A stretch of 64,000 bases of DNA from Actinomyces gerencseriae DSM 6844. GTDB lineage: Bacteria > Actinomycetota > Actinomycetes > Actinomycetales > Actinomycetaceae. A model generated the notes under the pieces. That model was not told the DNA's origin. It did not search any database and worked only from the letters and a program-made list of their open reading frames with translations. Below are positions 1 to 64,000 of the stretch, piece after piece. Position 1 is the first letter of the stretch, and the number at the start of each line of letters is the position of its first letter. Position numbers and translations under genes: made by a program. Where the stretch lies: NCBI RefSeq assembly GCF_000429265.1, contig NZ_AUBN01000015.1, positions 1-64,000 of the forward strand. The letters are read 5' to 3'.

Positions 1-244
1 TTGACAAGCGTACTGGCTAACAACATCTTGTTACTTGATGTGGTCCGCGGCCTGTCGGGTGTCGGAGCGGCTGCGATGATGACTGCTGGTAGTGCTCTGC
101 TCGCTTAAGCATACACGGGTGAGCAATTGGCGAAGGCGTTCGCCATTTTCGGATCTACTGCTGGCGCCGGATTAGCTATTGATCCGTCGTTGTCAGGATT
201 CCTGGTGGGGCTCGCTGGATGGCATTCGGTTTTTGGCCTGCACC
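1..244 (+). pseudogene. MFS drug-transporter fragment, interrupted
   Basis: Frame 1 reads as an internal piece of a major facilitator superfamily transporter. A segment around VVRGLSGVGAAAMMTAGSAL is followed by a second segment around FAIFGSTAGAGLAI and GFLVGLAGWHSVF, typical of transmembrane helices 3-5 of the DHA2 drug-exporter type. An in-frame TAA at 106-108 splits the two blocks. The reading frame then runs straight into the IS630-family element whose target TA is 245-246. The start lies outside the window and the 3' part is missing, so the gene is dead twice over. Family assignment rests on motif resemblance only. Confidence 0.6.
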
Positions 245-909
245 TAGTGTCGCGTGTTGTTAGTTGTTTTGTGGTTGGTGTTTAGGATGATGAGGGGTAT
301 GGCGAATAGACCTGCTCCTGAACTGGTTCTGCGTGAGGGTGACCTGGAGGTGCTCGAGTCCTGGCTGCGTGCCACGACGGTGCCGGCTGGTTTGGCGCGG
401 CGGGCGCGGATCGTGCTCCTGGCCGCTCAGGGGATGGCTAACAGTCGGATCGCGCAGGCGGTGGGAATCAGCGTCCCCACGGTGGTCTCCTGGCAGCGCC
501 GCTACCAGGCCGGGGGTGTGCGGAGGCTGGAGGACGCGCCCCGCTCGGGGCGTCCCGGGCAGGTGCCTCAGGAGCGGGTCGTGGCCGCTACTTTGGCGCC
601 ACCTCCCAAGAGGTACGGGGTCACGCACTGGTCGAGCCGACTGCTGGCACGTCACCTGGGCATCGGCAACGCCACCGTGGCGCGGGTGTGGCGCAGTTAT
701 GGGATCCAGCCCTGGAGGTCGGGGACCTTCAAGTACTCCACCGACCCCGAGCTGGTGGGCAGGGTCACCGACGTGGTGGGCCTGCGCCTGGCGCCCCGGA
801 CAACGCCGTGGTGCTGTGCGTCGACGAGAAGTCCCAGATCCAGGACCTGGACCGCACCGCCCCGATGCTGCCCATGCAGCCGGGCGGGATCGAGCGGCGC
901 ACCCACGAC
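245..909 (+). mobile_element. IS630-family element, 3'-truncated copy
   Basis: The left terminus (TA then GTGTCGCGTG...) and the next 660 bases match the complete inverted copy at 9138-10264. The match stops at 909, after which the sequence is unrelated. What remains is the left inverted repeat, the HTH part of the transposase and the first catalytic Asp region (VDEKSQ). The second Asp, the Glu and the right terminal repeat are gone, so the element cannot move on its own. Left-flank target TA is 245-246. Confidence 0.85.
290..909 (+). pseudogene. Truncated IS630-family transposase
   Basis: The frame from ATG 290 (or 299) encodes the N-terminal helix-turn-helix half: [19 protein letters not shown], then a second HTH around [22 protein letters not shown]. 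The coding frame changes by -1 at the C-run 794-797 (GCGCCCCGG), after which [19 protein letters not shown] is read. The same shift exists in the intact copy. The DDE core after VDEKSQ is lost at 909. It is non-functional as a transposase. At most it could give a DNA-binding fragment that competes for the element ends, which is speculation. Confidence 0.8.
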
Positions 910-1060
910 CCCACTCCGCCGTTGGCATGCGCCCCCCCCCCCCCCCCCGCCGAGTACGAAGCCGCCTGGGTCTCCGACACCAACCACGGTCGCCAGGAAC
1001 AGTCATAACCGGCCACCACTGGAGCCAGATAAACCGGCCTCCACAAAACCCGAGTCTTGA
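910..1060 (+). mobile_element. Possible IS3-like orfB 3' remnant with 17-C tract
   Basis: Directly after the truncated IS630 copy, one frame reads [21 protein letters not shown] and a stop at 1006-1008. This resembles the C-terminus of IS3-family OrfB transposases, where a PxEYE/FEAA motif near the end is common. A run of 17 consecutive C residues lies at 932-948. The junction of two element fragments and the homopolymer suggest a deletion scar or an uncertain assembly join. The IS3 assignment rests on a very short motif and is tentative. Confidence 0.35.
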
Positions 1061-1108
1061 CGTCCTAGTCTGTTTCAACTGGGGTGGGTTTGAGCAGGAA
1101 TCTACCGG

Positions 1109-1199
1109 TACCCCCACTGGGATTCGAACCCAGGACCATGTGCTTATCAGGCACGCACGAGGTATAAGCTCGCTGCTCTAACCGCTGAGCTATGGGGGC
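1109..1199 (-). tRNA. tRNA-Ile-like gene, 91 nt, abnormal
   Basis: The minus strand gives a 7-bp acceptor stem (GCCCCCA with TGGGGGT, G1-U72 wobble), a D arm (GCTC/GAGC), a perfect T arm (CTGGG-TTCGAAT-CCCAG) and discriminator A. Between the D and T arms are 41 nt instead of the usual 23. They hold two hairpins. The first is GCGAG-CTTATAC-CTCGT, which as an anticodon arm would read UAU (Ile AUA) and make a class-II-like tRNA with a 23-nt variable region. The second is CGTGC-CTGATAA-GCACA, a textbook tRNA-Ile(GAU) loop followed by a normal TGGTC variable loop. Either it is an Ile tRNA with an 18-nt extra hairpin or an unusual long-arm tRNA. CCA is only partly encoded (ACCG). Confidence 0.6.
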
Positions 1200-1359
1200 C
1201 CGCCAGAGCCGGGAGGTTCGCCCACCCGCTCCAACGCCCGCACCCTACCGCACGACACGCCGTACCTCACCCCGAGCACCCCGGACAGGCGGCCCACCGA
1301 TCGTCCTACGCTGTCGACGAGAGCCCCGCCGAGGCCTTCCCTTCATTCCAGGAGTGCCC

Positions 1360-2535
1360 ATGAAACTCGCTCAGCGCGCCCGCGGCGCCCAGCCCTTCCA
1401 CGCGATGTCCATCGGCGCACGTGCACGCCAGATCGAGGCGACGGGCGCCCACGTGGCCAAGCTGAGCCTGGGCGAGCCGGACTTCGGCGCCCCGCCCGGC
1501 GTGCACGAGGCCATGAGGGCCACCATGGACGGCCGCCCTCTGCCCTACACGCCCGCAGCTGGGCTGCCGGCCCTGCGCGAGGCCGTCTCCGGGCTGTACG
1601 CCTCACGACACGGGGTGAGCGTGGACCCGCGCAGGATTCTCATCACCGCCGGCGCCTCGGCGGGCCTGCTGCTGGCCATCGCCCTGACCACCGAGAACGG
1701 CGACGACGTCGTCATGGCCGACCCGTGCTACCCGTGCAATCGCGAACTCGTCGAGGCATTCGGCGGCCGAGTGGTCCTGGCCCCCACGAGCGCGTCCAGC
1801 CGCTATCAGCTCGACGTCGAGACCATGACGGCGGCCTGGACCCCGGCCACGAGCGCCGTCATGCTGGCCACGCCGTCGAATCCGACGGGCACGACCATCC
1901 CCTTCGACGAGCTCGCCCGCATCTGCGAGCAGGCGCGGGCGCGTGACGCGTGGCGCATCGTCGACGAGATCTACCTGTCGCTGGCCGACCCCGACGCCGA
2001 GGGCCACACAGCGCGCACGGCACTGGAGACCGATCCGGAGGCCGTGATCGTCTCCAGCTTCTCGAAGTACTTCGGCATGACGGGGTGGCGCCTGGGCTGG
2101 CTGGTGCTTCCCGATGAACTGTTGGACGCGGCCGACAATCTGGCCGTCAACTTCTTCCTGTGCGCCTCCACGCCCACGCAGATGGCCGCGCTGGCCTGTT
2201 TCACCCCCGAGGCTCTGGCCTCGTGCGAGGCCCGGCGAGTCGAGCTGGGGGTGCGACGCGGGATCGTCCTGGACGGCCTGAGGCGGATCGGGCTGCCCGT
2301 GCCCGTGGAGCCCGACGGCGCCTTCTACGTCTACTTCGACGTCTCGGGCACGGGGCTGGACTCGACGACCTTCTGCACCCGGGCCCTGGAGGAGGCCCAC
2401 GTGGCGCTGACCCCGGGAGTCGACTTCGGTCCCGCGATGGCGGACACGCACGTGCGCCTGTCCTACGCGGCGTCGCGCGCCGAGCTCGCCGAGGGCATGA
2501 GACGGCTCGAGGGCTTCGTGCGCCCGCTGGGCTGA
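1360..2535 (+). CDS. PLP-dependent aminotransferase, class I/II
   Basis: A 391-residue fold-type I aminotransferase of the aspartate aminotransferase superfamily, probably cytosolic, transferring an amino group between an amino acid and a 2-oxo acid with pyridoxal phosphate. ATG 1360 is chosen because GGAG (1351-1354) lies just upstream and the family start (KLAQRARGAQPFHAMSI) follows; the reading frame is open further upstream but without family character. Visible motifs are LSLGEPDF near the N-terminus, the NPTGT block, the cofactor-binding lysine in SSFSKYFGMTGWRLGW, and a C-terminal Arg region (HVRLSYA). Substrate cannot be told from sequence. It is transcribed alone, followed 76 bp later by the aldo/keto reductase gene. 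Confidence 0.85.
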   Translation: MKLAQRARGAQPFHAMSIGARARQIEATGAHVAKLSLGEPDFGAPPGVHEAMRATMDGRPLPYTPAAGLPALREAVSGLYASRHGVSVDPRRILITAGASAGLLLAIALTTENGDDVVMADPCYPCNRELVEAFGGRVVLAPTSASSRYQLDVETMTAAWTPATSAVMLATPSNPTGTTIPFDELARICEQARARDAWRIVDEIYLSLADPDAEGHTARTALETDPEAVIVSSFSKYFGMTGWRLGWLVLPDELLDAADNLAVNFFLCASTPTQMAALACFTPEALASCEARRVELGVRRGIVLDGLRRIGLPVPVEPDGAFYVYFDVSGTGLDSTTFCTRALEEAHVALTPGVDFGPAMADTHVRLSYAASRAELAEGMRRLEGFVRPLG

Positions 2536-2611
2536 CCGAGTCCCGCTCCCGGTCCGCCCTCGGTGCCCACGACTTGACCTGGAGCGGGCTCCAGGGAGCA
2601 CGCTGGCTCGC

Positions 2612-3586
2612 ATGGAGACGATCGAACTCGGCAGTAATAGCCCGAATGACGCCCTGATGGTGCCGCCGCTGGCAGTGGGCACGATGTACTTCGGCACCCG
2701 CGTCGCCCCGACCATCGCGCATGAGATCCTCGACGCCGCGCTCGACACCGGCGCGACGTTTCTGGACACCGCGAACAACTACGCCTTCTGGGTCGAGGAC
2801 GGAACCGGTGACGAGTCCGAGACGGTCCTCGGCGACTGGTTCGGCGCGCGCCCCGGCGCTCGCGAGCAGGTCGTCCTGGCGACCAAGATCGGCGCGCGCC
2901 CGTGGCCGGGCACCAGGAGCCTGGACGAGGCCCTCGGCCTGTCGGCGCCCGCGGTGCGGGAGCAGACGGAGCACAGCCTGATGCGCCTGCGCACCGATCG
3001 CATCGACGTGCTCTACGCCCACATCGACGACACCCGGGTGCCGATCGAGGAGACCGTGGGAGCCCTTCAGGAGGAGGTCCGCCGCGGCACGGCCCGAGTG
3101 ATCGCCTGCTCCAACATCACCTCCTCGCGACTCGGGGCCGGACTGCGCGCCGCTGCGGACGGCCCGCGCTACTCCGTCGTCCAGCAGCGCTTCACCTACC
3201 TGACCGCCGCGCCCGGCGCGGACCTGTCTCCCCACGTGCTCCTCGATGACGACCTCATCGACCTCGCCGTCGGCCAGCACCTCAGTCTGGCCGGCTACTC
3301 GCCGCTGCTCGGCGGCGCCTACACCCGGGACGATCGTCGACTGCCCGACGCCTACCGGCACGGTGCGACCGCCTCGCAGCTCGCCGCACTCGCACGTGCG
3401 GCGGACTCGACGGGACTGGACGCGGGCCAGGTCGTGCTGGCGTGGATGGCGGGCAGAGCCGTGACCGTGCTCCCCGTGGTCGGGGTGTCCACCAGGGCCC
3501 AGCTCGACTCGGCCGTGCGGGCGATGAGCGCCCCGCTGCCCGCGGCCGTGCTGGCCGACCTGGAGAGCGCACGCGGAACGGCATGA
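2612..3586 (+). CDS. Aldo/keto reductase
   Basis: A 324-residue NAD(P)H-dependent oxidoreductase of the aldo/keto reductase superfamily, a TIM-barrel enzyme reducing carbonyl compounds. The tetrad elements are visible: Asp and Tyr in FLDTANNYAFW, Lys in LATKIGARP, and His in VLYAHIDD. The C-terminal cofactor-binding region is around GRAVTVLPVVGVS. AGGGAG at about 2592 precedes the ATG. Its stop overlaps the start of the MerR regulator by 4 nt (ATGA), so the two are translationally coupled. The regulator may sense the reductase's substrate or an associated stress. The physiological substrate is unknown. Confidence 0.88.
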   Translation: METIELGSNSPNDALMVPPLAVGTMYFGTRVAPTIAHEILDAALDTGATFLDTANNYAFWVEDGTGDESETVLGDWFGARPGAREQVVLATKIGARPWPGTRSLDEALGLSAPAVREQTEHSLMRLRTDRIDVLYAHIDDTRVPIEETVGALQEEVRRGTARVIACSNITSSRLGAGLRAAADGPRYSVVQQRFTYLTAAPGADLSPHVLLDDDLIDLAVGQHLSLAGYSPLLGGAYTRDDRRLPDAYRHGATASQLAALARAADSTGLDAGQVVLAWMAGRAVTVLPVVGVSTRAQLDSAVRAMSAPLPAAVLADLESARGTA

Positions 3587-3987
3587 TGACCGGCGCCCGG
3601 AATCACGACTGCACGATCAGCGCGGCCGCCGAGCATCTTGGCCTGAGCGTCGACGCCCTGAGGTACTACGAGCGCGCAGGTGTCATTCCTCCGGCTGCTC
3701 GCGACGCGAGCGGCCGGCGCCGTTACGGGCCCGAGGAGCTGCACCTGCTGGACGTCCTGATCCACCTGCGCGACACCGGTATGCCCCTGGCCAGGATCGC
3801 CGAGTTCACCAGGCTCGTGCAGCAAGACCCGGACGGTGTGCCCGAGCGCCTCGCACTGCTGAGGGACCATCGGGAGGCCATTACCGAACGCATGGCGCGC
3901 CTGGCCCTGTCGCTGAGCGTCGTCGACGGCAAGATCGCGGACTACAGCGCCCGCCTCGACGCCGATTCCACGGGCGAGGGCCGCTAG
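3583..3987 (+). CDS. MerR-family transcriptional regulator
   Basis: A 134-residue DNA-binding protein. The N-terminal winged HTH is plain: ISAAAEHLGLSVDALRYYE, followed by AGVIPPAARDASGRRRYG, the canonical MerR helix-wing pattern. A dimerising coiled helix fills the C-terminus (LRDHREAITERMARLALSL). No cysteine cluster for metal binding is present; the single Cys is N-terminal. It most resembles the MerR regulators that accompany aldo/keto reductases or other oxidoreductases. ATG 3583 overlaps the upstream stop by 4 nt; ATG 3586 is an equally possible start. It probably regulates its own operon. Confidence 0.88.
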   Translation: MMTGARNHDCTISAAAEHLGLSVDALRYYERAGVIPPAARDASGRRRYGPEELHLLDVLIHLRDTGMPLARIAEFTRLVQQDPDGVPERLALLRDHREAITERMARLALSLSVVDGKIADYSARLDADSTGEGR

Positions 3988-4083
3988 AGACCCGCCGCCC
4001 CCTGGTTCGCCCTCCCGGCAGTGACTAGACTCTCCCCGGTCAGTGGTGCACCCACACAGCGGACGAAAACCAGGCGATGATCC

Positions 4084-6581
<2,498 letters not shown>

Positions 6582-6585
<4 letters not shown>

Positions 6586-7652
6586 GGATCGCCATCAAGT
6601 ACGACGACATCGACATCTCGTCCGCCGGACGCATCGCCGGCCATGAGGCCGGCGACACCCTGGTACGGCGACTGCTGAGGATCTTCCCGGAATCGACCGT
6701 CATCGCCCCCGTTCCCAGGCAGAGCGAGGAGTTCGACGTCGTCCCCCTGGAAGGGCTCGATCCCACGGACCTCGTCGTCATCAACATGGACGCGGCGGAC
6801 TCCCCGCACGTCTGGCAGGTCCTCTCCCGCGCCCCCGGCACGGCGCCGGGAACGGTGGCGGAGCCGCGGATCATGAACTTCGTCTGGCGACCGGTGCCGT
6901 CGAACGCCCCCAGGGTCCACACGGCGACGCTCGCGCTGTCGTGCGCCCTGTTCCCCACCTTCGCGGACTCCCGGCGCACGGCCAACGAGGTGCGCGAGCT
7001 CGTGGCGAAGTGGACGGCCCAGCACCTGTACGAGAAGTCCACGCTCTCCTGGGTGAACCTCGGATTCAGGCTCGACCACATCCAGCCCCGCACCTACTCG
7101 GACGTGCCGATCGTCCTCTACCCGTCGATCTACCTCACGCGCGGGAAGCACCCGGAGCAGTTCTTCCGAGTGCTCGAACAGGTGCGCCGGTCCGTCCCGC
7201 TCAGGGTCGAGATGCGTCTGCAGGAGGACAGTCTCGTCTCCGAGGCCGCCATGAGCATCTCGCAGCGGGACTGGGTGTGGATGGGGCCGCTGACCGCCAC
7301 CAGGCAGTCCTACTGGGAGGCCCTGGCGCGGACGACCGCCTTCCTGGCCACCGCCGACAAGGTGTCCTACGGCCTGCTCTACGTCGAGGCGCTGGGAGCG
7401 GGCGTCATCGGTGTCCTGCCCGACCGGGAGTGGGCACGCGCTCTCGTCCCGCCGTCCTACCCCTTCATCTACCGGGACCTCGCGGAGGCGGCGACCATGC
7501 TCACCCGTGCGCTGAGGGAGCCGGAGGCCTGCCGCAGGCAGATGGACGAGGCCGCGGGCGGGTCCTTCTCGTCCTGGATCGCCCAGCACCACTCCGACGA
7601 CGCCTTCGACAAGGCGATCGTCGCGCGCGTCGAGGAGTGGTTCGGTCGCTGA
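6582..7652 (+). CDS. Putative glycosyltransferase (GT4-like)
   Basis: A 356-residue protein. The most informative part is residues 250-330, where SYWEALARTTAFLATADKVSYGLLYVEALGAGVIGVLPDREWARALVP resembles the C-terminal nucleotide-sugar domain of GT-B glycosyltransferases (the E-x7-E region and the 'same colour as a reserved position' turn). The N-terminal half starts MRIAIKYDDIDISSAGRIAG and contains no motif I can name. ATG 6582 overlaps the stop of hppA (ATGA), with GGAGG at about 6570 inside hppA, so expression is coupled to the pyrophosphatase. A functional link is not obvious. No signal peptide or membrane segment is visible, so it should be cytosolic. Family assignment is moderate. Confidence 0.5.
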
Positions 7653-7655
7653 CTC

Positions 7656-7674
7656 CCCGCCCACAAAGGGCGGG
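7656..7674 (+). terminator. Stem-loop after the hppA-GT pair
   Basis: A perfect 7-bp GC stem (CCCGCCC with GGGCGGG) around the loop ACAAA starts 4 nt after the glycosyltransferase stop codon. No U-tract follows, as is usual in high-GC actinobacteria. It is a likely transcription end. Confidence 0.45.
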
Positions 7675-7928
7675 AGCCGGCGACCGTCGTCCCGGCCTCC
7701 CATTCCCCGGCCACCCTGTCGTCTCTTTCGTCGAGACCGATCTGCCGACAACCGGTTGCAATCCCGTACCGCGTCGATAACGCTGCTATGCGCCGCACTC
7801 GATGCAAAAAGACGTTAATTCCAGGATCAAGATTGCCCAGGAACAGAACGCTGGAGCCGGACCACCTTCCTCCACCGGACCAGCAGGACCACAGTCCCGC
7901 AGTTCTGAGCGACAGAATGTCGCGGATA

Positions 7929-7958
7929 TTGCGAGCATCCAGACCAAAATGGTAATAT
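7929..7958 (+). promoter_or_regulatory. Predicted promoter with extended -10, leaderless
   Basis: TTGCGA (7929-7934), an 18-bp spacer ending in TGG, and TAATAT (7953-7958) form a sigma-70 type promoter with an extended -10. The expected transcription start falls on or next to the ATG at 7964, and there is no Shine-Dalgarno sequence, so a leaderless mRNA is predicted. Confidence 0.5.
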
Positions 7959-7963
7959 GAATT

Positions 7964-8668
7964 ATGCCCCACAAATCCCAACTCAACCCGAAGACGCTTA
8001 TAGCGTCAGCCTACGGCAACGCTCTGAAGTCACAGCAGCCACTTGCACGCGCTAACCTTCAGCGCCTTCGTCGAGCCCACCCGAATAAAACACCCGCCCA
8101 GATCATTACCTCGATCAACAGAACCTATATCACTACTGTATCCACAAGCGGAGCCTGCGCAGGCCTTACTGCTGTCGCACCCAACGGTGCAGTTCAAGTA
8201 CCTGCCGCTCTCGCAGACCTCACCGCCTACCTCGAAGCCTCAATCCTCTACGTTCTGTCGATCTTAGAGATCTATAGCATCGACAACACCGAGCTCCGTA
8301 GAACCATGGTTACCGCGATTCTCCTCGGCGATAAAGCAGCATGTAATACCATCAATGCACTGGCGAAGAGAACAGTCCCGCACTGGAGCAAAAACGTCAT
8401 TCGAACCATCCCAATGTCAGCCATTAACAAAGCAAACGCCATCTTGGGGCCGCGTTTCATTACGAAGTACGGCACCAAGCAAGGAGTACTTGTTCTAGGC
8501 AAGCAGGTCCCCATGTTCATCGGGGCGGGTATCGGCGCCGGAGGGAACGCCGCGTTCGGATGGCTCACCATCAGAGCCACGCGAAAACTATTAGGACCAC
8601 CTCCAGAATCTTGGAACGAATTCGAGAATGGTCGCATTGAGACCAACCCTTCGCACTCAGAAATCTAA
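7964..8668 (+). CDS. EcsC-family protein
   Basis: A 234-residue protein resembling actinobacterial EcsC-like hypothetical proteins. The diagnostic stretch is near the C-terminus, FITKYGTKQGVLVLGKQVP, followed by the small-residue-rich GAGIGAGGNAAFG. A central hydrophobic helix pair (ADLTAYLEASILYVLSILEIY and an Arg-rich turn) suggests membrane association. EcsC is the third gene of the Bacillus ecs ABC-exporter operon, but its biochemical role is not established. Here it stands alone in low-GC DNA with codon use unlike its neighbours, just left of a complete IS630 element, which suggests acquisition. The ATG is chosen from the promoter position; no ribosome-binding site exists. Confidence 0.6.
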   Translation: MPHKSQLNPKTLIASAYGNALKSQQPLARANLQRLRRAHPNKTPAQIITSINRTYITTVSTSGACAGLTAVAPNGAVQVPAALADLTAYLEASILYVLSILEIYSIDNTELRRTMVTAILLGDKAACNTINALAKRTVPHWSKNVIRTIPMSAINKANAILGPRFITKYGTKQGVLVLGKQVPMFIGAGIGAGGNAAFGWLTIRATRKLLGPPPESWNEFENGRIETNPSHSEI

Positions 8669-9139
8669 ACGGAGTGTGGCGACAACGACCCTGGATCCAA
8701 ATGTCGTCGAACCATTCCAATTGGAAGACTTCAACAAGACCGACCTCAATCTTTCACAATCGGCAAGACGGCCTTGTTGCCTGCAGCTCGGGTCAATCAC
8801 CGAATGCGGATGGGCGGTTTGCTGCATGTCCCGTCACGACGGCCGAACCACTCCAAGGCTGGAAATTCTTTCTCATGCGATGGAGTGGACAATGCGCTGG
8901 TATTGATTAAAACGCCCATACCGACGGGTCGGATTGCCTCATTCAGCAGCCTTATTCCGACCACCCCCACCAGCGGCGCATCGCCGGACTTCACACCCGT
9001 CTGCGGATATAATCCAGTTCCTCCACCACGAAGATGCTCCTCCCCTGGTCATGCACGGACCTAAGCAATCCGCATCATCCCAGGGAAAAGGAACATCTTC
9101 ATCCCTATTCAGCACCACAACGATGAAAACTTGGCGCTA

Positions 9140-9169
9140 GTGTCTCGTGTTGTTAGTTTGTTTTTGGTT
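9140..9169. repeat. IS630 terminal inverted repeat (right end)
   Basis: Begins GTGTCTCGTGTTGTTAGTTT and matches the opposite end at 26 of 30 positions. Confidence 0.85.
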
Positions 9170-10219
9170 GGCATTTGGTGAGGATCTCGTCGGGGGTCTT
9201 GGTCCAGGTGAATGGGTGGCAGCGCTGGTTCCAGCCTTTGATGAAGGCGCGGATCTTGGTGTTGAGGTCCTTGACGGAGGTGAAGACTCCTCGGCGGGTG
9301 GCCGCACGGTCGATGACGGAGAAGAAGATCTCGACCATGTTGAGCCAGGAGGCACCGGTGGGGGTGAAGTGGACGTGGATGCGGGGGTTGGCCTCCAGCC
9401 AGGCGCGCGCCTCGGGGGTCTTGTGGGTTGCGTAGTTGTCGATCACCAGGTGCAGCTCCTCGTCGGGGTAGGCGCGCGCGACCTGGCGCAGGAAGACGAG
9501 CAGCTCGGTACGGCGCTGGCGGGGCCTGCAGGCGGCTGTGACGCGGCCGGTAGCGACCTGAAGGGCGGCGAACGGGGTGGAGGTGCCGTGCCGGGTGTAG
9601 TCGTGGGTGCGCCGCTCGATCCCGCCCGGCTGCATGGGCAGCATCGGGGCGGTGCGGTCCAGGTCCTGGATCTGGGACTTCTCGTCGACGCACAGCACCA
9701 CGGCGTTGTCCGGGGCGCCAGGCGCAGGCCCACCACGTCGGTGACCCTGCCCACCAGCTCGGGGTCGGTGGAGTACTTGAAGGTCCCCGACCTCCAGGGC
9801 TGGATCCCATAACTGCGCCACACCCGCGCCACGGTGGCGTTGCCGATGCCCAGGTGACGTGCCAGCAGTCGGCTCGACCAGTGCGTGACCCCGTACCTCT
9901 TGGGAGGTGGCGCCAAAGTAGCGGCCACGACCCGCTCCTGAGGCACCTGCCCGGGACGCCCCGAGCGGGGCGCGTCCTCCAGCCTCCGCACACCCCCGGC
10001 CTGGTAGCGGCGCTGCCAGGAGACCACCGTGGGGACGCTGATTCCCACCGCCTGCGCGATCCGACTGTTAGCCATCCCCTGAGCGGCCAGGAGCACGATC
10101 CGCGCCCGCCGCGCCAAACCAGCCGGCACCGTCGTGGCACGCAGCCAGGACTCGAGCACCTCCAGGTCACCCTCACGCAGAACCAGTTCAGGAGCAGGTC
10201 TATTCGCCATACCCCTCAT
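9153..10219 (-). CDS. IS630-family transposase, -1 frameshifted
   Basis: A DDE transposase encoded in two overlapping frames. OrfA starts at ATG 10219 (or 10210) and carries two HTH segments ([33 protein letters not shown]). At the C-run 9712-9715 the homologous reading passes to the -1 frame. There the catalytic domain continues: first Asp in [15 protein letters not shown], second Asp in LHLVIDNYATHKTPEA, Glu in PTGASWLNMVEIFFSVID. All three catalytic residues are present. The identical shift in both copies could be programmed ribosomal slippage or a shared inherited mutation; the CCCC run is not a classical heptamer. The C-terminus (TPDEILTKCQPKTN) ends just inside the right terminal repeat. 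Confidence 0.85.
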
Positions 10220-10232
10220 CATCCTAAACACC

Positions 10233-10262
10233 AACCACAAAACAACTAACAACACGCGACAC
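10233..10262. repeat. IS630 terminal inverted repeat (left end)
   Basis: Read on the minus strand it begins GTGTCGCGTGTTGTTAGTTG. The G at its tip, together with target TA 10263-10264, forms the TAG stop codon of the adjacent PKD-protein gene. Confidence 0.85.
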
Positions 10263-11116
10263 TAGTGCCCCTGGGCCTCCTCGGCGTCGTCGGTCAGGTA
10301 GGAGATCCGGCGCACGAGGTCGAAGGGGTCCGAGGTGTCGGTGGTGGTCAGGGTCCCGGGGACCGGCTGCGCCGGCCCGCCGCCCACCGAGTAGGTGGCT
10401 GTCCACGTGGTGGTCAGAGTGATGACCACGCCCTCGGCGGTCCGGGAGTATGCGTGGAAGACCGTGTGGTCGGGGTACGCGGCCCCCGGATCCTTGGTCG
10501 TGAGCGTGGTGCCGTCGCCCCAGTCCCAGGTGTACGACACGGGCGTGGCCACGATGGTCACGACGTCTCCGCCCATGGTGGTGGTCAGGGTCTGGGAGTC
10601 CCCCGAGGTGTAGGCGATGACGATCTTGGACACCAGCGCCTTGGACCCGGGCGGTTGTCGCACGATGCCCGAGCCACTGGCCATGACCTTGGCGACCTCC
10701 GAGGAGGTCATCACCACCGGCGCCGCGGCGCCGGCTGGATCAGCGGCAGCAGCAGCCTCTTCCGGAGCCGACCGGGCGCCGAAGGCAAGGCCGATCACCA
10801 CCCCGGTGCAGGCACCGCGGGCGACCGCGGAGCTCAATGTCTGGCAGTGCCTATAGGCCGCCGCCATGGAGGACTCGGCCTGGCCCCCGGAGGCCTCACC
10901 ATCCGCCGGGGCCTCGGCGGCAGAATCCTCCCCGATCCCCGCCGCGGGTGCTGGATCCGGGTCGACCACATACTTACGAGCGCGTGTAAACTCTGCAGAG
11001 TTGTCAAGCGTCTCAACACCCCACCTCTCCTCGGCCGTGGCGGGCGAGGTCATGCTCGCCGCTATGACGGCCGCCGCGGCGACGGCGATCGACGCGGTCC
11101 AGGCTGAGCCTCTCAT
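10262..11116 (-). CDS. Secreted PKD-domain protein
   Basis: A 284-residue protein with a likely Sec signal peptide (MRGSAWTASIAVAAAAVIAA..., cleavage near SPATA-EE). A low-complexity Ala/Pro/Glu region follows, then a C-terminal beta-sandwich with a recognisable polycystic-kidney-disease-type motif (TWDWGDGTTLTT) at about residues 185-200. Such domains usually mediate extracellular binding. It overlaps the upstream DUF6318 lipoprotein gene by 4 nt, so both are made together and sent to the cell surface. The stop codon TAG coincides with the IS630 target site. The flanks suggest the same TAG existed before insertion, so the C-terminus is probably unchanged. Specific ligand unknown. Confidence 0.7.
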   Translation of the reverse strand: MRGSAWTASIAVAAAAVIAASMTSPATAEERWGVETLDNSAEFTRARKYVVDPDPAPAAGIGEDSAAEAPADGEASGGQAESSMAAAYRHCQTLSSAVARGACTGVVIGLAFGARSAPEEAAAAADPAGAAAPVVMTSSEVAKVMASGSGIVRQPPGSKALVSKIVIAYTSGDSQTLTTTMGGDVVTIVATPVSYTWDWGDGTTLTTKDPGAAYPDHTVFHAYSRTAEGVVITLTTTWTATYSVGGGPAQPVPGTLTTTDTSDPFDLVRRISYLTDDAEEAQGH

Positions 11117-11826
11117 TCGCCCTGCTCCTCCTGCTCGACCCGTCCCCCTCGAACGACCCAGCGCCCGTCCACGTACTTCATGGCGAGCATGAGCAGGGTG
11201 CCGGTCGCGGGCTCACTCACGTCCGGCGGGGCGCCGGTGCCGTCGTAGGAGTAGGACGCCTCCTGGTCGAAGACGACGTCCACCTGGGAGTACTCGCTGT
11301 CGGGCCCGGGATCCAAGTAATCGGTCCGAGTAATGGTGTGAGTCCACGGACTGATCCATCCGCCGGCCTCGTGGAGCTTCCCGACATTGGTGATCACCGA
11401 GTTGCAGAACAGGCAGTCCTGCTGACTCATCGCCTTCCACTGCTCCAGGTCACCCGTGGCGTACACGTAGGGATACAGCTGGACGACGTAGGTCGCGGTC
11501 GCGATGGCCCCCTCGGAGGAGTTCTCGTCCATGTTCTCCGGCCTCTGCGGGGCCGGCATCGCCAGGGCCGCCTCGCGCTCGGCGGCCTGGTCCGCCGGAA
11601 GATCCGACGTCGGCGACGCTGAGGCCGACACGGACTCGGCGGAGTCCGGCGGACCGGCACTCCCCTGAGCGACGCCGCCGCCCCTGCCGCAGGCCACCAG
11701 GGCCCACAGCAGGCTCAGCGCCAGGACCGGTGTCACGACCGGCACCCATGCCCGCGAGCCGTCGCGGGGAGAAGGGCTCCGCTCAGGGAACCGCGTATCG
11801 AGAGGAGACGAGATCGAGGCGATCAT
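11113..11826 (-). CDS. DUF6318-family lipoprotein
   Basis: A 237-residue surface lipoprotein. A hydrophobic stretch (VTPVLALSLLWALVACG) ends in a lipobox with Cys near residue 46, followed by a Ser/Pro-rich linker. The domain contains ATATYVVQLYPYVYATGDLEQWKAMSQQDCLFCNSV, with the paired cysteines DCLFC typical of DUF6318 proteins of Actinomyces. The fold is probably SnoaL/NTF2-like, by resemblance. The long N-terminal region before the hydrophobic segment suggests the start may be later than 11826. It is the first gene of the pair with the PKD protein. Function unknown; the co-expressed pair may form a cell-envelope complex. Confidence 0.75.
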   Translation of the reverse strand: MIASISSPLDTRFPERSPSPRDGSRAWVPVVTPVLALSLLWALVACGRGGGVAQGSAGPPDSAESVSASASPTSDLPADQAAEREAALAMPAPQRPENMDENSSEGAIATATYVVQLYPYVYATGDLEQWKAMSQQDCLFCNSVITNVGKLHEAGGWISPWTHTITRTDYLDPGPDSEYSQVDVVFDQEASYSYDGTGAPPDVSEPATGTLLMLAMKYVDGRWVVRGGRVEQEEQGE

Positions 11827-12075
11827 GATCGCTCACCACCATCAACAACGAGGCAACAGGGAACACGGGCCACCATCGGCCCTAGGGATCAGGCACCGCG
11901 GATTGGTACCACGCCGGTACTGTACCGACAATTCCCCAGGACCCGCCATCCTCGTAGTCCCATGTGGATAACGTCGGGTCGCGCGGCGCCCGCGGGCTTC
12001 TGCGGGTCGGTCGTCGTGAAGCGGGCGGTTGCCGTCGGGCCCGAAGAGCATCCCCGGACGTCCCCCGCCCGGCAT

Positions 12076-12081
12076 TATCAT
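12076..12081 (+). promoter_or_regulatory. Predicted -10 box of the HerA-like gene
   Basis: TATCAT lies 6 nt upstream of ATG 12088, placing the expected start of transcription at the start codon. No Shine-Dalgarno is seen. The -35 is not recognisable. The 261-base stretch 11827-12087 otherwise holds nothing I can identify. Confidence 0.35.
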
Positions 12082-12087
12082 GACGGC

Positions 12088-14085
12088 ATGATCGACTCCG
12101 CAGCGATCGCACGACTCAAGGCCGAGGCCGCACGGGCCGCCGCCGACGCCGCCGAGGCCAGAGCCGCTGCGGCCCAGGCGGCCCTGGATGCCGCGCTCGC
12201 CACCGGTTCCGCATCCGCCGATCGTCCCGTTCCAGAGGCTCCGGCGGAAGCGCCCGTGGAGTCGGCGGCGTCGTCCGATTCCGACGCGGCGCCTCCTGCT
12301 GCCGAGCCCGCGGCGCCCTCCGAGTCCGCCGCGAACGACCCCCCGGACTCCACGGATGAGCCACCGGCGAGGGGCGCACCGGAGGCGGCGGAGACCCCTC
12401 AGTCCGAGGAGGCCGCCTACACCGCACAAGTGCGTTCCGGTTACGGCTTCTCCTCCCCCACCCTGCCGGTGGGCACCTACCTCGACACGCTCTCCGGTGG
12501 CGAGCCCGCAGCGGTCACAGGCCTGTCGATCGGCATCCCGTTGGAGCTGCTCAACCGGCACGCGCTGGTGGCCGGGGCAACCGGAACCGGCAAGACCCGC
12601 ACGCTCCAGCTCCTGGCCGAGGGCCTGTCCAGCGCCGGCGTGCCAGTGTTCCTGGCCGACGTCAAGGGCGACCTGACCGGCTTGGCCGAGCCCGGAGCCT
12701 CCAATGACAAGATCGCCTCCCGGATCGGCTCCACCGGTCAGGACTGGCAGGGCCGGTCCTTCCCCATCGAGCTGTTCAACCTCGGTGGATCGGACTCCGG
12801 CGCCGGTATCAACGGCACCCCGATCCGCACCACGGTCACCGAGTTCGGGCCGATCCTGCTCTCACGCGTCCTGGGGCTCAACGACACGCAGGCCTCCGCC
12901 CTCCAACTCGTCTTCCACTGGGCGGACGGCCAGGGGCTGGCCCTGCTGGACCTGAAGGACCTGCGCGCCGTCGTCGACTACCTGACGAACACCGACGCAG
13001 GCAAGGAGGAGCTCAAGACCATCGGCGGCGTCTCGGCGGCCACGGCCGGGGTCATCCTGCGCGAGATCGCCGCCCTGGAGGCCGCCGGCGGTGAGGCCTT
13101 CTTCGGCGAGCCCGCACTGGATGTGCGCGACCTCATGCGGGTCTCCCCCGATGGTCGGGGCGTCATCTCCGCCCTGGAGCTGGCCGACATCCAGTCCCAG
13201 GGCACGCTGTTCTCCACCTTCCTCATGTGGCTGCTCGCCGAGCTCTTCGAGACCCTGCCGGAGGTCGGCGACCCGGACAAGCCCACCATGGTGTTCTTCT
13301 TCGACGAGGCCCACCTGCTGTTCTCCGGCGCCTCGAAGGCCTTCCTGGAGGCCGTGGTGCGCACGGTGCGGCTCATCCGCTCCAAGGGCGTGGGCATCGT
13401 CTTCATCACCCAGTCCCCCACGGACGTCCCCGACGAGGTCCTGGCACAGCTCGGCAGCCGGGTCCAGCACGCCCTGCGCGCCCACACCCCGGCCGACGCC
13501 GTCAACCTTAAGAAGGCGGTCTCCACCTTCCCGGTCAGCCCGGTCGACCTCGGCCGGGTGCTCACGTCGCTGGGGACCGGCCAGGCCGTCGTCAGCGTCC
13601 TGGACGAGAAGGGGCGCCCGGCGCCGGTGGCCCCGGTGGTCGTCAACGTTCCCGCCGCCGTCATGGGGCCGGCCCAGGACGGCACGGTCAGCCAGGTGCT
13701 GGCCTCCTCTCCGCTCAAGCCCACGTACGCCACGAGTGTGGATAACGAGTCCGCCTACGAGCTGCTGGCCCAGCGGGTCCAGGCCGGCGCCGAGGCCGCC
13801 GAGGCCGCGCGCGCCGCCGAGCAGGCCGCCAAGGAGCAGGCCAAGGCCGACGCCGCCGCCCGGAAGGCCCTGGAGAAGGAGGCCGCCCGTCAGGCGGCTC
13901 GGCGTCGCAAGGAGGCCGAGCGCCTGGAGCGCGAGGCCGTCAAGGAGACCCAGCGTCGCCAGCGCGAGGCGGAGAGGGCCACCGAGCGCCGGCGCCGAGA
14001 GGTCGAGAAGACCATCGGCGGCCTGGGCCGCCAGATCACCCGCGAAATCACCCGTTCCATCTTCGGCACTCTGCGGAGGCGCTGA
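12088..14085 (+). CDS. HerA-like helicase/ATPase (DUF853, YjgR type)
   Basis: A 665-residue P-loop ATPase of the HerA/FtsK superfamily. Residues 1-110 are Ala/Glu/Pro-rich and probably disordered. Walker A is GATGTGKTRTLQLL at about residue 162. Walker B is TMVFFFDEAHLLF at about residue 400, followed by an Arg-rich sensor region (VRTVRLIRSKGVGIVFITQSP). The C-terminal 120 residues form a strongly charged coiled coil (Ala/Glu/Arg/Lys repeats). This is the chromosomal DUF853 protein family of unknown role. No NurA nuclease or defence partner lies next to it, so a housekeeping role is more likely than anti-phage function. ATG 12088 starts the family-like N-terminus. Confidence 0.88.
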   Translation: MIDSAAIARLKAEAARAAADAAEARAAAAQAALDAALATGSASADRPVPEAPAEAPVESAASSDSDAAPPAAEPAAPSESAANDPPDSTDEPPARGAPEAAETPQSEEAAYTAQVRSGYGFSSPTLPVGTYLDTLSGGEPAAVTGLSIGIPLELLNRHALVAGATGTGKTRTLQLLAEGLSSAGVPVFLADVKGDLTGLAEPGASNDKIASRIGSTGQDWQGRSFPIELFNLGGSDSGAGINGTPIRTTVTEFGPILLSRVLGLNDTQASALQLVFHWADGQGLALLDLKDLRAVVDYLTNTDAGKEELKTIGGVSAATAGVILREIAALEAAGGEAFFGEPALDVRDLMRVSPDGRGVISALELADIQSQGTLFSTFLMWLLAELFETLPEVGDPDKPTMVFFFDEAHLLFSGASKAFLEAVVRTVRLIRSKGVGIVFITQSPTDVPDEVLAQLGSRVQHALRAHTPADAVNLKKAVSTFPVSPVDLGRVLTSLGTGQAVVSVLDEKGRPAPVAPVVVNVPAAVMGPAQDGTVSQVLASSPLKPTYATSVDNESAYELLAQRVQAGAEAAEAARAAEQAAKEQAKADAAARKALEKEAARQAARRRKEAERLEREAVKETQRRQREAERATERRRREVEKTIGGLGRQITREITRSIFGTLRRR

Positions 14086-14100
14086 GGCGAGGAGGCTCCG

Positions 14101-14619
14101 TTGAGCATAGGCAACGTCGCATTCATCACAATCGCACTCTTCATGGTTCACGAGTTCGACGAGATCATCTTCATTCGCCGATACATCGACGAGCACGCCA
14201 GGGACAGGCGGTACTCGACGGAGATGTTCATCGCCGGAGCCGGCAACTATCCGTCGACCGAGTCGGTGGCCGTCATGATCTGCGAGGAGTTCATCGTCGC
14301 GAGCCTCATCCTGCTGATCGGAATTCTTCTGGGGTCGATGGAGACGATCGTCGCCACCTCCATCGTCTACGCGCTGCACCTCCTCGCCCACATCCGTGAA
14401 GTCTTCGCCTTCCCCGGCTGGGCGCCGGGAAGCCGGTCCGCCCTCGTCACCTTCCCGCTGGTGGCGGTGACGCTGGGCGCCGTGTTCATCATGGTCCCCA
14501 TGAACTACCCGGTGCTGGCGATCCTCACGGTCGTGATCGGCGCCGTGCTGATGACGAACCTGGGCATTCTTCTCAGGATGACGAGCAGGGTCGACGCCGC
14601 GATCACGAGAGCCGTGTGA
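14101..14619 (+). CDS. HXXEE domain-containing membrane protein
   Basis: A 172-residue predicted integral membrane protein. The HXXEE signature appears as HEFDE at residues 17-21, with ICEEF in the middle and HLLAHI later, three polar blocks between hydrophobic helices, as in this family. About five transmembrane segments are visible. The start is TTG 14101, supported by GAGGAGG at 14089-14095. It follows the HerA-like gene by only 15 nt, so it is probably cotranscribed. The family's function is not known; the conserved His/Glu residues in membrane helices suggest metal binding or catalysis. Confidence 0.75.
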   Translation: MSIGNVAFITIALFMVHEFDEIIFIRRYIDEHARDRRYSTEMFIAGAGNYPSTESVAVMICEEFIVASLILLIGILLGSMETIVATSIVYALHLLAHIREVFAFPGWAPGSRSALVTFPLVAVTLGAVFIMVPMNYPVLAILTVVIGAVLMTNLGILLRMTSRVDAAITRAV

Positions 14620-14684
14620 CGCAGCGGGAGCCTCGGGCGCTCTCCCAGCGCGACGGATCACGTGCGCGTCGTACAAGGGACCCA

Positions 14685-14760
14685 TGGTGGACCCGGCCGG
14701 ACTCGAACCGACGACCTCCGCGGTGTAAACGCGCTGCTCTACCAACTGAGCTACGGGTCC
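14685..14760 (-). tRNA. tRNA-Val(TAC)
   Basis: The minus strand folds into a canonical 76-nt cloverleaf: acceptor GGACCCG/CGGGTCC, D arm GCTC/GAGC, anticodon loop TTTACAC (anticodon UAC) and T arm with GGTTCGAGT. The 3' CCA is encoded. It lies between the HXXEE gene and the DUF3052 gene. Confidence 0.95.
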
Positions 14761-14854
14761 GCGCCCTCGCAGGACCGCGAGGGGCGAGAGTATCAGGCGG
14801 CCCCCATCGCCCATCGGGCCGACCGAGCACCGGCGGCCCGGGCCCCGGAGCCGC

Positions 14855-15259
14855 TCAGCGCCGACGGCTGGAGATGCGGATGCCGCTCCAGCGCTCTCCC
14901 ATCGATGCCGCCGACGTCGCGTGCATGCCGGCGGTTCCCGCGGCCTCCTCGATATCGGAGGCGGGAACCGCACCCGTCGTGCGGGCCTTGGGCGTCAGCA
15001 GCCACAGCACGCCGTCGCCGTCGAGATTGGCCTGCGCATCCACGAGAAGGTCGGTCAGATCGTCCACATCACCGTCGTCGTGGCGCCACCAGATGAGCGC
15101 GGAGTCGGCCACATCCTCGTAGTCCTCATCGACGAGCCCGGTTCCGGTCTCGGCCTCCGCGGCCCGACGGAGCGCCTCGTCGACGTCGTCGTCATACCCG
15201 AACTCCTGGATGATGAGGCCCGAGTCGAAGCCGAAGGCCCCGCCCGCTGTGCTCGTCAC
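14855..15259 (-). CDS. DUF3052 family protein
   Basis: A 134-residue small acidic cytosolic protein. Family features are the start FGFDSGLIIQEFGYDDDVDEALR, the DSALIWWRHDDGDVDDLTDLLVDA block, and VLWLLTPKA followed by the EEAAGTAGMHATSA region. In actinobacteria this gene is typically placed divergently from aceE, exactly as here (start to start, about 360 bp apart). GTG 15259 has GGAAGGGAG upstream. The role is unproven; the conserved pairing suggests a link to pyruvate dehydrogenase or central carbon metabolism. Confidence 0.85.
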   Translation of the reverse strand: MTSTAGGAFGFDSGLIIQEFGYDDDVDEALRRAAEAETGTGLVDEDYEDVADSALIWWRHDDGDVDDLTDLLVDAQANLDGDGVLWLLTPKARTTGAVPASDIEEAAGTAGMHATSAASMGERWSGIRISSRRR

Positions 15260-15428
15260 TATGGTCTGCTCCCTTCCTGGGCGTGCGCCCCTTGACCGGC
15301 CCCGCCGTCGAGACCGTGAGGACTAGCCCACCGCACGAAGGCCGGAATGCGCAAGCGAACACGCACTCGCAATCTCAGCGTATGCGCACCGCACCGGTCG
15401 GCGCGACACCCCACTCCACTTCAAGTGT

Positions 15429-15445
15429 TTCACATCACACGTGAA
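15429..15445. promoter_or_regulatory. Inverted repeat in the DUF3052-aceE intergenic region
   Basis: TTCAC and GTGAA are separated by 7 bases (TTCACATCACACGTGAA), inside the only AT-richer part of the 364-base divergent region 15260-15623. It is a candidate operator for regulation of aceE. No factor can be assigned from sequence. Confidence 0.3.
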
Positions 15446-15623
15446 TTAGGACTTTCTTCCCCCTGAGAGAGGATCACGACCGCTCGGAGGGCCTAGATTG
15501 GGGACTGTCAGCCCCGACGGGCCCAGTATGCGTTCGACGACTCGACCGACCGCCGGTTGTCCGGAGAGCCGTTCGCCGTCGGCCCGCCGCCCCGACCGTG
15601 CAGACGCGAGGAAAGAGGATTCC

Positions 15624-18377
15624 GTGAGCCCCACCAGTGACGCCACGCCGCTGATCGACGGCCTCCTGACCAAGGTCGCCGACAACGACCCGGAGGAGAC
15701 CAAGGAGTGGCTCGAATCCCTCGAGGCCCTCATCCAGGACAAGGGGGGCCCGCGCGCCCGCTACATCCTGCTGTCGATGCTGGCCGAGGCCCGCAAGAAG
15801 AACGTCAGCCTCCCGGCTCAGACGACCACCCCCTACGTCAACACCATCGCGGTCGAGAACGAGCCCTACTTCCCCGGCGACGAGGACGCCGAGCGCACCT
15901 ACCGCCGCTGGCTGCGCTGGAACGCCGCCGTCATGGTCACACGGGCCCAGCGCCCCGGCGTCGGCGTCGGCGGGCACATCTCCTCCTACGCCTCCACGGC
16001 GACCCTCTACGAGGTCGGCTTCAACCACTTCTTCCGCGGCAAGGACCACCCCGGCGGCGGCGACCACATCTTCTTCCAGGGGCACGCCTCTCCGGGCAAC
16101 TACGCGCGTGCCTTCCTCGAAGGCCGACTGGGCGAGGCCGACCTGGACGGCTTCCGCCAGGAGTGCTCCCGCCCCGCCGGCGGCCGGGGCCTGCCCTCCT
16201 ACCCGCACCCGCGTCGCATGGACGACTTCTGGGAGTACCCCACCGTGTCCATGGGGCTGGGACCGGCGGAGGCCATCTACCAGGCGTGGTTCGACAAGTA
16301 CCTCGACGGCGCGGGCATCAAGGACACCTCCGCCCAGCGCACCTGGGCCTTCCTGGGCGACGGCGAGATGGACGAGCCCGAGTCCCGCGGCATGCTCCAG
16401 CTGGCGGCCTCCCAGCAGCTGGACAACCTCACCTTCGTCATCAACTGCAACCTGCAGCGCCTCGACGGCCCCGTGCGGGGCAACGGCAAGATCATCCAGG
16501 AGCTCGAGGCCTTCTTCAAGGGCGCCGGCTGGAACGTCATCAAGGTGATCTGGGGCCGCGGCTGGGACCAGCTGCTGGCCGCCGACAAGGACCACGCCCT
16601 GGAGCACCTCATGATGGAGACCCTCGACGGGGACTACCAGACCTTCAAGGCCAACGACGGCGCCTACGTGCGCGAGCACTTCTTCGGACGCGACGCGCGC
16701 ACGGCCGAGCTGGTCAGGGACTGGACCGACGAGGAGATCTGGGCCCTGCAGCGCGGCGGCAACGACTACCGCAAGATGTACGCCGCCTACAAGGCCGCGA
16801 CCGAGCACCGGGGCCAGCCCACCGTCGTCCTCGCCCACACGGTCAAGGGCTATCTCCTGGGCTCCCACTTCGCGGGCCGCAACGCGACCCACCAGATGAA
16901 GAAGCTCAAGGTCGACGACCTCAAGGGCCTGCGGGACCGCCTGCACATCCCGATCACGGACGAGGAACTCGAGGCCGACCCCTACATGCCCCCCTACTAC
17001 CGGCCCGCCCCGGACGATCCGGCACTGCTCTACATGCTCGAGCGCCGCAAGCAGCTCGGCGGCTTCCTGCCCGAGCGCCGCGACGACGGCAAGCGGCTCG
17101 ACCTGCCCGGGGACAAGGCCTATCGCATCCTCAAGGGCGGATCCGGCAAGCAGGAGGTCGCCTCGACCATGGCCTTCGTGCGCCTGCTCAAGGAGCTCAT
17201 CAAGGACAAGGGCGTCGGGCGCCGCATCGTGCCGATCATCCCCGACGAGTCGCGCACCTTCGGGCTGGAGTCGCTCTTCCCCACCAAGAAGATCTTCAAC
17301 ACCCAGGGGCAGAGCTACACGCCGGTGGACGCCGACATGATGCTGTCCTACCGCGAGTCCGACTCCGGCCAGATCATGCACACCGGCATCAACGAGGCCG
17401 GCAGCGCCGCCCTGTTCCAGGTCGCGGGCACGAGCTACGCCACCCACGGCCAGCCCATGATCCCCGTCTACATCTTCTACTCGATGTTCGGCTTCCAGCG
17501 CACCGGCGACCAGCTCTGGGCCGCCGGCGACCAGCTCGCGCGAGGATTCGTCGTCGGCGCGACGGCGGGCCGCACGACGCTCACCGGCGAGGGCACCCAG
17601 CACATGGACGGGCACTCCCCGCTCATCTCCTGGACCAACGAGGCCTTCGCCTCCTACGACCCGGCCTACGCCTACGAGATCCGCCACATCGTGCGCGACG
17701 CCCTGGACCGCTGGTACGGGCCGGACTCGGGTCGGGACCGCAACATCATGTACTACCTCACGGTCTACAACGAGCCCATGGTCCAGCCCGCCGAGCCGGC
17801 CGACGTCGATGTCGAGGGCATCATCAAGGGCATCCACAGGATCGCCGGCGCCCCCGAGAGCGACGGGCCGGAGGTCCAGCTGCTCGCCTCCGGTGTCGGC
17901 GTGCCATGGGCCCTGGAGGCCCGCCGCATCCTGACCCAGGACTGGGGCGTGCGCGCCTCGGTGTGGTCCGTGACGTCCTGGGGCGAGCTGCGCCGCGAGG
18001 CGCTGGCGGTCGACAGGGACAACTTCCTCAACCCCTCGGGCCCCCGAGGCGTCCCCTATCTCACCAGCAGGCTCGCGAGTGCGCAGGGGCCCTTCATCGC
18101 CACCAGCGACTACGACCACGCGGTTCCCGACCTCATCCGGCCATGGGTCCCCGGCAGCTACCACGTGCTGGGCGCCGACGGCTTCGGCTTCTCCGACACG
18201 CGCGCCGCGGCCCGCCGCCACTACCTCATCGACGCGGACTCCGTGGTCGTCAAGGCGCTCCAGGCACTGGCCGACGACGGCATGCTCAGCCGCTCGGTGC
18301 TGCAGCACGCTGTGGACCGCTACGACCTGAGCAACGTGAACGCCGGGAGATCCGGCGCCCAGGGCGGCGAGTCCTGA
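15624..18377 (+). CDS. aceE: Pyruvate dehydrogenase E1 component, homodimeric type
   Basis: A 917-residue thiamine-diphosphate enzyme that decarboxylates pyruvate and passes the acetyl group to the E2 lipoyl domain, feeding acetyl-CoA into central metabolism. The ThDP/Mg motif is [12 protein letters not shown] followed by [16 protein letters not shown] at about residues 246-285. Other family blocks are [23 protein letters not shown], the HQMKKL segment, and the C-terminal [12 protein letters not shown] domain. GTG 15624 is chosen (GAAAGAGGA just upstream; family N-terminus near [22 protein letters not shown]). An in-frame ATG at 15498 would add 42 unrelated residues. E2 and E3 genes are not in the window. 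A strong stem-loop follows. Confidence 0.96.
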
Positions 18378-18378
18378 G

Positions 18379-18410
18379 CCGACGGCGGGGCCGGGGCGCC
18401 CCGCCGTCGG
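18379..18410. terminator. Bidirectional terminator between aceE and aspA
   Basis: A perfect 13-bp GC stem (CCGACGGCGGGGC with GCCCCGCCGTCGG) around a 6-base loop sits in the 43-bp gap between the convergent aceE and aspA genes. Confidence 0.7.
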
Positions 18411-18420
18411 AAGACCGGCG

Positions 18421-19905
18421 TCAGGATGCCGGATCCTGCGCGCCCGCGGTCTCCGTGCCCGCCGGCATCGACGGATCGGCCCCCGAGTACTGACTCGTGT
18501 CCCGGTAGCGGGGCCGCAGCAGGTTCTCCACGCTGAGCAGCTCGTCGAGGACGTCCTCGTCCAGCAGCCCCATCTCCAGGACGACCTCGCGCACACGACG
18601 GCCGGAGCGGGCGCACTCGCGTCCCACCAGGTCGCCGTTGTGATGACCGATGACCTCGTTGAGGTAGGTGACGATGCCGATCGAGCCCAGCACGTTGTTG
18701 CGGCAGACCTCCTCATTGGCCTCGATGCCGATGACGCACAGCTCGCGCAGGGTTCTCATGGCGTTGCGCAGGAGCCCGATCGACTCGAAGGCCGTCTGCC
18801 CGATGACCGGCTCCATGACATTGAGCTGGAGCTGGCCGGCCTCCGCCGCGAAGGTCAGCGCCACGTCGTTGCCGATGACCTTGAAGCACACCTGGTTGAC
18901 GACTTCGGGGATCACGGGGTTGACCTTGGCGGGCATGATCGATGAGCCCGCCGCTCGCTCCGGCAGACGGATCTCCCCCAGGCCCGCGCGCGGTCCGGAT
19001 GCCAGCAGCCGCAGGTCGTTGCAGATCTTGGAGAGCTTGACCGCCAGTCGCTTGATCGCCGCGTGCATGGAGACGTAGGCGCCGGTGTCGCTCGTGGCCT
19101 CGAGCAGGTTCGAGGCCCCCTTGACGTCCAGGTCGGTGATCTCGCGCAGGTGCCGCACCACCGCCTCCTGGTACCCGGGGGGTGTATTGAGACCGGTGCC
19201 GATGGCGGTGGCGCCGAGGTTCACCTCCAGAAGCAGGTCCGAATTGTGAATGAGGCGCTCGACCTCCTCGTCCAGGAGCACGGCGAAGGCCTGGAACTCC
19301 TGCCCCAGGCTCATGGGCACGGCGTCCTGCAACTGGGTGCGCCCCATCTTGAGCACGTCGGCGAACTGGCGGGACTTGCCCAGGAAGGCGTCGATGAGCT
19401 CGCACAGCTCGGCCTCCAGGCCCTGCACCGCCGCGTGCAGGCCCAGGCGGAAGCCCGTGGGATAGGCGTCATTGGTCGATTGGGACTTGTTGACATGATC
19501 GTTGGGGTGGACGATGTCGTAGCGCCCCTTGGCGTAGCCCAGGTGCTCCAGCGCGAGATTGGCGACCACCTCGTTGGTGTTCATGTTGAGGCTCGTCCCC
19601 GCGCCGCCCTGGAAGACGTCGATGGGGAACTGGTCGAGGCAGCGTCCGCCCTCCAGGATCTGGTCGCACGCCCACACGATCGCGTCGGCCACCTCCGGGG
19701 TGAGGGTGCCCAGCTCGCGGTTGGCCAGGGCGGAGGCCTTCTTGACCTGGACCATGCCGCGCACGAATGTCGGCTCATCGCCGACGGCCACTCCCGACAG
19801 ACGGTAGTTCTCAAGGGCCCTCAGCGTGTGAACGCCCCAGTAGGCCTCCAGAGGAACCTGGCGCGCTCCGAGAAGATCCTCCTCGGTACGGGTGGCTGGT
19901 GTCAT
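18421..19905 (-). CDS. aspA: Aspartate ammonia-lyase
   Basis: A 494-residue homotetrameric lyase that converts L-aspartate to fumarate and ammonia. The superfamily signature [11 protein letters not shown] is intact, with [11 protein letters not shown]-like substrate-binding text ([15 protein letters not shown]) and the ThrX-rich [13 protein letters not shown] block. N-terminal [23 protein letters not shown] fits AspA rather than fumarase C. The second of two adjacent ATGs (19905) is preferred because AGGAG then has 5-nt spacing. The C-terminus carries a short extra tail ([19 protein letters not shown]). It is convergent with aceE and divergent from fasR; the 300-base gap to fasR shows no further gene. 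Confidence 0.95.
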
Positions 19906-20212
19906 CATCGCTCCTGCCTCGGCAAGTCCGCCGTCCATCTCGACTGGGTCATCGCTACCGGATCGTCCGTGCTCGGCGGCAGAACCACCGCCCGCTCGTA
20001 CCGCGCCCAACACTACTCGCCGGAGGCCCGACCGACGGGATATCGGCGCCGTCCGTCGCCGTTCCCGACCATCGCCGCCATCGGACGGCCGGCGATCCGC
20101 TCCGCCGCACCCGGCGGCACCGTCCCCGGGGACGGCCTCCGGTCCCGGGTCCGCTCGGGCCCGGACCCGCCCGTCGGGAAACCTCGGGAGGCCTCTCGGT
20201 ACCATCCGCAGT

Positions 20213-21409
20213 ATGGACGAGCTCAGCACTCCTGCGGTGGCTTCCCTGAGACGGGCGCAGAACACGATCATCGAGCACTCGCTCGACCGCATCAGCGCCG
20301 CGCACCCGTGGTACCGCACGCTGCCCGAGGCGCCCCGGCGTCAGATCGAGTCCGTCGCGCGCCTGGGCGTGACCATGTTCGTGGACTCCGTCGAGACGCC
20401 GAGCACGGCCACCACGCCGTCGCGGATCTTCAACGTGGCGCCCGCCGCCCTGACCGGCACCATCACGCTGGAGCAGACCCTGGCCCTGGTGCGCACGGTC
20501 CTGGACGTCGTCGTCGATGAGGCCCCCCAGGTGGTCCCTCCCGAGGACCACAACACCGTGCGCATCCTGGTGCTCACCTTCGGCCGCGACGTCGGCTTCG
20601 CCGCGGCCGAGGTCTACGCGCGCGCCGCCGAGGCTCGCGGAGCCTGGGACGCGCGTCTGGAGTCCGTGGCGGTCGACGCCATGCTCCACGACTCCCCCGC
20701 CGACGCCGCCAGTCGGGCCGGTACCGCGGGCTGGCGCGGCACCGGGCCCGTGGTGGCGATCGCCGCCCGCACGAGTCTGGACGCCATGGCCGGCTCGCGC
20801 CTGCGGCACACCTGCCGTCAGATCACCAGTGACAGCCTGGTCTCGGTGCGGGGCGACTCCGTCATCGTGATCCTGGGCGGGCCCTCCGCGGTACCGGCCG
20901 CGCGCGCCGTGAAGGACAAGGCCCCGGACCCCGAGCGGGCCATCGACAAGGCGGCGCTCGAGGTCGCGGGCGAGCTCGACGGCGCCGCCGTCGTCGGCCC
21001 CGTCGTGGCGGGCATCGCCCAGGCCGGGCGCTCCCTGCGCTCCGCACTCGCGGGGCTGCGCGCCCTGCCCGGCTGGGCCGAGGCCCCCAACCCGGTCCAC
21101 GCCGACGACCTGCTGCCGGAGCGGCTCCTCGCCGGCGACGATCTGGCCGCCGAGCAGATCACCGCCCTGGTGGGCCGTCCCCTGCACGCCATGGGATCGC
21201 CCTTCGAGGAGACGGTGGCCACCTATCTGGCGCTGGGCGGGAGCCTGGAGGCGACGGCCCGCGCCCTGTTCGTGCACGCCAACACGGTCCGATATCGCCT
21301 GGGCCGCGTCACCGAGCAGGTGGGTTGGGACGCCACCGATCCTCGCGACGGCCTTATGCTCCATATGGCCGTCATCGTGGGCCGATTGTCCTGCGAGACC
21401 GAGGAGTAG
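20213..21409 (+). CDS. fasR: PucR-family regulator, FasR type
   Basis: A 398-residue transcription factor. The N-terminal half is a sensory domain ([20 protein letters not shown]... family start), and the C-terminal end has the PucR HTH_30 domain: [24 protein letters not shown]. In actinobacteria this protein precedes the fatty-acid-synthase genes and regulates them (FasR). Here it is followed 151 bp later by acpP and fabF, which agrees. ATG 20213 begins the conserved part. TACCAT at 20200-20205 could be a -10 box for a nearly leaderless transcript. A partly palindromic GC hairpin at about 21427-21452 follows the gene. Confidence 0.85.
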
Positions 21410-21560
21410 AGCCCGCCGGTGGTGACGGCGCCGGGCGCGACCCCGGGCGCCGAGTCGCCGGCGGTCGAGGGCGGCGACTCGCTGGGACGCGCGCCGGCGG
21501 GTGACAATGAGTCCAGTCAGGCGGCGAGACGCCGTCGAACCCGACCCGAAGGAGATCCTC

Positions 21561-21809
21561 ATGGCTGAGGAGAGCACCGATACTCTCGCCGTCATCGCCG
21601 CGATCACCGCCGAGGAGGCGGGCGTCGAGGCCTCCGCGGTCAGCCGCGAGTCACGATTCGCGGACGACCTCGACATCGACTCCCTGGGTCTGCTCACGAT
21701 CGCGACCCAGGTCGAGGAGCGCTTCGGCGTGGTCCTGGACGACTCCACGATCCCCACCCTGACGACGGTGGGCGCACTGGTCGATCTCGTGATCGAGCAG
21801 AAGGTCTGA
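21561..21809 (+). CDS. acpP: Acyl carrier protein
   Basis: An 82-residue acidic carrier of acyl chains in type II fatty-acid synthesis. The phosphopantetheine-attachment serine is in DDLDIDSLGLLTIA at about residue 42. The length and four-helix pattern are normal. ATG 21561 has a good AAGGAG 6-7 nt upstream. The next gene, fabF, starts one base after its stop codon, so the two are coupled. In many actinobacteria fabD and fabH lie between fasR and acpP; they are absent here. Confidence 0.93.
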   Translation: MAEESTDTLAVIAAITAEEAGVEASAVSRESRFADDLDIDSLGLLTIATQVEERFGVVLDDSTIPTLTTVGALVDLVIEQKV

Positions 21810-21810
21810 G

Positions 21811-23118
21811 ATGGGTCTGTCGGCGGCGATCTCCGCATCCCTGGCCCGGGAGTTCCTCTCCGTCTCCCCCGAGGGGGGCGATGAGCTCGACCCGCGCATG
21901 GCCGTGGTCACGGGACTGGGCACCATCAATCCCCTGGGCGGTGACGTCGCCTCCACATGGGCGGCGCTGCACGAGTCGCGATGCGCGGTGCGCGGTCTCG
22001 ACGTCTCCTGGCTGCAGGGTCTGGAGCTGCCCGTCACGATCGCGGCGCCGCTCGCCGTCGACCCCGCGCAGCGCCTGTCCCCCAAGGAGTGTCGCCGCCT
22101 GGACCGCGCCAGCCAGTGCGCCCTGCTGGCGGCGCGCGAGGCGTGGGCCCAGGCCGGCGCCCCCGAGGTCGACGGCGACCGGCTGGCCGTATCGGTCTCC
22201 CCCGGGATGGGGCCGGTCCTGTCCGTCATGAGCGCCTGGGACGCCTTGCGGGAGCACGGCCCGCGCCGGGTCGCGCCCACCGCGGTCCCCGCCCTCATGC
22301 CCAACGCGCCCGCCGCGAGCATCGGCATCGAGCTCGGAGCCCGTGCCGGCGTCCACTCACCGGTGGCGGCCTGCGCCTCCGGGGCGGAGGCCATCGCCCA
22401 CGGGGCGGATCTCATCGCCCTGGGACGCGCCGACGTGGTCGTGGCCGGCGGGACCGACGCGGCGCTGCACCCCATGACGATGGCGGCATTCGCGGCCATG
22501 CGGGCCCTATCGACGCGCAATGACGAGCCCACGGCGGCCTCGCGCCCCTTCGCCGCGGACCGCGATGGATTCGTGCTCGGCGAGGGCGCCGGCGCGCTCG
22601 TCCTCGAATCGGTGACGCATGCGGCGGCGAGGGGAGCCCGGATCCTCGCCGTCCTGTCCGGCTCCGCGGTCACGGCGGACGCCTTCGACACCGCCCGGCC
22701 CGACCCCGGCGGCGCTCAGCAGGAGAGGGCGCTGCGGCTGGCTCTGGAGCGGGCGGGCATCGGTCCGGACAAGATCGGGCACGTCAATGCGCACGCGACG
22801 TCCACGCCCGTCGGAGACCGGGTCGAGGCCGAGGTCCTGGCCCGCCTGCTTCCCGGTGCGCCGGTCTCGGCCACCAAGTCGGCCACCGCCCACCTCCTCG
22901 GGGGGTCCGGGGCCCTGGAGGCGGTCCTGACGGTGATGGCCCTGCGCGAGGGGTGGATGCCTCCCACGCTCCAGCCAGGAGGCATCGACCCCGCCATCGA
23001 GGCGCTCGGCCTGGACATCGTGGGGCCTCAGGGACGTCAGGCCCCCGGCCTCGACACGGCGGTGAGCACGTCCTTCGGCTTCGGCGGCCACGACGTCGCC
23101 CTCGTCTTCGCCCGGTGA
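21811..23118 (+). CDS. fabF: Beta-ketoacyl-ACP synthase II
   Basis: A 435-residue condensing enzyme that elongates acyl-ACP with malonyl-ACP. The catalytic Cys-His-His triad and Lys are visible: VAACASGAEAIAHGA (Cys), HVNAHATSTPVGD (His), and SATKSATAHLLGGSGALEA (Lys and His). The C-terminal SFGFGGHDVALVF matches the family. N-terminal VVTGLGTINPLGGDV starts at residue 30, so the first 28 residues are extra. The ATG at 21811 is one base after acpP. A GC palindrome at 23129-23150 follows and separates it from the convergent DUF3145 gene. Confidence 0.93.
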   Translation: MGLSAAISASLAREFLSVSPEGGDELDPRMAVVTGLGTINPLGGDVASTWAALHESRCAVRGLDVSWLQGLELPVTIAAPLAVDPAQRLSPKECRRLDRASQCALLAAREAWAQAGAPEVDGDRLAVSVSPGMGPVLSVMSAWDALREHGPRRVAPTAVPALMPNAPAASIGIELGARAGVHSPVAACASGAEAIAHGADLIALGRADVVVAGGTDAALHPMTMAAFAAMRALSTRNDEPTAASRPFAADRDGFVLGEGAGALVLESVTHAAARGARILAVLSGSAVTADAFDTARPDPGGAQQERALRLALERAGIGPDKIGHVNAHATSTPVGDRVEAEVLARLLPGAPVSATKSATAHLLGGSGALEAVLTVMALREGWMPPTLQPGGIDPAIEALGLDIVGPQGRQAPGLDTAVSTSFGFGGHDVALVFAR

Positions 23119-23128
23119 TCCGACGCGG

Positions 23129-23150
23129 GCGTCGCCCCCGGGGGCGAGGC
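23129..23150. terminator. GC palindrome between fabF and DUF3145
   Basis: The 16-base perfect palindrome TCGCCCCCGGGGGCGA (23132-23147) with further partial pairing lies between two convergent genes. It is probably a bidirectional terminator. Confidence 0.45.
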
Positions 23151-23200
23151 CGTCGAGTCGAGCCGTCGAATCAAGCGGGGACCATCGAGCCGCGGCGCGC

Positions 23201-23701
23201 TCAGCCCACCCGGTGAAGCCAGCGGACCGGTGCGCCGGCGCCGGCGTAGCGGAACGGCTCGAGCTCGTCGTCCCAGGCCTGCCCCAGCGCCAGGTCGAGC
23301 TGGCGGCGCATGACGGCGGGCTCGTCGGCGTGGAGGAGGGCGGCGCGAATGCGATCCTCGGGCACGACGACGTTGCCGTGCACATCGGTCTGCGCATGGA
23401 AGATCCCGAGGTCGGGGGTGTGGGACCAGCGACCGCCGTCATTGCCCGGCGAGGCCTCCTCAGTGACCTCGTAGCGCAGGTTCGCCCAGCCTCGAAGGGC
23501 GCTCGTCAACCGCGCGCCGGTGCCGATCTGGCCGACCCAGCTCGTCTCGGCGCGCATCATCCCCGGAGCAGCGGCCTGCTCAGTCCAGTCGAGGTGGACA
23601 CGGGCGCCGAGGACCTCGGCAGCCGCCCACTCGATGTGCGGGCACAGCGCGCGGGGCGCGGAGTGCACGAATAGTACACCGCGGGTGTAAGCACCGTTCA
23701 C
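23201..23701 (-). CDS. DUF3145 family protein
   Basis: A 166-residue actinobacterial protein of unknown function. Family hallmarks are the N-terminus TRGVLFVHSAPRALCPHIEWA, the LDWTEQ and ETSWVGQIGTGARL blocks, and the ending RYAGAGAPVRWLHRVG. GTG 23701 is chosen because AGGAGG lies 9 nt upstream and the usual family start follows; the open frame extends 23 codons further without support. Members are habitually found next to the fabF/acpP genes, as here, so an involvement in lipid synthesis is plausible. Confidence 0.85.
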   Translation of the reverse strand: MNGAYTRGVLFVHSAPRALCPHIEWAAAEVLGARVHLDWTEQAAAPGMMRAETSWVGQIGTGARLTSALRGWANLRYEVTEEASPGNDGGRWSHTPDLGIFHAQTDVHGNVVVPEDRIRAALLHADEPAVMRRQLDLALGQAWDDELEPFRYAGAGAPVRWLHRVG

Positions 23702-23903
23702 GATGGATCGCCTCCTGGTCGTTTCGAGATTCGCCTTCCCCAACGGTCTCGATACGCACCGGACGCTCAACGTGACGCACGCGGCGTGCGCGGTTATTTT
23801 GCCAGAGGACGGCAGCGGGGTCCAGGAGACGCGCGTAACCCGAGTGTCGTGAGCGCCACGCGCCGCACCCCCTCCGCCCGCGGCCCCGCCCGGCGGAGGG
23901 CTC

Positions 23904-25832
23904 TCAGCTCAGCGGAGGAAGATCGCTCCAGTCACGTCGCGGGGCCTCGACCGCGGCGGCATCCTCATCATCCCCGCCGTCGGGCTCGTCGTCGGCACTC
24001 GTGGGGGTGCGGGACGGCGCGTTCCCGCCCACCTCGTCGCGCACCGCCTCCGCACCCGCGCCCACGTGCGCCGCGGCCCCTGTCCCCGTGGCCGCCTCCG
24101 CGGTTCTCCCGGCGGCCGCCTCCGTGGGCATCGAGCCACTGACGGCGTCGTCCTCATCGGCGCGTGCGTGCCTCCCCGCTCCACCGGAGTCGGTCGTCGC
24201 GCCCGGCGTCCGCATGGTGCTCCGCCAGATGGCCGCCTCCTCCTCGCTGCGGACGTCCCCGCCGACGGCCGCGTCGGGCGCGGGCACGGGCTCGACATCG
24301 ATCACGGGATCGGTGCGAGGAGCACCGGGCTCCCGAGCGACCGCCGCCTCATCGTGGACGACGGGGGCAGAGCCTCCGATACGACCGTCGGGCTCGAATC
24401 CGGTATCCGGGACGGCGGCCTCGGCGTCGTCGGGCTCATCGACAGCGGCCGGCCGCACGACGCCGGCGTCATCGGCGCCCGCGACGACGGCATCGCCGCC
24501 GACCGGGTCACTACCGGCGCTCCCGCTCCCGGCAACCGCGAGCCCGGCCGCTCCCGCGCTCCAGGCGGCCCCGCCGTCCCTCCCGACCCCCTCGCCGGGG
24601 GCCGGCGCGTCGAGGGCGTCGGACGGCTCGCCGGTGCCCGTCCCCGGAACGATCCCGGAGACCCCCGCGCCGTCGGGCCCGTCATCGCCATGGGTGCCGT
24701 CGGCCCCGTCCCCGCCTTCCGCGCCCGCGGTGAGCGCGTCTCCCGGCGCGGCCTCACCGGGCCCGGCCTCCTCGGCGGCCTCGTCGGGCGTGGCCGCGTG
24801 CTCCCCGTGCGTCACCGGGTCCTTCTGGACGGCGATGCCCTCGGGAATCACGGCGTCGACCATGCGGCGCACAGCCGCGGCGGTCAGGGGGTACTGCGGC
24901 GGCTGGACGTCGAACCCGCGGCTCTGATCGGCATCCCATACGCCAACGCCGTCAACGCCGGCCGCCGCACAGGCTCCCCGGACGCGGGCGAGCCAATCGG
25001 CGTGCTCGTCGTCGGAGCGCTCGTCGGCGCCGCGCCCCGTCTCCTCCAGGATGAACGGCTTGCCGAGCGCGTGAGCGTAGCGAGTCAGCATCGGCAGGGC
25101 GTCGAGGGACTCCTGGTCATAGGCGTGGGTCGTGCACACGTCGATCTCGACGAGGCTGTACACAGCCGTGATGTCCAGACCGGCATCGGTGCCGTTGCCG
25201 TCCGCGGTGTGGTGGATGAAGCCCGCGGCCGCCAGGGGACGATCCACGCCGACGCGCCGCACCGCCCGGGCCAGGCGCTGGTAGAAGGCGATGAGGTCCT
25301 CGGCCGTCTCGGCCCTCTGGTTGGGGTCGTCGCCCCAGTCCACGCGGGGCTCACCGGGCAGGGAGATGTAGACGACGTGCTCGCTGGTGCCGTAGGCGCT
25401 GCCCGCGGGGAACGGGCGTGTGAGCAGCGACGTGATGTAGGGCTCCCAGTCGAAGTCGGCCCTGTAGGGGTTGAGGCCGTCCCGGATCGCGGCGTCCCTG
25501 ATGAAGGACAGGTCCAGGACGACGCCCATGCCCGCGTCCACCGCGGCCCGCGCCCTGGAGTCCATCTCCTCGTACCTGGCCTCGGGATCGTTCAAGCAGT
25601 CCGCGAGACCGGTCTCGACGATGTCGGTCAGACGCATGACGGTCGCGCCCGCGCTCTGGGCGTCGGCGACCCACTCGCCTGCGCCCCGCGTCCCGTGAGC
25701 GGAGGCGATGACGAGTCTGCGGCCCTCGTCGGAGCGGTCGGGACCGTTCGCTGCGGAGCGGTCGGGACCCGCCTGGGCCGAGTTCTCAGTAGTCGGAGCG
25801 GCGGCGGCTTCGGGTGTTGGCGTAGCGGTCAT
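23904..25832 (-). CDS. GH5-like TIM-barrel protein with long acidic tail
   Basis: A 642-residue protein. Residues 40-345 look like a (beta/alpha)8 glycoside hydrolase of the GH5/cellulase type: GEWVADAQSAGATVMRLTD, VVYISLPGEPRVDW (candidate acid/base Glu in the NEP position), CTTHAYDQ, and KPFILEETGRGADE (candidate nucleophile Glu). Residues from about 355 are a roughly 285-residue Ala/Asp/Glu/Gly/Pro-rich tail ending in WSDLPPLS, probably disordered. No signal peptide or lipobox is visible, so it seems cytosolic, which is odd for such a hydrolase. GTG at 25835 directly precedes the ATG. Substrate unknown; it could be a beta-mannosidase-like intracellular enzyme. Confidence 0.6.
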   Translation of the reverse strand: MTATPTPEAAAAPTTENSAQAGPDRSAANGPDRSDEGRRLVIASAHGTRGAGEWVADAQSAGATVMRLTDIVETGLADCLNDPEARYEEMDSRARAAVDAGMGVVLDLSFIRDAAIRDGLNPYRADFDWEPYITSLLTRPFPAGSAYGTSEHVVYISLPGEPRVDWGDDPNQRAETAEDLIAFYQRLARAVRRVGVDRPLAAAGFIHHTADGNGTDAGLDITAVYSLVEIDVCTTHAYDQESLDALPMLTRYAHALGKPFILEETGRGADERSDDEHADWLARVRGACAAAGVDGVGVWDADQSRGFDVQPPQYPLTAAAVRRMVDAVIPEGIAVQKDPVTHGEHAATPDEAAEEAGPGEAAPGDALTAGAEGGDGADGTHGDDGPDGAGVSGIVPGTGTGEPSDALDAPAPGEGVGRDGGAAWSAGAAGLAVAGSGSAGSDPVGGDAVVAGADDAGVVRPAAVDEPDDAEAAVPDTGFEPDGRIGGSAPVVHDEAAVAREPGAPRTDPVIDVEPVPAPDAAVGGDVRSEEEAAIWRSTMRTPGATTDSGGAGRHARADEDDAVSGSMPTEAAAGRTAEAATGTGAAAHVGAGAEAVRDEVGGNAPSRTPTSADDEPDGGDDEDAAAVEAPRRDWSDLPPLS

Positions 25833-26024
25833 CACCCCGATCGTAACGGTTGGAACACGCCGATGGCGGGAACATGCCGATCTCCCGACATGCGCGTGGC
25901 GTCACGCGGCGCCCGCGCCGGGCCGGCCGGACCTGCCGGGTCATGCGGCCCCATGCCGCCGGATCGACCGGGGCGGCGGTCCGATCGACACGGTGATCGC
26001 CCGCCACCGGCGGCGAGAACGAGA

Positions 26025-26050
26025 GAAGCCCGACCCATGGGTCGGGCTTC
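26025..26050 (-). terminator. Terminator of tRNA-Asn
   Basis: A 12-bp perfect inverted repeat (GAAGCCCGACCC with GGGTCGGGCTTC) with a 2-base centre lies 6 nt downstream of the tRNA on the minus strand and is followed by the pyrimidine-rich TCTCGTTCTC. Confidence 0.75.
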
Positions 26051-26056
26051 CGACCG

Positions 26057-26128
<72 letters not shown>

Positions 26129-26219
26129 ATGGCGTGCGACGCGAGGTGAACTCTAGCAATCACCGCTACCGACGTCGAATCGGCGCCCCGACCCTATTCA
26201 GCGCGATCACGCACGTGGA

Positions 26220-26786
26220 TCACGATGTGGTCAGACCCACACCGTCGCGAACGCGGCGCTCCAGGGCGAGAAGAGCGTCGACGTCGTCGGCGTCCAGCGC
26301 CCCGTCCTCGCCCAGCGGGGGGTCTGTGACCGAGTAGAGGGACCCGTCGGCGCGGCGGCGCACGCTGGCCGTGGCGCGCCGACCGCTCGGCAGCGCGCAG
26401 CCGGCCTGGTGGATGATCGCCGCGGTGATCCGCTGCCGCAGGGCGACGGCGAAGGGCCTCTCCTCGACCGCCAGCTCGCCGTCCCGTCCCGCGCCCCGGA
26501 TCCGGTCGGGCACGGTCAGCATCAGCGGCTCGGTCCCGCCGAGCAGCTCGAGGGTGAAGGTGCGCGCCTCGGCGTCCCAGGCCCCGCGATTCACGCCGTC
26601 CCAGTCGTGACCCGCATCAATGCCGTCCTCGTCGAGGACCAGGAGGCGCTGGGCGGTGGCCACCGCCCAGCGGCGCCCGGCCCGATCGAGGGGGACGGCG
26701 CCCAGCACCGGCTCGGAACCGGGGACCAGCGCGATGAGACGCGCCGGCGGGACGGCGCTGGCGGAACGGCGGCGAAGCAGGCGCAT
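26220..26786 (-). CDS. Conserved hypothetical protein
   Basis: A 188-residue protein I do not recognise. It begins with an Arg-rich stretch, then reads as a beta-rich domain ([54 protein letters not shown]). That pattern recalls small PH-like or DUF-type proteins that translate a stored value into a test at the membrane. The C-terminal half contains a possible helical region with [13 protein letters not shown]. No signal peptide or membrane helix is visible. It is divergent from def, with about 80 bp between the starts, and shares that promoter region. Confidence 0.6.
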
Positions 26787-26865
26787 GGCGGCAGACTACC
26801 GGCCCGGTCGCATCGCACGGACGCGCGCAGCGGTGCCGGACGGGTCCTCGTGCGAGGATGAGCCC

Positions 26866-27357
26866 ATGGCATACCGCGACATCCGCATCATCGGCGACCC
26901 GATCCTGCGCACGCAGTGCGAGTGGATCACCAGCATCGACGACTCCGTGAAATCACTGGTCGACGATCTGCTCGAGACGGTCGACGAGGACGGTCGCGCG
27001 GGGCTGGCGGCCAACCAGATCGGCGTGGGGATGCGAGCCTTCTCCTGGAACATCGACGGTCGGATCGGCTACATCCTCAATCCGAGGATCGACGAGCTGA
27101 ACTTCGACGAGTACCAGGACGGGGACGAGGGCTGCCTGTCGGTGCCGGGCCTGTGGTATCCGACCAGACGGGCGTGGTACGCCCGGGCCGTGGGCATCGA
27201 CCTGAGCGGCAAGGAGGTGGTCGTGGAGGGCGAGGAGCTCATGGGCCGTTGTATCCAGCACGAGTGCGACCACCTCGAGGGCCACCTGTACCTGGACCGC
27301 CTCGACCGCAGGAATCGGGCCGAGGCGATGAAGGAGCTGCGCGCCCAGGGGCTCTGA
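26866..27357 (+). CDS. def: Peptide deformylase
   Basis: A 163-residue metalloenzyme that removes the formyl group from nascent N-terminal methionine at the ribosome exit. All three motifs are present: GLAANQIGV (motif 1), EGCLSVPG with the metal-binding Cys (motif 2), and QHECDHLEG with two metal His and the catalytic Glu (motif 3). ATG 26866 starts the usual family N-terminus ([14 protein letters not shown]). No clear ribosome-binding site precedes it. The partner gene fmt is not adjacent. Confidence 0.95.
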
Positions 27358-27421
27358 GGCGGCTCGGGGACTGGACGACGCGCTCTTCCGGCGCCCTCCC
27401 GGTGCTCACTAGCATGACGAC

Positions 27422-28198
27422 GTGAAGCGCTTCTTCTCCCTGACCTCGGAGCCGATCCCCATCGGCGGCCCGGACCACCTCATGTACATCGCGCTGCTCG
27501 TGCTCACCGCAGCCCTCCTCATCGGCCGCCGTCGGTGGGTGCGCGACCACGCCCGGCAGGTGCGCATCGGGGTGCTCATCACCTCGGTCGTGCAGCAGAC
27601 GCTGATGTACGGCGTGTACGTGGCGACGGGGTGGGGCTGGGCCGAGGTCCTGCCCCTGCACATCTCCCGGGTCTCGGCGCTGCTGTGCGTGGTCTACCTG
27701 GTGACCGGGTCCAAGCGCCTCATGGATGTGCTGTTCTACTTCAGCCTGTGGGCGTGGTTCAGCTTCTCCTACCCGCAGAGCATCTCGCCGATCACCAACC
27801 TGTTCGGCTGGAGCTTCCTCATCAACCATGTCATCACCCTGCTCATGCCGGTCCTCGCGTGGGTGACCAGCGACTGGCGGCCGAGCAGGAGCGCGCTGGG
27901 GCGCGCCTTCGCGTGGATGGTCGCCTACTCCCTCGTGGCGCTGGCGGCCAACGCGATCACGGGCGGCGACTACTTCTTCCAGCGGAGCATGCCGGTGCTC
28001 GCGTCACTGGGTCAGCCCGCGTACTACCTGGGGACGCTCCTGGTCGGGCTCGTCCTGTTCTGGATCGGGTACGGCGTCTCCCGGCTGGTGCCCGTCGGCG
28101 GCGCGAGCGCCCCCGGGCCTCCCGCCGCCGACGAGCGCGGGGCCCGCACGACCGGAGACTCGGCTCCCCGGACAGGTGCCGCGACGAAGGCCGACTGA
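27422..28198 (+). CDS. TIGR02206/YwaF-family membrane protein
   Basis: A 258-residue polytopic membrane protein with about seven hydrophobic segments. Recognisable family text includes LPLHISRVSALLCVVYL and FSYPQSISPITNLFGWSFLINH, and a GGDYFF motif near the last helices. The C-terminal 35 residues are Ala/Gly/Pro-rich and charged, likely cytoplasmic. GTG 27422 is the start. Function is unknown for the family. It follows def by 64 bp and may be cotranscribed, and is convergent with the PH-domain gene. Confidence 0.75.
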   Translation: MKRFFSLTSEPIPIGGPDHLMYIALLVLTAALLIGRRRWVRDHARQVRIGVLITSVVQQTLMYGVYVATGWGWAEVLPLHISRVSALLCVVYLVTGSKRLMDVLFYFSLWAWFSFSYPQSISPITNLFGWSFLINHVITLLMPVLAWVTSDWRPSRSALGRAFAWMVAYSLVALAANAITGGDYFFQRSMPVLASLGQPAYYLGTLLVGLVLFWIGYGVSRLVPVGGASAPGPPAADERGARTTGDSAPRTGAATKAD

Positions 28199-28319
28199 AA
28201 GGCCGACCGACGGGCATCGGCGGACGGTCCGAGTACTCGCGGTGGAGGACGAACACGAATATAACGCGGCTCTGAGTATATTCCCGGCCCGGACGGTCAC
28301 CGGCGTCCCCTCCGGTCGC

Positions 28320-28697
28320 TCACCCGACGCCGAGGACCATCTGAGAGATGAGGTTGTCGAGACGACGGATATCCACTCCGCGACCGAGCTTGATCTTGAC
28401 ATGACCGGCGCGGGTCCACAGCTCCATCTCAGCATTGAGGTCGAGATGACCGGCGTTCTCCGAGGACCACATGTCGATCCGGGAGTACGGCAGGGAGTAC
28501 AGCTCCACCTTCTTCCCGGTAATCCCCTGAGAGTCCCTGACGATAAGGCGCCGGTCGGTGAAGATGGCGGAGTCGCGGAAGGTCTTGTAGGCGATATAGG
28601 GACGCTCGCCCGGGACGAGAATGGGACCGAGATCGTTCGGGATGGGACACTCTGCGACGAATGTCCAGACGGTGATGTCATCGAGTGCTGCGGGCAC
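28320..28697 (-). CDS. PH-domain protein (bacterial bPH_1 type)
   Basis: A 125-residue protein built almost entirely of a bacterial pleckstrin-homology-like domain: GERPYIAYKTFRDSAIFTDRRLIVRDSQG, then KKVELYSLPYSRIDMWSSENAG and DLNAEMELWTRAGHVKIKL. The phrase FTDRRLIVRDSQG...SLPYSRI is characteristic. GTG 28697 is chosen because CAGGAGA precedes it; the upstream extension of the frame is not homologous in character. No transmembrane helix is present. Cellular role unknown. Confidence 0.8.
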   Translation of the reverse strand: MPAALDDITVWTFVAECPIPNDLGPILVPGERPYIAYKTFRDSAIFTDRRLIVRDSQGITGKKVELYSLPYSRIDMWSSENAGHLDLNAEMELWTRAGHVKIKLGRGVDIRRLDNLISQMVLGVG

Positions 28698-28863
28698 GGG
28701 TTCTCCTGGGGGCGGGGAGGGTCGGGTCGGAGCCGGCGCGAGGATGCGGGGCCGAGGAGCCGATACTACCCCGGCGCAGGACACGGACGGGCACGAGGCC
28801 GCCGTCGAGCCCGGGCGGAGGGTGCAGTGGAGCGTTGCCCATCAACCAGGACCGCGCTCGCGA

Positions 28864-30390
28864 TCAACGAGCACGATCTCGACGCCTCACCCACGTGACG
28901 GCGATGATCACCAGGAAGACGATCAGGGCGATGACCGATGCGGCCGACCACAGGATGCCCGAGGAACCGATATTAATCTCGAGAATGTCGTGGAAGGAGT
29001 CGGGGAGGCCGAGACCCCTGTGGAGGGAGCGCGGCAGGTCGAAGCGCCTGGAGGCGAACAGCAGCAGACGACTGGAAGCGAAGTAGGACAGCATGTTGCA
29101 CGCGAACCAGTTCATCGCCACGCCGATCGAGCTGCGGAGCGGATGGCGTTTCCCGATCCTATCCAGATAGCTGAACAAAGGGGCCTGGGCGAAAAATGCG
29201 AGAAGCCCCGACGAGTACCATACATAGAGGAGGACCACAGCGATCGATTTGTCGATCCGCCCGATGATGAGAGGAATGACCAGGGCCAGCGGGAGCAGGA
29301 GGCACGTAATGAAAGAATAACCAGCAAGAACGGCCATAAGGCCGTCCTTCCGCGATCCTCTTCGTGCCCTCCTCGACCTTCGCCTCCTCTCCGGCAGGCG
29401 CCCGCTCGCTCCGTCCCCGTTCTCGGCGCGCTCGGCGACGGCCCCGGCACTGTCCTCGGCGAGCCCGACCCCGGGCTCGGGCTCGACAACGACTCCGTCC
29501 TCGGCGCGCCCGGCAACGGCCCCCAGGGCGATGCCGTCGACGGCGATGGCCGCCTCGATCCTGGCGTGCTCGGACGTTTGACGCGTGATGCTCGCGTGAA
29601 TCGCCGCCAGGCTCGTCAGCAGGTCCTCCGCGGTGGGGCGCTGATACGGATCGGAGTCCAGCATCTGCGTGATGAGCTCTCCGAGCTCCCCCGTGCCGGC
29701 CAGCGGCAGGTAGTCGCCGCGGGTGATCTCCAGCAGCAGCGCTGCCGCCGTGTCCGCGACGAATGGCGGACGTCCGGAGATGCACTCGTACATCACCGCC
29801 CCCAGGGCGTAGATGTCGGAGGCCGGCGAGGCCTTCTGCCCGCGCACGACCTCCGGCGCCATGTAGGGCAGTGTGCCGATCACGGTCCCGGTCGCGGTGA
29901 GGGAGGATGACTGGTCCAGGGAGGAGGCGATTCCGAAGTCCAGCAGGACCGCCGCCCCGGAGGCGTGGATCATGATATTGCTGGGCTTGACGTCCCGGTG
30001 GCAGACGCCCAGGGAATGGGCCTCGCTCAGGGAGCTGCTGACGCCCTGAATGATCGATACGACATCGGGAACGTCCATGTGCCCCCGCAGCAGCCGATCG
30101 CTCAGCGACTCACCTGTGATGATGGGCATCACAATGTAGACGTAGTGGTCGTCGTCGTCCCTGCCGGTGTCGAGGATGCGAACGGTGTGGGGGTCGGTGA
30201 GCCTCTGGAGAGTCTGAATCTCGCGCGTCGCCCGGCGGGCCTTCCGAGGATCCTCCTCGAAGTCCACCACCTTGACCGCGACATCACGCCCCGTGACGAG
30301 GTCACGGCAGCGCCAGACGGACGCCTGGCCGCCGGAGCCCAGTCTGTGCTCGAGACGGTAGCGTCCGCAGATCGTCGTCCCGGTTCTCAT
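28864..30390 (-). CDS. Membrane-anchored Ser/Thr protein kinase
   Basis: A 508-residue Hanks-type kinase. Residues 10-270 carry the full kinase core: G-loop LGSGGQAS, VAVKVV lysine, catalytic HRDVKPSNIM, DFGIASS, and the APE element as MAPEVV. After an acidic/Arg-rich linker (about 300-350), the C-terminal 150 residues hold about four hydrophobic segments (SFITCLLLPLALVIPLII; IAVVLLYVWYSSGLLAFFA; a weaker one near VAMNWFACNMLSYFA; ILWSAASVIALIVFLVIIAV). PASTA domains are absent, so this is not PknB of the cell-wall type. ATG 30390 is chosen; a GTG at 30474 would add 28 residues. Substrate unknown. Confidence 0.85.
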   Translation of the reverse strand: MRTGTTICGRYRLEHRLGSGGQASVWRCRDLVTGRDVAVKVVDFEEDPRKARRATREIQTLQRLTDPHTVRILDTGRDDDDHYVYIVMPIITGESLSDRLLRGHMDVPDVVSIIQGVSSSLSEAHSLGVCHRDVKPSNIMIHASGAAVLLDFGIASSLDQSSSLTATGTVIGTLPYMAPEVVRGQKASPASDIYALGAVMYECISGRPPFVADTAAALLLEITRGDYLPLAGTGELGELITQMLDSDPYQRPTAEDLLTSLAAIHASITRQTSEHARIEAAIAVDGIALGAVAGRAEDGVVVEPEPGVGLAEDSAGAVAERAENGDGASGRLPERRRRSRRARRGSRKDGLMAVLAGYSFITCLLLPLALVIPLIIGRIDKSIAVVLLYVWYSSGLLAFFAQAPLFSYLDRIGKRHPLRSSIGVAMNWFACNMLSYFASSRLLLFASRRFDLPRSLHRGLGLPDSFHDILEINIGSSGILWSAASVIALIVFLVIIAVTWVRRRDRAR

Positions 30391-30610
30391 CGTTGGATTC
30401 CAACCTCGGTCTTTCGCTGGATTCGGGGTGGGGTGGACCGACGTCGGCGCCTGATCTCCCTGCGATTGTGACACGCTCGTGATGCGCGCGCCTCAGGTAC
30501 CACCTCCCGGGACGGGCACCGCCATGCACTCGTAGTCGACGGAGGAGCCGGGGACCAGAGAGCCCCCTCCGTCGCATGACATTGTAGGACGAGCGGGAAT
30601 GCCGGTGCCA

Positions 30611-31918
30611 TCACATCCCCGCAAGAGCCCGGGTGACGGCGTCGGCCATGAGGCGGCCGCGCAGGGTGAGCACCGCGCGACCGGACAGGGCCGCTTCGGC
30701 GTCCAGGAGACCGTCGGCGACGAGTCCCGCCACCACGGGTGCCGGGCGTCCCGATGCGCCCGCCGTCGCGCGCGCCCCGGATCGGTGCGCGCCGTCGTCG
30801 GCCCCCGCCCGGGAGAAGGAGGCGTGCTCCAGCCCCTCGCGCAACCGGATTCCGAGCATGACCCGCTCCAGCTCGCGCGCCTCGGCGTCGATGACCTCGT
30901 GCCCGGACACCGGCAGTCGCCCGCCGAGCACCTGCCCGGCCCACGCCACCGGATGCCTGGCGTTCCACATGCGCACGTCGCCCAGGTGGGAGTGCGCCCC
31001 CGGGCCGGCGCCCCACCAGTCCCAGTCGCGCCAGTACGCCTCATTGTGCCTGCACTCGAAACCGGGCCTGGCCCAGTTGGAGATCTCGTACCACCGGTAC
31101 CCCGCCCCGGCCAGCACGGCATCGGCCATCTCGTACTTCGCGGCCTCGTCGTCGTCCTCGGGCTCGGGCAGCTCGCCGCGGCGCACCCGCGCCCACATCC
31201 TCGTTCCCTCCTCGATCACCAGCGCGTACGCGCTCAGGTGATCCGGACCGATGTCCACCGCCGCGTCGAGGCTCCGCCGCCAGTCGTCCATCGACTCCCC
31301 CGGCGCCCCGTAGATGAGGTCCACAGAGGTCGCGAGCCCCGTCCGACGAGCCCAGCGAACCACCAACGGCACCCGCTCCGGCCGGTGAGCGCGATCCAGC
31401 ACGCGCAGCACGCGCGGCACCGCCGACTGCATGCCGAAGGACACCCGCGTGAAGCCGGCCTCCGCCAGCGTCGCCAGATAGCGCTCGTCCACGGACTCCG
31501 GATTCGCCTCGGTCGTCACCTCCGCACCGGCGGCCAGGCCCCACGTCTCCCGCACCAGGGCCACCATCCTCGCCAGATCGCCCGCCGGCAGCATGGTCGG
31601 CGTACCGCCGCCCAGGAACACGGTCCGCGCCGCGCGGTCGGGCAGCCCCGAGCGATCCATGGCGGCGCGCGCCAGACGCAGCTCGCCGGCCAGTGCGCTC
31701 GTGTAGTCCGACGCGGACGCCCCCCGGCCCATGGAGAGATTCGTGTAGGTGTTGAAGTCGCAGTAGCCGCATCGCACCCGGCAGTACGGCACGTGCAGAT
31801 ACACGGAGAACGGTCGGGGGGCCGCTCCGCCGGCCGCGCCCCGCGGTGCCGCCCGCACCTGGCCGGGCAGCTCCCCCGAGCCCGGCAGAGGCGCCCCATC
31901 GGGCCGAGCAGGGCTCAT
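30611..31918 (-). CDS. hemW: Radical SAM heme chaperone HemW
   Basis: A 435-residue radical S-adenosylmethionine protein of the HemN/HemW family. The iron-sulfur motif CxxxCxxC is in YCRVRCGYCDFNTY at about residue 46, followed by GGGTPTML and the EANPESVD strand. The motif lacks the extra Cys and N-terminal extension of coproporphyrinogen dehydrogenase HemN, so the heme-delivery chaperone HemW is the better name. In actinobacteria it is habitually near lepA, and here it ends the lepA-MOSC-trmB-nadR-hemW minus-strand run. ATG 31918 is preceded by a GC-rich gap of 79 bp. Confidence 0.9.
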   Translation of the reverse strand: MSPARPDGAPLPGSGELPGQVRAAPRGAAGGAAPRPFSVYLHVPYCRVRCGYCDFNTYTNLSMGRGASASDYTSALAGELRLARAAMDRSGLPDRAARTVFLGGGTPTMLPAGDLARMVALVRETWGLAAGAEVTTEANPESVDERYLATLAEAGFTRVSFGMQSAVPRVLRVLDRAHRPERVPLVVRWARRTGLATSVDLIYGAPGESMDDWRRSLDAAVDIGPDHLSAYALVIEEGTRMWARVRRGELPEPEDDDEAAKYEMADAVLAGAGYRWYEISNWARPGFECRHNEAYWRDWDWWGAGPGAHSHLGDVRMWNARHPVAWAGQVLGGRLPVSGHEVIDAEARELERVMLGIRLREGLEHASFSRAGADDGAHRSGARATAGASGRPAPVVAGLVADGLLDAEAALSGRAVLTLRGRLMADAVTRALAGM

Positions 31919-31997
31919 GACGTCTCATCCCGGACATCCCCGGGCCGCGTTCGATCAGTCGTCCATCCGATCGCCGCGCCGGCGGGCGCCATCGCGC

Positions 31998-33053
31998 TCA
32001 CCGGGCGGCGGTCCCGGAGGACCCGGCGGACTCCGCATCGAGAAGCCTGTCGACCGCCGTCACGGCTATGTCCAGGCGCCGCGCGAAGTCGCCGCGGACC
32101 TCGACCACCTCGACGCCGTGCTCGGCCAGCAGGGCGCGCAGCCCCTCATCGGCCTCCTCCCGCTCCTCGCCGAAGACCCGGGTGCCGTCATCGACCCACG
32201 GCACGTCCGGACTCAGGTAGAGGACCAGGTCGTAGTCCTGCAGGCGGGCGATCTCGTCGATGATGCGCTGATGGAAGCCCTCGTAGAGCCCGGAGTAGTT
32301 CTGGGCGACCAGGGCCTCGGTATCCACGAACAGCACCTTGCGAGCGCGCGACCGCGCCTCATGGACCGCGAGGTACTGGGCCATGGCGATGCGCGGGTAG
32401 TCCTCGAGAAGGGTGTCGTTGTCCCCGACCTCATCCAGCAGGGCACGTTTGCACTCGCTGACGTACTCGGTGTTGTAGTACATGGCCAGATTGCGGGCCA
32501 GCACCGTCTTCCCGGTGGACTCCGGACCGACCAGCACGACCTTCTTGACCATGAAGGCGCGCACCACCACGGGCATCATCTCCCAGTGGCGCAGAGCGCC
32601 CTCGGCGCGGATCTGAGCCGAGGAGGCCGGATGGAGCCGACGATCCGGCTGGATCAGCACGCGCTCGGCGTCGGGGTAGAGCCCCTCGTACGCGACGTCG
32701 TCGTCCGTCCCGGAGAAGAACACATGCGTGATCGAAGTGCCGACGCCCTGCATGATCGCACGTGCGCCGACGGCCCGGTCGGCCCCCTCGTCCCCGGTCC
32801 GGGGGCAGTGCACGGCATGGACCCGCACATGCGGATGGTCCCGGAAAATGGTGCGCAGCCAGCGCTCCCGATACCGGGAGGGGAAGAAGCGCAGACGCGC
32901 GTGGCGGTAGAGGTGCTCCCACTCCCAGGCATCGTCGGTGGCCACGACCACGTGCAGTGCGTCGACCATCGTCGATGCGCGCACGATGGCCGCGATATGG
33001 CCGCAGTGCAGCGGCGAGAACCTGTCCACGAGGATACCGGTGCTACTAGGCAC
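31998..33053 (-). CDS. nadR: NadR: NMN adenylyltransferase / ribosylnicotinamide kinase
   Basis: A 351-residue bifunctional NAD-salvage enzyme. The N-terminal nucleotidyltransferase domain has the HxGH-like LHCGH motif at GILVDRFSPLHCGHI and the ISSTxxR-like region HPASSAQIRA. The C-terminal kinase domain begins VVLVGPESTGKTVLA (Walker A) at about residue 172, with YVSECKRALL and an FVDTEALV Walker-B-like strand. No N-terminal HTH repressor is present, unlike enteric NadR. GTG 33053 is chosen because AGGAGG lies 6 nt upstream. Confidence 0.88.
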   Translation of the reverse strand: MPSSTGILVDRFSPLHCGHIAAIVRASTMVDALHVVVATDDAWEWEHLYRHARLRFFPSRYRERWLRTIFRDHPHVRVHAVHCPRTGDEGADRAVGARAIMQGVGTSITHVFFSGTDDDVAYEGLYPDAERVLIQPDRRLHPASSAQIRAEGALRHWEMMPVVVRAFMVKKVVLVGPESTGKTVLARNLAMYYNTEYVSECKRALLDEVGDNDTLLEDYPRIAMAQYLAVHEARSRARKVLFVDTEALVAQNYSGLYEGFHQRIIDEIARLQDYDLVLYLSPDVPWVDDGTRVFGEEREEADEGLRALLAEHGVEVVEVRGDFARRLDIAVTAVDRLLDAESAGSSGTAAR

Positions 33054-33113
33054 GAGCCGCCTCCTCGACAGCCCGGGAGGTTCGCCCGGCGGGGCGCCCG
33101 GTGGTGGCACTCA

Positions 33114-34088
33114 TCATCGTAGGAAGACCCTCTCCTCGACTCCGTCGCGCGCGTCCTGCGCGGCGCCCTCGCGCTGAAGAATCCGGAGCAGCGGTTCGCG
33201 CAGCTCCGGGCGCCACGGCATGGTGGTGCGCACGGCGCTCAGATCCCGAATAGTGCGCCCCGCCCGGACGCCCCTGTCCTCGAAGCGCGTCATGACCCGT
33301 CCGATGAACCGCTCCGACCACCCGCCGCGCACGCCCGCCGGCGAGCCCGGATCCGGTCCATTGCCCAGGCTCCCCTCCTCGGCGGTCTCGGCTCCCAGCT
33401 CGGGGCGGGCCCCGGCGGCCTCGTACCGGAAGTACGGTTCGGTCATGTCCGGCCCGATGCCCGCGGGCAGAGCGGAGACGGCCTCGAGGACATCACGCAT
33501 CTGCCAGGCGTAATCCGCCCAGTCGGTGGCGAGCCTCCACACGCCGCCGGGACGCAGCACCCGGGCGACGGAGTCCGCGAACGCCGCGCTGATCAGACGC
33601 CGCTTGCGGTGGCGGGGCTTGCGCCACGGGTCCGGGAAGAAGACCCACACCTCGCTCACCGACGCCACCGGCAGAGCGGTGGCGAGCAGCTGCGAGGCAT
33701 CGGCCGGCACGACCCGCAGATTGCGCAGCCCCCGCTCGGCCGCCTGACGCACGATCTTGGCGATCGCGGTCTGCCACACCTCGACGGCCAGGTGGTCGAC
33801 GCCCGGGTTCGCGGCGGCGTGCGCGAGGATCGCCTCCCCGCTGCCGGAGCCGACCTCGACGATGAGCGGGCGCGGCTGCCCCGGGTGAGCGAAGGCCGTC
33901 TCCGGATCCAGGCGGAAGGATCGGGCGACGGTACGGATGGCGTCGGCACGCGGGACGTCGATGATGTAGCGGGCGCCGTACTCCGCCAAGGCGCGCGCCT
34001 GCCCATCGGTCAGGCGCCCGCCGGCCCGGGAGAAGGAGCGCACGCGAGAGTGGATGGCATGGGATCGGGTGGGATGCTTCTGGGGCAT
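33114..34088 (-). CDS. trmB: tRNA (guanine-N7)-methyltransferase
   Basis: A 324-residue enzyme that methylates G46 of tRNA using SAM. Recognisable elements are the SAM-binding VEVGSGSGEAILA, the family's VFFPDPWRKPRHRKRRL block, the ATDWADYA block and TRFEDRG near the end. It is longer than usual (about 220-250) because of an insert after PYFRYEAAGA and a C-terminal extension rich in charged residues. It starts 18 bp after the MOSC gene stop and 60 bp upstream of nadR, so the three are probably one transcript. Confidence 0.92.
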   Translation of the reverse strand: MPQKHPTRSHAIHSRVRSFSRAGGRLTDGQARALAEYGARYIIDVPRADAIRTVARSFRLDPETAFAHPGQPRPLIVEVGSGSGEAILAHAAANPGVDHLAVEVWQTAIAKIVRQAAERGLRNLRVVPADASQLLATALPVASVSEVWVFFPDPWRKPRHRKRRLISAAFADSVARVLRPGGVWRLATDWADYAWQMRDVLEAVSALPAGIGPDMTEPYFRYEAAGARPELGAETAEEGSLGNGPDPGSPAGVRGGWSERFIGRVMTRFEDRGVRAGRTIRDLSAVRTTMPWRPELREPLLRILQREGAAQDARDGVEERVFLR

Positions 34089-34106
34089 GGGATGTCTCGT
34101 CGGGCC

Positions 34107-34931
34107 TCAGCCGATCTTCTCGTGGGCCGCGGCCCGAACGTACTTCTTGGTGTAGGCGGCGATGACGCAGTTTCCGAAGATCTCGGAGTTGAGCAGCGCC
34201 TGGGCGTCGCGCGGGTCGTGGTGGGCGAACCACCGCCGGCAGGTGACCCGGTGGCCCGGGGAGGAGATCACGCGCACCTCGTCACCGGCCTGCACCGCGC
34301 CTTCATCGAGTACCGCGAGGTAGACGCCCACCCGGTTGCGCGCGGAGAAGACCTCCACCCAGTCCGCCCGACCCACGCCGCGGGCGAAGGTGGCGCACGG
34401 GTTGCGCACGCCGGTCACCCGCACCCGCAGGCCTCCGGCGGCCGGGTCGCCGATGGACAGGATCGCGCCGATCTCGACGTCGTCGATATCGCCCTCGATG
34501 AGGAGGTTCTCCCCCAGCCGGCCCGGCTCGACGCCACCGAGCTCCTCCGACCAGTGGCGCTGCTCGGCGGCGCTCATGGCGTAGAGGGCCTTGTCGGTCC
34601 CGCCGTGGTGGGTGCCGTCCCCGTGCTCGTCGGTGACGATCCCGGTGCGACCGACCTCGACTGGGCCGTCGACGGCGCCCTTGTGGATCGCCGAGAATCC
34701 CGCCGGGCCGGCGTCGGGCCGGATCCGCCGGACGGTGCACACGGCGCTGACGGCTCCCACCGGGTCCCCGTCGTGGAACGGGGAGGGTTCGTCGTCGTGG
34801 CGGCCGTCGGCGCCGGCGTGCGGCTCGCCCAGGACCCGGGCCAGCTCACGGGTGAGCACCAGGCCGGAGCCGTCGTCGATCATGGCCGCTTCGAGCGCGC
34901 TCACCTGGTTCCGCCCCGTTGTCTCCGTCAT
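34107..34931 (-). CDS. MOSC domain-containing protein
   Basis: A 274-residue protein with a MOSC domain, the beta-barrel found in molybdenum-cofactor sulfurases and in YiiM-like proteins. Family features are FSAIHKGAVDGPVEVGRTGIVTDEHGD, then GGTDKALYAMSAAEQRHW, the LGENLLIEGDIDDVEIGAIL strand, and the conserved Cys in RNPCATF. In this family the protein binds molybdopterin-type sulfur carriers or 6-N-hydroxylaminopurine detoxification partners. ATG 34931 is chosen; the frame is open upstream inside lepA only as shadow. It lies between lepA and trmB. Confidence 0.85.
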   Translation of the reverse strand: MTETTGRNQVSALEAAMIDDGSGLVLTRELARVLGEPHAGADGRHDDEPSPFHDGDPVGAVSAVCTVRRIRPDAGPAGFSAIHKGAVDGPVEVGRTGIVTDEHGDGTHHGGTDKALYAMSAAEQRHWSEELGGVEPGRLGENLLIEGDIDDVEIGAILSIGDPAAGGLRVRVTGVRNPCATFARGVGRADWVEVFSARNRVGVYLAVLDEGAVQAGDEVRVISSPGHRVTCRRWFAHHDPRDAQALLNSEIFGNCVIAAYTKKYVRAAAHEKIG

Positions 34932-35008
34932 GTCCACGCCCGTCCCTTCGTGATCCGCGCGTCCTCGTCCTGATGCGTCCTGTGCTCGTACCCGTCCGCT
35001 ACGTGCCG

Positions 35009-36892
35009 CTACTTGCCCGGCTTGGCGCCGGTGCGCTGGTCGGCGCCGAGCGCCGCGACGAAGGCCTCCTGGGGCACGTCCACGCGACCGATGGCCTTCA
35101 TGCGCTTCTTGCCCTCCTTCTGCTTCTCCAGCAACTTGCGCTTGCGGGAGATGTCCCCGCCGTAGCACTTGGCGAGCATGTCCTTGCGCAGAGCACGAAT
35201 CGTCTCGCGGGCGATGATACGTGTGCCGACGGCCGCCTGAACAGGCACCTCGAACTGCTGACGCGGGATGAGCTCCTTCAGGCGCTTGGTCATCATGACG
35301 CCGTAGGAGTAGGCGGCGTCCTTGTGAACGATGGCGCTGAAGGCATCGACCTTGTCCCCGTTGAGGAGGATGTCGACCTTGACCAGATCCGCGCTCTGCT
35401 CGCCGTCCATCTCGTAGTCCAGGGAGGCGTAGCCGCGGGTGCGCGACTTCAGGGCGTCGAAGAAGTCGAAGACGATCTCCGCCAGCGGAAGCACGTAGCG
35501 CATCTCCACACGCGTCTCGGAGAGGTAGTCCATGCCCTGCATGGTGCCGCGGCGCGACTGGCACAGCTCCATGACCGTGCCCACGAACTCGCTGGGGGTC
35601 AGGATCGTGGCCCGCACGACCGGCTCCGAGACGGAGGAGACCTTGCCCTCGGGGAACTCGCTGGGGTTGGTGACCGTGTGCGTGGTGCGGTCCTCCATGG
35701 TCACCTCGTAGACCACCGACGGCGCCGTGGAGATGATGCCCAGGTTGAACTCGCGCTCCAGGCGCTCGCGGATGATCTCCAGGTGCAGCAGGCCCAGGTA
35801 GCCGCAGCGGAAGCCGAAGCCCAGGGCCACCGAGGTCTCCGGCTCGTATGTCAGGGCGGCGTCGTTGAGCTTGAGCTTGTCCAGGGCGTCGCGCAGGGCC
35901 GGGAAGTCCGAGCCGTCCACCGGGAACAGACCGGAGAAGACCATGGGCTTGGGGTCCTGGTAGCCGGACAGCGGCTCGGCGGCCGGGGCCGCCGCGGAGG
36001 TGACCGTGTCGCCGACCTTGGACTGGCGCACGTCCTTGACCCCGGTGATGAGGTAGCCGACCTCGCCGGCTCCCAGACCAGCCGACGGCGTGGGCTCGGG
36101 GCTGATGACGCCGATCTCCAGCAGGTCGTGGACGGCCCCGGTCGACAGCATCTCGATGCGCTCGCGGGGCCTGAGGGCGCCGTCGACGACGCGCACGTAG
36201 GTGACCACGCCGCGATAGGTGTCGTAGACCGAGTCGAAGATCATGGCGCGGGCCGGGGCGTCGGGGTCGCCGTGCGGGGTCGGGACGGCCTCGACGATCC
36301 GGTCGAGCAGCTCGGGCACGCCCTGGCCGGTCTTGCCGGAGACCCTGAGGACGTCGTCGACGTCGCAACCGATGAGGGAGGCGATCTCCTCGGCGTGCCT
36401 CTCCGGCTCGGCGGCGGGCAGGTCGATCTTGTTGAGGACCGGGATTATGGTCAGGTCCCCCTCGATGGCCATGTAGAGGTTGGCCAGGGTCTGGGCCTGG
36501 ATGCCCTGGGCGGCGTCGACCAGGAGGACCGCGCCCTCGCAGGCGGCCAAGGAGCGGTTGACCTCGTAGGAGAAGTCGACGTGCCCGGGGGTGTCGATCA
36601 TGTTGAGGGCGTAGGCGCGCGTGACGCCGTCGTCGCCCTCCAGGGCCCAGGGCATGCGCACGGCCTGGGACTTGATGGTGATGCCGCGCTCGCGCTCGAT
36701 GTCCATGCGGTCCAGGTACTGGGCGCGCATGTCGCGGGGCTGGACGACGCCGGTGGCCTGGAGCATGCGATCGGCCAGGGTGGACTTGCCGTGGTCGATG
36801 TGCGCGATGATGCAGAAGTTGCGCAGCTGGGCCGACGGCGTCGAGGCGGGTGCGACGGCGGCCGCCTGCTCGGGCGTGGGGATCGGTGACAC
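35009..36892 (-). CDS. lepA: Elongation factor 4 (LepA)
   Basis: A 627-residue ribosome-bound GTPase that back-translocates or remodels stalled ribosomes. G1 is [10 protein letters not shown]2 is the RERGITIK switch, G3 is DTPGHVDF and G4 is NKIDLP. EF-G-like domains follow, and the LepA-specific C-terminus is clear: [30 protein letters not shown] 36892 is chosen; the long frame upstream is the reverse shadow of the divergent trpB. In actinobacteria lepA usually lies beside rpsT and holA; here a trp locus separates them by about 10 kb. Confidence 0.96.
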
Positions 36893-37006
36893 GTACGTCT
36901 CTGCCCCTTCCGGTGCGTGGGTCTGGTCTGAGTCCTGGGCCAGTGTCCCACGAGTGGCGAGGGCCCGACGACGACGTGCGCCACCGCGCCGCTCGAGGAC
37001 GCGCAT

Positions 37007-37035
37007 TTGCGCTCCGCGCCGCACTTCCCTAACGT
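37007..37035 (+). promoter_or_regulatory. Predicted promoter of the stand-alone trpB
   Basis: TTGCGC (37007-37012), a 17-bp spacer, and TAACGT (37030-37035) precede GTG 37043 by 7 nt. The predicted transcription start coincides with the start codon and there is no ribosome-binding site, so a leaderless transcript is likely. Confidence 0.5.
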
Positions 37036-37042
37036 CCACACG

Positions 37043-38353
37043 GTGACGACCAGCACTCCTCCCGGCTCCGCCCCCACCGCCAACCGCGTCCCCAGCGGCC
37101 CGCTCGGGCCCGACGCCCCCGGCGGCGCCGTGCCGGCCTCCGGCGACGAGACGCCCCGCGAGACGATCCTGCCGGCGTTCTTCGGGCGCTTCGGCGGCCA
37201 GGAGGTCCCCGAGTTCCTCCTGCCGGCCCTCGACGAGCTCGAGGAGGCCTTCACCCGGGCCGTCGCCGACCCCGCCTTCCTGGCGGAGCTCGAGGAGCTG
37301 CGGGCCACCTACCTGGGCCGTCCCACCCCCATCTACGAGTGCCGCAACCTGCCGTCGGACGGCGGAGCGCGCATCGTCCTCAAGCGCGAGGACCTCGTCC
37401 ACGGCGGCGCCCACAAGGGCAACAACGCCCTGGGGCAGGCCCTGCTGGCCAAGCGCATGGGCAAGAAGCGGCTCATCGCCGAGACCGGGGCGGGCCAGCA
37501 CGGCACCGCCACCGCCATGGTGGCCGCGCTCATGGGCCTGGACTGCACCATCTACATGGGCGCCCATGACGTCGATCGCCAGCGCCCCAACGTCGAGCGC
37601 ATGGAGCTCATGGGCGCGAGCGTCGTGCCCGTGACCCAGGGCGACGCCGGCCTCAAGGACGCCGTGGACGTGGCCCTGTCGCAGTGGTGCACCCGGTTGG
37701 ACGACACCTCCTACATCCTGGGCTCGGCGACCGGCCCCCACCCCTTCCCCACGATCGTGCGCCACTTCCAGACCGTCATCTCCGCGGAGTCCCGCAGGCA
37801 GGTCGTCGAGCGCTTCTCCCGGCTGCCCGACGCCGTCATCGCCTGCGTGGGCGGGGGCTCCAACGCCATCGGCGCCTTCGCCTCCTACATCGACGACGCC
37901 GCGGTGGCGCTGGTGGGCGTCGAGCCGGCCGGGAAGGGCCTGGACACGCCCTTCCACGGCGCCCCGATCTGCGCTGGGCGCACCGGCATCCTGCACGGCA
38001 CCCGCTCCTACGTCATGCTCTCCGACTCCGGCGAGGTCCTGCCCTCGCACTCGGTCTCGGCCGGCCTGGACTACCCCTCGGTGGGTCCCGAGCACGCCCA
38101 CCTGGCGGACACCGGCCGGGCGACCTACGTGGGCATCACGGACGATGAGGCGATCGAGGCCTTCGGCCTGCTCAGCCGTTACGAGGGCATCATCCCGGCC
38201 ATGGAGTCCTCCCACGCCGTCGCCCAGGCCCTGAAGATGGCGCGCGAGCACCGCGAGGGGGGAGCCGGCGGCGACGAGGAGCCCCTGCTCCTGGTCAACC
38301 TCTCGGGCCGGGGGGACAAGGACATGGACGAGGTGCGCGGTCTCCTGGGCTGA
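37043..38353 (+). CDS. trpB: Tryptophan synthase beta chain, stand-alone copy
   Basis: A 436-residue PLP enzyme, homologous to TrpB, that joins indole and serine. The Schiff-base Lys is in [13 protein letters not shown], the catalytic Glu in [15 protein letters not shown], the phosphate-binding loop in [13 protein letters not shown], and the cofactor Ser in [11 protein letters not shown], all present. It differs from the fused copy at 42207-44534 in the COMM/interface region ([19 protein letters not shown]). The first 40 residues before [18 protein letters not shown] are Pro-rich and extra. It lies upstream of the trp leader, so attenuation does not control it. It may work with TrpA or salvage indole. 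Confidence 0.9.
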
Positions 38354-38461
38354 CTCCCGAGCCCTCCTGGGGCGAGGGGCCGACGTCCCTGATGCCGACG
38401 CGCCGTCTCGGCCCTCACCGCCGATTTGGTCGCTTCGTCATGGCGTTCTACCCTCAGAGCC

Positions 38462-38527
38462 ATGACAGCGTTCTGCACCCGCCAGTGGTGGTGGCTCCCC
38501 GATGGGCGAGCCACCCGCGCCGCGTGA
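38462..38527 (+). CDS. trpL: Trp operon leader peptide
   Basis: A 21-codon open frame, MTAFCTRQWWWLPDGRATRAA, with three consecutive Trp codons (residues 9-11). It is a classical sensor of charged tRNA-Trp: ribosome stalling at the Trp codons sets the fold of the downstream leader RNA. It lies 150 bp upstream of trpE. The Trp codons are inside the 5' arm of a hairpin (38490-38497 with 38508-38515). No strong ribosome-binding site is visible, but CTCAGAG lies upstream. Confidence 0.85.
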   Translation: MTAFCTRQWWWLPDGRATRAA

Positions 38528-38566
38528 GCGGAACACGAATCCCAGAGCTCGCCATCAGGCGGGCTC
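38490..38566 (+). promoter_or_regulatory. trp attenuator RNA
   Basis: Hairpin 1 is GGTGGCTC (38490-38497) pairing with GAGCCACC (38508-38515), overlapping the Trp codons. A terminator-like hairpin follows: GAGCTCGCC (38545-38553), loop ATCA, GGCGGGCTC (38558-38566), with TTCGCGTGTT after it. The arrangement fits attenuation of trpEGD(CB)A by tryptophan. Confidence 0.75.
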
Positions 38567-38614
38567 TTCGCGTGTTCGGAGGCGGTTCTGGTGGCACCGA
38601 CAGGAAGGCACTCC

Positions 38615-40366
38615 GTGACGCCCCCTCCACCCACTGTGCTGACGCGCCCGGTGCGCTACCGCAGCGACACCGGGCTGCTGCTCGAGCGCCTCGCCCGCAC
38701 CGGCCTCATCACCACGACCACCGACGACGCCGCCGGAGGCCCGCGCCCGTTGGACGTCGTGCTGCTGGAAAGCGCTGATATCGCCACCAAGACCTCCCGC
38801 ACCACGATCGCGGTTCTTCAGGCCTCCGTCCGACTGACCTGCACGGGGGAGGCCGTCGTGGTCGAATCGCTCCCCAGGGCGGCCGCCGACGGCGAGGCCG
38901 CGCTGGCCCGCCTGCGAGACGCCCTGGGGGCGCACGTCACGCTCGACGCACCGGGACGCCTCGAGCTCGCCATCGCCCCCGCCCCCGACGACGGCTCCCT
39001 GGAGGAGCGCGAGCGTCTGACCGCTCCCTCCACCCTCGAGCCCCTGCGCGTCCTGGCGTCGAACCAGGTGGACCACGCGCATCTGCCGCTGGTGGCGGGC
39101 GTCGTCGCCTTCGACTACCTGGCGACCTTCGAGACCCTGCCGGAGGTGGCGATGGGGGCCAACACCTGCCCCGACTACCTCTTCTACGACGCCCGCATCA
39201 TCCTCGTCATCGACCACCCCACGCGGGAGGCCGTCCTCGTGGGGGCCAGCGTGGACGCCGCCGGGCTGGCCGAGCGGATCGAGGAGCTGGCCGAGCGAAT
39301 CGAGGCCATCGAGACCGCGGGCGCAGGGCCGAGCGCCGTGAGCGAGGCCCGGACGCCGGACGGGGCGACCACCGCGCCGCCGGACTCGATCGCAAGCGCC
39401 TCCCGCCCGGAGGTCCACGCGATACCCACCCGGTCCGACGCCGAGTACGCCGCCGTCGTGGAGTCCATGAAGGAGTCGATCTCCGCCGGAGAGGTCTACC
39501 AGGTGGTGCCCTCCCGCGGCTTCACCCTGCCCTGCCCCGACGCCCTGGCCGCCTACCACCGGCTGCGCGAGACCAACCCCAGCCCCTACATGTTCTACAT
39601 CGGCGCCCCGGACTTCGAGCTGCTGGGAGCCTCCCCCGAATCGGCCCTGCTGCACTCGGCGCGCACCGGCCACGTCGCCATCCGCCCCATCGCCGGCACC
39701 CGCCCGCGGGGGCTGAGGCCCGACGGCGGCATCGACCATGAGCGGGATATCCGTCTGGAGCTGGAGCTGCGAACGGACGCCAAGGAGGTCGCCGAGCATG
39801 TCATGCTCGTGGACCTGGCCCGCAACGACGTCGCCCGGGTGTCGGTCCCCGGCACCCGCCGGGTCGAGGACCTGATGCGCGTGGACCGCTACAGCCGCGT
39901 CATGCACCTGGTCTCCGAGGTCTCCGGGCGGCTGGCTCCGGAGTTGGACGCCCTGGACGCCTTCCGCGCCTCCATGACCATGGGCACGCTCACCGGCGCT
40001 CCGAAGCTGCGCGCGGCCGAGCTGATCCGCGCCGCGGAGGGGGTGCGCCGCGGCTCCTACGGCGGCTCGGTCGGCTACGTCAGGGGCGACGGCGAGCTGG
40101 ACACCTGCATCGTCATCCGCTCCGCCTTCGTGAGAGGCGGTCGGGCCCTCGTGCAGGCCGGGGCGGGCGTGGTCGCCGACTCCGTCCCCGCCGCCGAGGC
40201 CGCCGAGACCGTGCACAAGGCCAGCGCGGTGCTGGCCGCCGTCGCCGCCGCCCAGGGGGCGGAGCTCGTCATCGACTCCGGAGCGGGCCCCGAGCCCGCC
40301 GGCACCGGGGCCGTCAAGGGCTCGCCCGCTCCCCGGAGCAGTTCCCGGACCAGTGAGGGGGCCTGA
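38615..40366 (+). CDS. trpE: Anthranilate synthase component I
   Basis: A 583-residue chorismate-binding subunit that makes anthranilate with TrpG. The N-terminus carries the Trp feedback-binding motif LLESADIATKTSRTTI, like the enteric enzyme's LLES site, so feedback inhibition is expected. The C-terminal chorismate-binding domain shows PIAGTRPRG, ELRTDAKEVAEHVMLVDLARND, and MGTLTGAPKLRAAE. GTG 38615 is chosen from AGGAAGG at about 38602; a GTG-free longer frame exists. Length exceeds the usual 500-520 through an Ala/Glu-rich insert at about 195-245 and a C-terminal tail. Its stop is 1 nt before trpG. Confidence 0.95.
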   Translation: MTPPPPTVLTRPVRYRSDTGLLLERLARTGLITTTTDDAAGGPRPLDVVLLESADIATKTSRTTIAVLQASVRLTCTGEAVVVESLPRAAADGEAALARLRDALGAHVTLDAPGRLELAIAPAPDDGSLEERERLTAPSTLEPLRVLASNQVDHAHLPLVAGVVAFDYLATFETLPEVAMGANTCPDYLFYDARIILVIDHPTREAVLVGASVDAAGLAERIEELAERIEAIETAGAGPSAVSEARTPDGATTAPPDSIASASRPEVHAIPTRSDAEYAAVVESMKESISAGEVYQVVPSRGFTLPCPDALAAYHRLRETNPSPYMFYIGAPDFELLGASPESALLHSARTGHVAIRPIAGTRPRGLRPDGGIDHERDIRLELELRTDAKEVAEHVMLVDLARNDVARVSVPGTRRVEDLMRVDRYSRVMHLVSEVSGRLAPELDALDAFRASMTMGTLTGAPKLRAAELIRAAEGVRRGSYGGSVGYVRGDGELDTCIVIRSAFVRGGRALVQAGAGVVADSVPAAEAAETVHKASAVLAAVAAAQGAELVIDSGAGPEPAGTGAVKGSPAPRSSSRTSEGA

Positions 40367-40367
40367 G

Positions 40368-41021
40368 ATGCGCGTCGTCCTGCTCGACAACCGCGACTCC
40401 TTCGTCTACAACCTCGTCGATCAGTTCGCCGCCCTGGGAGCGAACGTCGAGGTCTACCGCAACAGCGCTCCCGTCACCACGGTGCTGCGCGCCCTCGAGT
40501 CGGGCGGGGACGACCACGCGCGCGCGAGGCGCGGTGAGCGCCCGGTGCTGTGCCTGTCCCCCGGCCCCGGCCATCCCCGCGCCTCCGGCTGCCTGATGGA
40601 GCTGATCGACGCCGCTGTGACCCGGGGCGTCCCCACGCTCGGCATCTGCCTGGGCTTCCAGGCGATCGTCGAGGGCTGCGGCGGCGCCATCGGGAGGGTG
40701 GGGCCCGTGCACGGCCGGAGCGTGCGCGTGGAGCCGACCGGGGCCGGGAGGGCCGATGCCGCCTTCGAGGCTCTCGCCGACGGCCCCCTGGATGTCGCCC
40801 GCTACCACTCGCTGGGCACCCGCGAGCTGCCCGAGGCGCTCGTGCCGCTGGCGGTGACCGCCGCCGCCGACCCCGCCGGGCCCGGGATCGTCATGGCGGC
40901 CCGCCACCGCACCCGGCCCGTTGTCGGCCTCCAGTTCCACCCCGAGTCGGTCCTGACCCCGCAGGGGCCCGGCATCCTGCACGCGCTCACGGCGGGCCTG
41001 GCCGCTGCGGCGGTCACCTGA
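40368..41021 (+). CDS. trpG: Anthranilate synthase component II (glutamine amidotransferase)
   Basis: A 217-residue class I glutamine amidotransferase giving ammonia to TrpE. Nucleophile Cys is in LGICLGFQAI, and the catalytic His-Glu is in VGLQFHPESVLTPQG. The N-terminus VVLLDNRDSFVYNLVDQF is typical of TrpG rather than PabA of another class, though the two cannot be fully separated by motif. ATG 40368 has GAGGGGG just upstream inside trpE. It is not fused to trpD, unlike in some enterics. Confidence 0.93.
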   Translation: MRVVLLDNRDSFVYNLVDQFAALGANVEVYRNSAPVTTVLRALESGGDDHARARRGERPVLCLSPGPGHPRASGCLMELIDAAVTRGVPTLGICLGFQAIVEGCGGAIGRVGPVHGRSVRVEPTGAGRADAAFEALADGPLDVARYHSLGTRELPEALVPLAVTAAADPAGPGIVMAARHRTRPVVGLQFHPESVLTPQGPGILHALTAGLAAAAVT

Positions 41022-41115
41022 CCCGTGCCCCCCGATGTCATCGGACTCTCGCGCGACTCCGTTGATCCCGCCACCTACTCCCATCATCCACGACCAGTAA
41101 TCCTGAGGAGCGACC

Positions 41116-42210
41116 ATGACCCCCGCACCCGCTGAGAACAACGCCATGAGTCCCCCGGTCGCCGGCACGGTCGCCGACGCCGAGGACGCGCACCGTCTTC
41201 TGCGCGGCGTCATCCAGGGCGAGCGCCTGACCCAGGACGAGACCGGCGTCGTCTTCGCCGCGCTCGGTGCCGGCGACCTGTCCGAGGCCGAGACCGCCGC
41301 GCTCCTGGCCGCCCTGCATGCTCGCGGCGAGACCGCCGACGAGGTGGCAGGAGCCGCGAGCGCCTTCCGCGACGCGGCCCGCCCCTTCCCCGAGGTCGCC
41401 TTCCCCCTCGTCGACGTCGTGGGCACCGGCGGCGACGGCATGGGCACCATCAACATCTCCACCGGCGCCGGGATCGTGGCGGCCTCCATGGGCGTGTCGG
41501 TCGCCAAGCACGGCAACCGGGCCGTCTCCTCCAGGACCGGGGCGGCCGACGTCGTCGCCGCCCTCGGCCTGCCCCTGAGCGTTCCCCCCGAGCAGGCGGT
41601 GGAGATCCTGGCCCGCGACCATTTCACCTTCCTGTTCGCCCAGGCCTACCACCCGGCCATGCGGCACGTCGCCCCGATCCGCAGGGCCCTGGCCACGCCG
41701 ACGATCTTCAACGTGCTGGGCCCCCTGCTCAACCCCGCCCATCTGACCTACCAGCTCATGGGCGTGGCCGACCCGGATATCATCGACATGATCGCCGAGA
41801 CGATGGTCAAGCTGGGCCGCAAGCGCGCGCTGATCGTGCACGGGGCCGGCACCGACGAGATCGCCGTCCACGGCACCACCCGGGTGCGCGAGGCCACCCC
41901 TCGCGGCGTCAAGGCCTATGAGGTCGCCCCGGAGGAGCTGGGGGTGCGCCGCTGGGAGCTGTCCGACGTGCTCGGCGGCGACCCGGACGAGAACGCCCGG
42001 CTGCTGCGGGAGGTCTTCGCCGGGCGCGGCCGGCCCGCCCACCGCGACGCCATCGCCGTCAACGCCGGGGCCCTGCTGTACCTGGCGGGGCCGGCGGACA
42101 ACCTGGCCGACGGAACCCGCATGGCGCTGGACCAGCTGGCCAGCGGCCGGGTGTCCGAGCACCTGGGCTCCATGACCAGGGCCGACGGCGTGGACGGTGA
42201 GGCCCGATGA
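41116..42210 (+). CDS. trpD: Anthranilate phosphoribosyltransferase
   Basis: A 364-residue enzyme transferring phosphoribosyl from PRPP to anthranilate. PRPP-binding motif [34 protein letters not shown] and the [11 protein letters not shown] region are all intact. ATG 41116 follows GAGGAGCGACC. It overlaps the trpC-trpB gene by 4 nt (ATGA). The 94-bp gap from trpG holds no signal that I recognise. Confidence 0.95.
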
Positions 42211-44534
42211 CCGCCGATCGCCCCGACGCCGGGGCCGCCGGCCGCCCTCGGCGCCGCCCCGTGGATGAGCGCCTCATCGCCACCGGCACGGTCCTGGACT
42301 CCATCATCGAGGCGCGCCGCGGGCGCATCTCCGAGCTGCGGGCGCGCTTCGGCCATCTGAAGGAGGCAGACCTGCCCCGCTCGGAGCGCTCCTTCGCCGC
42401 TGCTCTGCGCACCCGCGGCGGCGCCGGCGCCACGCCCCGTCCGGCCCTCATCATGGAGTGCAAGTCGGCCTCGCCCTCGCGCGGGACGCTTCGCACCGCC
42501 TACGATCCGGCCGCGCTGGCGCGGACCTATGCGCCGTGGGCCTCGGCGATCTCCGTGCTGACCGAGCCGGATCGGTTCAACGGCTCCTTCGAGGACCTGG
42601 CGGCGGTCCGCGCGGTGGTGGATGCGCCGGTGCTCTGCAAGGATTTCATCGTCGACCCGGTGCAGGTGCTCGCCGCCCGCTCACTGGGCGCGGACGCGAT
42701 CCTGCTCATGCTCTCGGTGGTCCCCGACGACGTTCACGCCGAGCTGTCCGCACTGGCCCGCCGGCTGGGGATGGAGGTCCTCACGGAGGTCTCCACCCAT
42801 GAGGAGATGCACCGGGCGGCGTCCCTGGGGGCCGCCGTCGTCGGCATCAACAATCGCGACCTGCGCACGCTGTCCACCGACATCTCCCGCACCGAGGAGT
42901 ACGCGCCACTGGCCCCGCCCGGCGTGGTCCTGGTGGGCGAGTCCGGCGTGGAGACGGCCGACGACGTGCGCCGTCTGGCCGGGCTGGTGGACGCCCTGCT
43001 CATCGGATCGGCCCTGTCCGCCGCCGAGGACCCCGCGGCGGTCGCCCGGGCCCTCGCCGCCGCCGTGCCGGTGCCGGGCGGCCCGCCGGCCGGGACCGGT
43101 GGCGCGGGCGTCGGCGGTCCCGACGGGGGCCGGCAGGACCCGGCAGCCGCAGAACCGGCGGCCGAGCGCGAGAGCGGGTCCCACGACCGTGCCCACCATG
43201 CCCATCACGACTGCGCCGATCATGCCGGTCATACTGATCAGTCCGAGCGCATCCACCCGCGCCTGAACGCCTACTTCGGCGCCTACGGCGGGCAGTTCGT
43301 GCCCGAGCTGCTGGTGCCGGCCCTCGACCAGCTCGAGGACGCCTTCATCGACGCGCAGGCCGATCCCGCCTTCGCCGCCGAGCTGGACGAGCTCCTCACC
43401 CGCTACCTGGGCCGCCCCACCCCCGTCACCGAGCTGCGCAACCTGCCGCGCGAGGGCAGAGCCCGCATCTTCCTCAAGCGCGAGGACCTCGTCCACGGCG
43501 GCGCCCACAAGGGCAACCAGGTGATGGGCCAGGCGCTCCTGGCCAGGCGCATGGGCAAGACCCGCATCATCGCGGAGACCGGCGCCGGCCAGCACGGCAC
43601 CGCCACCGCCATGGTGTGCGCGCTGCTGGGCCTGGAGTGCACCATCTACATGGGCGCCACCGACGTGGTGCGCCAGGCCCCCAACGTGGAGCGCATGGAG
43701 CTCATGGGGGCGCGCGTCGTACCCGTGGCCTCCGGCGCGGGCACTCTCAAGGACGCCGTCAACGAGGCGCTGCGCGACTGGACGGCCTCGTTCGCCACCA
43801 CCCACTACCTGCTGGGCACGGCCGCCGGCGCCCACCCCTTCCCGACCATCGTCCACGAGTACCACCGGTGCATCTCGCGCGAGGCGCGCGGCCAGATGCT
43901 CGCCATGACCGGGCGCCTGCCCGACGAGGTCATCGCCTGCGTGGGCGGCGGGTCCAACGCGATCGGCATGTTCAGCGAGTTCATCGACGACGCCGGTGTG
44001 GGCCTGATCGGCGTCGAGCCCGCCGGCGAGGGCATGGACACGTTCCGCAACGGCGCCCCGATCAACAACGGCACCATCGGCATCCTGCACGGGGCCCGCT
44101 CCTACCTCATGCGCACCCCCGAGGGACAGGTCGAGGAGTCCTTCTCCGTATCAGCGGGTCTGGACTACCCCGGCGTCGGCCCTGAGCATGCGTGGCTGGC
44201 CGACACCGGGCGGGCCCGCTACGTCGGCGTCACCGACGACGAGGCCGTCGAGGCCTTCCGGCTGCTGAGCCGCTGGGAGGGCATCATCCCGGCCCTGGAG
44301 TCCGCCCACGCCCTGGCCCAGGCCCTCAAGATCGCCCGCGCCGCGCCGTCGGACGCGCCCGCGCCTCACCTGCTCGTGTGCCTGTCCGGGCGGGGCGACA
44401 AGGACCTGGACCAGGTCCGCGCCCGATTGGGCGGATCGTTCTCCCCCGACTCTGCGGTGGCACGGGCGACGGTCATGGTCGAGGAGATGGGCAGGCGCAC
44501 CGAGTACCTGCCGCTGACGAGGAAGGAGGGCTGA
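42207..44534 (+). CDS. trpCB: Fused indole-3-glycerol-phosphate synthase / tryptophan synthase beta
   Basis: A 775-residue fusion of two pathway enzymes. Residues about 25-290 are Trp[51 protein letters not shown]. Residues about 348-755 are Trp[23 protein letters not shown] lysine in [48 protein letters not shown]. The linker (about 290-348) is Gly/Pro/Ala-rich and then His-rich (7 His in 17 residues, 43180-43230). No in-frame ATG or GTG lies between the two domains, so separate TrpB translation is unlikely. It overlaps trpD by 4 nt. TrpF is absent. Confidence 0.92.
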
Positions 44535-44535
44535 G

Positions 44536-45399
44536 GTGTCCCGTTATCCCGAGATGTTCGCGCGCCTGGCCGCCGACGGTCGGGGCGCCTTCGTGCCCTT
44601 CGTCATGGTGGGCGATCCCTCCCCGGACCTGTCCGAGGCCGTCATCGAGGCGCTCATCGATGGCGGCGCGGACGCCCTGGAGCTGGGCATCCCCTTCTCC
44701 GACCCGGTCGCCGACGGCCCCACGATCCAACGCGCCCACATCCGGGCGCTCGAGGCGGACGCCGACTTCACCGCCTGCCTGGATGTGGTCGCCCGCGTAC
44801 GCGGTCGCCACCCCGGGCTGCCCATCGGCATGCTCATCTACGGCAACGTGCCCTTCGCGGTGGGGCTGGAGGAGTTCTACGCCCGGTGCGCGGGCGCGGG
44901 CATCGACTCAGTGCTGCTGCCCGACGTGCCGGTTCGCGAGTCGCAGGCCTTCTCCGCCGCGGCCGAGGCGGCGGGGATCGACGCCGTGTACATCGCCCCG
45001 CCGTCCTCGTCCCCCCGGACGCTGGACGCGGTTGCGGAGTGCTCGCGAGGCTACGTCTACGCCGTCTCGCGCGTCGGCGTGACGGGAGCGGAGCAGGCGG
45101 CCTCCACCGTCGGCCTGGCCGAGTCGGTGGCACGACTGCGGTCCGACGCGGCGGCGCCGGTCATGCTGGGATTCGGCATCTCGCGGCCCGACCAGGTCGC
45201 CGAGGCGATCGCGGCCGGGGCGGACGGGGCGATATCCGGATCGGCGACGGTGAGGATCATCGAGGAGCACGCCCCGGCTCTGCTCGCCACGGACCCCGGC
45301 TCGCCCGCTCGCGACGCCGAGCTGGAGGCGACGACGGCCGAGCTGCGCGAGTTCGTGGAGGTGATGAAGGCCGCCGCCCGTCGCCCCGCTCCCCGGTGA
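44536..45399 (+). CDS. trpA: Tryptophan synthase alpha chain
   Basis: A 287-residue TIM-barrel lyase that cleaves indole-3-glycerol phosphate and channels indole to TrpB. Catalytic Glu and Asp are in ALELGIPFSDPVADGP (Glu49/Asp60 equivalents), with the phosphate-binding LGFGISRPDQV and DGAISGSATV. The start GAFVPFVMVGDP resembles enteric TrpA. GTG 44536 has GGAAGGAGG upstream and begins 1 nt after the trpCB stop. It is the last gene of the operon. A short palindrome (GCCCGTACGGGC, 45402-45413) follows; the next 225 bases have no gene. Confidence 0.95.
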   Translation: MSRYPEMFARLAADGRGAFVPFVMVGDPSPDLSEAVIEALIDGGADALELGIPFSDPVADGPTIQRAHIRALEADADFTACLDVVARVRGRHPGLPIGMLIYGNVPFAVGLEEFYARCAGAGIDSVLLPDVPVRESQAFSAAAEAAGIDAVYIAPPSSSPRTLDAVAECSRGYVYAVSRVGVTGAEQAASTVGLAESVARLRSDAAAPVMLGFGISRPDQVAEAIAAGADGAISGSATVRIIEEHAPALLATDPGSPARDAELEATTAELREFVEVMKAAARRPAPR

Positions 45400-45639
45400 A
45401 GGCCCGTACGGGCGTCGACGGGTCCGTGCGGTCCGAACGTGCTGAACCGATCCCGGTTTCGACGGGGTCGTCACGGCCCTGCGCCTTCATCGGCGCCCTC
45501 GCCGGGAGTGGGCCGCGCGCGCGACCCACGGGACGGCGGGCGTCCGCCTCGCCATCCGCTCCCCCCATCTGGTAGTGTCTTGCGCCATAGTCTTAGACGC
45601 AGGGTTCAATCCTTCCATATCCCTGAAGGACGACGGCCA

Positions 45640-47043
45640 ATGACGGCATCCACTTCCTCCTCTCAACGCAACAAGACGAATTCCCTGGTGATCCGCAGCG
45701 CCGTGGTCGCGGCACTCGGGGGCCTCCTCTTCGGCTTCGACACGGCCGTGATCTCCGGGACGACGGAGAATCTCCGCGAGGTCTTCCATCTCAGCGAGTT
45801 CTCGCTCGGCTTCACCGTGGCGACCGCCCTCATCGGCACCATCGTGGGCGCGATGAGCGCCGGCCGGCCAGCGGACCGCCTCGGGCGCAAGAAGGTGCTG
45901 GGCATCATCGGCATCCTCTACACGGTCTCGGCCCTGGGCTCCGCCCTGGTCTCGAACTGGTACCTGTTCATGCTCTTCCGATTCATAGGCGGGGTCGGGG
46001 TCGGTGGAGCCTCCGTCGTGTCCCCCATCTACACCGCCGAGATCTCCCCGGCCCGCCTGCGCGGACGCCTCGTGGGCCTCGTCCAGTTCAACGTGGTCCT
46101 CGGCATCCTGCTGGCGTACATGTCGAACTTCGTCCTGGCCAAGGTCTTCGACTACTCCGTCGCGTGGCGCTGGATGTTCGGCGTCGAGGCCGTTCCGGCC
46201 GTCATCTTCATCGTGCTCGCCCTGTTCATCCCCGAGAGCCCCCGTTGGCTCCTGGGGCAGGGCCGCGACCACGAGGCCCGGGAGATCATCGCGCGGCTCA
46301 CCCGGTCGCACGACGAGGCCGAGTCCGAGCTCGCCGACATCCAGCGCGCGATACGCGAGGACAGCTCGCTGGGCACCGCCCCCTTCTTCGTGGCGCGCAA
46401 TCGGAAGGTCATCCTGCTCGCCATCGCCATCGCCGCCTTCAACCAGCTCTCGGGCATCAACGCGGTCATGTACTACGCCCCGGACATCTTCCGCATGGCC
46501 GGCGCCCAGAACGATACGGCCTTCCTGTCCTCCATCGCCGTGGGCGCCATGAACCTGGTCGCCACCATGACGGCGCTGACCGTCATCGACAAGTTCGGAC
46601 GGCGCAGGCTCATGGTGGTCGGCTCCATCGGCTACCTCGTCTCCCTGGGGGCCATCGCCACCGTGTTCTTCCTGGCGGGGGACGCCCAGGAGCTCGCCGG
46701 GAGCTCCTCCTTCATCGTCCTGGGCGGTCTGCTCGTGTTCATCGCGGCCCACGCCTTCGGCCAGGGATCGGTCATCTGGGTCTTCATCTCCGAGATCTTC
46801 CCCAGCCGCATCCGCGCCCGCGGCCAGGCCCTGGGATCCTTCACCCACTGGTTCTTCGCGACCGTCATCTCCTGGGGCTTCCCCGCGATCGCCGGCGGGC
46901 TCGGCGGGGGCTGGGCGTTCACCGTGTTCTTCGTGTGCATGCTGGGGCAGTTCGTCTGGGTGCTGACCGTCATGCCCGAGACCAAGGACATCCCGCTGGA
47001 GAAGATGGAGGCCGAGCTCGGACTGGCCGGCGCCGACAGCTGA
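45640..47043 (+). CDS. MFS sugar porter
   Basis: A 467-residue, 12-helix major facilitator transporter of the sugar-porter family, likely a proton-sugar symporter in the cytoplasmic membrane. Family signatures are [14 protein letters not shown], the loop [12 protein letters not shown], the PESPRWL motif, [25 protein letters not shown], and the C-terminal [16 protein letters not shown] 45640 has GAAGGA 10 nt upstream. The sugar cannot be predicted; xylose, arabinose or glucose-type substrates are all known for the family. It stands alone, with a strong stem-loop after it. Confidence 0.92.
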
Positions 47044-47068
47044 CAGCACGAGGCGACGCACCTCACGC

Positions 47069-47101
47069 AGTGCCGCGGATCCCGGCCGGGTCCGCGGCAC
47101 T
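47069..47101 (+). terminator. Terminator after the sugar porter
   Basis: AGTGCCGCGGA (47069-47079) pairs perfectly with TCCGCGGCACT (47091-47101), and inner CCC/GGG pairs extend the stem. No U-tract is seen. Confidence 0.6.
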
Positions 47102-47261
47102 GGCGGGTGCTAGAGTGCCTTTCTGGACCTCTGGCCTGGCCGGCTGCGGGGTCCGGCGACCGGGATCCGCCGAGTGCTTCCGGCACTCTTCGTCGGCCCG
47201 TGTGCGCGAACCCTCCTCTCCGGCCACCGACCGCACTCGAATCAAGAAAGCTTCACCAACC

Positions 47262-47522
47262 GTGGCGAACATCAAGTCCCAGATCAAGCGCATCAAGACC
47301 AACGAGAAGGCCCGTCTGCGCAACCAGGCAGTCAAGTCCGAGCTCAAGACCTACGTGCGCCGTGTCAGGGAGGCCATCGACGCCGGTGACAAGGAGGCCG
47401 CCGAGGAGCACCTGAGGAAGGCCTCCCGCAAGCTGGACAAGGCCGTCTCCAAGGGCGTCATCCACAAGAACCAGGCCGCCAACCGCAAGTCCAAGCTCGC
47501 CAGGCGCGTCGCCGCGCTCTGA
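47262..47522 (+). CDS. rpsT: 30S ribosomal protein S20
   Basis: An 86-residue very basic ribosomal protein binding 16S rRNA. Family text: [26 protein letters not shown], then [28 protein letters not shown] 47262 gives the normal length. A possible -10 (TAGAGT, 47111-47116) lies in the 160-nt leader, which is long enough for autoregulatory structure, although none is obvious. A perfect stem-loop follows at 47601-47627. Confidence 0.96.
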
Positions 47523-47600
47523 GAGTCCGACCGTCCGGCGCCGTCGGTCTCATTCGAATTCGCTCGAGTGGCCACGCGCTCCCTCGACGGCAGGAGAGGT

Positions 47601-47627
47601 GGCGCCCCCTCGTGCTGAGGGGGCGCC
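47601..47627 (+). terminator. Terminator after rpsT
   Basis: A 10-bp perfect stem (GGCGCCCCCT with AGGGGGCGCC) with loop CGTGCTG lies 79 nt after the rpsT stop. Confidence 0.65.
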
Positions 47628-47780
47628 CTCGCGACGTCGTCGGCCGTCGTGCGCCACGTCCGTCCTCTGGAGCGACTCGCACCCGTCGGTACGACGACAC
47701 TGGTCGGACGGCGCTAAAATGCTGCGGGCCGGCACGATCCCGGCCGAGCCCGATACCCCTCGACTCAGGCGGGAGCTCGC

Positions 47781-49268
47781 ATGCGCACAGGTTTCGACCG
47801 GGACAAGTACCTGCACATGCAGTCGGCGCGCATCGCCGAGCGCCGCGCCCAGTTCGGCGGCAAGCTCTATCTGGAGTTCGGCGGCAAGCTCATCGACGAC
47901 ATGCACGCCTCGCGCGTGCTGCCCGGCTTCACCCCAGACAACAAGATCGTCATGCTCGCCGAGCTGGCCGACGAGGTCGAGATCGTCATGGCGGTCAACG
48001 CCAAGCACCTCGCCCGCAACAAGGTCCGCGCGGACCTGGGCATCTCCTACGAGGACGACCTGCTGCGCCACATCGACGCCTTCCGCAGCTACGGGCTCTA
48101 CGTGGGCAGCGTTGTCGTGACCCAGTGGACCGACGACAACCGCCAGGCCCACGACTTCAAGCGCAAGCTGGAATCACTGGGCATCACGGTCCACCGTCAC
48201 TTCCCCATCCCCGGCTACCCCGGCGACGTCGCCCGCATCGTCTCGGCGGAGGGCTACGGGCGCAACGAGTACATCGAGACCAGACGGGACCTGGTGGTCG
48301 TCACCGCCCCCGGCCCGGGCAGCGGCAAGATGGCCACCTGCCTGTCCCAGCTCTACCACGACCACCAGCGGGGCCTCTCCTCGGGCTACGCGAAGTTCGA
48401 GACCTTCCCGATCTGGAACCTGCCCCTGGACCACCCGGTCAACATCGCCTACGAGGCGGCCACCGCCGACCTCGACGACGTCAATATGATCGATCCCTTC
48501 CACCTGGCCGCCCACGGCGTCCAGACCGTCAACTACAACCGCGATGTCGAGGTCTTCCCGGTCCTGAGCCGCCTGTTCGAGGAGATCCTGGGCTCCTCGC
48601 CCTACGCCTCCCCCACGGACATGGGCGTCAACATGGCGGGGAACTGCATCTGCGACGACGACGCCTGCCGGCGGGCCGCCAGCCAGGAGATCATCCGCCG
48701 CTACTACCGGGCCCTGGTGGCCGAGAAGCGCGACGCCATCGCCCCCGTCCAGTCCCAGCGGATCGCGCTGCTCATGGCCAAGGTGGGGATGAGCAAGGAG
48801 GACCGTCCCGTCGTGCCGCCCACGCTGGAGGTGGCCGCAGCCACCGGTGAGCCGGCCTCGGCGATCGAGCTGCCCGACGGACGCATCGTGACGGGCAAGA
48901 CCTCGCCGTTGCTGGGGTGCTCCTCGGCGATGCTGCTCAACGCCCTCAAGCTCCTGGCCGGGATCGATGACGACGTCGATCTGCTGGCACCGGCCTCGAT
49001 CGAGCCCATCCAGAAGCTCAAGACCCAGGGACTGGGGAGCCGCAACCCGCGCCTGCACACCGACGAGGTGCTCATCGCCCTGGCCGTGTCCGCCAACGGG
49101 GACGACAACGCCGCGCGCGCCCTGTCGCAGCTGGAGACCCTGCGCGGCTGCGACGTGCACACCTCGACGATCCTGGGCAGTGTGGACGAGGGCATCTTCC
49201 GCGCGCTGGGGGTCCAGGTCACCAACGAGCCGATCTACGCCACCAAATCCCTGTACAGGAAGCGCTGA
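47781..49268 (+). CDS. DUF1846 domain-containing protein
   Basis: A 495-residue cytosolic protein of the widely conserved DUF1846 family. Features: [26 protein letters not shown] near the N-terminus, the Gly-rich [22 protein letters not shown] resembling a nucleotide-binding loop, a [24 protein letters not shown] cysteine cluster, and [17 protein letters not shown]. The biochemical function is not established. It ends directly before ribE (stop codon then ATG with no gap). TAAAAT at about 47715 may be a -10 box 60 nt upstream of the start. Confidence 0.9.
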
Positions 49269-49958
49269 ATGTTCACCGGAATCGTTGAGGAGCTCGGTGA
49301 GGTCGTCGCCCTCGAGCGCGGCCCCGGCGACCAGGCGGACGCGGCCCGGTTGTCGGTGCGCGGCCCGCTCGTCGCCGAGGGCACGCGCACAGGTGACTCC
49401 ATCAATGTCAACGGCTGCTGCCTGACCGTCACCGATCTGTCCGACGACGTCTTCGTCGCCGATGTCATGGCCGAGACCCTCGCGCGGACCGCCCTGGGGG
49501 CTCTGGCACCCGGAAGCCGGGTCAACCTGGAACGCTCCTTGCGCCTCAGCGACCGCTTAGGAGGGCATATCGTCCAGGGGCACGTGGATGGCACCGGGGA
49601 GATCCGCGCCCGGCACCACGAGGAGCACTGGGACGTCCTGGAGATCTCGGTACCCGACGACCTGATGCGCTACGTGGCCGTCAAGGGCTCGATCGCCATC
49701 GACGGGGTTTCGCTCACCGTCGTCGACGTCGTTGACAGTGCTACCGGTGCTGATGGCGCTAACGGCGCCGGCGAGTCCGGCGGCGCCTCCTCGGGCTGTC
49801 TGACCGTCTCCCTCATCCCCGAGACGTTGCGGCGCACCACGCTCGGAATCAAGCGGGTGGGCGACCCGGTCAGCCTCGAGGTCGATGTCATGTCCAAGTA
49901 CATTTCCCGGTGCGTCTCCTGGTGCGCCTCCAGGGACATCTCCGGAGGCGCCGAGTAG
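49269..49958 (+). CDS. ribE: Riboflavin synthase (alpha chain)
   Basis: A 229-residue enzyme that dismutates two lumazine molecules to riboflavin. Both lumazine-binding barrels are visible: MFTGIVEELGEV and SINVNGCCLTV in the first; GHIVQGHVDGTG and SIAIDGVSLTVVDV in the second. A 16-residue Ala/Gly/Ser insert (SATGADGANGAGESGGAS) interrupts the second barrel between strands. It is translated immediately after DUF1846. The other riboflavin genes (ribBA, ribD, ribH) are not next to it, so the operon is split. No FMN riboswitch was recognised upstream. Confidence 0.93.
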   Translation: MFTGIVEELGEVVALERGPGDQADAARLSVRGPLVAEGTRTGDSINVNGCCLTVTDLSDDVFVADVMAETLARTALGALAPGSRVNLERSLRLSDRLGGHIVQGHVDGTGEIRARHHEEHWDVLEISVPDDLMRYVAVKGSIAIDGVSLTVVDVVDSATGADGANGAGESGGASSGCLTVSLIPETLRRTTLGIKRVGDPVSLEVDVMSKYISRCVSWCASRDISGGAE

Positions 49959-49996
49959 CCTCCCGACTCGAGCGGATGCTCGTCCCTGATGCGGCG

Positions 49997-51031
49997 TCAG
50001 CGCCGCCGGAGGACTCCGGAGCCACGGGCGCGGCAGATCGTCAGGACCGCGCGCTCGACCGCGTGAACGGGGTCGCGCGACTCCCCCTTGACCTCGGCGT
50101 CGGCCCGGGCGACCGCCACGATGGCCGCGGCCAGGGCGTCATCCGACCAGCCTGAGAGCTCGCGGCGTGCCCGGTCGATCTGCCAGGGCGCCATGCCCAG
50201 CTCCTTGGGGCCGACGCCGCGCCTTCCCCCCGCAGCGGCCACACGGGCCAGCTGGCGGATCTTCATCGCCAGCGCGGCGACGATCGGCACCGGCTCGGTA
50301 CCGGTGGCGATGGCGTGGCGCAGGGCGGTGATCGCCTTGGCAACATTCCCCGCGGCGGCAGCGTCCGCCACGGTGAAGCCGGTCGCCTCGAATCGACCCG
50401 CGTAGTAGGTGTTGACCGCCTGGAGGGTGATGGTGCCCCGCGTATCGGCCACGAGCTGGTCGACGGCCGAGCACAGCTCGCGCAGGTCCGAACCGAGGGC
50501 GTCGACGAGGGCGCCGACGGCCTCGGGCTCCATGCGACGGCCCGCCCGGCGCACGTCGGATCCCACCAGCGCCGCCTTGTCCCTGGCGGACTTGACCGCG
50601 CCGATGGTGACCACCGGGTAGGGCGACTCGGCGAGGGCGTCGAGCAGCCTCCTACCGCGCTGGCCGCCGTTGTGGCGCAGCAGGACGACGACGTCGGGGT
50701 CGGGGGCGGAGACGTAGGACAGCAGGTCCGCCAGCAGCGCGTCATTCATCTGCTCCAGGGCGGGCACCAGCACGAGTTTGGGCTCGCCGAACAGGGAGGG
50801 GGATACGAGGGTGTCCAGCTGGTGGGACTCATAGGCGGCGGCCTCGATCGTGCTGATCTCGGTGGAGGGGTCCTTCCGGCGCGCCTGGGACAGGAGTCGG
50901 GTCACGGCCCGGTCCGCGAGGAGCTCCTCGCCCGCACGGATGAGGACGATCGGGGCGAGATCGACCTGATCCCAGGCGGGTCCCGCCGATGCGCGTCGAG
51001 AGCCCCGGGAGGGCTGTCGGGTCGGTGCCAT
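49997..51031 (-). CDS. holA: DNA polymerase III delta subunit
   Basis: A 344-residue clamp-loader subunit. Family text: PIVLIRAGEELLADRAVTRLL, the KLVLVPALEQMND strand, VVVLLRHNGGQRGRRLLDAL, and the helical C-terminus AALAMKIRQLARVAAAGG...ELGMAPWQIDRARRELSGW. ATG 51031 is used. Its first about 130 nt overlap the 3' end of comEC in another frame, which is unusual in size. This cluster (degV, comEA, comEC, holA) is conserved in actinobacteria. Confidence 0.92.
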   Translation of the reverse strand: MAPTRQPSRGSRRASAGPAWDQVDLAPIVLIRAGEELLADRAVTRLLSQARRKDPSTEISTIEAAAYESHQLDTLVSPSLFGEPKLVLVPALEQMNDALLADLLSYVSAPDPDVVVLLRHNGGQRGRRLLDALAESPYPVVTIGAVKSARDKAALVGSDVRRAGRRMEPEAVGALVDALGSDLRELCSAVDQLVADTRGTITLQAVNTYYAGRFEATGFTVADAAAAGNVAKAITALRHAIATGTEPVPIVAALAMKIRQLARVAAAGGRRGVGPKELGMAPWQIDRARRELSGWSDDALAAAIVAVARADAEVKGESRDPVHAVERAVLTICRARGSGVLRRR

Positions 51032-52827
51032 GGGGCAAGCCTGCCACGCAGTGCCGGAACGATCGCGAGCACCGCCGTCACGAGGGCCGATGGCGCCGCT
51101 CGCAGACCCGCGCGACCCCGTCGGGAGACGACCACCGCCCCCGCTGCCTCCAGCGCCGCCAGTGCGAGGGCGCCGCCCGTCCCACCCGGCCACCCCGGAT
51201 CGGCCGCCGGCAGATCGGAGAAGAAGCCGGCGACGGCGGCCAGCCAGGCGCAGCTGGCGGTCGCGGGCCATGCGATCAGGCTCGCGAGCGCGGGCCACCA
51301 CGCCGCCACCAGGGCGGCGAGAAGGCCGGCGACCGTCGCCACGGGCACGGGCGGGGCCGCCAGCACGTTGGCGGGCACCGCCCAGGTGCTGATCCGGGGC
51401 TGAAGCAGGATGAGGACGGGGGCGCAGGAGGCCTGGGCGACCAGCGGCACCGCGACGGCGGCGGCCGTTCCCCGAACCGCCCACGAGGGCGCCCACCGGG
51501 GCGGTCGTCGCGCCAGCGCCGCCTGCACGGGCCGGGCCCCCAGCAGGATCCCCGCCGTCGCCACCGCCGACAGGGCGAAGCCGTAGGAGCGCGCCTGCCA
51601 GGGATCGATGAGCAGCAGGACGATGACGGCCGTGCACAGCGCCGGCAAGGAGGCGGAGCGTCGCCCCGAGGCCACACCCACGAGCAGGACCCCGCCCATG
51701 GCCGCGGCGCGCAGGACGGAGCCCCCGGGCCGCACCAGGACGACCAGCGCCACCAGCACCAGGGCGCCGGCGACGGCCCGGCATCGTCGGGGCAGGACGC
51801 CGAGTCCACTCATGACCAGTCCCAGGACGATGGCGACGTGCTCTCCGGAGACCGCTGTGAGATGAGTCATGGACACGGTGCGCATATCGTCCCGGACACC
51901 GGCCGGCAGGGCGTGATCGTCGCCCAGCGCGACCCCGGGGACGAGCTCGCGCGCCCCCTCCGGCCAGCGCCACCGCCCGGGCACGGCGTACGGATCTCCG
52001 ACGGCCTCGGCGAGGCCGGCCCGTAGGGATCCCACCACGGCCAGTGCGCCGCCCGGGGGCGCCGTGAGCCGCACGGCGCTGCTCGAGCTCAGGACGGCGG
52101 CGTGCGCGTCGCCCGGGTCGCCGGGCCGGAGAACCGCCCGCACGCGCACGGCGGCTCCCATGGGCATGCCGAGCCACTCCCGGCCGCCCAGAACGAGCGC
52201 GCTCTGGCGCGAGGCGCATCCATCGACGGCGGTGACGGCGAGGGTTGCGACCACCGTGGTGCGCCGGGAGCCCGGAACCACGCGCGGTTCGGTCTCCACG
52301 GTGCCCGTGAGTGCGACGGCGCGTCCGTCGCCGGCCGCCCGGGCCAGGGGATCCGCGCCCCTGCTCCACAGGCCTGCGGTCGCCACGACGAGCACCGCGA
52401 CCGCGACGAGCACTGTCAGCAGAAGGCTCGCACGCGCCGATCCGATGGCGGAGCCGTTAGGAGCGCCCGCGCCGGGACGTGGATCGTCACGATGGCGGGG
52501 CGGATGGAAACGACGCGCGCTGATCCCCAGCGGGAGGGCGGCGATCGACAGGATGAGGGCGGCCGCGAGAACGCGGAGCCAGGCCCGCTCGCCGGACAGG
52601 CCGACGGCCCAGGCGGCACCGGCCCAGGCGGCCAGGGCGGGAGGGAGCAGCCTGGCATCCAACGGAGCGGGCGCGGCCTCGCGCGAGGAGTGGCTCCGTC
52701 GCCGCTCGGGTGCACGACGAGCACCGGCCGGCCCGTCCCCGGGCGCGGGTGGCGCCACCGCGGCGCGGCGCGCGGTGGACGGGTCTCGGGCGGTCCTCCG
52801 TCGACGGCCCTCGGGACGGGTGCTCAT
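50902..52827 (-). CDS. comEC: ComEC/Rec2 family competence channel protein, short form
   Basis: A 641-residue polytopic membrane protein corresponding to the DNA-uptake channel. After a charged N-terminal stretch, TM helices frame a periplasmic OB-like region (TGTVETEPRVVPGSRRTTV). The ComEC core motif SGEHVAIVLGLVMS is present, with LRAAAMGGVLLVG downstream. The metallo-beta-lactamase domain that many ComEC proteins carry at the C-terminus is absent; the protein ends in a basic Ser/Arg-rich tail within holA. ATG 52827 overlaps the comEA stop by 4 nt. Confidence 0.85.
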   Translation of the reverse strand: MSTRPEGRRRRTARDPSTARRAAVAPPAPGDGPAGARRAPERRRSHSSREAAPAPLDARLLPPALAAWAGAAWAVGLSGERAWLRVLAAALILSIAALPLGISARRFHPPRHRDDPRPGAGAPNGSAIGSARASLLLTVLVAVAVLVVATAGLWSRGADPLARAAGDGRAVALTGTVETEPRVVPGSRRTTVVATLAVTAVDGCASRQSALVLGGREWLGMPMGAAVRVRAVLRPGDPGDAHAAVLSSSSAVRLTAPPGGALAVVGSLRAGLAEAVGDPYAVPGRWRWPEGARELVPGVALGDDHALPAGVRDDMRTVSMTHLTAVSGEHVAIVLGLVMSGLGVLPRRCRAVAGALVLVALVVLVRPGGSVLRAAAMGGVLLVGVASGRRSASLPALCTAVIVLLLIDPWQARSYGFALSAVATAGILLGARPVQAALARRPPRWAPSWAVRGTAAAVAVPLVAQASCAPVLILLQPRISTWAVPANVLAAPPVPVATVAGLLAALVAAWWPALASLIAWPATASCAWLAAVAGFFSDLPAADPGWPGGTGGALALAALEAAGAVVVSRRGRAGLRAAPSALVTAVLAIVPALRGRLAPWHRPDSPPGALDAHRRDPPGIRSISPRSSSSVRARSSSRTGP

Positions 52828-53651
52828 ACGGTCGCCTCCGCCCTGAGCGCCTCGAGCTTGGCACGCCCGATGCCGGGCACGTCCGTCAGGTCGTCGAGGC
52901 TCTCGAAGGGGCCGTTGGACTGCCGGTGACTGACGATCCGTTCGGCCAGGGCGGGCCCGATCCCGGGCAGCTTCTCGAGCTCGGAGGCGGAGGCCGTATT
53001 GACGTTCACCAGGCCCGCCCCGCTGGTACCACCGCCCGCCGGAGTCGCCGCGCCTGCGCCCGTCCCCGTCGAGGGGATCGCCTCCACCGGGCCGGCCGGG
53101 TCCACCGACTCGCCGACGACGGGAACGCGCACCTGCTCGCCGTCGGCCACGAGCCTGGCGAGGTTGAGTTGCTCGGTCTGAGCATCCTCGCGCGCACCGC
53201 CCGCGGCGTCGATGGCGTCGACGACGCGCGCGCCGGTGGGGAGCCTGACGACACCCGGCGAATGGACAGCGCCGATGACGTGCACGAGCAGCTCCCCCGT
53301 TCCACCGGGCCCGGCGGGAACCGGTTCCGGATCGGCACTCGGCATCGCCGCCGCGTCCGTCGCCCGACCGCCGGCCGGCTCCTCCCCGGTGGACGGCCTC
53401 GCGCCGGCTCCGGCGGTCGCGGTCGCCGTCCCGCCGCCCCCGGACCGGGATTCGGGGGCGCTCAGCACCGTGCGCAGCGCGAGCACGAGCGCGAGGGCGA
53501 GGAGGACTGCTCCCAGGACCATGGCGGCCCGGGGCGCCATGGCGACGCGCCGGGGCCTGCGATCCGGCTCGCCCGGCTCGGTGGAGCATGCCAGGCGCAC
53601 GAAGTCGTCAAGGGGCCGCTCGCCCCGCGGTGCCGTCCGTCGCCCACTCAT
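52824..53651 (-). CDS. comEA: ComEA family DNA-binding competence protein
   Basis: A 275-residue membrane-anchored DNA receptor. A single TM helix (MVLGAVLLALALVLALRTVL, about residues 43-62) is followed by an Ala/Gly/Pro-rich linker. The SLBB domain follows (LLVHVIGAVHSPGVVRLPTGARV), and the C-terminal helix-hairpin-helix pair (VNVNTASASELEKLPGIG, LTDVPGIGRAKLEAL) binds DNA. ATG 53651 is chosen; the open frame upstream lacks family character. It overlaps comEC by 4 nt, so channel and receptor are made together. Confidence 0.93.
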   Translation of the reverse strand: MSGRRTAPRGERPLDDFVRLACSTEPGEPDRRPRRVAMAPRAAMVLGAVLLALALVLALRTVLSAPESRSGGGGTATATAGAGARPSTGEEPAGGRATDAAAMPSADPEPVPAGPGGTGELLVHVIGAVHSPGVVRLPTGARVVDAIDAAGGAREDAQTEQLNLARLVADGEQVRVPVVGESVDPAGPVEAIPSTGTGAGAATPAGGGTSGAGLVNVNTASASELEKLPGIGPALAERIVSHRQSNGPFESLDDLTDVPGIGRAKLEALRAEATV

Positions 53652-53851
53652 GGTGCGACGGTAGGCCGGCGGCGCTCGCCGCCGCTCACCGCCTGTGAGT
53701 GGCGGTTGCGCGACGTGCACGAGGCGGGTCTGTGGAGCCCCGCGGGCTCGACGAGTGATCGTCTCGTACCCGGCGGCACCGAGGCCGCGCCACACGCAGC
53801 GGCACCTCGCGCGGGCGCCCGGAGGCACCCGTACTCACGCGGACGCGCCGC

Positions 53852-54679
53852 TCACCTGCCCCGGCCCAGCCACGGGGCCACGACGACGCCCAGCGCGCCG
53901 GGCCCCAGGTGGACGCGGTGGGCGGGGTCCACCGGTGAGCGCATGATGGACTCCACGACTGCGCCGGCCCGTACCATCGCCTCGGCCAGATCGCTCTCAA
54001 GGTCCCGCCCCCGCGCCGGGTCCTCCCCGTAGTGGACGGCGAGGCGCACGGGCTCGGCCGGCGGCCGCGGCCCACTCAGCTGCGTCCCGCCCGCGGCGCG
54101 CACGGCCTGGGCGATCAGATGGCGCCGGGCGCGCGCCGAGCCCCGCACGGTCTCGGCGACGGCGACGCCATCCGCGGACATGGTGAGCACCGGACGAATC
54201 CCGAGGGCGCCGCCCACCAGGGCGGTCGTACGGTCCACGCGTCCACTGCGACGCAGACCCGTCAGGTCCTCGACGAGGAAGAAGGTGCGGGAGCGCGAGG
54301 CGGACTCCCGGGCCCGAGCGGCCCCATGACGCGCGTCCTCCGCCTCGCAGGCGGTCAGGGCGGCCAGTCCGAGCGCTCCACCGGAGACGCCGGAGTCCAG
54401 GACGAGGACCGAACGGCCCCCGGCGGCGAGCTCCTGGGCTGCAAGACGGGCGTTGTCCACCGTGCCCGACAGCACGGAGCCGATGTGGATGGCGAGCACC
54501 TCGTCGGCGCGCTCCAGGGCGGCGGCGTAGGCCGCCGCGAGCTCGGCGACGCTGGGCCGCGCGGTCGTCGGAACCGCGTCGTCGTCGACCACGTGGAGCG
54601 GCACGACCCCGATACCGTGGCGATCGGCGAGCGCCGGCGGCAGACAGGCGGCGGAGTCGGTGACGACGGCGAGGGTCAT
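53852..54679 (-). CDS. DegV family protein
   Basis: A 275-residue fatty-acid-binding protein of the DegV/FakB type. Family features: VVTDSAACLPP at the N-terminus, HIGSVLSGTVDNARLAA, VLDSGVSGGALGLAAL, and EDLTGLRRSGRVDR. Members bind a fatty acid and can deliver it to a kinase (FakA); no such partner is adjacent. It is the first gene of the degV-comEA-comEC-holA minus-strand set. The 215 bases between it and dnaG show nothing I recognise. Confidence 0.88.
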   Translation of the reverse strand: MTLAVVTDSAACLPPALADRHGIGVVPLHVVDDDAVPTTARPSVAELAAAYAAALERADEVLAIHIGSVLSGTVDNARLAAQELAAGGRSVLVLDSGVSGGALGLAALTACEAEDARHGAARARESASRSRTFFLVEDLTGLRRSGRVDRTTALVGGALGIRPVLTMSADGVAVAETVRGSARARRHLIAQAVRAAGGTQLSGPRPPAEPVRLAVHYGEDPARGRDLESDLAEAMVRAGAVVESIMRSPVDPAHRVHLGPGALGVVVAPWLGRGR

Positions 54680-54894
54680 GGCACCAGCCTAGTCGCCGTC
54701 CGCCGCGCTCCGCCCGCGCAGCCGGCGGTCGCACCCGCTCAGCGGCGGAGACGGGCCGGAGGCGGGCCGCGACCGATCCGCGCCCGGTCCACGGCGGGGT
54801 CGCCGATCCGATCGGCGGTCCCTCGGCTCCCCGCGGCGGGACCACGAGCACCTCCGGCGCCGCGCGCCTCCGGCACGGGGGTCCTCAGCGGCGC

Positions 54895-56898
54895 TCAGGA
54901 CTGCTGGGCGATCCGCATGCGCCGATTCTCCAGGCCGACGATCTGCTCGAAGACCTCGCGGTAGTCCTCGTCGTCGGCGGTCATGCGGCGGTGCCTGGCG
55001 CGCAGCTCGGCGAGTCGGCGGTTGATCCCGGTGCGGGCCAGGGCCGACAGGACCCCTCTCGCGTAGCGCTCGACGTCCTGCGGTTCGGGCTCACCGGCCC
55101 GCCCCCGCGGCGGCGCCAGGGGCAGAGGCGCCACCGCCAGCTCGGTGATGGCGGCGCCGACCGGTCCGATGGCCCCGGCGCGCACCTGCTCGATCCAGTG
55201 GACGACGGCCCGGTTGACGGCGTCGGCGTGAGCCAGGCCGGACGCCTCGGCCCGGGCGATCAGACCGGGGACCTCGCCGGTGCCGCCCGCCGCCTCGACG
55301 GCCTCGAACACGGCCCGGTGGACCGGGACGGCGAAGGCCATCGGGTTGATGTCGTCCGCGCCGACCTGCGCGGCGACCACGGGCATCTGGATGATCACCT
55401 CCAGCGCCTGGCGCTCGAGCCTGGCCACCGGGTCGCTCACCGGAGGCAGACCGGCTCGCACCGGTCCATCCGCCGAGGCGGAGGGCGATCCAGGATCCGC
55501 CGGGTGCGCGCCGCCGGCGCCCCGGCGCTCGGCGGCGCGCACGGCTCCCACGGCCTCGGAGTCGGGCATGCCGAGCCACCCGGCGAGGCGACGGGTGTAC
55601 TCCCGGCGCAGCGCCCGGTCGCGGATGCCCGCGACGACCGGCGCCGCGGAGCGCAGCCCGCGCACGCGCCCCTCGGCGGTCTCCAGGTCCAGGTCGGCCA
55701 GGCACGTGCGGATGACGAACTCGAACAGGGGCACGCGCCGCTCCAGAAGCCGGGGAATGGCGTCACCGCCCTCGGCCAGGCGCAGGTCGCAGGGGTCGTA
55801 GCCGTGCGGGTCGACCGCCACGAAGGTCTGCGCGGCGAAGTGCTGGTCCTCCCCGTAGGCGCGCAGGGCGGCCTTGCGGCCGGCGGCGTCGCCGTCGAAG
55901 GTGAAGACCACTTCCCCGCCACGGGCGCGGTTGCCCGTGATGACGCCGGCGGAGGGGTCGGCGGTATCCCCCAGGAGGCGGCGGACGATGCGCACATGGT
56001 CCGCCCCGAAGGCGGTGCCGCACGTGGCCACGGCGGTCGTCACCCCGGACAGGTGGGCGGCCATGACGTCCGTGTAGCCCTCGACGACGACAATGCGGTG
56101 GTCGCGGGCGATGTCCCGCTTGGCCAGGTCCAGGCCGTAGAGCACCTGGCTCTTGTGGTAGATGGCGGTCTCGGGGGTGTTGAGGTACTTGGGGGCATCG
56201 GCGTCCTCATCCGACAGGCGCCTGCCGCCGAATCCGACGGTGGCGCCGGTGACATCGCGGATGGGCCACATGAGGCGGTCGCGGAAGCGATCGTAGATCC
56301 GCGAGCCGCCGGCACCGCCCTGCCCGCACAGGCCCGAGGCGACCAGCTCGTGCTCGGTGAAGCCCCGGGAGCGCAGCATGTTGGCCAGGCCGTCCCACCC
56401 GGCCGGGGCGTAGCCGACGCCGAAGCGGGCGGCCTCCTCCGGGCCGAAGGCGCGCCCGCCCAGGAAGGCCCGGCCCGCCTGCGCCTCCGGGGAGGCGAGC
56501 CGCTCGCGGAACCACGCCTCGGCAAGTCGGTTGGCCTCCAGGAGCCGCCGGCGCGTGCCCGGCTCGACGCCGCGAGTGGCGGGTCCGCCGCCGTCCTCGT
56601 AGCGCAGCTGGACGCCCACGCGCCCGGCCAGGTACTCCACGGCCTCGGTGAAGGGCAGGTGATCGATCTTCTGAACGAAGGAGATGACATCCCCGCCCTC
56701 GCCGCAGCCGAAGCAGTGCCACAGGCCCAGCTGGGGGCGGACGTTGAAGGAGGGGGTGCGCTCGTCGTGGAAGGGGCACAGCCCCTTGAGCGATCCCACG
56801 CCCCCGCTCCTGAGGGTGACGTGCTCGCCGACGACGTCCTCGATCCTCGCGCGCTCGCGCACGGCGTCGATGTCCTCGCGCTTGATGAGTCCCGCCAT
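54895..56898 (-). CDS. dnaG: DNA primase
   Basis: A 667-residue primase that makes RNA primers at the replication fork. The CHC2 zinc finger is LCPFHDERTPSF followed by WHCFGCGEGGD at about residues 40-70. The Toprim core has VVVEGYTDVMAAHL, and the acidic VFTFDGDAAGRKAA (DxD region) is intact. The C-terminal helicase-binding region is Ala/Gly-rich. ATG 56898 is clear. It lies downstream of dgt with an 87-bp gap. Confidence 0.95.
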   Translation of the reverse strand: MAGLIKREDIDAVRERARIEDVVGEHVTLRSGGVGSLKGLCPFHDERTPSFNVRPQLGLWHCFGCGEGGDVISFVQKIDHLPFTEAVEYLAGRVGVQLRYEDGGGPATRGVEPGTRRRLLEANRLAEAWFRERLASPEAQAGRAFLGGRAFGPEEAARFGVGYAPAGWDGLANMLRSRGFTEHELVASGLCGQGGAGGSRIYDRFRDRLMWPIRDVTGATVGFGGRRLSDEDADAPKYLNTPETAIYHKSQVLYGLDLAKRDIARDHRIVVVEGYTDVMAAHLSGVTTAVATCGTAFGADHVRIVRRLLGDTADPSAGVITGNRARGGEVVFTFDGDAAGRKAALRAYGEDQHFAAQTFVAVDPHGYDPCDLRLAEGGDAIPRLLERRVPLFEFVIRTCLADLDLETAEGRVRGLRSAAPVVAGIRDRALRREYTRRLAGWLGMPDSEAVGAVRAAERRGAGGAHPADPGSPSASADGPVRAGLPPVSDPVARLERQALEVIIQMPVVAAQVGADDINPMAFAVPVHRAVFEAVEAAGGTGEVPGLIARAEASGLAHADAVNRAVVHWIEQVRAGAIGPVGAAITELAVAPLPLAPPRGRAGEPEPQDVERYARGVLSALARTGINRRLAELRARHRRMTADDEDYREVFEQIVGLENRRMRIAQQS

Positions 56899-56985
56899 GG
56901 CATCATCCTAGATGAGAGCACCGACACCCATGCCGGTCGTGCCGCGCCCGGGGCGCACCGCGTCCCGGCGGTGCCGCGGCCCCTC

Positions 56986-58359
56986 TCAGACCTCGGAGAG
57001 CAGACCGCACAGGCGCGCGTGCCAGGCGCGCGCCGAGGTGTCGGTCAGGGAGGCGATCTGGTCCACGACCGCCCGGGTGCGACCCGCGTCGTCGCCGGCC
57101 TCGTTCCAGGCGGCGGCGAAGATCGGCTCCAGGTGGGCACCCCCCGTGGACAGCAGGACGTCGGCCAGGTCGAACAGCTCGGTGCGCTGACGCAGGTAGA
57201 CCGGCTCGTGCTCGCGCGGGGCCATGACGTAGTGCACCGCGGCGCCCTTGAGAACCAGGATCTCGGCAGCGGTCCCGTCGGGGATGACCAGATCGGCGTC
57301 GTAGCGGGTCAGGGGGCCGGACCCGAAGAGGTCCCGGGTGGCCGAGGCGACGGCGGAGACGAAGCGCCCGATGAGCTGGCTGGTGAGGTTCTTCAGCCCG
57401 GCGGCGTCCGCCGGCGCGCCCCCGTAGGAGAGGATCCAGCTGGGCTGGCGGGCCAGGCGCTCCCAGGCCGCGCCGAGCGCCGCACGGTCGAGGTCGGTCC
57501 CGTACCAGGCGCGGGTGTCCTCGATGACGGAGTCCACCTCGCGGTCCTCGCGCAGGCGAGCCGGGTCCATGCGCTGCAGGGCGATGGCGTCCTCGACATC
57601 GTGGACGGAGTAGCCGACGTCATCGCAGAAGTCCATGAGCTGAGCCTCCAGGCAGCGGCGGCCCGTCGGAGCCCCCCGTCTCATCCAGTCGAAGATCTCA
57701 CGGTCATCGTCATAGCAGCAATACTTGCGCGCGCTCCGGCCCTGCGGCCCGCCGGGCCCCTCGCCCCTGGCCCAGGGGTACTTGGCGATGGCATCGAGAC
57801 TGGCCCGCGTGAGGTTGACGCCCACCGAACGACCGGAGGCGTCCAGGGTCTTGGGCTCCAGGCGGGTCAGGATGCGCAGGGTCTGGGCGTTGCCCTCGAA
57901 GCCGCCGATGGACTCGGCGACGACATCGAGCGCCTTCTCGCCGTTGTGCCCGTAGGGCGGGTGGCCCAGGTCGTGGGACAGGCAGGCGGTGTCGACGACG
58001 TCGGGATCGCAGCCCAGGGCCTGCCCGAGGGCGCGACCGACCTGGGCGACCTCCAGGGAGTGGGTCAGGCGGGTGCGCACGAAGTCGTCGCTGGAGGGCC
58101 CCAGGACCTGGGTCTTGGCGCCCAGGCGCCGCAGCGCCGAGGAGTGGACGACGCGCGCCCTGTCGCGCTCGAAGGGAGTGCGCTGGGGATTCTTCGCGGG
58201 CTCGGGCACGAAACGGGCGATGCCGTTCGTCCCGTAGCCGATGGGATGCCCCCGCTCCCCGCCGACGGGCCCGTGATCGTCGCCGGGGCCGGAGCCGTGC
58301 GACGACGCCCCGCGGGCCGACTCGTGAGTGGATCCGTGGACGGATCCGTGGATGGACAT
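56986..58359 (-). CDS. dgt: Deoxyguanosinetriphosphate triphosphohydrolase-like protein
   Basis: A 457-residue HD-domain enzyme hydrolysing dGTP (or dNTPs) to nucleoside and triphosphate. The metal ligands are in RTRLTHSLEVAQVGR (His) and ACLSHDLGHPPYGHNGE (His-Asp, His). PFERDRARVVHSSALRRLGAKTQV is the family N-terminal block. The first 30 residues are His/Gly/Ser-rich and derive from short direct repeats (GGATCCGTGGA twice, 58330-58352). ATG 58359 is chosen over an in-frame TTG at 58377. It pairs with dnaG as in other actinobacteria. Confidence 0.9.
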   Translation of the reverse strand: MSIHGSVHGSTHESARGASSHGSGPGDDHGPVGGERGHPIGYGTNGIARFVPEPAKNPQRTPFERDRARVVHSSALRRLGAKTQVLGPSSDDFVRTRLTHSLEVAQVGRALGQALGCDPDVVDTACLSHDLGHPPYGHNGEKALDVVAESIGGFEGNAQTLRILTRLEPKTLDASGRSVGVNLTRASLDAIAKYPWARGEGPGGPQGRSARKYCCYDDDREIFDWMRRGAPTGRRCLEAQLMDFCDDVGYSVHDVEDAIALQRMDPARLREDREVDSVIEDTRAWYGTDLDRAALGAAWERLARQPSWILSYGGAPADAAGLKNLTSQLIGRFVSAVASATRDLFGSGPLTRYDADLVIPDGTAAEILVLKGAAVHYVMAPREHEPVYLRQRTELFDLADVLLSTGGAHLEPIFAAAWNEAGDDAGRTRAVVDQIASLTDTSARAWHARLCGLLSEV

Positions 58360-58496
58360 GGCCACAAGGTATCGCAACAGGGGGTTACTATGAGATATAA
58401 ACTTGTGCGATTATCCTGTTCGTCCGTGAGGCCGCGGGCGACGGAGCACGCGGATCGATCGGCCGGGCCCGACCCGGCGGAAAGGAGCTGGATGCC

Positions 58497-59723
58497 GTGA
58501 CCACCACCACGACGCTCATCCACCGCGTCTACAACGGGCCACTGGAGTGGTGGCGCGACGGCCTCGTCTACGAGATCGACTCCTTCGAGGTCAGCGCCGC
58601 CGATCTGGACGAGGCCCACGGCATTCTGGACCATGTCGCCTCACTGGGCTTCAACGTGGTGCTCGTGCGCCCCTCCCGGGTCCCCACCACCGGAGACCTG
58701 TCCTCCTTCCGCTCCTTCGCAGGCCGGGCTCATGAGCTCGGCCTGCGCGTCATCACCAGGATCTCCGGGGCACTGGGCCCCGTCACCGGAATCCACGCCC
58801 GCGACGCGGGCCCGGTCTTCACCGGCCAGGAGCGGGGTCGGGAGGGTCTCATGGAACGCGCGGCCGCGTTCCTCGCCGAGGGGGCCGACGGAGTCGACCT
58901 GGGCACGATCGTGCCCCCCGAGGTCAGCACCGAGACCGACCTGAACCGGCTCAGCGAGCACTTCGCCATCCTGCAGGCCATCGTGGCCGAGCACGTCGAC
59001 GACGGCCTCATCGGAGCCGACGTCTCCGCGGACTACCCCTCCGCGCTGCGCCATCACCTGCAGGACGACTGGCTGCACCACCTGCGCGACGACGCACTCG
59101 TGCTCACCCGCTGGGACGCTGGCTCCCTGACCCGGCACATCACGCACTCCCTCGACGAGCACGACCGTTTCGGAGCCCCGCCCGCGTGGCGCTACCTGCC
59201 CAGCTACCGACTCGTCGAGTCCACCGACCCCGGCGATGGGCGCCGCTGGTTCGAGACCGGCGACGAGGAGCGCGGACGCCGGTCGCTGGCGCTGCAGGCG
59301 CTCGTCCTCGCCCTGCCGGGATCGGTCTATCTGCGCCAGGGCGACGAGATCAGCCTTCCGGACAGGGACAAGCCGACCAGCACGCAGGAGCTCGCCAGGC
59401 TGATCGAGGAGCGCTCGGACGAGCAGGGCGTCCAGTTCGGCTCCCCCCTGGCCACGGTGCGTCACGCCACCTACGTGCGGCGGGAGCACGCCCTGGCGAC
59501 AGGGCCCTTCGCCTTCGTCGTCGGGCTCGACTGGTGCCCGACGGATGTCCTGACCTTCCTGAACCGCGACATCCTGGTGCTGGTCAACACCTCCGAGCAG
59601 GGCGTGGCGCTGCCCGAGCAGGCCCAGGTGCTGCTCGCCTCCGGGGCGCTGCTTCAGGAGGACAGGCACCTGGAGGTGCCACCCACGACGACGGTCTGGC
59701 TCTCGGCCTCGACCGTCGCCTGA
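58497..59723 (+). CDS. GH13-like protein lacking catalytic residues
   Basis: A 408-residue protein with the overall GH13 alpha-glucosidase layout, including LPGSVYLRQGDEISLPD near residue 290. The four conserved regions are altered. Region II reads GADGVDLG where GVDGFRID is expected, so the nucleophile Asp is Gly136 and the Arg is Asp134. Region III reads LIGADV instead of VGEVW, replacing the acid/base Glu by Ala174. Region IV reads LPSYR where SNHD is expected. Region I has no DxVxNH. It is therefore probably a pseudoenzyme, with a possible binding or regulatory role. GTG 58497 follows GAAAGGAG. A hairpin (59756-59777) separates it from malE. Confidence 0.65.
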   Translation: MTTTTTLIHRVYNGPLEWWRDGLVYEIDSFEVSAADLDEAHGILDHVASLGFNVVLVRPSRVPTTGDLSSFRSFAGRAHELGLRVITRISGALGPVTGIHARDAGPVFTGQERGREGLMERAAAFLAEGADGVDLGTIVPPEVSTETDLNRLSEHFAILQAIVAEHVDDGLIGADVSADYPSALRHHLQDDWLHHLRDDALVLTRWDAGSLTRHITHSLDEHDRFGAPPAWRYLPSYRLVESTDPGDGRRWFETGDEERGRRSLALQALVLALPGSVYLRQGDEISLPDRDKPTSTQELARLIEERSDEQGVQFGSPLATVRHATYVRREHALATGPFAFVVGLDWCPTDVLTFLNRDILVLVNTSEQGVALPEQAQVLLASGALLQEDRHLEVPPTTTVWLSASTVA

Positions 59724-59755
59724 GCCCCCACCCCATCCCTCCCCATCCGAGACTC

Positions 59756-59777
59756 CGGCGCTCCGGTTCGAGCGCCG
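59756..59777 (+). terminator. Stem-loop before malE
   Basis: CGGCGCTC (59756-59763) pairs with GAGCGCCG (59770-59777) around a 6-base loop, 33 nt after the GH13-like gene. It implies malE uses its own promoter. Confidence 0.45.
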
Positions 59778-59919
59778 ACGACCAGGGCCCTCGACGCGCC
59801 GCCGCCCGCTGGCGCCGCCCGAGCCCGTGGAAGGCCGCCGATACGGCCGGGTGCCTCGTGCGTTCACGAGTCCTCAAGGGAAGTAAAGCAGATCACATTT
59901 CGTAAAGCGTGCCGAGTCC

Positions 59920-59962
59920 TTGTAATGCTTGCACGCCCGCGTTACATTTTTTTGCAACGGGC
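59920..59962 (+). promoter_or_regulatory. Predicted malE promoter and candidate operator
   Basis: TTGTAA (59920-59925), 17-bp spacer, TACATT (59943-59948) is a good sigma-70 type match. An imperfect inverted repeat GCCCG..TT (59935-59943) and AACGGGC (59956-59962) brackets the -10 and could bind a LacI-type maltose repressor; no regulator gene is in the window. Confidence 0.5.
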
Positions 59963-59996
59963 TCGCCCTCCCTTTCAGATTCGAAGGAGAATCACG

Positions 59997-61274
59997 GTGA
60001 CTCTCAACCGCCGGTCATTCCTGTCCATGACCGCCATCGCCAGCACTCTCGCCGCCGCGGCCTGCGGCTCCAACGCCGATAACTCCGACTCCCAGGGGGG
60101 GGGAAGCGCGTCCTCCGACGGCGGTGACGCCGTCGCCGCCGACACGACCGCCGACCTGGTCATCTGGGCCGACGAGAAGAAGGCCCCCTCGATCGAGGAG
60201 TTCGCCACGCAGTGGGCCGACCAGCAGGGCGGATTGACGGTCGCCGTGCAGGTGGTCGCCAAGGACCTCCATACCAACTTCATCACGGCGGACAGCGCGG
60301 GCAACGGCCCCGACATCGTCATCGGCGCCCATGACTGGATCGGCAAGTTCGTCCAGAACAACGCCATCGCCCCGGTCCTGCTCTCCGGGAAGGCGAAGTC
60401 CAACTACTCGGACACAGCGCTGAAGGCCGTGACCTACAACGGGCAGACCTACGGCGCCCCCTACACCGTCGAGGCCCTCGTCCTCTACGTGAACAAAGAG
60501 CTGACCGAGAAGACCTCTCCGGCGACGGTCGAGGAGCTGGTCGAGGCGGGCAAGGCCTCCGGCGCCCAGGAGACCCTCGCGCTTCCCGTCGGCGAGGAGG
60601 GCGACGGCTACTTCATGCAGCCCTTCTACTCCTCCGCGGGCGGGTACCTGTTCGGAACCAACCCCGACGGCACGTACAACACCGGGGACCTGGGGGTCGG
60701 CGCCGAGGGCTCCGTGACGGCCGGCACTAAGATATCCGGTCTTGCGAGCGACGGCGTCCTCAAGACCTCCATCAGCACCGACAACGCGGCCGACCTGTTC
60801 ACCACGAAGAAGACTCCCTACCTCGTCTCCGGGCCCTGGTCCCTGTCCAGCATCAAGGAGGCGGGCATCGACTACGCCATCGCGAAGATCCCCGGGTTCG
60901 AGGGGATGAGCGAGGCCGTTCCGTTCGCGGGCGTGAACGTCTTCTACGTGGCCCAGAACGGCCGCAACCGGTCCATCGCCGAGAGCTTCGTCGCCGATGT
61001 CGCCAAGGACTCCACCGTCGCCGAGGCCATGTTCGCCAAGAACGAGCTCCCGCCGGCCCAGAAGGACCTGGCCGAGAAGCTGAGGTCCTCCAACCCCGAC
61101 ATGGTGACCTTCTTCGACATCGCCAACAACGCCACCCCCATGCCGTCCATCCCCAAGATGGCCGAGATCTGGCAGCCCCTGGGGCAGGCGGAGGCCAACA
61201 TCATCAACGGCAAGGACGCATCATCCGAGATGCAGGCCGCCGGCAAGTCCATCAAGGACGCGCTCGGCATCTGA
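59997..61274 (+). CDS. malE: Maltose/maltodextrin-type substrate-binding lipoprotein
   Basis: A 425-residue extracellular lipoprotein that captures sugar for the MalFG permease. Lipobox: signal text SMTAIASTLAAAACGSN with Cys at about residue 22. Family features: VIWADEKKAPSIEEFATQW, GPDIVIGAHDWIGKF, YGAPYTVEALVLYVNKEL, TTKKTPYLVSGPWSLSSI and the C-terminal MPSIPKMAEIWQPLG. GTG 59997 has GAAGGAGA upstream. A stable 12-bp stem-loop follows, then malF and malG. Specificity is assigned from family resemblance, not from residues. Confidence 0.9.
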   Translation: MTLNRRSFLSMTAIASTLAAAACGSNADNSDSQGGGSASSDGGDAVAADTTADLVIWADEKKAPSIEEFATQWADQQGGLTVAVQVVAKDLHTNFITADSAGNGPDIVIGAHDWIGKFVQNNAIAPVLLSGKAKSNYSDTALKAVTYNGQTYGAPYTVEALVLYVNKELTEKTSPATVEELVEAGKASGAQETLALPVGEEGDGYFMQPFYSSAGGYLFGTNPDGTYNTGDLGVGAEGSVTAGTKISGLASDGVLKTSISTDNAADLFTTKKTPYLVSGPWSLSSIKEAGIDYAIAKIPGFEGMSEAVPFAGVNVFYVAQNGRNRSIAESFVADVAKDSTVAEAMFAKNELPPAQKDLAEKLRSSNPDMVTFFDIANNATPMPSIPKMAEIWQPLGQAEANIINGKDASSEMQAAGKSIKDALGI

Positions 61275-61286
61275 TCGAGCGCCCAT

Positions 61287-61315
61287 GAGTCCGGCGCGGG
61301 CGTCGCGCCGGACTC
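61287..61315 (+). promoter_or_regulatory. Stem-loop between malE and malF
   Basis: GAGTCCGGCGCG (61287-61298) pairs perfectly with CGCGCCGGACTC (61304-61315). Without a U-tract it may act as a partial terminator or an mRNA stabiliser, giving more binding protein than permease. Confidence 0.55.
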
Positions 61316-61398
61316 GCGCGCCGTCGGAGCCAACCGCGCGGCGCCCGCAGTCACCGCCCCGACCCTCGTCCCGCCACCTGAAAGGTCTGTCCGCGACA

Positions 61399-62994
61399 AT
61401 GACGTCATCCTTCCTCAAGAACGCGCATCTCCCGAAGCGGGAGAAGACCACCACGATCCTCTCGGTACTCATCCGCGTCCTGGCGCTCGGGGCCGCACTG
61501 GCCCTGGCGGCCTACCTCGTGCCGCTCCTCGTGCACTACAGGATGTGGGTGTGGCTGGTCATCGTCGGCGCAGCCACCGCGGCGATGTTCCTGCTGTACT
61601 CGACCAGGCGCTTCGTCCCCGGGAAGTACCTCTTCCCCGGGACGTTCTTCCTCGCCGTCTTCCTCATCATCCCCATCGTGCTCACCGTCCAGATCTCCTT
61701 CACGAACTACGGCGACTCCAACCGCGGCACGCGCACGAAGGACGAGGCGATCTCAGCCATCATCGCCAACTCCGTCAAGCAGACGCCCGACTCCCCGACC
61801 TACAACCTGCGCGTGGGAACCACCGGCAGTGTCACCGACGGCCCCTTCACGCTGTTCCTGGTCGATCCCGACACCAGCGAGATCTACACGGCCACGGCCG
61901 GTTCCTCCCTCGAGCCCGCGGAGCCGGGCGCCGTCACCCTGGAGGGCGGCAAGGTCACCGCCGCCGAGGGGTACACGCTGCTGAGCGCCAAGGAGGTCAA
62001 TGCCGCCTCGGCCAAGATCAACGAGCTCGACATCTCCATCGACGACGAGCACTTCCTCCAGGTCAAGGGATTCAACCAGGCCGTGGTCGCAACGGCCTCG
62101 ATGGTCTACGACGAGGACAGCGACACCCTCACCGACACGAGCACGGGGAACATCTACACGGTGCAGAGGATCGGCACGTCCGACTTCTACGTCAACGGCA
62201 ACGGCACCGCCCTCGACCAGTCGTGGCAGCAGAACGTCGGCCTGGCGAACTACGTCAGGCTCTTCACCGACTCGTCCATCCTCGGCCAGTTCGGCCAGGC
62301 CTTCGTGTGGACGCTGGTCTTCGCCTTCGGCTCGGTGCTGCTCACCTTCGTGGTCGGATTCTTCCTGGCGCTGGTCCTCAACGACGACCGCATCCGCGGC
62401 AAGAAGCTCTACCGGTCCTTCCTGCTCCTGCCGTACGCCATCCCCGGCTTCGTCTCCCTGCTGGTGTGGGCCAACTTCTACAACCACGACTTCGGACTGA
62501 TCAACGAGCTGCTGCACCTGCACATCAACTGGCTCGGAGATCCCACCATGGCCAAGGTCGCCGTCCTGCTGACCAACCTGTGGATGGGCTTCCCCTACAT
62601 GTTCATCGTGTGCACGGGCGCCCTCCAGTCGATTCCGTCGGACGTCAAGGAGGCCGCCAAGGTCGACGGCGCGACCGGCATCCAGACGACCCTGCGCGTC
62701 ACCGCGCCCCTGCTCCTGGTCGCGGTGGCCCCGCTGCTGGTGAGCTCCTTCGCCTTCAACTTCAACAACTTCAACGCGATCGAGCTGCTCACCGAGGGCG
62801 GCCCCTTCGCCACGGCCGGCGATATCAGGGGCGGGACGGACATCCTCATCTCGATGATCTACCGGATGGCCTTCGGCCACGCGAGGGCCGACTACGGCTT
62901 CGCCTCCGCCGTCTCGGTGGTGCTGTTCGCCATCACCGGCGTCCTGGCCGCCCTGCAGTTCCGCGCCACCAAAGCGCTCGAAGACGTCAACTGA
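61399..62994 (+). CDS. malF: Maltose-type ABC transporter permease MalF
   Basis: A 531-residue membrane subunit of the transporter. N-terminal helices are followed by a large extracytoplasmic domain (about residues 110-270) equivalent to the MalF P2 loop. The C-terminal permease core carries the EAA coupling motif, EAAKVDGATGIQTTLRVTAPLL, near residue 420. Helices PYAIPGFVSLLVWANFY and SFAFNFNNFNAIELLTEGGP match MalF. ATG 61399 with GAAAGG upstream. The 18-bp gap to malG indicates one operon. The ATPase subunit is not encoded here. Confidence 0.93.
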   Translation: MTSSFLKNAHLPKREKTTTILSVLIRVLALGAALALAAYLVPLLVHYRMWVWLVIVGAATAAMFLLYSTRRFVPGKYLFPGTFFLAVFLIIPIVLTVQISFTNYGDSNRGTRTKDEAISAIIANSVKQTPDSPTYNLRVGTTGSVTDGPFTLFLVDPDTSEIYTATAGSSLEPAEPGAVTLEGGKVTAAEGYTLLSAKEVNAASAKINELDISIDDEHFLQVKGFNQAVVATASMVYDEDSDTLTDTSTGNIYTVQRIGTSDFYVNGNGTALDQSWQQNVGLANYVRLFTDSSILGQFGQAFVWTLVFAFGSVLLTFVVGFFLALVLNDDRIRGKKLYRSFLLLPYAIPGFVSLLVWANFYNHDFGLINELLHLHINWLGDPTMAKVAVLLTNLWMGFPYMFIVCTGALQSIPSDVKEAAKVDGATGIQTTLRVTAPLLLVAVAPLLVSSFAFNFNNFNAIELLTEGGPFATAGDIRGGTDILISMIYRMAFGHARADYGFASAVSVVLFAITGVLAALQFRATKALEDVN

Positions 62995-63012
62995 GCGTGG
63001 AAGGAAAGCATC

Positions 63013-63930
63013 ATGACGACTGATCAGTCCAAGCAGCCCGAGTCCGCCACCACCGCCGACGCGAACCGGATGACCTTCGCCCACTGGTGCCGCGAGATCG
63101 GCTGGCGCCATCTCGTCGGCGTCCTCGCCCTCGTCTTCGCCGCCATCCCCGTCCTCTACATCCTCTCAGCCTCCCTCAACCCCCAGGGAACGCTGAGCAC
63201 CACCACGCTCGTCCCCACCAACGGGGTCAGCCTCATCAACTACAGGATCCTCCTGTCCGGAGAGCGGGGCCCGTTCCTGCACTGGTACCTCAACACGCTG
63301 ATCGTGTGCGCCGTGATCGGCGCCGCCCAGGTCTTCCTGTCGCTGCTGGCCGCCTACGTGTTCTCCCGGTTCCGGTTCAAAGGACGTCGTGGCGGACTCC
63401 TGGCCCTCCTGCTGATCATGATGTTCCCCGCCACGCTGTCCATCATCGCGATCTACAGCATGATGAGCGACCTGGGCAAGGTCATCCCCTTCCTCGGTCT
63501 CAACACCCTGAGCGGGTACTGCCTCGCGCTCATGGGCGGGGCGCTCGGACAGGTCTGGCTCATCAAGGGGACGTTCGACACGATCCCCAAGGAGCTCGAC
63601 GAGGCCGCCATCATCGACGGCTGCACCCACTGGCAGGTGTTCCGCATCATCCTGCTGCCCACGCTCAAGCCGATCATCGCCACGACCTTCCTCCTGGCAT
63701 TCGTCGCAGTGATCTCCGAGTTCATCCTGGGGTCGATCTTCCTGACCGACAACTCCACGAAGACCCTGGCGGTGGGCCTGCAGGCCATGGTCGCCGGCAA
63801 CAACAACTCCGCCAACCTCGGCACCTTCGCCGCCGGCGCCGTCCTGACGATGGCTCCCGTCATCGCGCTCTTCCAGTTCTTGCAGCGCTACATCGTCGGC
63901 GGCTCGATCGCCGGCGCGGTCAAGGGCTGA
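63013..63930 (+). CDS. malG: Maltose-type ABC transporter permease MalG
   Basis: A 305-residue partner permease. Six hydrophobic segments are visible, with the EAA motif at DEAAIIDGCTHWQVFRIILLPTLKP and the C-terminal WLIKGTFDTIPKEL helix. The C-terminus GGSIAGAVKG matches MalG. ATG 63013 has GGAAGG upstream. No MalK-type ATPase gene follows within the 70 bases left in the window, so a shared ATPase (MsiK type, as in other actinobacteria) may energise it. Confidence 0.93.
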   Translation: MTTDQSKQPESATTADANRMTFAHWCREIGWRHLVGVLALVFAAIPVLYILSASLNPQGTLSTTTLVPTNGVSLINYRILLSGERGPFLHWYLNTLIVCAVIGAAQVFLSLLAAYVFSRFRFKGRRGGLLALLLIMMFPATLSIIAIYSMMSDLGKVIPFLGLNTLSGYCLALMGGALGQVWLIKGTFDTIPKELDEAAIIDGCTHWQVFRIILLPTLKPIIATTFLLAFVAVISEFILGSIFLTDNSTKTLAVGLQAMVAGNNNSANLGTFAAGAVLTMAPVIALFQFLQRYIVGGSIAGAVKG

Positions 63931-64000
63931 CCGAACTCCATCCCCCGGCTGGCCTCGGAGGATCCGTCGACGGCTCCCGGCGCCCATCGGCCTCGTCGCC

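Follow-up and report, generated by a model that had tools for sequence, protein, structure and literature searches.

A conserved GAU hairpin in the variable arm of a long tRNA-Ile(UAU) from Actinomyces and phages may act as a second anticodon for charging

Charging with isoleucine and reading of the codon are normally both done from one anticodon. The decoding of AUA is solved by tRNA-Ile2(CAU) together with TilS (lysidine). UAU tRNAs that replace Ile2 are already known, and other types of UAU tRNA with a long arm have been described too. Replacements of Ile2 have been reported from 17 bacterial genomes (PMC8450103) and from 19 species (PMC4013482). They include the tRNA-Ile(UAU) of Bifidobacterium, Mycoplasma and Neorickettsia, that of M. 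mobile having been characterised in an organism that has no tilS, and the accessible text of these two papers mentions no extra anticodon in any of them. Long variable arms are found on allo-tRNAs, which join such an arm to an anticodon other than those of Ser, Leu or Tyr, have an 8/4 or 9/3 branch, count UAU among the commonest anticodons of their 8/4 kind, and are the subject of a SerRS hypothesis (PMC7609411). A variable arm is also present on the nematode nev-tRNA-Ile(UAU) (PMC4300185), the nev-tRNAs being eukaryotic, charged with Leu in vitro, and endowed with class II recognition elements in that arm (PMC4033280). Anticodon-like hairpins outside the anticodon arm are bound by synthetases in the E. 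coli thrS operator and other mRNA mimics, which are regulatory mRNA and involve no tRNA (PMC9976931), and two anticodon arms have been claimed for a chloroplast tRNA-Ser (PMC10228390). In an engineered E. coli system, a GUG pseudo-anticodon placed in the variable arm helped to recruit HisRS variants to which a further anticodon-binding domain had been added, with modest effect (PMC7590224). In the literature searched, no natural tRNA with separate charging and decoding triplets was found.

Here we analyse a tRNA gene near the start of a 64,000-nucleotide stretch of the Actinomyces gerencseriae DSM 6844 genome (positions 1 to 64,000 of contig NZ_AUBN01000015.1, hereafter the window). An initial annotation had proposed a tRNA-Ile-like gene with two anticodon-like hairpins, leaving its strand unstated. 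The gene is real, and lies at 1109..1199 on the minus strand, as do all of its parts given below: ARAGORN calls a tRNA-Ile(TAT) at 1107-1199 (-), the Rfam model RF00005 matches 1199..1109 with 60.4 bits against a gathering threshold of 29, which places the sequence in the tRNA family, and in 19 distinct Actinomyces sequences every one of the 25 pairs that make up the five arms is preserved (475 of 475 pair cells). The acceptor, D and T arms are thus as sound as had been claimed. The tRNA measures 91 nt to A73, and a full CCA is not encoded. Its sequence starts with the 5' strand of the acceptor stem (tRNA 1-7, 1193..1199), which pairs with 1110-1116; the discriminator A73 is at 1109. The D arm, GCUC/GAGC (tRNA 10-25, 1175..1190), was placed by the Rfam alignment and pair counts, and is followed by A26, by the anticodon arm GCGAG-CUUAUAC-CUCGU (1157..1173) with the decoding anticodon UAU at 1164-1166, by 2 nt, and by the variable-arm hairpin GUGC-CUGAUAA-GCAC (1140..1154), whose loop holds GAU, the proposed charging anticodon, at 1146-1148. 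A 6-nt stretch, AUGGUC (1134..1139), leads from the variable stem to the T arm CUGGG-UUCGAAU-CCCAG (1117..1133), likewise placed by the Rfam alignment and pair counts. The spacing of 41 nt from D arm to T arm given in the initial annotation is exact, and the two hairpins are what it took them for, CTTATAC being the loop of a UAU anticodon arm and CTGATAA an Ile GAU loop. The latter is identical to the anticodon loop of the normal tRNA-Ile(GAU) of the same genome, so that the variable arm carries the anticodon loop of a cognate isoacceptor and qualifies as a pseudo-anticodon whose use by the synthetase for charging is putative. The five-arm structure has a predicted energy of -34.4 kcal/mol against -36.5 for the minimum free energy (MFE) structure, which is another fold, and the cloverleaf of the normal tRNA-Ile(GAU) has -30.5 against -31.2, so in neither case is the unmodified cloverleaf the MFE structure.

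The length of 91 nt had been held to fit class II geometry exactly, which is wrong in detail. As in class II tRNAs, there is a long variable arm with a stem, made of 4 bp and marked by a compensatory change. However, the variable stem is separated from the T stem by 6 nt in the window tRNA and mostly by 5-6 nt in viral Ile(TAT) tRNAs, as against mostly 0-2 nt in Leu and Ser tRNAs and 0-4, mostly 3, in Tyr tRNAs (viral loci, among the matches listed), and the window tRNA therefore does not share the short spacing before the T stem (mostly 0-3 nt) seen in class II. Because of these 6 nt, the GAU loop stands in class I register: with the 3' strand of its stem added, it lies 10 nt from the T stem, as does the anticodon loop of a class I tRNA with a 5-nt variable loop. 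The acceptor/T stems are 7/5 and, together with A73 and the GAU loop, set this tRNA apart from the 8/4 and 9/3 allo-tRNAs (PMC7609411). The nearest precedent for its variable arm is the engineered one, which likewise has an anticodon-arm mimic in the variable arm, apart from the decoding anticodon, that contributes to charging. That system was designed, on an allo-tRNA chassis with a fused HisRS and for amber suppression, whereas the Actinomyces tRNA is natural, of 7/5 type, and concerns Ile and a sense codon (PMC7590224).

The five-arm tRNA is present in all 49 Actinomyces genomes searched, with 93-100% identity, well beyond what chance would give. In these 49 copies the UAU anticodon arm is invariant, and so is the variable-arm loop CUGAUAA, a conservation that the initial annotation had missed, while the stem of the variable arm reads GUGC/GCAC in 45 copies and GUGU/ACAC in 4. 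The linker before the variable hairpin varies in length and sequence (CC 21, GTC 10, TTC 6, GC 5, ATC 3, GA 2, CA 2). Among the 19 distinct sequences, pairs altered on both sides are found in three stems, those of the acceptor, the variable arm and the T arm. In a sample of 200 genomes of the family, a covariance model scored 115-120 bits in 37 of 37 Actinomyces genomes and did not exceed 64.8 in the remaining 163. A pattern with both loops, the variable one given as CTGATAA only, matched 29 loci in 84,980 species genomes, 28 of them in Actinomyces and one in a Blastocatellia metagenome-assembled genome (MAG). When the pattern was opened to both classes, 10 of 396 genomes of the order matched; 7 were Actinomyces with the long form, and the 3 from outside Actinomyces were of class I length. 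The reverse pattern, applied to 396 genomes of the phylum, matched in the window's own genome only. The initial annotation had stated that a second intact Ile(GAU) gene showing this one to be a degraded duplicate would refute its reading, and such an intact gene does exist elsewhere in the genome. Nevertheless, conservation across the genus excludes decay: with 49 of 49 genomes carrying the gene, all stems paired, and compensatory changes, the idea of a degraded duplicate or an insertion-damaged tRNA-Ile(GAU) is ruled out, and we give it a negligible probability.

The usual route to AUA appears to be missing from this organism. Rfam models identify 51 tRNAs in the window's genome, and a search for other Ile tRNAs, suggested in the initial annotation, found one normal tRNA-Ile(GAU) and no tRNA-Ile2(CAU); the only two CAU tRNAs among the 51 were assigned by us, on sequence, to initiator and elongator Met. 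No tilS match was obtained in this genome (a draft of 28 contigs, 99.99% complete), while 14 of 14 control genomes matched. Likewise, in the family sample, tilS exceeded the cut-off in 0 of 37 Actinomyces genomes, with weak hits below it in 9, the sole one opened (L130) being a GMP synthase, whereas 158 of 163 sister-genus genomes had a match at E <= 0.001, 155 of them over the cut-off. A gene that is intact and conserved, in a genome where tilS and Ile2(CAU) are not found, has the sequence profile of a UAU-type reader of AUA, as in M. mobile (PMC8450103, PMC4013482). This supports one of the two options of the initial annotation, a long-variable-arm tRNA reading AUA. The codon is rare but used: among the 668 Ile codons of 35 window ORFs, selected heuristically, 11 are AUA.

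Given the long arm, SerRS or LeuRS might be the charging enzyme, so that Ser or Leu would be placed at AUA, as considered for allo-tRNAs (PMC7609411) and the nematode nev-tRNA-Ile(UAU) (PMC4300185), both of which include UAU members with long variable arms. We regard this as extremely improbable. The 7/5 stems, A73 and class I-like D arm all speak against it, as do the 5-6 nt that follow the variable stem, compared with mostly 0-3 in Leu, Ser and Tyr tRNAs. In addition, 11 of the 668 Ile codons in the window would be misread in an organism where no other AUA reader was found, and the kept GAU would be left unexplained.

We consider it probable, instead, that the gene encodes a functional tRNA-Ile bearing two anticodons, UAU decoding AUA, and the GAU of the variable arm serving as a pseudo-anticodon read by IleRS for charging. 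UAU, at the ordinary anticodon position, would pair with AUA on the ribosome, while the 7-nt loop of the variable arm, centred on GAU and as far from the T arm as in class I, would be read by IleRS together with A73, leading to charging of a tRNA whose true anticodon IleRS would read poorly. In work by Taniguchi from 2013, bacterial IleRS is reported to be possibly a poor charger of UAU. Counted from the D arm, UAU is at class I distance, and counted from the T arm, GAU is; each of the hairpins could therefore stack on the D stem, so that the two might be swapped. We infer charging with Ile, the role of IleRS as GAU reader, the hairpin swap, and the phage origin considered below. The discriminator and the anticodon are strong Ile determinants for IleRS, and so is t6A37 for IleRS of the bacterial type (PMC9976931). 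The last point argues against charging through GAU, given that most viral GAU loops have U37. A further counter-point is that the Actinomyces IleRS, which among solved structures is closest to eukaryote-like enzymes, may read UAU directly. Moreover, in the engineered precedent wild-type HisRS also charged tRNAs with altered pseudo-anticodons (PMC7590224), which likewise weighs against our reading.

Outside Actinomyces, the copy of the Blastocatellia MAG has the hairpin GCGC-CUGAUAA-GCGC and sits in an array of 13 tRNAs. This MAG also has TilS, which counts against our reading. Copies in viral contigs were found by two scans naming CTGATAA; five further viral loci of these scans were discarded, ARAGORN finding no tRNA in them (L145-L147 and L149, which share one sequence, and L153). 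By blastn, the window tRNA had no match in plasmids and matched 21 phage records, 0 of which covered 80% of it. Named carriers, in which the tRNA itself was read, are the Vibrio phages Luma and henriette 12B8, Acinetobacter phage vB_AbaS_qsb1 and Synechococcus phage SynMITS9220M01. With the qsb1-type copy as query, Blast matched 44 phage records (43 Vibrio, 1 Acinetobacter), 3 of them at 80% of the query or more; these are matched records, as distinct from the four phages in which the tRNA was read. Of the viral copies that were compared, L148 is the one most similar to the window tRNA (84%), followed by L151 and L143, and the L143 contig has a ribonucleotide reductase that is nearest, at about 45%, to those of phages of Actinomycetia and Mycobacterium, which together make a phage origin of the Actinomyces gene plausible.

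In order to follow the association of the two triplets in viruses, a forward test used two viral scans for long UAU tRNAs in which the variable loop was not named. Together with earlier loci, these gave at least 78 distinct long UAU tRNAs, reduced to 71 by removal of 7 that came from loop-naming scans (each forward scan gave at least 120 loci, of which 80 were looked at in one of them; 9 of 210 pattern places were dropped for weak stems). Among the matches listed, 57 of the 71 had a V region of at least 21 nt, and 14 a shorter one. A 7-nt hairpin loop centred on GAU was present in 55 of the 57, the figure being 55 over all 71 listed, as the 21-nt divide was chosen after inspection of the data. 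The two exceptions are L189, which has GAU with one stem mismatch (a 56th case), and L279, which has GAC. Among the matches listed with a V region of 16-20 nt, GAU occurred in 0 of 14, these having other loops or none. The 55 loops read CAGATTA (33), TAGATTG (9), CAGATAA (4), CCGATTA (2) and CTGATTA (2), plus five singles, and end 10 nt (34) or 9 nt (21) before the T stem; a distance of 9 or 10 nt holds for 62 of 62 viral GAU hairpins among the matches listed. The reverse test fixed the loop CWGATWA and its distance, and left the anticodon free. From 119 of at least 120 loci it yielded 53 distinct cores, one of which (L394) was rejected for want of a tRNA fold, and all 52 tRNAs, among the matches listed, had UAU and A73, as did 33 of 33 from the 63 loci first brought in by this test. 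As a control, in 201 viral loci a variable hairpin centred on GAT was found in 58 of 74 Ile(TAT) tRNAs and in 3 of 180 other class II tRNAs of the same contigs, among the matches listed (Fisher 1.7e-38, only a guide because the sequences are related). In 27 distinct viral hairpins not selected for GAU, 25 among the matches listed had it, with an entropy of 0.23, 0.23 and 0.38 bits at positions 34-36 against 1.08-1.34 at 32, 33, 37 and 38. These entropies, with the forward, reverse and control counts, indicate that GAU is the most strictly kept part of the loop and that it goes with UAU; at the level of sequence, the coupling of UAU and GAU is clear across phages and bacteria. In 29 GAU hairpins, loop-naming loci included, each stem position shows several pair types and is paired in 28, 29, 29 and 29 cases, a pairing that is partly due to rule, the hairpin finder demanding at least 3 pairs, and that shuffles of the 29-hairpin count flatter.

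This coupling bears on the reading of the tRNA as a plain tRNA-Ile(UAU), whose UAU is taken directly by IleRS, and whose GAU hairpin is passively left over from a tRNA-Ile(GAU) to which a further anticodon arm was added. The class I register of the GAU loop as seen from the T side agrees with it, as do the eukaryote-like IleRS of Actinomyces and the class I length of the three matches from elsewhere in the order. Phages, too, carry at least 80 distinct class I UAU tRNAs, all with A73 and with no GAU arm, so the pseudo-anticodon is not needed everywhere. However, a passive remnant should drift, whereas GAU is kept in 25 of 27 listed viral hairpins while the loop flanks vary, and the coupling holds both ways. 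We consider this account unlikely.

A decoding loop normally has U33 and a purine at 37; A33 or U37 would impair decoding, while a synthetase could still read the triplet. Of the 62 viral GAU loops among the matches listed, 52 are without U33 (A33 in 49) and 47 without a purine at 37 (U37 in 47), the hairpins of this set, as of the 29 above, having been chosen for GAU, so that G34-A35-U36 cannot vary there. With U33 and purine 37 mostly absent, most viral GAU loops look unfit for decoding. This weighs against a dual decoder, in which either hairpin could act as the anticodon arm, UAU reading AUA and GAU reading AUC/AUU. Such a tRNA would be in keeping with the register of UAU from the D arm and of GAU from the T arm, and in Actinomyces the loops CUUAUAC and CUGAUAA both look fit for decoding. 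On the other hand, the window's genome has a normal Ile(GAU) gene, and phage Luma additionally encodes a GAU tRNA-Ile. We hold dual decoding to be highly improbable. The GAU hairpin might also serve as a decoy or tag towards some other factor that reads tRNA-Ile(GAU), a modifying enzyme or an anticodon nuclease being examples. An association with defence by anticodon nucleases is common among phage tRNAs, and the Blastocatellia copy lies, within its array of 13 tRNAs, on a contig whose ORFs include some that we take to be RtcA- and RtcB-like. This explanation, which seems to us improbable, accounts neither for GAU arms being on UAU tRNAs in 52 of 52 listed cases of the reverse test, nor for presence in 49 of 49 Actinomyces genomes.

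Beyond the single tRNA, and with slightly less assurance than for its mechanism, we favour the view that these sequences form a natural family in which the jobs of the anticodon are split over two arms, spread by phages as an AUA reader independent of TilS, and adopted by Actinomyces, which lost TilS and tRNA-Ile2(CAU). In phages, AUA would be read in this way without the TilS of the host, and in Actinomyces the five-arm tRNA would have taken the place of TilS and tRNA-Ile2(CAU). If true, Actinomyces would be a bacterial genus in which a sense-codon tRNA depends on a second, non-decoding anticodon. If confirmed, this would be a natural case of charging and decoding being read from two anticodons, and would account both for a genus living without the usually essential TilS and for phages bringing an AUA tRNA independent of host lysidine. 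It would also offer a natural scaffold for tRNAs that read another codon while the second loop fixes the amino acid. The five-arm tRNA makes the reading of GAU by IleRS outside its usual place a testable matter.

Several minor observations were made alongside. A second family of long UAU tRNAs occurs in viruses (L169, L201, L284, L293, L319, L333, L342, L344, L350 and L355), with the loop CTTATAA, a V region of 19-20 nt with CTAGCAA, CTCACAA, CTGACAA or CTTGCAA, A73, and no GAU. Five genomes of the family outside Actinomyces have neither a tilS match nor the five-arm tRNA (by elimination, G086, G103, G116, G182 and G211); some are incomplete, while G116 is 99% complete. On the Blastocatellia contig (L115, regions 43-1964 and 2541-5435), the tRNA array is accompanied by the ORFs that resemble the RNA-repair proteins RtcA and RtcB. 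On the plus strand of the window, a Plastid-ycf2 match at 1108-1199 is taken to be spurious (31.1 bits, below the gathering threshold of 65.7); this 5'UTR model matches the antisense of the tRNA and may hold an antisense tRNA-Ile stretch. Finally, the tRNA gene is adjoined by a transposase-like ORF at 254-1060, presumably of IS630 type, which contains a long C run at about 932-948 and may be frameshifted.
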